Notes under the pieces: generated by a model
Seen by the model: only the letters and a program-made list of their open reading frames with translations
Database searches by the model: none
Told to the model about the DNA's origin: nothing
Virus record (IMG/VR): IMGVR_UViG_3300028920_001039
Coordinates: 1-22,335 of that record
Source of the DNA: a virus
Strand: one strand, 5' to 3'
Length of the DNA stretch: 22,335 nucleotides
In this document: piece after piece, positions 1 through 22,335 of the stretch
Numbering within the stretch: position 1 is the first letter of the stretch
How the letters are laid out: each line of letters starts with the position of its first letter
Program-made: the position numbers and the translations under genes

Positions 1-417
1 CGCCGACGAGTTGATGGGAATGATGATCTGCGGAAGGTAGTTGGGGGCCCCGGAGGATCCGCTGTAGGCGTAGATCTCAGGGAGGGCGGTGCTGTAATCG
101 GTGGCCTGGAGGTCGAAGATCACCTGTTCAGGCTTCTCCTCCAGCTGCCGCCCGATGCCGTGGGCGGCCTTGTTGAGGTAGATCCCCCCGTAGGTGCCAA
201 GGCTACGGGTGGGAACCTCGATCACCCCCGCCATGGCGGGGACGGTGACGGTGGTGCTCCGGCGGCGGAACTGGTGGTCGTTCAGCCACCAGATCTCCTC
301 GAACACCTCGCGGAGGTACTCGAGGAGCCTCTGGCGGCGCTCGTCGTAGTCCGCTTCCGACTCCGTGACGTTGTCGGTCCTCCGCAGGACTTGGTCGATG
401 GCTTCCGTTACGTTCAA
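1..417 (-). CDS. Phage structural-module protein, partial (runs off the left edge)
   Basis: This is the 5' part (139 codons) of a leftward gene open to the window edge. I chose a TTG start because AGGAGG lies 4 nt upstream and no in-frame ATG is available before the conserved-looking N-terminus MNVTEAIDQVLRRTDN. The N-terminal half is charged and helical (about residues 1-50, with EYLREVFEEIWWLNDHQF). After about residue 55 the sequence turns to beta-like, small and hydrophobic segments (STTVTVPAMAGVIEVPTRS, then IIIPINSSA at the edge). It is the most distal visible gene of the head operon and begins 24 nt after its upstream neighbour. Connector, head-closure or tail proteins commonly occupy this place, but no family signature is visible, so the role is inferred from position only. 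Nothing indicates a break. Confidence 0.75.
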   Translation of the reverse strand, partial: MNVTEAIDQVLRRTDNVTESEADYDERRQRLLEYLREVFEEIWWLNDHQFRRRSTTVTVPAMAGVIEVPTRSLGTYGGIYLNKAAHGIGRQLEEKPEQVIFDLQATDYSTALPEIYAYSGSSGAPNYLPQIIIPINSSA

Positions 418-441
418 CCAACCTCCTCGGAGGTGGCAGAC

Positions 442-1260
442 CTACGACGCCGCGGCCTGCGCCTCCTTCTTTTCTCGCGCTTCGGCCTCCTCGGCCTTCT
501 TGTCCGCGATCTTGGCCTGGATGAACTCGATCTGCTCCTCGTCGCCCTCGATGAGGGCCACGAGCTCGGCCTTGGTCAGCCGCATCCCCAGGGCGGTGGC
601 CTCCTCGAGGTAGTGGGAGGCCCCCAGGGCCTTCACGTCCGACACGGGCGGCGCGGCGGCGGCCTCCTCGATGGGGAGCGTGGTGGTCCCCTCCAGGGCC
701 GCGTAGATCTCCTTGGAGTCCACCTGGGGCTTCATGGCGGCCCGACGCTTCTGGTGCTGCAGGGCCCAGATGACGAGGTGCTCGCTGGAGCTCGGGGGCG
801 CGGGCTGCCCGCGGTCCTCCCAGCCCTTCCGGCGCTGGAGCTCATTCGCCAGGATCTCCCGGGCCTTCTTGTCCAGGCTCAGGTCGTAGAGGGGGATCCC
901 CTCCTCGAGCACGAGGGTCACGTCGTCGGGATCGGAGACGATCTGGAACCCGGCCTTGAAAAGATGCTGGCAGTGCGTCTCGAGGAACTCGCAGAAGTCC
1001 GAGACGTCGAACTGCTTCTGGTAGCCCCCGTCCTCCGTCTCCACGATCTGATCCGTCACGGCGATGGTGCCCTTCAGGGGTACGCCCGCCTTGGTCGTGG
1101 CCGCGGGGTAGCGGTAGGGGTGCCCGTCGCCCACGCGGGCGACCTCGGTGCGGGGCGGGACGTTGATGAGGGTCCCGTCGTAGCGGATCTCCAGGCGCTC
1201 GTCTCCGGGCCACACGAGGATCTGCTCTTGGATTCGATTCCAGCGGCGCTTTCTCGCCAT
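442..1260 (-). CDS. Structural-module protein of unknown function (272 aa)
   Basis: The product starts MARKRRWNRIQEQILVWPGD. Its N-terminal half (about 1-150) mixes beta-like and charged segments. The C-terminal third (about 195-272) has an acidic helix (LVALIEGDEEQIEFIQAKIA) and ends in a Lys/Glu/Ala coiled-coil-like tail (KKAEEAEAREKKEAQ). There are no membrane segments and no signal peptide. The ATG follows an AGGAG box about 11 nt upstream and starts 7 nt after the stop of the previous gene, so it belongs to the same transcript. The place downstream of capsid and before the partial gene at the left edge fits a connector, neck or tail-assembly protein. I do not recognise the family. Confidence 0.8.
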   Translation of the reverse strand: MARKRRWNRIQEQILVWPGDERLEIRYDGTLINVPPRTEVARVGDGHPYRYPAATTKAGVPLKGTIAVTDQIVETEDGGYQKQFDVSDFCEFLETHCQHLFKAGFQIVSDPDDVTLVLEEGIPLYDLSLDKKAREILANELQRRKGWEDRGQPAPPSSSEHLVIWALQHQKRRAAMKPQVDSKEIYAALEGTTTLPIEEAAAAPPVSDVKALGASHYLEEATALGMRLTKAELVALIEGDEEQIEFIQAKIADKKAEEAEAREKKEAQAAAS

Positions 1261-1267
1261 GCCTGTC

Positions 1268-1972
1268 TCACTCCTGAGAGGGTGCGACCCTCCCGTATGT
1301 CTCCCCAGAGGGCCGGGGCGACCGGCCCGATGCTCGGCCCACCAACACGGTGGGCTTGGGGTCCTCCAAGCGGTGGGGCTTCAGCCCCATGCGCCTACGG
1401 ATTTCGTTCTCGTGCTGGATCTTCGCCAGCTGCTCCCACTCAGACGGGGCGATTCTCTCGGCCTGCCGGAGGAGGTACGGCTCCAGCTGCTTCTTCTTGT
1501 ACTCGATCTCCTCGAAGTGCGCCTTCTTCAGGGCCTCGAGGCGGGCCCGGTGCTTCTCGGCTCGCTTCATGTAGGCCGCCACGGTGATGCGGACGAAATT
1601 GCGGCGGCACCAGTAGAACACCCGCCAGTCCCAGGGGACGTAGTCCCCGGGGCCGCCCCGGAAGTAGGGGACGGTGTCCGTGTCCTCGAAGATGGCGTCG
1701 AGGAAGTTGGGGACCGGATGCTCGGCCCTGGCGGGCATGACGACGTGGAACGGCTTGCGGATCTGCCTGGGGAAGGGGTAGTAGCGCCCGATGCCGTGAT
1801 GCACCAGCGACACGACGTCCTTCTCCCCAGGAAGCCCCTCCCAACGCTGAACCCGCCAGATCGGGATGACCCCGGGGTCGAACTCACGGATGGCAGCCGT
1901 CACCGCCGGGTCCTTCTCGAAGCCCGGCGGCGCGACACAGGTGTAGAGGTCCGTCCCGATCTGGCGAGGCAT
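1268..1972 (-). CDS. Structural-module protein of unknown function (234 aa)
   Basis: The product begins MPRQIGTDLYTCVAPPGFEKD. The first about 120 residues are rich in aromatic and proline residues (YYPFPRQIRKPFHVVMPAR, VPWDWRVFYWCRRNF), suggesting a compact folded domain. Residues from about 128 onward form a long basic helix or coiled coil (RAEKHRARLEALKKAHFEE and beyond), and the last 35 residues look disordered. The start lies 3 nt after the stop of the upstream gene, so translation is probably coupled; there is no strong ribosome binding site of its own. It sits between a 110-aa virion candidate and the 272-aa protein. A head-completion or connector role is plausible but unproven. Confidence 0.8.
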   Translation of the reverse strand: MPRQIGTDLYTCVAPPGFEKDPAVTAAIREFDPGVIPIWRVQRWEGLPGEKDVVSLVHHGIGRYYPFPRQIRKPFHVVMPARAEHPVPNFLDAIFEDTDTVPYFRGGPGDYVPWDWRVFYWCRRNFVRITVAAYMKRAEKHRARLEALKKAHFEEIEYKKKQLEPYLLRQAERIAPSEWEQLAKIQHENEIRRRMGLKPHRLEDPKPTVLVGRASGRSPRPSGETYGRVAPSQE

Positions 1973-1975
1973 CAG

Positions 1976-2308
1976 CTACATCTGGAGCGGGATGCGACGA
2001 CCGTCCGCGGTGATGGCGTTGACGTAGGCCACCTGGGAGGCCGCCGACCCGACGACGTAGAGGTTCTCGAGGTTCATGCGGAAGGCCCCGAAGCTGTAGG
2101 GCCCGAACCGCTTGTAGTTCCCGGCCTTGAGCTTCATGGTGGCATCGGTCCCGGCGTCGTCCACGGTGTCGGGCCCCAGGTAGACGATCCCGGTGTTGTC
2201 CTGATCCGCGACCACCTCGACCTCGAAGAAGTCCTGGCGGGTGTAGCCGATCACGGTCGAGAGCTTCGCTCGGGTCGTCCCGCCGTCGAACTGTCCACTG
2301 ACGTGCAT
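1976..2308 (-). CDS. Putative small virion protein (head decoration or connector candidate, 110 aa)
   Basis: The product starts MHVSGQFDGGTTRAKLSTVI. It looks predominantly beta-stranded, with alternating hydrophobic residues (FFEVEVVADQDNTGIVYLG, NLYVVGSAASQVAYVNAI), no signal peptide and no coiled coil. AAGGAG lies about 9 nt before the ATG, so it has its own good ribosome binding site. It follows the major capsid gene after one inserted gene (the secreted protein at 2388-2927). Small beta proteins close downstream of capsid are often head-decoration or head-tail connector proteins, and that is the basis of the suggestion. No diagnostic motif is visible. Confidence 0.8.
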   Translation of the reverse strand: MHVSGQFDGGTTRAKLSTVIGYTRQDFFEVEVVADQDNTGIVYLGPDTVDDAGTDATMKLKAGNYKRFGPYSFGAFRMNLENLYVVGSAASQVAYVNAITADGRRIPLQM

Positions 2309-2387
2309 GTGTGCATCTCCTTCTCATGCCCCGGGGCGTCTCTTCCCACCCCAGGGTCTTGGGTTTTACGGCAAGCGATTGGGCGAC

Positions 2388-2927
2388 TTAGGGGCCGCCG
2401 CAACCTCCGCAAACGTTGGGCTGGTCATCGAGCAACAGGTACGTCTGGGTAACGACCGTGTCGCGGGTGCCCCCGACAACGCCAATGTCTGCGATAACAG
2501 TACCCACCGAGTCGCAAATCCCGTTCGTGGGAGTATCGGCGGTGAGCGTCACGGAGTCGCCCAAGGCGAGCCCGGTCTGGGCCGCGGCCTGGGCGGCGGT
2601 CTGGAAGGTGAACGAAGTGGCGTCTGATGGAACCTCGGCAAGAAACCTGTTGAGCGCAACAGTCCCACCGGCCGTACAGGGATCACCCATCCCCGCAGCA
2701 TCAACGATGTTCACTGCCACACCGTTTGCAAGCACCAGATTCGTGCCTTCGGTCGGCCCGCCAGAGGGCCCGGCGACGACTTCGACTCCATTGATGGTGA
2801 GCGGGCCCGGGTTGACGCTGAGGCTGGGCACGGTGAAGGTGCCGACACTACCGCTGCCGTACTGTGCAAAGCTGAATGCCGCGGCCAGACCGATGGCGAC
2901 CAGCACAGCGAGAATGCTTCTCTTCAT
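2388..2927 (-). CDS. Secreted protein with signal peptide, moron-like insertion after the capsid gene
   Basis: The 179-aa product opens with a classical Sec signal peptide: basic MKR, a hydrophobic core (ILAVLVAIGLAAAFSF) and a probable cleavage after SFA (about residue 21). The mature part is Gly/Ala/Thr/Val-rich and looks beta-structured. It has Cys in DPCTAGG and ICDSVG and ends in a Cys/Gly cluster (VCGGCGGP), so disulfides outside the cytoplasm are possible. It has its own strong GGAGGAGG site and is separated from the capsid gene by a stable hairpin. It also looks less GC-rich than its neighbours. An export signal is unusual inside a capsid operon. A moron that acts on the host envelope is one reading, and an exported receptor-blocking or lysis-related protein is another. 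I do not recognise the family. Confidence 0.82.
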   Translation of the reverse strand: MKRSILAVLVAIGLAAAFSFAQYGSGSVGTFTVPSLSVNPGPLTINGVEVVAGPSGGPTEGTNLVLANGVAVNIVDAAGMGDPCTAGGTVALNRFLAEVPSDATSFTFQTAAQAAAQTGLALGDSVTLTADTPTNGICDSVGTVIADIGVVGGTRDTVVTQTYLLLDDQPNVCGGCGGP

Positions 2928-2955
2928 CTCTTTGGTCCTCCTCCTAAGAGGGATG

Positions 2956-2979
2956 GGCTGGGGGCCGAAGCCCCCAGCC
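2956..2979 (-). terminator. Stable UUCG-loop hairpin directly after the capsid gene
   Basis: Read on the minus strand, a perfect 10-bp stem (GGCTGGGGGC paired with GCCCCCAGCC) closes a TTCG tetraloop, giving the extra-stable C(UUCG)G geometry. It starts 12 nt after the capsid stop codon and ends before the GGAGGAGG site of the next gene. No T-run follows, so it is not a textbook intrinsic terminator. It more likely works as a partial terminator or as an mRNA-stabilising 3' end that lets capsid transcripts accumulate. Confidence 0.65.
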
Positions 2980-2990
2980 GCTTGCCTCGG

Positions 2991-4247
2991 CTAGTCGTTG
3001 CAGATGGGGTCGTTGAGCATCTGGAGCCGCGAGCTCGCCCGCGGCATGGAGTTGATCTGGTTCTCGACGGACCCGACGTAGGCCAGGAACCCGGCGTTGT
3101 GGCCCCCGGCGGTGGGGATCATCTTCAGCAGGGTGTCGTCGTCGATCCAGTCCAGCGGCATGGCCTCGTAGAGTCCGAAGACCTCCCAGCACGCGAAGTA
3201 GATGCGCCGGGGCTCGCAGTCGAAATCGACCTCGAGCTTGAGGTTCACGCCGGGGGCCAGGATCTGGAGGGAGTCCTCGTCGTAGCCGCTGGTGTACCGG
3301 GGGGCGCTGCCGGTGGGTCCGGGGTAGCGCCGCTCGGCCTGGATGAACTCGACGTACTTCCGAGCCTGCCCGGTGTTGGTCAGGGCGCGGGTGACCCGCT
3401 TGCCCGTCTCGCGCCGGGGCTTGTCGATGGCGTCGAGGATCAGCTGCTCCGTGAGGTCCCGGAGGTGGGTGGACGTCTCCACGAAGGCGTTGAGCTCGGG
3501 GTAGGTGGCCCGGGACAGACCGAACAGCGAGGCCGCGTCCGAGGCGTTCCCGATAATCATGGGGAGGGTCCAGATGTTCCGGCCTTCGGTGTTCTCGATG
3601 AAGATGACGTCGCCCGCGACGATGGTGCCGTCGTTCGCGCCGTCGTAGACGATCTCCCGCGTCTCGCGGTCGAGCGAGGTGATCTTCCGCCCGGTGGCGG
3701 CCCGGGCCACGCCCCCGGTGGCAGCCGAGTAGGCGTCGATCCTCATGTTCTTGTTGAGGAGCTCCGTCTGCAGCGGCTTCGCCAGGACGAGGGTGTTCGA
3801 GCCCGAGTTGGACTCGACGGTGGCGAGGGCCCCGTAGATCGACCCGACGTACACCTTGTTGATGTACTTGCCGAGGTTCTCCACGGTCTTCTCGACGCGA
3901 TCCGACATGATCCCGCCGGAGTTGAAGGTTCCGACCTTCGACTTGGCGGCGGCCTTGGTCTTCACGCCGATCTGGAAGGACCCCACGAAGAGCTCGGGGG
4001 TGACCTCACCCTGCACGCGGGTGGGGTCGATGGGGGCGGGGAACGCGCCCAGGTCCGCGATCATGCCGACGTTCCATGCGGACGCGATGCCGAGCGGGAA
4101 CTTGGCGATCCCTTCGTGCATCTTCAGGTTGACGCGCTGGAGGGCCTTGCGGTAGGGGGCCTCCTTGTTCACCGGCTCCTCGAACGTCCCCGGAGGGTAG
4201 GCGTTCTTGAGCTCGGTGGTGATGTCCTCGAATGCTCCGGTTGCCAT
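2991..4247 (-). CDS. Major capsid protein
   Basis: This 418-aa protein starts MATGAFEDITTELKNAYPPG. It is the shell-protein candidate because it lies directly downstream of a typical scaffold gene and downstream of terminase and portal, has the right size, and is a soluble mixed alpha/beta protein without signal or membrane segments. Around residues 120-150 is an extended helix (MSDRVEKTVENLGKYINKVY) of the kind seen as a spine helix in HK97-type capsid proteins. The C-terminal part (about 330-400) is beta-rich (LKLEVDFDCEPRRIYFACW). It lacks a long N-terminal delta domain, in agreement with a separate scaffold protein. GGGAG lies upstream of the ATG, and a UUCG hairpin follows the gene. The HK97 fold itself is inferred and not read from a motif. 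Confidence 0.83.
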   Translation of the reverse strand: MATGAFEDITTELKNAYPPGTFEEPVNKEAPYRKALQRVNLKMHEGIAKFPLGIASAWNVGMIADLGAFPAPIDPTRVQGEVTPELFVGSFQIGVKTKAAAKSKVGTFNSGGIMSDRVEKTVENLGKYINKVYVGSIYGALATVESNSGSNTLVLAKPLQTELLNKNMRIDAYSAATGGVARAATGRKITSLDRETREIVYDGANDGTIVAGDVIFIENTEGRNIWTLPMIIGNASDAASLFGLSRATYPELNAFVETSTHLRDLTEQLILDAIDKPRRETGKRVTRALTNTGQARKYVEFIQAERRYPGPTGSAPRYTSGYDEDSLQILAPGVNLKLEVDFDCEPRRIYFACWEVFGLYEAMPLDWIDDDTLLKMIPTAGGHNAGFLAYVGSVENQINSMPRASSRLQMLNDPICND

Positions 4248-4273
4248 GCTTTCTCCCTAAAAGGGGAGGTTGC

Positions 4274-5410
4274 CTACAGGCCAGACTTGGCGAGCCGCGC
4301 TCTGGCGGCGGCCATCTTCGGCCCGAGATCTCCCTGATTGAGAGCGCCGGGGGCCACGGGTCTTCGAGGGGTTCCCTTCGGGGGCGGCGGACTGGCTCCT
4401 CGCGCCACCTTCCGCTTCTCCTGGGACTTCTTGGCGAAGCGGTGGCGGGAGGCAAGATCTCGGTCCTTCAGGTACTCGTCCAGATGCGAACGGACGAGGC
4501 CGGGCATGTCCACGGTGGAGATGTCGGCGTCCCCCAGGTTCCAGAGATCGAGCAGCAGCGACTTGTTGACCGACTTCATTGCCGAGGCCATGAGCTCCTT
4601 CGGAACCTCTGCCTCGGCGGCGGCCTGCTGGATCAGTGACGCAACCTCTTCGGGGAATTCCCTCTCGAATTCCTCGGCTTCCTGCGCTTGCCTCTGTCTG
4701 TTTGCCTCCTGATCCTTCAGGGCATGGAGCAACCACTCTCGGTCCTGGGCCAACCTCTCGACGTCGAAGGACAACGTCTCAGCCTTCTCGTTCAGATCGG
4801 CGTACCGCTGCAGAAGGGTTTCCTTCTTGATGACAGCGGTTTCCATCTGGGCAGCGAGAATCTGCTTCTGGTAGTCCTCGGCGTCTTCCATCCTCGCCTC
4901 GAGCTTGGCGATCGTCTTGTCGCTCTCGGCAAGTTTGATGAGGGTGTCCTGGGCACGGGCCTGCAGCTGCTCGCCCTTCTGGGCAAGAGACTCGATCCGT
5001 CCAGTGAGCTTTTGGACGTCCGGGTGTGGGGGAGGAGGCTCAGTTTTCTCGGGCTCCTTCTTGGAGTCGAGAGCGGCAACCTTGGCCCTGAGCTCTTCGT
5101 TCTCTTTCCGCACGCGGCTGGCGTAGTTGGTCTTGTCCCAATACGCCCTGCCCATGGCGGCGCGACGGTCACGCTCGGACTTGAAGTGGCCGAACTTCTT
5201 CTGGAAGTTCCTCCACGATTCGTCGTCCTCGTCGTCGTCCTCGTCGTCCTCGGGCTGGTCCTGCTCTTCCTCGGTGTCTTCGTCGTCGTCTTCGTCGGGA
5301 GCCGGGGCGTCCGGCTCATCGTCTTCGGAGGGCGTCTCGTCAGACAGGTCGTCCTCGGGGCCGTCGTCGATGGCGTCGTCTTCGGGCTCGAGGGCTTCTT
5401 CAGGTGGCAT
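4274..5410 (-). CDS. Capsid scaffolding protein
   Basis: The 378-aa product shows the usual scaffold layout. Residues 1-65 are extremely acidic low complexity (runs of Asp and Glu). About 67-100 is a charged segment (WRNFQKKFGHFKSERDRR). About 100-245 is long heptad-like coiled coil (ENEELRAKVAALDSKKE, SDKTIAKLEARMEDAEDYQK). The last about 60 residues are strongly basic (ASRHRFAKKSQEKRKVARG), like the capsid-binding basic tails of P22-type scaffolds. It lies 26 nt upstream of the capsid gene and downstream of the co-chaperonin. No Ser-His-Asp protease motif is evident, so I see no maturation protease fused to it. The N-terminal DNA is a GTC/CTC-type trinucleotide repeat, which could vary in length between relatives. 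Confidence 0.82.
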   Translation of the reverse strand: MPPEEALEPEDDAIDDGPEDDLSDETPSEDDEPDAPAPDEDDDEDTEEEQDQPEDDEDDDEDDESWRNFQKKFGHFKSERDRRAAMGRAYWDKTNYASRVRKENEELRAKVAALDSKKEPEKTEPPPPHPDVQKLTGRIESLAQKGEQLQARAQDTLIKLAESDKTIAKLEARMEDAEDYQKQILAAQMETAVIKKETLLQRYADLNEKAETLSFDVERLAQDREWLLHALKDQEANRQRQAQEAEEFEREFPEEVASLIQQAAAEAEVPKELMASAMKSVNKSLLLDLWNLGDADISTVDMPGLVRSHLDEYLKDRDLASRHRFAKKSQEKRKVARGASPPPPKGTPRRPVAPGALNQGDLGPKMAAARARLAKSGL

Positions 5411-5444
5411 TTGAACCTCCGCGGGGCGACCGCGTCACATGGTT

Positions 5445-5474
5445 GGGAGAGTGTGCCTTGGGACACCCTCTCCC
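5445..5474 (-). promoter_or_regulatory. Hairpin in the leader of the scaffold gene
   Basis: Complementary arms GGGAGAG and CTCTCCC (7 bp) enclose 16 nt in which GTG and CAC can extend the stem past a small bulge. It lies between the stop of the co-chaperonin gene and the start of the scaffold gene. It may protect or process the mRNA so that scaffold and capsid are made in excess. No T-run follows, so full termination is unlikely. Confidence 0.4.
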
Positions 5475-5479
5475 GTCAA

Positions 5480-5770
5480 TTACGTCCTGTACGCCAGGAT
5501 TTCGTCCTCCCGGAGGATGATGACGTCGGGGTCGTCCTCGTCCAGGGGAACACCGGAGAAGGAGTTGAACTTCACCTCCATCCCCGGGGTGATTCGCAGG
5601 GGAATCAGGGACCCATCGGGAGCGGGGCGTCCGTTCCCGACACGGAGCACCACTCCGGTGCTCTGCTGCTTCTGGTGAGCGTCGGGGACAACCATCCCCT
5701 TCACCACCGTCTCGGCAGCGTGCCTCTGAACCACCAGCTTGTCGTAGAGCGTCTCCCATTCGTTCGTCAC
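5480..5770 (-). CDS. groES-like: GroES-type co-chaperonin (Cpn10)
   Basis: This 96-aa protein can be aligned by eye with bacterial GroES along its whole length. It has an N-terminal strand LYDKLVVQR (8-16), a mobile loop ending in GMVVPDAHQK (25-34) in place of the GGIVL-type GroEL-binding tripeptide region, then STGVVLRVGNGR (37-48, with VGNGR as in E. coli GroES). A roof hairpin follows (PAPDGSLIPL), then the ITPGMEVKFNSFSG strand, and the typical end VIILREDEILAY (83-94). Its length matches the family (about 97 aa). GroES caps the GroEL chamber and drives ATP-dependent folding. Placed just before scaffold and capsid, it probably adapts host GroEL for capsid folding, by analogy with T4 gp31. 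No groEL is in the window. The start is GTG with GGGGGG upstream. Confidence 0.92.
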   Translation of the reverse strand: MTNEWETLYDKLVVQRHAAETVVKGMVVPDAHQKQQSTGVVLRVGNGRPAPDGSLIPLRITPGMEVKFNSFSGVPLDEDDPDVIILREDEILAYRT

Positions 5771-5794
5771 GTCTATCCCCCCTATGTAGTTGAA

Positions 5795-6040
5795 CTACTT
5801 ACTGTTCTTCGCCAGAGCGGTGGCCGCCGTGCGGGCGCTCCGCTGCTGTTCACGCCACTTTCGCAGGGCCGCGGACCACTGGGCGGTGGAGTCGTAGTCG
5901 GCCTGCTTCGGCATGGGCGTGGATCCGGCCTTCTCGAGCTCGCCCAGGCCGCCCGCCTTCGCCTCCTTGGGCTCGACGTAGGTCTTGGCCTTCTTGCCTT
6001 CATAGCCGACGACCTTGCCGCCGCGGCGGTGCTTCTTCAT
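5795..6040 (-). CDS. Small basic protein (81 aa), structural cluster
   Basis: The product begins MKKHRRGGKVVGYEGKKAKT, a Lys/Arg/Gly-rich head. A Gly-Leu-Gly linker and a C-terminal helix follow (STAQWSAALRKWREQQRSAR). I placed the start at this ATG, although the frame stays open 35 codons upstream, because the upstream stretch overlaps and shadows the 43-aa gene; a GGAG lies close before this ATG. It is 24 nt upstream of the co-chaperonin start. The basic head could bind DNA or an acidic partner such as the scaffold, but this is conjecture. No family recognised. Confidence 0.7.
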   Translation of the reverse strand: MKKHRRGGKVVGYEGKKAKTYVEPKEAKAGGLGELEKAGSTPMPKQADYDSTAQWSAALRKWREQQRSARTAATALAKNSK

Positions 6041-6048
6041 CCGCTCCA

Positions 6049-6180
6049 CTACCCGCCTCCCTTCTTCTCCTGGGCCGCCATGATGGCGTAGGCGGCGTCC
6101 CGGCAGGAGCGGCCCTTCTTCGGTTTCAGCTTCCCGGCCCGGCACTTCGCCACCAGGGCCTTCTTCTGAGCCTCGGGCAT
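6049..6180 (-). CDS. Tiny basic protein (43 aa), structural cluster
   Basis: This short gene encodes a Lys/Ala-rich protein starting MPEAQKKALVAKCRAGKLKP and ending in KKGGG. Its ATG overlaps the TGA of the preceding gene (TGATG), the same coupling used at other junctions of this operon, and its stop lies 8 nt before the next start. Two Cys lie at about residues 13 and 26. It probably forms a helix-turn-helix-like pair of basic helices, but no function can be assigned. The regular TGATG junctions on its upstream side are the main reason to believe it is real. Confidence 0.65.
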   Translation of the reverse strand: MPEAQKKALVAKCRAGKLKPKKGRSCRDAAYAIMAAQEKKGGG

Positions 6181-6368
6181 CAGCGTTCTCCGATCCTCGG
6201 CTTCCTCTTCGGCTTGATGTCCATGGGGCTCGGCATCCCCATCTCCGCGTTGCGCTCCTCGGGGTCGATGTCGATGGGCGACGGCATCCCCATCTCCTCG
6301 TTGCGAAGCTGCTCCTTGGTCTTCTTCTTCCGAATGAGGACGTTGGCGGCGTCGGCGGCGGTGGGCAT
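6180..6368 (-). CDS. Small protein with a tandem EMGMPSP repeat (62 aa)
   Basis: The product starts MPTAADAANVLIRKKKTKEQ and contains two adjacent copies of a short repeat: EMGMPSPIDIDP (about residues 25-36) and EMGMPSPMDIKP (about 42-53). It ends in a basic KRKPRIGER. The frame is open far upstream, but the chosen ATG overlaps the stop of the previous gene as TGATG, and everything upstream reads as a Pro/Arg shadow of another gene. The repeat may be a docking peptide presented twice to a symmetric partner. This is inference, and no family is recognised. Confidence 0.68.
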   Translation of the reverse strand: MPTAADAANVLIRKKKTKEQLRNEEMGMPSPIDIDPEERNAEMGMPSPMDIKPKRKPRIGER

Positions 6369-6598
6369 CAGCTTGCCCTCTTCAGGGCCTTGTGCGCGTC
6401 CCTGGCGGTGAAGTTTCGCCGGACCTTCTCTGTGCGGAGTTTCTCGTACATCTCCTGGTTCTCTCGGTAGAGGTCGGCGGCTTCCTTCTGCTCTGCCGCG
6501 GTGGCCCCAGAGCGGCGCAGTTCGTCCTGGCGGCGGGACCGGCGGCGCATGTACTCCTCCGCGCCAGGGACGTTCATCTTGCTCTTGGGGGCTGCCAT
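6368..6598 (-). CDS. Small charged helical protein (76 aa)
   Basis: The product starts MAAPKSKMNVPGAEEYMRRR and is almost entirely charged helix: a DELRRSGATAAEQKEAADLY stretch and a C-terminal basic segment (RRNFTARDAHKALKRAS). Both ends are joined to neighbours by TGATG overlaps, so it is translated as part of a coupled series. It belongs to a set of six such proteins between the portal-adjacent gene and the co-chaperonin. It could be a virion-internal or head-assembly factor, but the sequence gives no direct evidence. Confidence 0.7.
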   Translation of the reverse strand: MAAPKSKMNVPGAEEYMRRRSRRQDELRRSGATAAEQKEAADLYRENQEMYEKLRTEKVRRNFTARDAHKALKRAS

Positions 6599-7074
6599 CA
6601 GTCCTCCTTCTTGGCGGCCTGGGCCAGGGCCCGGGCTGCCTCGCGGGCCGCGTAGCCCTCGCGCCACTTCCGGTCGGCCTCCATCTGCTCCTTGGCCTTC
6701 TTGCGCCTCTTGATGTCCGCGAGCTCCTCGTCGCTCTTCTTCTGGGCCTTCTCCTGGGCCGCGTACCCCCGGGACCGGGTGGAGCGGCGCTGCGCCGCCT
6801 CGTGTGAGGCACGCCTGCGAGCGGGCCGGTCTTGGAGGAAGAGGAAGCGGTCCTCGTCTTCCTTGACCTCCCTCTCCAGATCCGCGATCTCGTCGTTCAC
6901 CTTCTCGGTGTAGGACCGGCGACGTCCACCGCTGCGCCGGTTCCTCTCGTCCTGCTCCCGGCCCTTGGCAGTGAGGGGCTTCGTGGGCTCCCAGTTGGTC
7001 TTGCGCTTCTCGCGCTCCACCCCTCGCCGCGAGTCGTAGCCGTAGGGGTTGTTCTTCGCCTCTCTGCGGTCCAT
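6598..7074 (-). CDS. Highly charged coiled-coil protein (158 aa)
   Basis: The product starts MDRREAKNNPYGYDSRRGVE. Almost half of its residues are Arg, Lys, Glu or Asp. About residues 55-80 form an acidic helix (VNDEIADLEREVKEDEDRFL). Residues 85-158 form a long basic Ala-rich coiled coil (KAQKKSDEELADIKRRKKAK). It begins 4 nt after the stop of the upstream gene and ends in a TGATG overlap. A DNA-contacting or internal capsid role is possible given its charge. I do not recognise a family. Confidence 0.75.
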   Translation of the reverse strand: MDRREAKNNPYGYDSRRGVEREKRKTNWEPTKPLTAKGREQDERNRRSGGRRRSYTEKVNDEIADLEREVKEDEDRFLFLQDRPARRRASHEAAQRRSTRSRGYAAQEKAQKKSDEELADIKRRKKAKEQMEADRKWREGYAAREAARALAQAAKKED

Positions 7075-7078
7075 GGGC

Positions 7079-7513
7079 CTATCTCGGCTTGCAGGGCTTC
7101 GCGGCCAGGGCCGCGGCGGCCATGGAGGACGTGAAGCGGGAGATCTTCCCGCCCCCGCGGACCCGCTTGCGGATGGCCCGGTCCCCCTGCTGGTACATAG
7201 GGGTCTGGCCCAGCTTCGGGCGGGCCCCCTGCTTGCGGAGCCCGGCGGCCTGGAGCCCGCCGTACCGGCGGGAGCCGCGGGTCTTCTGGCCCAGCCGGGT
7301 CCCGTCGAGCTCGCCCACCTTCGAGGAGTGCCCCTTCGCGTTGGCCTCGCGGGTCTTCCGCATCAGGGTGGGGCCGGGCTGCATCTTCTGATCGTAGTGC
7401 TCGTTTTCCCCGCCCTCGTAGACCTCGGTGGCCTTCGTGCCGGGAGGTGGAGCGAGGATGTCGTGCCCCGAGTGGGTGCCCTTCTTCAGGTTTCCTCTGT
7501 ACTTGACTGCCAT
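7079..7513 (-). CDS. Basic, glycine-rich protein of the structural cluster (144 aa)
   Basis: I start it at the ATG giving MAVKYRGNLKKGTHSGHDIL. This ATG lies 4 nt after the upstream stop, and the GGGAGAGGAG at the end of the upstream gene serves as ribosome binding site. An in-frame start eight codons earlier would lie inside the upstream gene. The protein is rich in Gly, Arg, Lys and Gln without hydrophobic core segments for most of its length (GLRKQGARPKLGQTPMYQQG), then has a short Ala-rich helix near the C-terminus (SSMAAAALAAK). Such composition fits a flexible nucleic-acid- or scaffold-binding protein. Function unknown. Confidence 0.72.
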   Translation of the reverse strand: MAVKYRGNLKKGTHSGHDILAPPPGTKATEVYEGGENEHYDQKMQPGPTLMRKTREANAKGHSSKVGELDGTRLGQKTRGSRRYGGLQAAGLRKQGARPKLGQTPMYQQGDRAIRKRVRGGGKISRFTSSMAAAALAAKPCKPR

Positions 7514-7517
7514 GGAC

Positions 7518-8480
7518 CTACTCCTCTCCCGCTCCAATTAGGGCCGCCTGCGTGCCCCCGGCCACCTGGGGAACCACGTCCTGTACCCCTGCCTTCCTCT
7601 CCAGCAACATTCCCTCGAGGTCGAGATCGTCTGCCAGCTTGCGGAGCTTCGTCGCCCGCTCCAGGCCCGGCAGGGACTCCTCCGCGGCCTTCCTTGCGAT
7701 TTCAGCCTCTCGCATGATGCGCCGGGCGGTGGCCTCGGCCTGCTCCGCGGCCTTCAAGCCCTGGTCTGCCTCGGCCATCTGCTGCCGGGCCCCCTGGAGC
7801 ACCTTGTTGTCCTTCCCGAGGAGGTAGGTCCCCTTGCTGTCCCCAGCCCGGGCGGCCAACTCCGCGGCCTCGTCCATCTGCTTCTGGGCAACGTCTCGGA
7901 GCTCGCGGGCCTTCCAGATCTTCTCCACCTGGGACGCGCCCATCCGGTCGGCCTCCACGCCCAGGTGGATGGCGTCGTCGGGGTTCATGATGCCGGTCAG
8001 GCTCGTGTACTTCGTCAGGGGTGTCCGGCGGGCCAGGGCCCGGGCGGCGCTGGCCGCGGTCTTCGACGCCCCGGCCAGGGGCGGCGCGACCTCGGTGACG
8101 ACGGACAACGGGATCGCCATGGCCGTCTTGGCGACGTCCTGGGAGGGATGCCGCTTGAGCTCGCCCACCTCGGGGTAGAGCTCTCGTCCTGCGGCCTCTC
8201 CGATGGCCTCGTAGCCCTCGGCAGCCATCTCCCCCAGGCCGGGGCCCTCGAGGAAGTAGCCGGACCCGGGCTTCAGGCGGGGCATCTCGCCTCCCGCGCC
8301 CACGATGTCGGCGGCCTCGTCGTAGCCCGCGGAGCGGAGTCCCTCGGCGGCGAGCGCCGGGATGGCCCGGATCGTCGCGCCCGCGCCCACGAAGGGGGCC
8401 TGAAGGACGTCAGCCACCGTCCCCAGCCCGCCCATGACCTGACCGGAGAGAGCGTTCCAAGCGTCTCGTGCGCTCGCCAT
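7518..8480 (-). CDS. Putative virion or ejection-type protein next to portal (320 aa)
   Basis: The product starts MASARDAWNALSGQVMGGLG. The N-terminal about 160 residues are Gly/Ala-rich with amphipathic hydrophobic helices (VADVLQAPFVGAGATIRAIP; TAMAIPLSVVTEVAPPLAGA). The segment from about residue 185 to 300 is an Ala/Glu/Lys coiled coil (KQMDEAAELAARAGDSKG, AEQAEATARRIMREAE). This combination resembles internal or ejection proteins of short-tailed phages that insert into membranes during DNA delivery, but no family motif is visible. Its ATG overlaps the portal stop as TGATG, so the two are made in a coupled way. Confidence 0.75.
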   Translation of the reverse strand: MASARDAWNALSGQVMGGLGTVADVLQAPFVGAGATIRAIPALAAEGLRSAGYDEAADIVGAGGEMPRLKPGSGYFLEGPGLGEMAAEGYEAIGEAAGRELYPEVGELKRHPSQDVAKTAMAIPLSVVTEVAPPLAGASKTAASAARALARRTPLTKYTSLTGIMNPDDAIHLGVEADRMGASQVEKIWKARELRDVAQKQMDEAAELAARAGDSKGTYLLGKDNKVLQGARQQMAEADQGLKAAEQAEATARRIMREAEIARKAAEESLPGLERATKLRKLADDLDLEGMLLERKAGVQDVVPQVAGGTQAALIGAGEE

Positions 8481-11266
8481 CAGTTCCCTCCCGGGCCGCC
8501 CTGGGGCGCGGGGGGTGCCTCGGGGGGCGGTCCTTCACCGGGAGCCCCGGGGGCCGGGGCCGGAGCCATCGACTCAATGGCGATCATCCGGTACGCCTCG
8601 ATGACCGCTCTCATCTGGAGGAGCCGGTCGATATTCCACATCTTCTGGAGCTCGGGGGTCATCCTGACACCCTTGGCCTTGGCGGCCTCGGCGGCCAGGA
8701 TGCCCTCCTCGAGGTCCGGCATCATGCGCCGCCAGACGACGTAGATGCGGCGGTCCTTGGAATTGGGGAGGAACCCGTCTACCGGGGGCTTCGGGAAGGG
8801 CGGGATCTGCTCTGGAGGCGGCGGGGCCGCGGCGATGTCGCCCATCTGGGGGTCCGCGGACTGATCGTTGAACTGGGCCTGCTGGGCCGCCTGGGCCGCC
8901 TGCTGGGCCTGGACGGCCTGCTGGTGCAGCTGCATGCCCTGGGAGTAGATCTGGCCCCACTGCTCCCGCGGGAAGGCTCCGTAGATCTGACGCAACTGCT
9001 GATCTTGGAGCTCCATCTGCATCAGCGTCTCCTGCCACCCGGCGATCCGGGGCAGGACTTCCTCCCATGACGCTTCGGACTGGAGGATGTACGCCTTGTC
9101 CGTCATCCACCGCTTCCCCAGGACTGCGTACCACGCGGCGGCGTCGTGCATCGTCTCGTCCACGACGGGGATCTTCTCGTTGTCGAGGAAGTCGCTCCAG
9201 GCCATCTCGGCGCGGATGATCTGGAGGTGCTGCTCCTCGTTCACGTCCTTGGGGAGCTTCATCAGGTCGAGGAGGCGGTCGATGGCGGCGGGGCTGTCGA
9301 GCTTGTAGAGCCCCAGCTGGAGGGCTTCGCCCGCGGCCTCCTTGTTGTAGAGGGTCTGGTCGTAGCCCGCCCGGGCGTCCATCTTGATGTTCACGTTCGC
9401 CAGGAGATCCGTGCCCTTATAGCTCCGGCGCTCGTAGATCCCGGCCTCGGTGAAGACCTCGTAGGACACCTCGTCCTTGCGGAAGACGTGGTTCAGCTGG
9501 AGGAGGTGCTTGAAGGCCCCCTCGTACATCTCGGCCAGGGACCGCTCGCGCATCCCGCGCTTGGCCGCGGCCTCCTCAGAGAGGAGCATCAGGCCGGACG
9601 TGGTCTTGACCGAGCCGGGGGCCTGCCCGATCTCGATGTCCTGTGGGGCTCCCACCAGCTGCGCGTCGGTGAAGCAGTTCTGCCGCTCTTGGAGGTACTC
9701 GTTCCCGGAGAGGGGGCCGCCGGGGAAGAGCCCGTCCCTGGGGGTCCAGCCGGTCAGGGCCGAGTCGTACTCGATCACCACCAGGGACCCTTCGAGGTCG
9801 TCACGGGAGGAGATCTCCGTGCCGGAGGGGGTCCACATGTTGGGCTTGCCCCGCTCCCGCAGATCTACCGCCATAGCGTCGATTTCGTTCAGGCGGCGCT
9901 GAATGGGGACCAGATCGTCCACGAAGGTCCGGCCCCAGAAGTTCTTCGGGACCCGCTTGAACCGGGCGAAGTGGAACTTCACGCGGGGGACGACGTGGAC
10001 CTTGTCCTCCTCGCCCTCCACCTCTTCGCACAGGGGCCGCCGGACGATCTCGTCGCCCACGCGGATGAACCACCCGCCCATCTCCAGGCCCTCGATGTGG
10101 GGCTGGGGGGCTATGAATGTTTCGATCACTCTGGCGTGGTTGGCGTAAACGTCGATTCCGGGCGACGTGGTGTAACCGTAGGCCGTGGTCCCGGCGGCGA
10201 GGCCGGGCTCGGCGTAGAGGGGATTGAGCCGCATGAGCAGCTGGGCGTCCTCGGCCTCGACCTTGTCTGCGATCTCGGGGTAGCGGAGCGCGATCCACTC
10301 CAGGGGCCGCACTGTCATGCAGTTCCAGAGGCGAGCCTCGTCGGGATCCAGGCCCACGCCCGCGTTCTCGGGGAAGAACTCGTGCATGGTGACGACGTCC
10401 ACCAGGGCGTCACCTTTCGGGACGAACACCCCCATCTGCCGCCCGAAAGCATCCTGTCCCCCGGCTTCCTCCTCATTGGGCAGGAAGTCCTCGAGGCTGG
10501 CGGCCTCGGGGTGGAAGGGGCAGAGGGTGAGCTCCACCTGGGGGATGCCCTTGGGGTGCATGGCGGTGGCCTCGCCCTGCTCCTCGACATCACGGAGGGT
10601 TTCCGCGTGGAGGAGCTCCAGGGGGCCTTCTTCGCCCGGCATGGCGACGGTTTGGAAGGACCGAGGAACCCGCCGTGAGGAGAAGAGCCGCCCGCAATGG
10701 GGGCACTTCGCGGGATCCTCGGTCGAAATCAGGGTGAGCTCGGTATCGTTCTCGTCCCACCACGTCCGCAGGATGGCGGTGCCGTCGATGCAGAGGTTGA
10801 AAGCGGTGAACTCCCGCTTGTCATTCCACAGCTGCTTCGCCATCTCCCACATGACGATGTCTTTCGCCAGCCGGGCCCCGGCCATCCACTCGGGGTCGTT
10901 CTTCCCCGCGGACGTGTCCGGTACGTACTCCTTCCGGGTCAGGCGAGACACCTCGTTGTCCACCGCGGGGGCGATGATGTTCGTCACCGGCCTGGGGAAG
11001 GACGCCGCCGAATTCCGGTAGATCTCCCGGAAGTGGTAGGTCCCGTCCCCGGGGGCGAGCTCGGCCCGGGGTTCGATCCACTGCCGCCCGAGGTACATCC
11101 AGGTGTTCATGGCGGCCCGCTGGGTGTTCCAGCGCCGCCTGGGCGAGAGCGGGTTGACGTACAGGTCGAGGAACTCCTTCACCTGTTCGTCGGTGGAGTC
11201 GAGGGAGATGAGTCCCTTTCGCCTCCAGTTGGGGATCTGGCTGGGCGCTGGAGTGGGGTCAGCCAT
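8480..11266 (-). CDS. Portal protein (large, with a zinc-finger-like insertion)
   Basis: This 928-aa protein is the dodecameric head vertex candidate. It lies after terminase and before scaffold and capsid, starts MADPTPAPSQIPNWRRKGLI, and has portal-like features: an N-terminal NTWMYLGRQWIEP region (about 54-66), PVTNIIAPAVDNEVSRL (about 93-109), and a central part with DDLVPIQRRLNEIDAMAVD and SGLMLLSEEAAAKRGMRERS (putative stem and clip helices). Odd: Cys188 and Cys191 (CPHC) pair with Cys249 and His252 (CPFH) across about 57 residues, a zinc-ribbon-like insertion that I do not know from standard portals. The C-terminus has a Gln/Ala helix (QAVQAQQAAQAAQQAQ) and a Pro/Gly tail. The size is nearer the large portals of short-tailed phages (about 700 aa or more) than the 400-500 aa of many siphophages. 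Its ATG overlaps the upstream stop (TGATG). Confidence 0.87.
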   Translation of the reverse strand: MADPTPAPSQIPNWRRKGLISLDSTDEQVKEFLDLYVNPLSPRRRWNTQRAAMNTWMYLGRQWIEPRAELAPGDGTYHFREIYRNSAASFPRPVTNIIAPAVDNEVSRLTRKEYVPDTSAGKNDPEWMAGARLAKDIVMWEMAKQLWNDKREFTAFNLCIDGTAILRTWWDENDTELTLISTEDPAKCPHCGRLFSSRRVPRSFQTVAMPGEEGPLELLHAETLRDVEEQGEATAMHPKGIPQVELTLCPFHPEAASLEDFLPNEEEAGGQDAFGRQMGVFVPKGDALVDVVTMHEFFPENAGVGLDPDEARLWNCMTVRPLEWIALRYPEIADKVEAEDAQLLMRLNPLYAEPGLAAGTTAYGYTTSPGIDVYANHARVIETFIAPQPHIEGLEMGGWFIRVGDEIVRRPLCEEVEGEEDKVHVVPRVKFHFARFKRVPKNFWGRTFVDDLVPIQRRLNEIDAMAVDLRERGKPNMWTPSGTEISSRDDLEGSLVVIEYDSALTGWTPRDGLFPGGPLSGNEYLQERQNCFTDAQLVGAPQDIEIGQAPGSVKTTSGLMLLSEEAAAKRGMRERSLAEMYEGAFKHLLQLNHVFRKDEVSYEVFTEAGIYERRSYKGTDLLANVNIKMDARAGYDQTLYNKEAAGEALQLGLYKLDSPAAIDRLLDLMKLPKDVNEEQHLQIIRAEMAWSDFLDNEKIPVVDETMHDAAAWYAVLGKRWMTDKAYILQSEASWEEVLPRIAGWQETLMQMELQDQQLRQIYGAFPREQWGQIYSQGMQLHQQAVQAQQAAQAAQQAQFNDQSADPQMGDIAAAPPPPEQIPPFPKPPVDGFLPNSKDRRIYVVWRRMMPDLEEGILAAEAAKAKGVRMTPELQKMWNIDRLLQMRAVIEAYRMIAIESMAPAPAPGAPGEGPPPEAPPAPQGGPGGN

Positions 11267-11532
11267 CAGGACACCTCGACCTTATCCCCTGTCTTCGTGG
11301 GCAAGCTGTCGTAGCCCGGGAAGCCGTAGCGGTCGGGCTCCCTCTTGGGTCGGGGGAGCTCGCGGACCTTGCGCTTCTCGGGTTCGAGACGGGTTTCGAT
11401 GCCGGGAGAGGCGAGCTCGCAGATGCGGCCCTGCGCCTTGTCGAGCAACTTGTGGAGCCTCTCGTTCTCTGCGACGAGGTGCCGGATCTCCTGATCCCGT
11501 CCCTCGCACCCTCGGCAGCCGAATAGAGCCAT
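11266..11532 (-). CDS. Small coiled-coil protein between terminase and portal (88 aa)
   Basis: The product starts MALFGCRGCEGRDQEIRHLV with a CRGC pair close to the N-terminus. A heptad-like coiled coil follows (VAENERLHKLLDKAQGRICE), then a basic, proline-rich tail with KREPDRYGFPGYDSL. The ATG was chosen because GGAGGGG sits just upstream; a GTG seven codons earlier is the alternative. The gene starts 24 nt after the terminase stop and its TGA overlaps the portal ATG. The hydrophobic start and paired Cys could anchor it to a membrane or another protein. Function unknown. Confidence 0.75.
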   Translation of the reverse strand: MALFGCRGCEGRDQEIRHLVAENERLHKLLDKAQGRICELASPGIETRLEPEKRKVRELPRPKREPDRYGFPGYDSLPTKTGDKVEVS

Positions 11533-11556
11533 AACCCCTCCGAAGGATACCACCCC

Positions 11557-13098
11557 TTACAAGCCCGGAAACAGTGTGCCCTGCCGTGACCGTTTTCGGT
11601 CACCAACCGCGTGGTCTGCGATCTTGCGCTTGACCGCCTCGTGCATCTTGTGGGTGTGGAGCTCGAGGAGGTTGTCCGGCTGCTTCGCCGCGGCCTTCCG
11701 CTTCTCCATGTTCTCCCAGACCCAGGAGCGCGGCATGAGGTACTGGATCCCCTGGGTGAAGGCGTCCACCATGTCGTCGTGGACACCGTGCGGGAAGGAC
11801 GCGCCCTCGTCCACGAGGTTCCCTGCCCAGGTCCGGCCCCGGGGGAGGTAGCACTTCCCGCTCTCGACCTTCCCGGCCACGGAGCTCACGCCCCAGTGGA
11901 GCCTGATCTCCTTCCCGGACTTCACCTTCACGGGGACGATCTTGCCGGGGAGCTCCCGCTGCATGAGGTCGATGATAGACGTCCCTGCGGCGGTTTCCTC
12001 GATGAGTTTCACCTTCGCCTGGGGCCACTGGTCGGAGAGTTGCCGGATGGCCTTCATCTGGTCCACCGGGCCCAGGCGCTTCCGAATGCAGTCGATCCCG
12101 TAGTATTCGTTGCCGAGCCGCCCCAGGATCATCGCCACGAAGAAGTCCGCGGTGTCCACGTCCTTGAAGGTGGGGTCCACCGACATGATGATCTGGTCGA
12201 ACGTGTCGATGTCGGGGAGCTCGTCGTACCAGCGCCACCAGTTCCTCTGGAGTCCCACGCCCTCGGGCGGGGCGGGACGCTGCTGGTAGAGGGCGGTGAA
12301 GACCCGGGAGCCCACCTCGGCCCGGATGTTCTCCAGGGCGAGCTCGTCGTACCGCTCCGGCCAGAGGGCCTGCCCGGCGGTTCGCTCGAGGTCGTCGGCC
12401 TCCTCGGCCAGGGCGGGGAAGTTGATCGTCCTCCAGTATTTCGCCTCGGGGGAGTTCAGGAGGCGGCCCAGGAGGTCGTCCTCGTGCCACCGGGTCATAA
12501 TGCAGACGATCACGGCCTCGGGCTCGCAGCGGGTGAGGAAGGTCGTCTGCCACCAGTCCCAGAGGTTGTCGCGGATGATCTGGGAGTTCGCCTCCTCGGC
12601 GTTCTTGATGGGGTCGTCAAGGATCATCACGTTGCCGCCGCGGCCCGTGATGGGGCCGCCCACGCCCGCGGTCACCATCCCGCCGCCCTGGGTCGTCTCC
12701 CAGCGGTGGGAGGCGCGGGAGTCCGTGACCACCCGGGCCCCGAGGATGGGGTAGTGCTCTTGGATCGAGCGGCGACAGGACCGGCCCCACTTCGCCGCGA
12801 ACTGGGCTTCGTAGGAGCACAGGATCACACGGTCCTTCGGGTCCAGGGCAAGGTTCCAGACGGGGAACCAGTGCGAGCACATCTCGGACTTCCCGTGCCG
12901 GGGGGGCATCGTGACAGCGAGGCGCTTCGGGTGCCCCGGCTCCCTGGAGCGCAGGCGCACGAGCTCCGTGGAGAGGAGGTGGAGATGGGGAGCGTAGAGG
13001 TAGGGCGTGGGCGTCTCCGCGGTGGCTGTGACCGCGAGCGCCAACGGACTCAGAAGGTGAGCGAGCTCAGCTTCCGGTAGACTTTGGTGAAGATCCAT
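11557..13098 (-). CDS. terL: Terminase large subunit (packaging ATPase and nuclease)
   Basis: This 513-aa DNA-packaging motor protein docks on the portal, pumps the genome into the head by ATP hydrolysis and cuts concatemers. The ATPase domain shows Walker A VTMPPRHGKSE (about 62-72), an adenine-binding-like region before it, and Walker B VMILDDP (157-163). TRWHEDDLLGRLL (202-214) probably carries the coupling motif. The RNase H-like nuclease domain has the three expected acidic sites: Asp308 in IIMSVDPTFKD, Glu367-Glu368 in KLIEETAAGTSII, and HDDMVDAF (440-447). The length is normal for the family and all key residues are present. Its start overlaps the end of the small terminase candidate by 32 nt, and it precedes the portal gene in the usual order. 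Confidence 0.97.
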   Translation of the reverse strand: MDLHQSLPEAELAHLLSPLALAVTATAETPTPYLYAPHLHLLSTELVRLRSREPGHPKRLAVTMPPRHGKSEMCSHWFPVWNLALDPKDRVILCSYEAQFAAKWGRSCRRSIQEHYPILGARVVTDSRASHRWETTQGGGMVTAGVGGPITGRGGNVMILDDPIKNAEEANSQIIRDNLWDWWQTTFLTRCEPEAVIVCIMTRWHEDDLLGRLLNSPEAKYWRTINFPALAEEADDLERTAGQALWPERYDELALENIRAEVGSRVFTALYQQRPAPPEGVGLQRNWWRWYDELPDIDTFDQIIMSVDPTFKDVDTADFFVAMILGRLGNEYYGIDCIRKRLGPVDQMKAIRQLSDQWPQAKVKLIEETAAGTSIIDLMQRELPGKIVPVKVKSGKEIRLHWGVSSVAGKVESGKCYLPRGRTWAGNLVDEGASFPHGVHDDMVDAFTQGIQYLMPRSWVWENMEKRKAAAKQPDNLLELHTHKMHEAVKRKIADHAVGDRKRSRQGTLFPGL

Positions 13099-13534
13099 CT
13101 GGAGGGAAAACCGTGACCTCCAGCGCCTTGGGCAGCGGGAGGGTCTTCTTGCCTACGACCTCGGCTTCAAGGATCCGGGCCTTCTCGGGGGACTCTCTGA
13201 GAAGTTGCTGGAGGCGTCCTCGGAGTTCCTCGAACCGCTTCTTCTGGGCCTCCATCTCGGCGTCGTCCGGCTTCGGGTCCCCCCCAGCGTAGCGCCAGAG
13301 CCAGATCTCGAGGTTCCCCAGGGATCCCTCGAGGAGTCTCTCGCGCAGCTTCTCCTGATAGTCCGGGTCCGTGATGAGGTTCCGGGCCACCTCCCTGGCG
13401 TCGAACTGGGTCTTCTTCGCCAGCTTGGCCGCCCGGACCTTTTCCATGGCCTCGGGGCTGGCGGCCCGGGCCCGGGCGACGGCCTTCTTTCGCCGTCTGG
13501 TTCCGGGCCCGGGTGCCGGGGGGAGTTGACTCAA
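13067..13534 (-). CDS. terS: Probable terminase small subunit
   Basis: This 155-aa protein lies immediately upstream of terL and overlaps it by 32 nt, the normal place for the DNA-recognition subunit. The N-terminus is basic and flexible (MSQLPPAPGPGTRRRKKAVA). Residues about 25-70 are helical (SPEAMEKVRAAKLAKKTQFD, REVARNLITDPDYQEKLRER). A coiled-coil segment follows (MEAQKKRFEELRGRLQQLLR), then a C-terminal tail that could contact TerL. No classic helix-turn-helix is obvious. I chose a TTG start: GGAGG lies 7 nt upstream, and it overlaps the preceding stop by 4 nt. The call rests on position, size and architecture. Confidence 0.7.
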   Translation of the reverse strand: MSQLPPAPGPGTRRRKKAVARARAASPEAMEKVRAAKLAKKTQFDAREVARNLITDPDYQEKLRERLLEGSLGNLEIWLWRYAGGDPKPDDAEMEAQKKRFEELRGRLQQLLRESPEKARILEAEVVGKKTLPLPKALEVTVFPPDGSSPKSTGS

Positions 13535-14721
13535 CGATTGCCCTCCGCGTAGGTGGGTGCGTTCGCGCAGAACGTCTCCCAGTGTCCGCGGCAGTTACTC
13601 TGTGCCGGGTTCCCCTTGTACGGTGGGTACGGCTCCCCGTTGCACTTCCACTGCTGGTTGCAGAGCTCGGTTTCGCAGATCGGCCTGAGTGGGGACCCGT
13701 CCCCTCTCACTGGGCAGCCGCCCCTGGGCACGCACCCTGGGGAGCCACAGGTGTTTGGGGGGTCGCCCGTTCCAGGCATACAGCAGTATCCGATTGAGCC
13801 GCAGAAGTCGGGTTGGTTGATCGTGACCCATGTGCAATCGAGGATGCCGTTGTGCTCGCGGCACTTGAACTGCATCCGTGAGGTGTCCGGGTGTGGCTCT
13901 GGGCAGTCACCAGACGGAGGCGGGGTTGGAGGGGGTGGTGTAGGGCCCGGGGCGTCCTGGCACGCCGACGTGTCGTTCAGTCTCCAGGCGGGTCGGTCAG
14001 CGTTGGGTGACCAGATCACCTTCCCGCCACCGTAGTTGTAGATCTTGTAGCCCTCCCACCAACCATCGCAGCGAGCGGCCACGGCAATCTCATCAGTCCC
14101 GCCTGGAGTCGTGTCGATGTGCCTTCCGGCGCAAAGCCCCGTGACCTTCACAGCCTCGATCACCGCGTGCATCCACTCGTCGGGCTCCATCCCGGTCGGG
14201 CAGTCGGTCCCGATGTCGCAGCCGGTGAGCTCGCGCATGGCGGTGTTCACGGTGGGGGCGTAGTTCCTCATGACGGGTCCCATGGTCAGGTTCTGGTCCT
14301 GGCCCTGGGGAAAGGTGCAGCCCTCGTCGGGCTCGCAGGGGACCCAGGTGTGCCCGAAGTAGCAGTCACAGGAGCCGGAGCTCGGACGGATGGTCCCGCC
14401 CCGGTCCATGAACTGCGGGCACTGCGGCTCTGGGAGGGGACCGGGGTCCTCGCACTTCGGGGCCTCCTCGCAGTGTTGGGGGTTCGACGTGGGGTTATGC
14501 CAGCAGGGGGACTCCTCCGAGGAGCACTGCTGCGGGGGATCGAGGAGATCACACCGCGGCATCTCCAGCTGGCACTCCCAGGGCGTCGGCGTCGGCTGCG
14601 GGCCGGGGCCGGGGCCGGGGCCAGGACAGCCGGGCAGGATGACGGCAATCGCCAGGAGGAACAGAGCGACGGCGATGAAGAAGACGATGTCTCTTGCCGG
14701 ATCGGGGCGACGGGTCACCAT
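13531..14721 (-). CDS. Cysteine-rich putative lipoprotein of the phage
   Basis: The 396-aa product starts with MVTRRPDPARDI, a long hydrophobic segment (VFFIAVALFLLAIAVIL, about 13-29) and LPGC at 29-32. This is a lipobox-like ending: Leu at -3, Gly at -1, and an atypical Pro at -2. After it come a (PG)n and Pro/Thr linker and an extracellular part with 30 further Cys, suggesting many disulfides outside the cytoplasm. About residues 205-250 carry ARCDGWWEGYKIYNYGGG, a compact aromatic-rich segment; about 255-275 is a Pro-rich hinge. It is the second gene of the leftward operon, directly upstream of the small terminase. A host surface modifier such as superinfection exclusion or a receptor mask is a reasonable guess, but no domain is recognised. 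Confidence 0.82.
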   Translation of the reverse strand: MVTRRPDPARDIVFFIAVALFLLAIAVILPGCPGPGPGPGPQPTPTPWECQLEMPRCDLLDPPQQCSSEESPCWHNPTSNPQHCEEAPKCEDPGPLPEPQCPQFMDRGGTIRPSSGSCDCYFGHTWVPCEPDEGCTFPQGQDQNLTMGPVMRNYAPTVNTAMRELTGCDIGTDCPTGMEPDEWMHAVIEAVKVTGLCAGRHIDTTPGGTDEIAVAARCDGWWEGYKIYNYGGGKVIWSPNADRPAWRLNDTSACQDAPGPTPPPPTPPPSGDCPEPHPDTSRMQFKCREHNGILDCTWVTINQPDFCGSIGYCCMPGTGDPPNTCGSPGCVPRGGCPVRGDGSPLRPICETELCNQQWKCNGEPYPPYKGNPAQSNCRGHWETFCANAPTYAEGNR

Positions 14722-14993
14722 GCGAACCTCACTGCAGCGCCCGCCTCGAGCTCGGAAAGCGGAGCGCCGATCTTGTGGCGCAGGGAGCCGACGACGCTCC
14801 AGTTACGCCCCACGCGAGCGACGACCGCGCCGCTCACGCTTCGAGTCTTGTGGTTGTAGTAGGCCACCACTGCGCCCTTCTTCCCCTTCGGAAGATCCGA
14901 GAGCGCCCGGTCTATCGACGCCTGGATGCCGGAGTCGTTGAACTTCCTGATCTCCTGGCCTCCCCAGCCCTCCGTTTTCACCAGATTCGGCAC
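14715..14993 (-). CDS. First gene of the leftward operon, unknown (92 aa)
   Basis: I chose a GTG start (MPNLVKTEGWGGQEIRKFND) because GGAGGAGG lies 7 nt upstream; the frame is open further but has no better site. The product has a helical first half (SGIQASIDRALSDLPKGKKG) and a beta-like second half with regular hydrophobic alternation (AVVAYYNHKTRSVSGAVVAR, VGRNWSVVGSLRHKIG), ending AAVRFAW. The terminal aromatic residue and the strands could suggest a small barrel or an envelope-associated protein, but there is no signal peptide. Its stop overlaps the ATG of the lipoprotein-like gene by 7 nt, so the two are probably coupled and may act together. Family not recognised. Confidence 0.72.
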   Translation of the reverse strand: MPNLVKTEGWGGQEIRKFNDSGIQASIDRALSDLPKGKKGAVVAYYNHKTRSVSGAVVARVGRNWSVVGSLRHKIGAPLSELEAGAAVRFAW

Positions 14994-15169
14994 TACATGG
15001 CCTCCTCCCCAACTTGCAGATCCCCGCGAAGTGGACGCGGCCACAAAGCGGGCACCACGCGAGTTTCAGCGACACCGCTGCATCTTCCCTCCAGCGCGAG
15101 ATGAAGTCAAGAAATTACCCTGCGCTAGCTCTTGACACGCTAGCGATAGCCCGCATAGAATCCTGGGCC
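14994..15169. promoter_or_regulatory. Divergent control region between leftward and rightward operons
   Basis: The two main operons diverge from this 176-bp stretch. It holds the ribosome binding site of the leftward 92-aa gene (GGAGGAGG at its left end) and the rightward promoter at its right end. For the leftward direction the only candidate is a -35-like TTGACT on the minus strand (15110-15105), without a good -10 box, so the leftward operon may need a phage activator or start elsewhere. A short open frame from GTG at 15075 (minus) with a CPLC motif begins here and is discussed separately. Confidence 0.6.
15123..15161 (+). promoter_or_regulatory. Early rightward promoter with flanking CGCTAGC repeats
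   Basis: A sigma70-type promoter has -35 TTGACA at 15132-15137 (6/6), an 18-nt spacer and -10 TAGAAT at 15156-15161 (5/6). Transcription would begin about 7 nt later, next to the ATG at 15170, so the first gene may be made from a leaderless or nearly leaderless mRNA. CGCTAGC occurs at 15123-15129 and again at 15138-15144, one copy on each side of the -35 box with a 15-nt period; each contains the palindrome GCTAGC. This is a typical arrangement for a repressor that blocks polymerase. The repressor gene is not in the window. Confidence 0.8.
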
Positions 15170-15415
15170 ATGCCCAGAAAGCCAACCCAGGAAGAACTCG
15201 AGGAGGCCAAGCTCGCCAGCCAAGCCGCAAGGGCCATGGCGAAGCGCCGCTTGGCGAAGCTCGGGAAGAAGGGGCGGCGGGAGCTCGCACGTCTCGCGGG
15301 GAAGGCCGCGTGGGCCGACATGACACCACGCGAGCGAAGCCTGGAGATGAGGCGGCGCTGCCGCGTCCGCAAGCGCAACAAACTGAAGAAAGCGAAGCAG
15401 AAGCTCGCACAGTGA
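15170..15415 (+). CDS. Small basic early protein (81 aa)
   Basis: The product starts MPRKPTQEELEEAKLASQAA and is very rich in Lys, Arg and Ala. One acidic-basic helix (residues 7-30) is followed by RRELARLAGKAAWADM and a strongly basic C-terminal helix (RRRCRVRKRNKLKKAKQKLA). The frame is open upstream, but the promoter ends just before this ATG, which decides the start; no clear ribosome binding site exists. As first gene of the early operon with such charge, it may bind DNA or RNA, for instance as regulator or recombination accessory factor. This is inference. The next gene starts 11 nt downstream. Confidence 0.75.
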   Translation: MPRKPTQEELEEAKLASQAARAMAKRRLAKLGKKGRRELARLAGKAAWADMTPRERSLEMRRRCRVRKRNKLKKAKQKLAQ

Positions 15416-15426
15416 GGAGGAGAGCC

Positions 15427-16287
15427 ATGCCCAAAACCCCGGAACCAGGGGTCTACCCTGACGTGTCCTACGACGACTACGCCGCGTGGGACGCCATCAA
15501 CTTCCACATTCTGAACTACTTCCGGTACACGGCCTCGCACGCCCGGTGCGCCATGACGTCCGTGGACGAGGAGAAGAAGCACCTCGCCTTCGGGCTCGCC
15601 ACGCACATCGCGGTCCTCGAGCCCCAGCGGTTCGATGAGGAGGTGCTGGTCACGCCGAAGCTGGACCGGCGCACGAAGGCGGGGAAGGCCGCCTGGGCTG
15701 AGTTCCAGAAGAAGGCCGAGGGCCGCCACATCGTCCAGGCCGACGAGTTCGAGGCCCTGCAGGCGATCAAGCGGAACTGCCTGAACCACCCCACGGTCAC
15801 GGAGATCCTGCACTCCGAGGGGGCCAACGAGATCTCGCTGATCTGGAAGGACCCGGAGCTCGGGGTCATGTGCAAGGGTCGTCTGGACCGCATCGCGGCC
15901 CTGGGGGGGACCCAGGCCATCGTGGTGGACCTGAAGACCATTGGCCGCCCGGCCACGACCCGGACGGTGGAGCGGAACTCCTACGACTTCGGGTATCACG
16001 TCCAGGCCGCCATGTACCTCCACGGGCTGTCCGTCCTCCGGCCCATCCCCGAGGGGGGGGACGCCTACGAGTTCTTCTGGATCTTCGCGGAGTCCGCGCC
16101 GCCCAACGAGGTCCGGCTCTTCCGCGCCGACGAGAACGTCATCGCGGACGGCTACCAGAAGTACCGGGACTACCTGTTCACCTACTCCGAGTGCAAGAAG
16201 CACGGCAAGTGGCCCGGCTGGGGACACGGAGTGGACGAACTCATGCTGCCCGCCTGGGCCCAGAAGGTGTTCGATGCCACCAACTGA
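15427..16287 (+). CDS. RecE-like PD-(D/E)XK exonuclease
   Basis: The 286-aa product starts MPKTPEPGVYPDVSYDDYAA with GGAGGAG upstream. It shows the motif series of the RecE/lambda-exonuclease-like PD-(D/E)XK family: His60 in FGLATHIAVLEP, Asp154 in CKGRLDRIAAL, the Asp168-Leu-Lys170 core in AIVVDLKT, and Gln193 in YHVQAAMYLHG. Such enzymes digest one strand from a double-strand end 5' to 3' and leave a 3' overhang for the annealing protein. The enclosed length is close to the RecE nuclease domain alone, so there is no long RecE-type N-terminal region. The gene overlaps its RecT-like partner by 14 nt, a standard pairing for recombination modules. All expected catalytic residues are present. 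A Cas4-like nuclease is a less likely alternative since no Cys cluster exists. Confidence 0.87.
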   Translation: MPKTPEPGVYPDVSYDDYAAWDAINFHILNYFRYTASHARCAMTSVDEEKKHLAFGLATHIAVLEPQRFDEEVLVTPKLDRRTKAGKAAWAEFQKKAEGRHIVQADEFEALQAIKRNCLNHPTVTEILHSEGANEISLIWKDPELGVMCKGRLDRIAALGGTQAIVVDLKTIGRPATTRTVERNSYDFGYHVQAAMYLHGLSVLRPIPEGGDAYEFFWIFAESAPPNEVRLFRADENVIADGYQKYRDYLFTYSECKKHGKWPGWGHGVDELMLPAWAQKVFDATN

Positions 16288-17242
16288 GAACGACCAGCCA
16301 GCCGCAAACCCGCGTGAGAGCATGGTTTTCTCGGATCGGGGCATCATGCTCACCTCGGTCCAAGACGCCATCAACTTCGCCACCTGGGCCTTCGAGTCCG
16401 GCTACCTTCCCCAGGTCAAGAACGTGAAGCAGGCTTTCACGATCCTGGCCCGGGGGGCCGAGCTCGGCCTCCCCCCCTTCGCCTCGTGGCGCTACATCTA
16501 CCAGACCCGGGGCGGCAAGCTGGCCCTGGAGACGAAGGGGGCCCTGGCGGTCTGCTCCGCTCACCCGGTCTTCGAGGACTACTCCGAGTGGATCGACAAG
16601 GAGGGGACCGAGGAGATGACCGCCTACGCCCAGGCGAAGCGGAAGGGCAGGAAGGCCGTCATCAAGACCTTCAGCATGGACGACGCCAACACCGCGGGCC
16701 TGCTCCAGCGGCCCAAGAGCCGGTCCACGGGCCAGGAGTACGACGGGACCTACCAGAGCTACCTGAAGGACATGCTCCAGGCCCGGGCCCGCGGGCGCGT
16801 GCTCGACATCGTGTTCCCGGACGTCCTGGGGGGGATCCCCGTCCAGGGCGTTGCCGAGGACATCGACATGATGGAGGAGCGCCGCGAGCCTCGGGTGAAG
16901 CGGGCCCCGTTCCAGCAACCGGCCCCGAAGCAGCTGCCCGAAGGGAAGCGCCGGGCCTCGATCCTCGATGAGCTCTCCGGGAAGAAGCCCGAGGGCGACA
17001 ACATGATCTCCCTCATGCGGGCCGAGGAAAAGCCCGAGGAGGCCATCGAAGCCCAGGTCAAGGAGATCTTCCCGCCGTCCGAGGACGAGCTCCCCGGCGA
17101 CAAGCGGGACTGGCAGGGCGGCCCGGGGGATCTGCCCCCCGACGACCACGCCAGGGCGAAGAGCGTCATGGACGGTATCCTGAAGGGTCCCAAGGAGAAG
17201 AAGCCGCCCAAGGACGACGAACCCGACGAAGAGATCTTCTAG
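16274..17242 (+). CDS. RecT-like single-strand annealing protein with an acidic SSB-like tail
   Basis: This 322-aa protein binds the 3' single strands made by the preceding nuclease and anneals them. The core (about 25-200) shows a pattern I know from RecT-family phage recombinases: VKQAFTILARGAELGLPPFA (51-70), then IYQTRGGKLALETKGALA (75-92), a KTFSMDDANTAGL segment (131-143), and YLKDMLQARARGRVLDIVFP (163-182). The C-terminal about 110 residues are disordered, charged and Pro-rich, ending DDEPDEEIF, which resembles the acidic tip of bacterial SSB (DDDIPF). This might recruit host SSB partner proteins, or mimic SSB. The ATG at 16274 has AAGG upstream; an alternative start at 16322 (MVFSDRGIML) would remove 16 residues and the overlap. 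Confidence 0.83.
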   Translation: MPPTENDQPAANPRESMVFSDRGIMLTSVQDAINFATWAFESGYLPQVKNVKQAFTILARGAELGLPPFASWRYIYQTRGGKLALETKGALAVCSAHPVFEDYSEWIDKEGTEEMTAYAQAKRKGRKAVIKTFSMDDANTAGLLQRPKSRSTGQEYDGTYQSYLKDMLQARARGRVLDIVFPDVLGGIPVQGVAEDIDMMEERREPRVKRAPFQQPAPKQLPEGKRRASILDELSGKKPEGDNMISLMRAEEKPEEAIEAQVKEIFPPSEDELPGDKRDWQGGPGDLPPDDHARAKSVMDGILKGPKEKKPPKDDEPDEEIF

Positions 17243-17246
17243 GGCC

Positions 17247-17302
17247 TTGACAGGATCACGTTACGGCGTAACGTTACGGGTGAAACGGCGTAACGTTACG
17301 GG
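17247..17302 (+). promoter_or_regulatory. TTGACA box with tandem palindromes CGTAACGTTACG
   Basis: After the annealing-protein gene, TTGACA (17247-17252) stands 16 nt before TAACGT, a weak -10 candidate. The palindrome CGTAACGTTACG occurs at 17267-17278 and 17289-17300 inside a 16-bp direct repeat with a 22-bp period (about two helical turns), and a half site (ACGTTACGG) starts at 17257. The sites overlap the putative -10 and start region, so a bound protein would regulate the replication gene. They may also be initiator-binding iterons, because a related site recurs inside the replication gene. Confidence 0.6.
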
Positions 17303-17317
17303 AGAGGGAGAGTCGAG

Positions 17318-18295
17318 ATGGCTTTCGTGAAGCTGGACGTCGAGATCCTTGACTCCTCGGTGTGGCTCGACAGGGACGCCAGGGACATCCTCATCACGAG
17401 TCTTCTCAAGGCAGAGCCCCTGGAAGTGACTGAGCCTATGGAGGAACTGAAGACTCGGTCCCTCGAGCCTACGGGCTGGAAGGTCCCGCCGGGGTGGTAC
17501 GGGTTCGTCCCGGCCTCCTCGTTGGGCCTTCTGAGGGCCGCGGTGATCGACAAGGAGGCCGGGTTGGAGGCCCTGGAGCGGCTGGCTTCGACGGAGCGCG
17601 AGAGTCGCTCCAAGGCCAACGGGGGCCGCCGAATGGTCCGCGTGGACGGCGGGTTCATCATACTGAACTACAACAACTTCCAGACGAAAGACCACAAGGC
17701 CGCCGAGAGGATGCGCCGCTACCGAGCTCGCCTGAAAGCAAGGCGTGACGTAACGGAAACGCCACGAACCCGTAACGTTACACATTCAGATGCAGATGCA
17801 GATGCAGATTCAGAGGGTACGTCTCAGGAGAGTAGTACCCCTGAAGAGACTCCTAGCATTCATGGGGTGGGGTCTGGGGAGGGGGAGAATGAGGGAGAAC
17901 GGAGAACACCCTCCTCCTCCCGAAACACCATCCGCTACATCCAAGTCTTCAACCTCGTCACCGGACGACGGGTGAAGCCCAACTCGGAGGTGCGGAAGAA
18001 GTACCAGCGGGCCAGGAAGGCCGGATATACCGACGAGGAGCTCCTCGTGCTCCCGATCATCCACACGGCCCTCAACGTTCACAGACGAGAATCCCGGAAG
18101 CTGGAACCCGACTGGCTCCTCCGGGACGGGTCCACGGGGACCCACAACTGGATCGGGGAAGCTCTGCGGATGGCCGACCAGACGAAGATCTCGGGCATCC
18201 TCGCGGAGCAGGCCAAGTCCCTGGGACTCGCCGGAACCCTCCGGGAGCTCGGGGCCAAGGTCGAGATTGAGGAGGAGAGCCAAGATGCCGAGTGA
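17318..18295 (+). CDS. Phage replication initiator / replisome organiser (lambda O-like layout)
   Basis: The 325-aa product starts MAFVKLDVEILDSSVWLDRD. Residues 1-140 look like the winged-helix N-terminal domain common to a widespread phage family (ILDSSVWLDRDARDILITSL, GWYGFVPASSLGLLRAAVID, FIILNYNNFQTKDHKAAERM, ending with RYRARLKAR). Residues about 141-200 are a disordered linker (RDVTETPRTRNVTHSDADAD). About 203-325 form a second helical domain (KKYQRARKAGYTDEELLVLP, DGSTGTHNWIGEAL). DNA-binding head, linker and helicase-loader tail recall lambda O and DnaD-like proteins. The linker DNA carries palindrome copies, a GCAGAT repeat and a G-rich tract, as expected if the origin lies inside the gene. 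GGGAGAGGGAG precedes the ATG. The C-terminal domain is not recognised with certainty. Confidence 0.78.
   Translation: MAFVKLDVEILDSSVWLDRDARDILITSLLKAEPLEVTEPMEELKTRSLEPTGWKVPPGWYGFVPASSLGLLRAAVIDKEAGLEALERLASTERESRSKANGGRRMVRVDGGFIILNYNNFQTKDHKAAERMRRYRARLKARRDVTETPRTRNVTHSDADADADSEGTSQESSTPEETPSIHGVGSGEGENEGERRTPSSSRNTIRYIQVFNLVTGRRVKPNSEVRKKYQRARKAGYTDEELLVLPIIHTALNVHRRESRKLEPDWLLRDGSTGTHNWIGEALRMADQTKISGILAEQAKSLGLAGTLRELGAKVEIEEESQDAE
17744..17905 (+). other. Candidate replication origin in the linker of the replication gene
   Basis: Within coding sequence for the protein linker lie CGTAACGG (17749-17756), the palindrome variant CGTAACGTTACA (17771-17782), a GCAGAT hexamer repeat (about 17786-17815) and an inverted repeat GGGTAC/GTACCC (17815-17840). 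A strongly purine-biased G-rich tract with four G-runs (17864-17885) and further purines to about 17905 follow. The repeat stretch is less GC-rich than the surrounding genome, as a duplex-unwinding element would be. In lambda the origin iterons lie in the same part of gene O. The assignment is inference from this arrangement. Confidence 0.5.
17786..17815 (+). repeat. GCAGAT hexamer repeat
   Basis: Five adjacent hexamers, three perfect GCAGAT flanked by TCAGAT and TCAGAG, encode the Ser/Asp/Ala linker SDADADADSE. It could be a slippage-prone spacer in the linker or part of the unwinding region of the origin. Confidence 0.85.
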
Positions 18296-18794
18296 GATTC
18301 CGACCCTGACGGAGCCGCCGGGACACGAGGCCGCCTGCAAGTCCCACGGCAAGACGCTGATCCTGTGCGAGGACTGCCGGTCCCAGATCGACGAGGAGGC
18401 CCGGCAGAAGCAGACCTTCATCGAGCACACCGCCTTCGATGAGGCGAAGAAGGACGTGACCGCCATGCTCCTCAACGCGATCGAGGAGCTCAAGCTGCGC
18501 CCCGAGGACGGGGGCCCGTACTACTTCAAGTTCAACGCCCACGGGAAGCAGGAGACGATTGCCGTCCAGCCGCAGCAGATGGTGGGGGTCTTCGACGCGA
18601 TCTTCCGCCGCCTGGGGGGCTGGGTGGACCTCGAGCGGTGGCAGCGGGCAATTGCCCAGACCTCCTACGAGGAGGGCTTCAACCGGGCCCTGGGGGTGGC
18701 TCGCCGCATCGTGGAGAACCTGTACGAGGAGAGCTACATCGAGAACCGCACCCGGGAGCTCGTGGCCGAGCACCTGAAGGAGGCCGCCAAGTGA
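18285..18794 (+). CDS. Zinc-binding protein following the replication gene (169 aa)
   Basis: I start it at the ATG giving MPSEIPTLTEPPGHEAACKS because GGAGGAGAG lies 7 nt upstream; it overlaps the replication gene by 11 nt. Residues 18-31 form a zinc-ribbon-like C-x2-H-x6-C-x2-C (Cys18, His21, Cys28, Cys31). The rest is helical, with DEAKKDVTAMLLNAIEELKL, a central QQMVGVFDAIFRRLGGWVD and a C-terminal charged helix (YIENRTRELVAEHLKEAAK). Its place after the initiator suggests a replication accessory role, perhaps helicase loading or regulation. No family recognised, so this is inferred from context only. Confidence 0.78.
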   Translation: MPSEIPTLTEPPGHEAACKSHGKTLILCEDCRSQIDEEARQKQTFIEHTAFDEAKKDVTAMLLNAIEELKLRPEDGGPYYFKFNAHGKQETIAVQPQQMVGVFDAIFRRLGGWVDLERWQRAIAQTSYEEGFNRALGVARRIVENLYEESYIENRTRELVAEHLKEAAK

Positions 18795-19096
18795 GCATCA
18801 CCAGCGGCCTCTTCATCGGTGACTACCGCTCGTGCCGCCTCGCCGGGCCCGGGCTTCTGCCCGCCATGGAGTTGCGGTTTCACGGGGACTCGCCCGTCCC
18901 CGGGAAGGGGTGGCTCACGCTCCCGGCCCTGGGGCGGCCCTACAAGACGGGCGAGTTCCTCCTGGGGGGGAAGCAGGAAGTCCAGCTGTGGAGGATGCTG
19001 TGGAGGACTGAGAAGCCGGACGTGACCGTCCCCTTCCGGGTCCATGCCGTTGGCTACGAGGGCGACACCCCGGTGATCGACTTGGTGTGCGAATGA
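18791..19096 (+). CDS. Early-operon protein of unknown function (101 aa)
   Basis: The GTG start overlaps the stop of the preceding gene by 4 nt (GTGA), with AAGGAGG about 7 nt upstream. The product (MSITSGLFIGDYRSCRLAGP) looks beta-rich and compact, with Gly and Pro turns (WLTLPALGRPYKTGEFLLGG) and a C-terminal strand pair (VPFRVHAVGYEGDTPVIDLV). There are no membrane segments and no Cys pairs. It is followed by another coupled gene. I do not recognise the family; a small DNA- or protein-binding beta fold is possible. Confidence 0.75.
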   Translation: MSITSGLFIGDYRSCRLAGPGLLPAMELRFHGDSPVPGKGWLTLPALGRPYKTGEFLLGGKQEVQLWRMLWRTEKPDVTVPFRVHAVGYEGDTPVIDLVCE

Positions 19097-19446
19097 AGAT
19101 CGACCAGATCCACGTCGTCCGCAGGAAGTTCTGGACGGTCAGCTTCGAGGGGGTCCTCACGGAGGAGGGCCTTCTCGAGCTCGTCCACCGCTTCAAGACC
19201 GAGGCCGGGTGCTACCCCACGACCATCGGCATGGGGGACCGCCACTGCGCCGAGTACGTCCGGCTCTGCGCCCGGGAGCGCCGCGGCGACACCAGGACCC
19301 GCCTCAACTACAAGAACCGCCAGGAGGTCATGCGCGAGTTCTACGGGCTGCAGATGTACGCCCCAGGGGCGACGATCCAGCTGTTTCCCGTGCCCATGCT
19401 GCCCAACCAGACGCTCCTCGTGGGCTTTCGCCAGAGGAAGAGGTGA
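19093..19446 (+). CDS. Early-operon protein of unknown function (117 aa)
   Basis: The ATG overlaps the previous stop (ATGA) and has no strong ribosome binding site, so it likely depends on coupling. The product starts MKIDQIHVVRRKFWTVSFEG and mixes strands and helices. Two Cys and a His lie in EAGCYPTTIGMGDRHCAEYV, a basic stretch follows (RLCARERRGDTRTRLNYKNR), and a C-terminal beta segment ends in basic FRQRKR. A nucleic-acid-binding function would fit the charge, but no motif proves it. It closes this part of the early operon; 120 bp without a gene follow. Confidence 0.75.
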   Translation: MKIDQIHVVRRKFWTVSFEGVLTEEGLLELVHRFKTEAGCYPTTIGMGDRHCAEYVRLCARERRGDTRTRLNYKNRQEVMREFYGLQMYAPGATIQLFPVPMLPNQTLLVGFRQRKR

Positions 19447-19566
19447 TGAGGGGGGGCGTCCGCGGGCTTCCCCGGGTGCCAGCCGTGGGCCCGCAGTGGC
19501 GAGGGAGACGCCCCGAACGTAACGTTACGCGCACGATACGGTGCTGTCAACCGTGAAGGAGGAGGA
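19447..19566. promoter_or_regulatory. Spacer with a further CGTAACGTTACG palindrome
   Basis: This 120-bp gap holds one perfect copy of the palindrome CGTAACGTTACG (19518-19529), identical to those upstream of the replication gene. On the minus strand, TTGACA (19550-19545) lies 17 nt before the TAACGT contained in the palindrome, repeating nearly the same promoter-like geometry as at 17247 but pointing leftward. The right end carries GGAGGAGG for the next gene. Confidence 0.5.
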
Positions 19567-19893
19567 ATGAGCATGAGTGGAGAGCTCGGAGACGCGCTGG
19601 AGATCATCAGAACCGTGGGGGAGCTCGCGGAGCGGGGGGAGCGGGAGAAGAACCGCGCAGACGGCCTCGCGGCCCGAAACATCGCCCTGACGAAGCTCAT
19701 CGACAGCAGGCTGGAGATCGACCTCGAGGAGCAGAAGCGGGGGATTCAGGAGAAGTACGGGGCCGGGCTCGAGGGCCGGGTCCGCATGTTGCTCCACCGC
19801 ATCGAGCGGGCCCTGGAGGAGTACGACAAGCCCCCCAACAAGGAGGAGGCCCCGGAGTGGGTGATGGCTGAGATCCTTCGAGGACGGCGATGA
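19567..19893 (+). CDS. Small helical protein (108 aa)
   Basis: The product starts MSMSGELGDALEIIRTVGEL and is almost fully helical and charged (LAERGEREKNRADGLAARNI, EIDLEEQKRGIQEKYGAGLE). A C-terminal segment reads HRIERALEEYDKPPNKEEAP, ending ILRGRR. The GGAGGAGG site fits ATG 19567 and, at more usual spacing, the second ATG six bases later. The next gene overlaps by 4 nt. Coiled-coil proteins of this kind are common and mostly uncharacterised in phage early regions. Confidence 0.75.
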   Translation: MSMSGELGDALEIIRTVGELAERGEREKNRADGLAARNIALTKLIDSRLEIDLEEQKRGIQEKYGAGLEGRVRMLLHRIERALEEYDKPPNKEEAPEWVMAEILRGRR

Positions 19894-20126
19894 GGGGTGA
19901 CGCGAAGGTCGAGGGCTGCAACGTGCCCATCTTCCAGCTGCTCCAGTGGAAACACGCCATCCGGCTCGAGGCCAAGTGCGCCGAGAAAGGCTGGCCCAGC
20001 CCCTTCCGGCGCTCCGTCTGGGCCCACGCCAAGAAGCACCTGGGCGTCCGCGGGTCCCGGGAGAAGGTCGTCGCCCACATCCAGGGCATCCTCGACCGGG
20101 GCCGGGGAGGCGACGATGACGAGTGA
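19890..20126 (+). CDS. Small early protein (78 aa)
   Basis: The ATGA overlap with the previous stop places the start. The product (MRGDAKVEGCNVPIFQLLQW) has a central amphipathic helix (KHAIRLEAKCAEKGWPSPFR), a basic segment (RRSVWAHAKKHLGVRGSREK) and an acidic end (GRGGDDDE). The helix-turn-helix-like pattern with aromatic and basic residues could bind DNA, but this is uncertain. Its 3' end contains the first copy of the GGGGAGGCGACGATG module that starts the next gene. Confidence 0.72.
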   Translation: MRGDAKVEGCNVPIFQLLQWKHAIRLEAKCAEKGWPSPFRRSVWAHAKKHLGVRGSREKVVAHIQGILDRGRGGDDDE

Positions 20127-20400
20127 TGAGCCGATTCAGAATCTAGCGTGGCGTTCGCCCGCCGAGGTTGCAGACATCTACGAGGCTCACCTCCGCGAGG
20201 TGCGGGCCGAGAACGAGCGGCTGCGGGCTACGAAGGAGGCAGCCGAGGCGGTTCTGAGGTCCAGCAAGGAGCGAATGGCCGAGGTCGAGCGGCTGCGGGC
20301 TGCGATAGTCGAATGGGGCCGGGCCGAGAGCCTGCCAGACTGCCCGGCGTGCGCCGTGTTCGACGCGACCCTCCGGGGAGGCGACGATGATCGGACCTAA
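20116..20400 (+). CDS. Small coiled-coil protein (94 aa), first of a modular series
   Basis: The product starts MTSDEPIQNLAWRSPAEVAD. Its centre is a coiled coil with AENERLRATKEAAEAVLRSS and a VERLRAAI heptad block. A CPAC pair and the ending LRGGDDDRT follow. The start lies inside the 18-bp module CCGGGGAGGCGACGATGA, which overlaps the end of the previous gene by 11 nt. The VERLRAA block and the RGGDD tail recur in neighbouring genes, so these arose by duplication or cassette exchange. Function unknown. Confidence 0.72.
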   Translation: MTSDEPIQNLAWRSPAEVADIYEAHLREVRAENERLRATKEAAEAVLRSSKERMAEVERLRAAIVEWGRAESLPDCPACAVFDATLRGGDDDRT

Positions 20401-20866
20401 CCCGGATGCGTGGGAAGCTCTACAGGAAAACCCGGATCAAGGATATGCAGGAGAGGGAGCCATGAGTGACGCAGTGGAGTGGCTTGGTCGTGCTGCTGCT
20501 CAGTGGGAAACCGATGGGTGGCCTTCATCGACTGCATTCGGGGAGCACATGTGCAAGGCCATCCGTGAGGTGCTGGCCCGACTCGACAAGGCAGAGTGCA
20601 ACGAGGGCTGCGTGGGTGTCGAGGAGTACGACCGGGTGCTGGCCGAGGTCGAGCGGGTGCGGGCCGACAGGGACAAGTGGCTTTCACGCTTCACAGAGAT
20701 CAGCGAGCCCGGAAGCCTTGGAGCTTTTGCAGCGCGGGATGAACTACGGGCCAGGGTCGAGGCGGCGCTGGCGGCTCTCGGTGTGGGGGAAGTGGGGACG
20801 CCAATGCACCCAGAGGATCGCATAGACAACGCGGTCAAGGCCCTCCGAGGAGGCGACGATGGGTAG
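20387..20866 (+). CDS. Coiled-coil early protein (159 aa) of the modular series
   Basis: The start at 20387 is within the second copy of the GGGGAGGCGACGATG module; a second possible start is the ATG at 20462 (MSDAVEWLGRAAAQWETDGW) with GGAGAGGGAG. The C-terminal half has the repeated block LAEVERVRADRDKWLSRF, RDELRARVEAALAALGVGE, and ends AVKALRGGDDG, as in its neighbours. Residues 26-70 form a separate helical unit (SSTAFGEHMCKAIREVLARL). The longer form is supported by the module at every other start of the series. Function unknown. Confidence 0.72.
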   Translation: MIGPNPDAWEALQENPDQGYAGEGAMSDAVEWLGRAAAQWETDGWPSSTAFGEHMCKAIREVLARLDKAECNEGCVGVEEYDRVLAEVERVRADRDKWLSRFTEISEPGSLGAFAARDELRARVEAALAALGVGEVGTPMHPEDRIDNAVKALRGGDDG

Positions 20867-21044
20867 CCATGACGCAGAGGAAGAACTCCAGATACAGGTT
20901 CTGGAACTGGAGGCCGAGGTCGAGCGGCTGCGGGCTGCGCTCCAGAGCATCGCCAACAACACCTGCTGTGATGGCTGTCAAGAGGCAGCCCGAGTAGCGG
21001 CCAAGGCCCTCCGGGGAGGCGACGATGACGACCGGGAGGACTGA
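20859..21044 (+). CDS. Short coiled-coil protein (61 aa) of the modular series
   Basis: The product starts MGSHDAEEELQIQVLELEAE, continues with VERLRAALQSIANNTCCDGC and ends KALRGGDDDDRED. It combines one coiled-coil block with a CC-x2-C cluster that might bind metal. Many phages encode similar short proteins with a LRAAL...CC..C pattern of unknown role. The start lies in the third copy of the module (CCGAGGAGGCGACGATGG, with one change from the others) and overlaps the previous stop by 8 nt. Confidence 0.72.
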   Translation: MGSHDAEEELQIQVLELEAEVERLRAALQSIANNTCCDGCQEAARVAAKALRGGDDDDRED

Positions 21045-21183
21045 GACGATGGACGGAAAACTCGCACCAGGGGCCGGATGCCTCGGAATCCTCCTCATCC
21101 TGGCCGGAATCGGACTCGCGGCCCTCATCGGAGCCGCCATCTCACTCGGACTCTGGCTCCTCGAACACCTGTCCTGGCAGTAG
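21025..21183 (+). CDS. Short membrane protein (52 aa)
   Basis: This small frame starts at the ATG of the fourth module copy (MTTGRTETMDGKLAPGAG); ATG 21049, with GGGAGG upstream, would give 44 aa. About residues 17-47 are continuously hydrophobic (LGILLILAGIGLAALIGAAI and on to LWLL), ending EHLSWQ. This is enough for one long or two very short membrane helices. It could be a holin, an antiholin or an envelope-directed small protein; no lysis gene lies nearby to decide. Its 3' end overlaps the convergent minus-strand gene by 42 nt, which is unusual and lowers certainty for one of the two. Confidence 0.6.
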   Translation: MTTGRTETMDGKLAPGAGCLGILLILAGIGLAALIGAAISLGLWLLEHLSWQ

Positions 21184-21330
21184 ACTCCACGGACCCTCCG
21201 AGTAGGGGTCCAATCCAGCCGCCTCGAACGCCTCCACCGGGGGACACGGACACTCGAAAGCGTGGAGCTCGTGCTCCTCGCACCAGAAGTCCCCACAATC
21301 AGGGCACTCGACCCAGATCCCGCCCTTCAT
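21142..21330 (-). CDS. Small zinc-finger-like protein (62 aa)
   Basis: The product starts MKGGIWVECPDCGDFWCEEH and has a metal-binding cluster: Cys9, Cys12, Cys17, His20, His23, Cys27 and Cys29. An acidic tail with AAGLDPYSEGPW follows. Small phage proteins with this kind of C-x2-C...C-x2-H...H...C pattern are common and uncharacterised. The ATG overlaps the stop of the upstream minus-strand gene (ATGA), so the two form a pair. It may regulate transcription or host proteins; this is not shown. Confidence 0.72.
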   Translation of the reverse strand: MKGGIWVECPDCGDFWCEEHELHAFECPCPPVEAFEAAGLDPYSEGPWSLLPGQVFEEPESE

Positions 21331-21554
21331 CGCCAGCGCACCCGCCGCTGCTGGGTGTAAACCCGCTCGATGTACTCCCCCAGGTTCCGAACCGTCTCCT
21401 CCATCCGCTGGCACACCAGACAATCCCCCCGACGATCCCGCCCGTGAGCGCACATCCCACGCTCGTACAGCCTCGAGGACCCACGGAACTCCTCGAAGGG
21501 CAGCCGCACCAGCCCCAGCCCCGCCAGAACCGCCAGAAACCGCCGCCTCAGCAT
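21327..21554 (-). CDS. Small protein with Tat-like N-terminus and Cys/His cluster (75 aa)
   Basis: The N-terminus MLRRRFLAVLAGLGLVRLP combines an RRxFL pattern with a short hydrophobic stretch. This is like a Tat signal or a weak membrane anchor. Residues 35-47 hold C-x-H...C-x2-C (GMCAHGRDRRGDCLVCQRM), which resembles CxHG-type zinc motifs of small phage proteins. A charged helix follows (EETVRNLGEYIERVYTQQRR). GAGGGGGG lies upstream of the ATG. Its TGA overlaps the next gene. The combination of an export-like start with a zinc motif is odd; the N-terminus may simply be a helix. Confidence 0.7.
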   Translation of the reverse strand: MLRRRFLAVLAGLGLVRLPFEEFRGSSRLYERGMCAHGRDRRGDCLVCQRMEETVRNLGEYIERVYTQQRRVRWR

Positions 21555-21592
21555 CCCAGAACCCCCCTCACACCCGGATCCTACACCCAGGC

Positions 21593-21621
21593 TTGACCCG
21601 CGGCCACGAAAAACCTATTCT
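21593..21621 (+). promoter_or_regulatory. Candidate rightward promoter
   Basis: TTGACC (21593-21598, 5/6) stands 17 nt before TATTCT (21616-21621, 4/6). The spacing is ideal, and CTTGAC also begins the promoter-like sites at 15132 and 17247. It would transcribe toward the right end of the window, across the GCTACA repeat region, presumably into genes beyond the edge. A short frame from ATG 21631 (46 codons, Pro/Arg-rich) follows but is not convincing. Confidence 0.5.
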
Positions 21622-21693
21622 CCCCATCTCATGACGGCTCTCCGGGGGCCGGGACGGGGCCCTCCTCCCCGCCCGGCCCCCACTCTCGTCAGC

Positions 21694-21837
21694 CGCTACA
21701 CCGCTACACCCCGCTACAGCCGCGAACCCGCTTTTCAACCCCCTTTTCCGCGTTTTCAGGCCCCAGAACCCTAAGAATGCCGTAAGAATGCCAAATGTAG
21801 CGGTGTAGCGGGTTCGCGGGTTCCCAACCGTGCTACA
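21694..21837. repeat. GCTACA repeat region with perfect inverted repeats
   Basis: GCTACA or its complement TGTAGC occurs six times (21695, 21703, 21713, 21796, 21804, 21832). CGCTACACCGCTACA (21694-21708) is perfectly inverted at 21796-21810, and CCGCGAACCCGC (21720-21731) at 21808-21819. Between the arms is a less GC-rich stretch with TTTTCAACCCCCTTTTCCG and two AAGAATGCC-type copies (ctaagaatgccgtaagaatgcc). Such iteron-like clusters can bind a replication or regulatory protein. No gene is convincing here. Confidence 0.6.
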
Positions 21838-21899
21838 CTCCACACCCCCTGGAGCTCAGGGAACCCAGGCACGCCCCGCCGTTGGCCCGTGGTGGGGGG

Positions 21900-21942
21900 A
21901 AGAGCCCCAGAAACGGGCCCAGCCCCGAGCTCCAGGGCTCTT
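21900..21942. terminator. Weak hairpin, possible terminator
   Basis: AAGAGCCC (21900-21907) pairs perfectly with GGGCTCTT (21935-21942) around a 27-nt GC-rich loop that holds further self-complementary GGGCCC. Only a short T-run follows, so termination in either direction is uncertain. Confidence 0.3.
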
Positions 21943-22211
21943 TCCGTGATACCCTCCCCCCAAGAGCGTGGTGGCCGCCCCGGGGGGGCCGCCCAGACCC
22001 AAAGGTCAACGCTCCGCTGGTGCCGGAAGGCCGTTAGCCCGCGGCACGGCCCGATTCCCGCAAGAGGGACCGCCAGCCGCGCCGTACCCCGAGAAGGCAG
22101 GGGTAGGCTTCAACGCTGTTTCACGGATTTTTCCCCACCACCACCCCCACGCGACCGCCACACCCACGCCCACCCAGCCGCCCCGCGTGTCCGCATCGGC
22201 CATCCCAGCAG

Positions 22212-22300
22212 CCCAACACCCCCCAGATGCTTTTTTTCGGGCCCCCAGTGGCCTGAGATTTACACGAAATCCCAAACTCGTACCCCAGCACCCCCCAGAT
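22212..22300. repeat. 17-bp direct repeat, 72 bp apart
   Basis: CCCAACACCCCCCAGAT at 22212-22228 recurs as CCCAGCACCCCCCAGAT at 22284-22300, with one difference. It lies near the right edge in non-coding C-rich DNA. Purpose unknown; it may be a protein-binding site or a remnant of local duplication. Confidence 0.55.
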
Positions 22301-22335
22301 CAACCTGGAGGCCCCTAGACCCCCTCAGTCGCTAG

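Follow-up and report, generated by a model that had tools for sequence, protein, structure and literature searches.

A GroES co-chaperonin gene in the head gene cluster of an uncultured phage lineage and its atypical GroEL-contacting tripeptide

Background

Phage-encoded co-chaperonins that act with the chaperonin GroEL are known from T4, in which folding of the capsid protein gp23 requires the phage product gp31 together with GroEL (PMC3012670). In gp31 the roof loops are missing and the loop is longer, giving a larger chamber for the 56-kDa gp23 (PMC6318259). In GroES the contact is made by the tripeptide IVL, which touches residues L234, L237 and V264 of GroEL, and the L27A variant is unable to interact with GroEL (PMC3514286). 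GroES genes have also been reported from other phages: siphovirus B8b carries one, linked by its authors to capsid or tail structure (PMC4294664), in the flavophage family 'Pervagoviridae' GroES counts as a core gene (PMC8776804), and HTVC023P-type phages have it among their 13 core genes (PMC9599517). In the part of the literature that was covered we found no paper discussing the placement of GroES in the head cluster as such.

In this work we have analyzed a GroES gene in a viral DNA stretch, a linear IMG/VR record of 22,335 bp, referred to below as the window, and in its relatives. An initial annotation of the window had assigned the gene to GroES, placed it in the capsid gene cassette and proposed a folding chain of host GroEL, phage cap and capsid protein.

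Results

Identity of the GroES gene and organization of the head gene cluster

The 96-aa product is beyond doubt a Cpn10/GroES protein, as first annotated. The likeness runs along its length, residues 7-93 being matched by Pfam PF00166 Cpn10 (3.8e-15; 56.1 bits against the curated cut-off of 21.1), by PHROG 3188 'co-chaperonin GroES' (8e-12) and by solved GroES chains in PDB (down to 2e-12); PF00166 was matched by all 21 proteins of a wider alignment. The protein contains VGNGR, GMVVP and VIILREDEILAY, the motifs claimed for it, GMVVP forming the core of the mobile loop with the GroEL-contact tripeptide MVV at residues 26-28, and the roof hairpin VGNGRPAPDGSLIPL is intact. The AlphaFold (AF2) model of the single chain (pLDDT 90.8) shows the GroES beta-barrel, and Foldseek ranked nothing but GroES chains at the top, most of them taken from structures of GroEL-GroES complexes (E down to 2e-8). 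The start codon is GTG, with TAGGGGGGATAGAC as the ribosome-binding region 5′ of it; in the nearest relative, L002, the ATG of GroES is preceded by the same TTAGGGGGGATAG.

Table 1 Features of the head gene cluster in the window (coordinates of the GroES gene include the stop codon)
Feature	Coordinates	Strand	Size	Basis
Terminase large subunit (TerL)	11557..13098	(-)	513 aa	PHROG 38 2e-103; Pfam Terminase_6N/6C
Probable portal (head-tail connector)	8480..11266	(-)	928 aa, 104 kDa	PHROG 332; position after TerL
Ribosome-binding region GGGGGG ahead of the GTG start of GroES	5771..5790	(-)		direct sequence reading and relative L002
Phage GroES (Cpn10) co-chaperonin	5480..5770	(-)	96 aa, 10.7 kDa	PF00166, PHROG 3188, PDB GroES, AF2/Foldseek
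Probable scaffolding protein	4274..5410	(-)	378 aa, pI 4.6, coiled-coil-like	position; next gene after GroES
Major capsid protein (MCP)	2991..4247	(-)	418 aa, 45.6 kDa	PHROG 14242 major head protein 2e-18

The genes on the (-) strand follow the order TerL, a 95-aa product, the probable portal, several small ORFs, GroES, the scaffold-like protein, MCP and further genes (Table 1). The 928-aa protein is a putative portal, judged by its position and by PHROG 332 (head-tail adaptor/connector), a weak-to-moderate match obtained for 10 of 11 members (best 1.4e-8). The 378-aa protein is the probable scaffold from its position, acidity and coiled-coil-like sequence; relatives were aligned from 12 members, PDB yielded coiled-coil matches only, and family searches gave no convincing match. 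The location of GroES among head genes is thus as initially described, while the label 'scaffold' is weaker than that description had it. Profiles of portal and MCP gave nothing meaningful against PDB sequences, the AlphaFold model of MCP reached a pLDDT of 37 (11-row alignment), and promoter and terminator scans of window positions 2300-9000 remained at chance level.

Several neighboring genes were recorded as well. Sec-like signal peptides ending in AQ, odd among virion-region genes, are encoded at 2388-2927 (-) of the window (MKRSILAVLVAIGLAAAFSFAQ), and similar AQ-ending, signal peptide-like starts occur within or close to the lineage's head cluster (L005 8553-9287; L024 about 6215-7402; L003 165-515). 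A Cys-rich 396-aa protein with a lipoprotein-like start, AIAVILPGCPGPG, and no PHROG match is encoded at 13531-14721 (-); it is kept upstream of TerL, or between GroES and scaffold in L005/L025. An exonuclease VIII-like PDDEXK gene (PF12684 1e-23, PHROG 412) and, next after it, a RecT-like one (PHROG 4171) lie at 15310-17242 (+).

Conservation of GroES in the lineage

Viral contigs of the lineage were gathered by searches with GroES, TerL and MCP, and their genes were mapped by phmmer. Every contig covering the interval shows the order TerL, 95-aa product, portal, small genes, GroES, scaffold-like protein and MCP. Fourteen contigs were fetched with MCP, that is without using GroES, and GroES was found in 13 of the 13 that extend far enough upstream (L017 stops short and was left out), the independent count being below 13 because L018, L019 and L022 carry identical GroES. 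In two cases other genes, about 3.5 kb of them in L009/L024 and about 9.8 kb in L005/L025, separate GroES from scaffold/MCP; its link with the portal side is therefore the closer one.

The GroES reading frames are intact throughout the lineage, and dN/dS values of 0.07-0.32 for close pairs indicate purifying selection; between the window and L002 the ratio was 0.32 for GroES, still purifying, versus 0.12 for both MCP and TerL. The roof is not uniform, since the hairpin is shortened at L004 7995-8279, L005 7995-8285 and L010 7304-7585, a partial parallel to the roof-less gp31 of T4.

No Cpn60 (GroEL) was found in the 14 GroES-bearing viral records, several of them 56-67 kb long, with the control detected in 14 of 14; if GroES works as a lid, its GroEL partner must therefore be that of the host. 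Tyrosine integrase was absent from all eight records searched for it. Assignment of a host was dropped, as a search of 84,980 genomes of bacteria and archaea gave no relative of MCP, and the terminases found were only 36-44% identical and spread over many phyla.

The mobile loop and the GroEL-contact tripeptide

Bacterial loops were sampled as 33 GroES proteins plus 15 more picked as the best scorers with the phage profile; in all of them Gly precedes a tripeptide of I/L, V/I/Y/F and I/L/M. Among the 19 lineage proteins, position 1 of the tripeptide is I, L, M or V with one T (hydrophobic in 18/19), position 2 is A (10), V (5), E (2) or otherwise K or D, and position 3 is V (17) or I (2). MVV of the window has counterparts such as MEV (L002), LAV (L018), IDV and IKV. 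Fisher tests on these residues are descriptive only, since the phage sequences have a common origin. The Gly ahead of the tripeptide is kept in 12 of the 19 and lost in seven, and little is left of the K/T-rich approach, which bears out the earlier remark that the loop upstream of the tripeptide departs from the bacterial type.

The real peculiarity of the lineage GroES is this atypical GroEL-contacting tripeptide. Its pattern, hydrophobic at positions 1 and 3 with a free middle, would be expected if the loop docks more weakly or on a different surface of GroEL, and a smaller or charged tripeptide may, with less certainty, mean weaker or retuned binding to host GroEL. The further suggestion that the loop tunes chamber size found no support: the window protein has a complete roof hairpin, its loop is one residue shorter than most bacterial loops rather than extended, and MCP has only 45.6 kDa.

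Origin of the lineage GroES

A tree was built from the 19 lineage proteins, 33 bacterial GroES of many phyla and other phage GroES, on 104 columns and with a limited bacterial sample. The lineage forms a single clade (support 100/99) on a long stem and is strongly diverged from every bacterial GroES sampled. Across the same 12 contigs GroES distances correlate with those of portal (r 0.61), TerL (0.59), scaffold (0.58) and MCP (0.44), the remaining head genes reaching r 0.72-0.92 among themselves; mean identity is 0.46 for GroES versus 0.68 for MCP. Since the proteins form one clade and their distances track portal, TerL and scaffold, the sequences most likely reflect a single acquisition of GroES, which would then have travelled with the head cluster while changing faster or less regularly.

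A GroES with the tripeptide IEI, encoded at 5941-6282 of an apparently different viral contig (L045), adjoins the lineage clade (94/72); a 603-aa terminase-like ORF lies about 1.6 kb downstream of it. Five actinobacterial genomes (L162-L166) carry a second, roof-less Cpn10-like gene; it was rejected as a source, being roof-less and forming its own clade (100/100). Two Listeria phage matches (34%) were discounted as phage evidence, since they come from unannotated contigs in a set that also has host-like groES. A record named Acinetobacter phage MD-2021a (CAKLQH020000021.1) has groS-groL amid glycerol and carboxykinase genes and looks bacterial-chromosomal.

Other phages with GroES in the head cluster

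The placement is neither special to this phage nor new, because six public phage genomes show the same order: DSL-LC04, Pelagibacter HTVC023P, Planktothrix Pag-Yong1, Roseobacter CRP-901, Caulobacter RW and Caudoviricetes ct2os315 have an annotated GroES at the same spot, so that at least six genomes whose head proteins are not detectably related to those of the lineage share the arrangement. The HTVC023P-like group (genomes of about 44-65 kb) mostly has TerL, a large protein at the portal position, small genes, GroES, an acidic coiled-coil protein and the capsid protein. No match to the lineage was obtained with its profiles of portal, scaffold and capsid protein (hhalign probabilities of 3, 1 and 0.2%, with shallow profiles), and most of its GroES loops, unlike those of the lineage, belong to the canonical KTxGG type and carry bulky tripeptides. 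The HTVC023P-like GroES form a separate supported clade, and a joint clade with the lineage was not rejected (AU p 0.39). GroES occurs with no annotated head genes nearby in Vibrio phage D93, Mvi-JY20 and DAC16.

Discussion

We think it likely that the phage GroES serves as a heptameric lid on host GroEL that is produced together with the head proteins and lets MCP fold before prohead assembly. The heptamer would displace or supplement host GroES on the chaperonin, its timing would be set by its expression along with the head genes, and new MCP, perhaps with other head proteins of suitable size, would fold in the chamber before the prohead is assembled. The chamber of GroEL holds proteins of up to about 60 kDa, and the portal, despite its linkage to GroES, is a less likely client because its 104 kDa exceeds this limit. 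From the folding chain proposed at the outset, a real co-chaperonin conserved in the head cluster of viruses without a GroEL of their own stands; the heptamer, its binding to host GroEL and MCP as the client are what we infer.

Several observations favor the lid role: the fixed place between portal and scaffold/MCP, the Cpn10 fold, the lack of a Cpn60 in the 14 viral records and purifying selection. On the level of sequence comparison, the conserved ring-joining strands, the well-supported clade and the co-divergence of GroES with portal, TerL and scaffold and, to a lesser degree, with MCP are consistent with it. By analogy, so are the phages that have GroES at the same spot although their head proteins show no detectable similarity, and the precedent of gp31 (PMC3012670). 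Against it speak the atypical tripeptide, which is MVV in the window and MEV, IDV or IKV in relatives, the GroES distances, which fit MCP worst among the head genes, and the two contig types in which GroES stays near the portal with scaffold/MCP some distance off.

The same data have to be weighed under other readings. A captured GroES of host type might be a general folding helper that raises the supply of GroES for many phage and host proteins and has no specialisation for the capsid. Its ordinary fold and roof would suit such a helper, as would the three phages lacking annotated head genes near GroES, but the fixed head-cluster place, which the HTVC023P-like group shows separately from the lineage, and the strong divergence from all bacterial GroES sampled make this explanation unlikely. 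We regard as still less probable that the fold has been repurposed, no longer serves GroEL and acts in particle or prohead assembly, for example as a portal ring or cement protein. The smaller or charged tripeptide would agree with this, and GroES tracks the portal more closely than MCP and stays beside it where MCP is distant; however, the tripeptide has a hydrophobic residue at position 1 in all but one protein and V/I always at position 3, as expected if both face GroEL, the ring-forming strands are kept and so, in most members, is the roof. A non-essential remnant or chance linkage could account for the faster divergence of GroES than of MCP, yet it is very hard to reconcile with intact frames, dN/dS well below 1 and the presence of GroES in every covered contig, and is already contradicted by this conservation.

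Within the lid role, which we prefer, the unusual contact could have a meaning of its own. We tentatively raise, as a possibility rather than an expectation, that the contact has been weakened or retuned, small or charged residues having taken the place of the bulky tripeptide; the lid would then be restricted to one particular host GroEL or would cycle faster, favoring MCP over host clients. On this view head-cluster GroES would have arisen on two or more occasions, among phages whose heads are unrelated, and with different binding chemistry.

These results extend phage co-chaperonins to an uncultured lineage whose head cluster regularly includes GroES. A GroES gene in this position was already known in public phages, and the distinctive part of the lineage is its unusual loop; phages without detectable relatedness of their head proteins have retained GroES in this position, and capsid folding suggests itself as the reason they share. 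With the lineage, 19 natural variants of the GroEL-binding loop become available, some with charged tripeptides, and since L27A abolishes the interaction of GroES with GroEL (PMC3514286), they ask how weak the contact of a working lid can be.

Comparison with gp31, CocO and bacterial GroES

What the window GroES would share with T4 gp31 and RB49 CocO is the role of a phage-encoded lid for host GroEL with the capsid protein as proposed client (PMC3012670), this role being predicted here and CocO likened by description. The likeness to gp31 drawn initially holds for function only and extends neither to fold nor to gene placement. gp31 is a weak fold match to the window model (Foldseek E 0.048), far behind GroES chains, and T4 gene 31 adjoins rIII and 31.1 rather than capsid genes, whereas the window GroES lies in the head cluster. 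The roof loops are absent and the loop is lengthened in gp31, in contrast to the roofed window GroES with its slightly shortened loop.

With bacterial GroES the window protein has in common its length, the beta-barrel, the roof hairpin, the ring-interface strands and the G-hydrophobic-x-hydrophobic-P core of the loop; the first and last strands, which join neighbors in the known ring, are kept in the lineage (W..LYDK.IV and LREDEIL). Clade-wide the lineage differs from bacterial GroES in having W at the place of GroES I3, DK for DR and no AKEKP segment, and further in F/H replacing the roof-side Tyr and in a tripeptide with V/I as the third and A/V/E/D/K as the middle residue.
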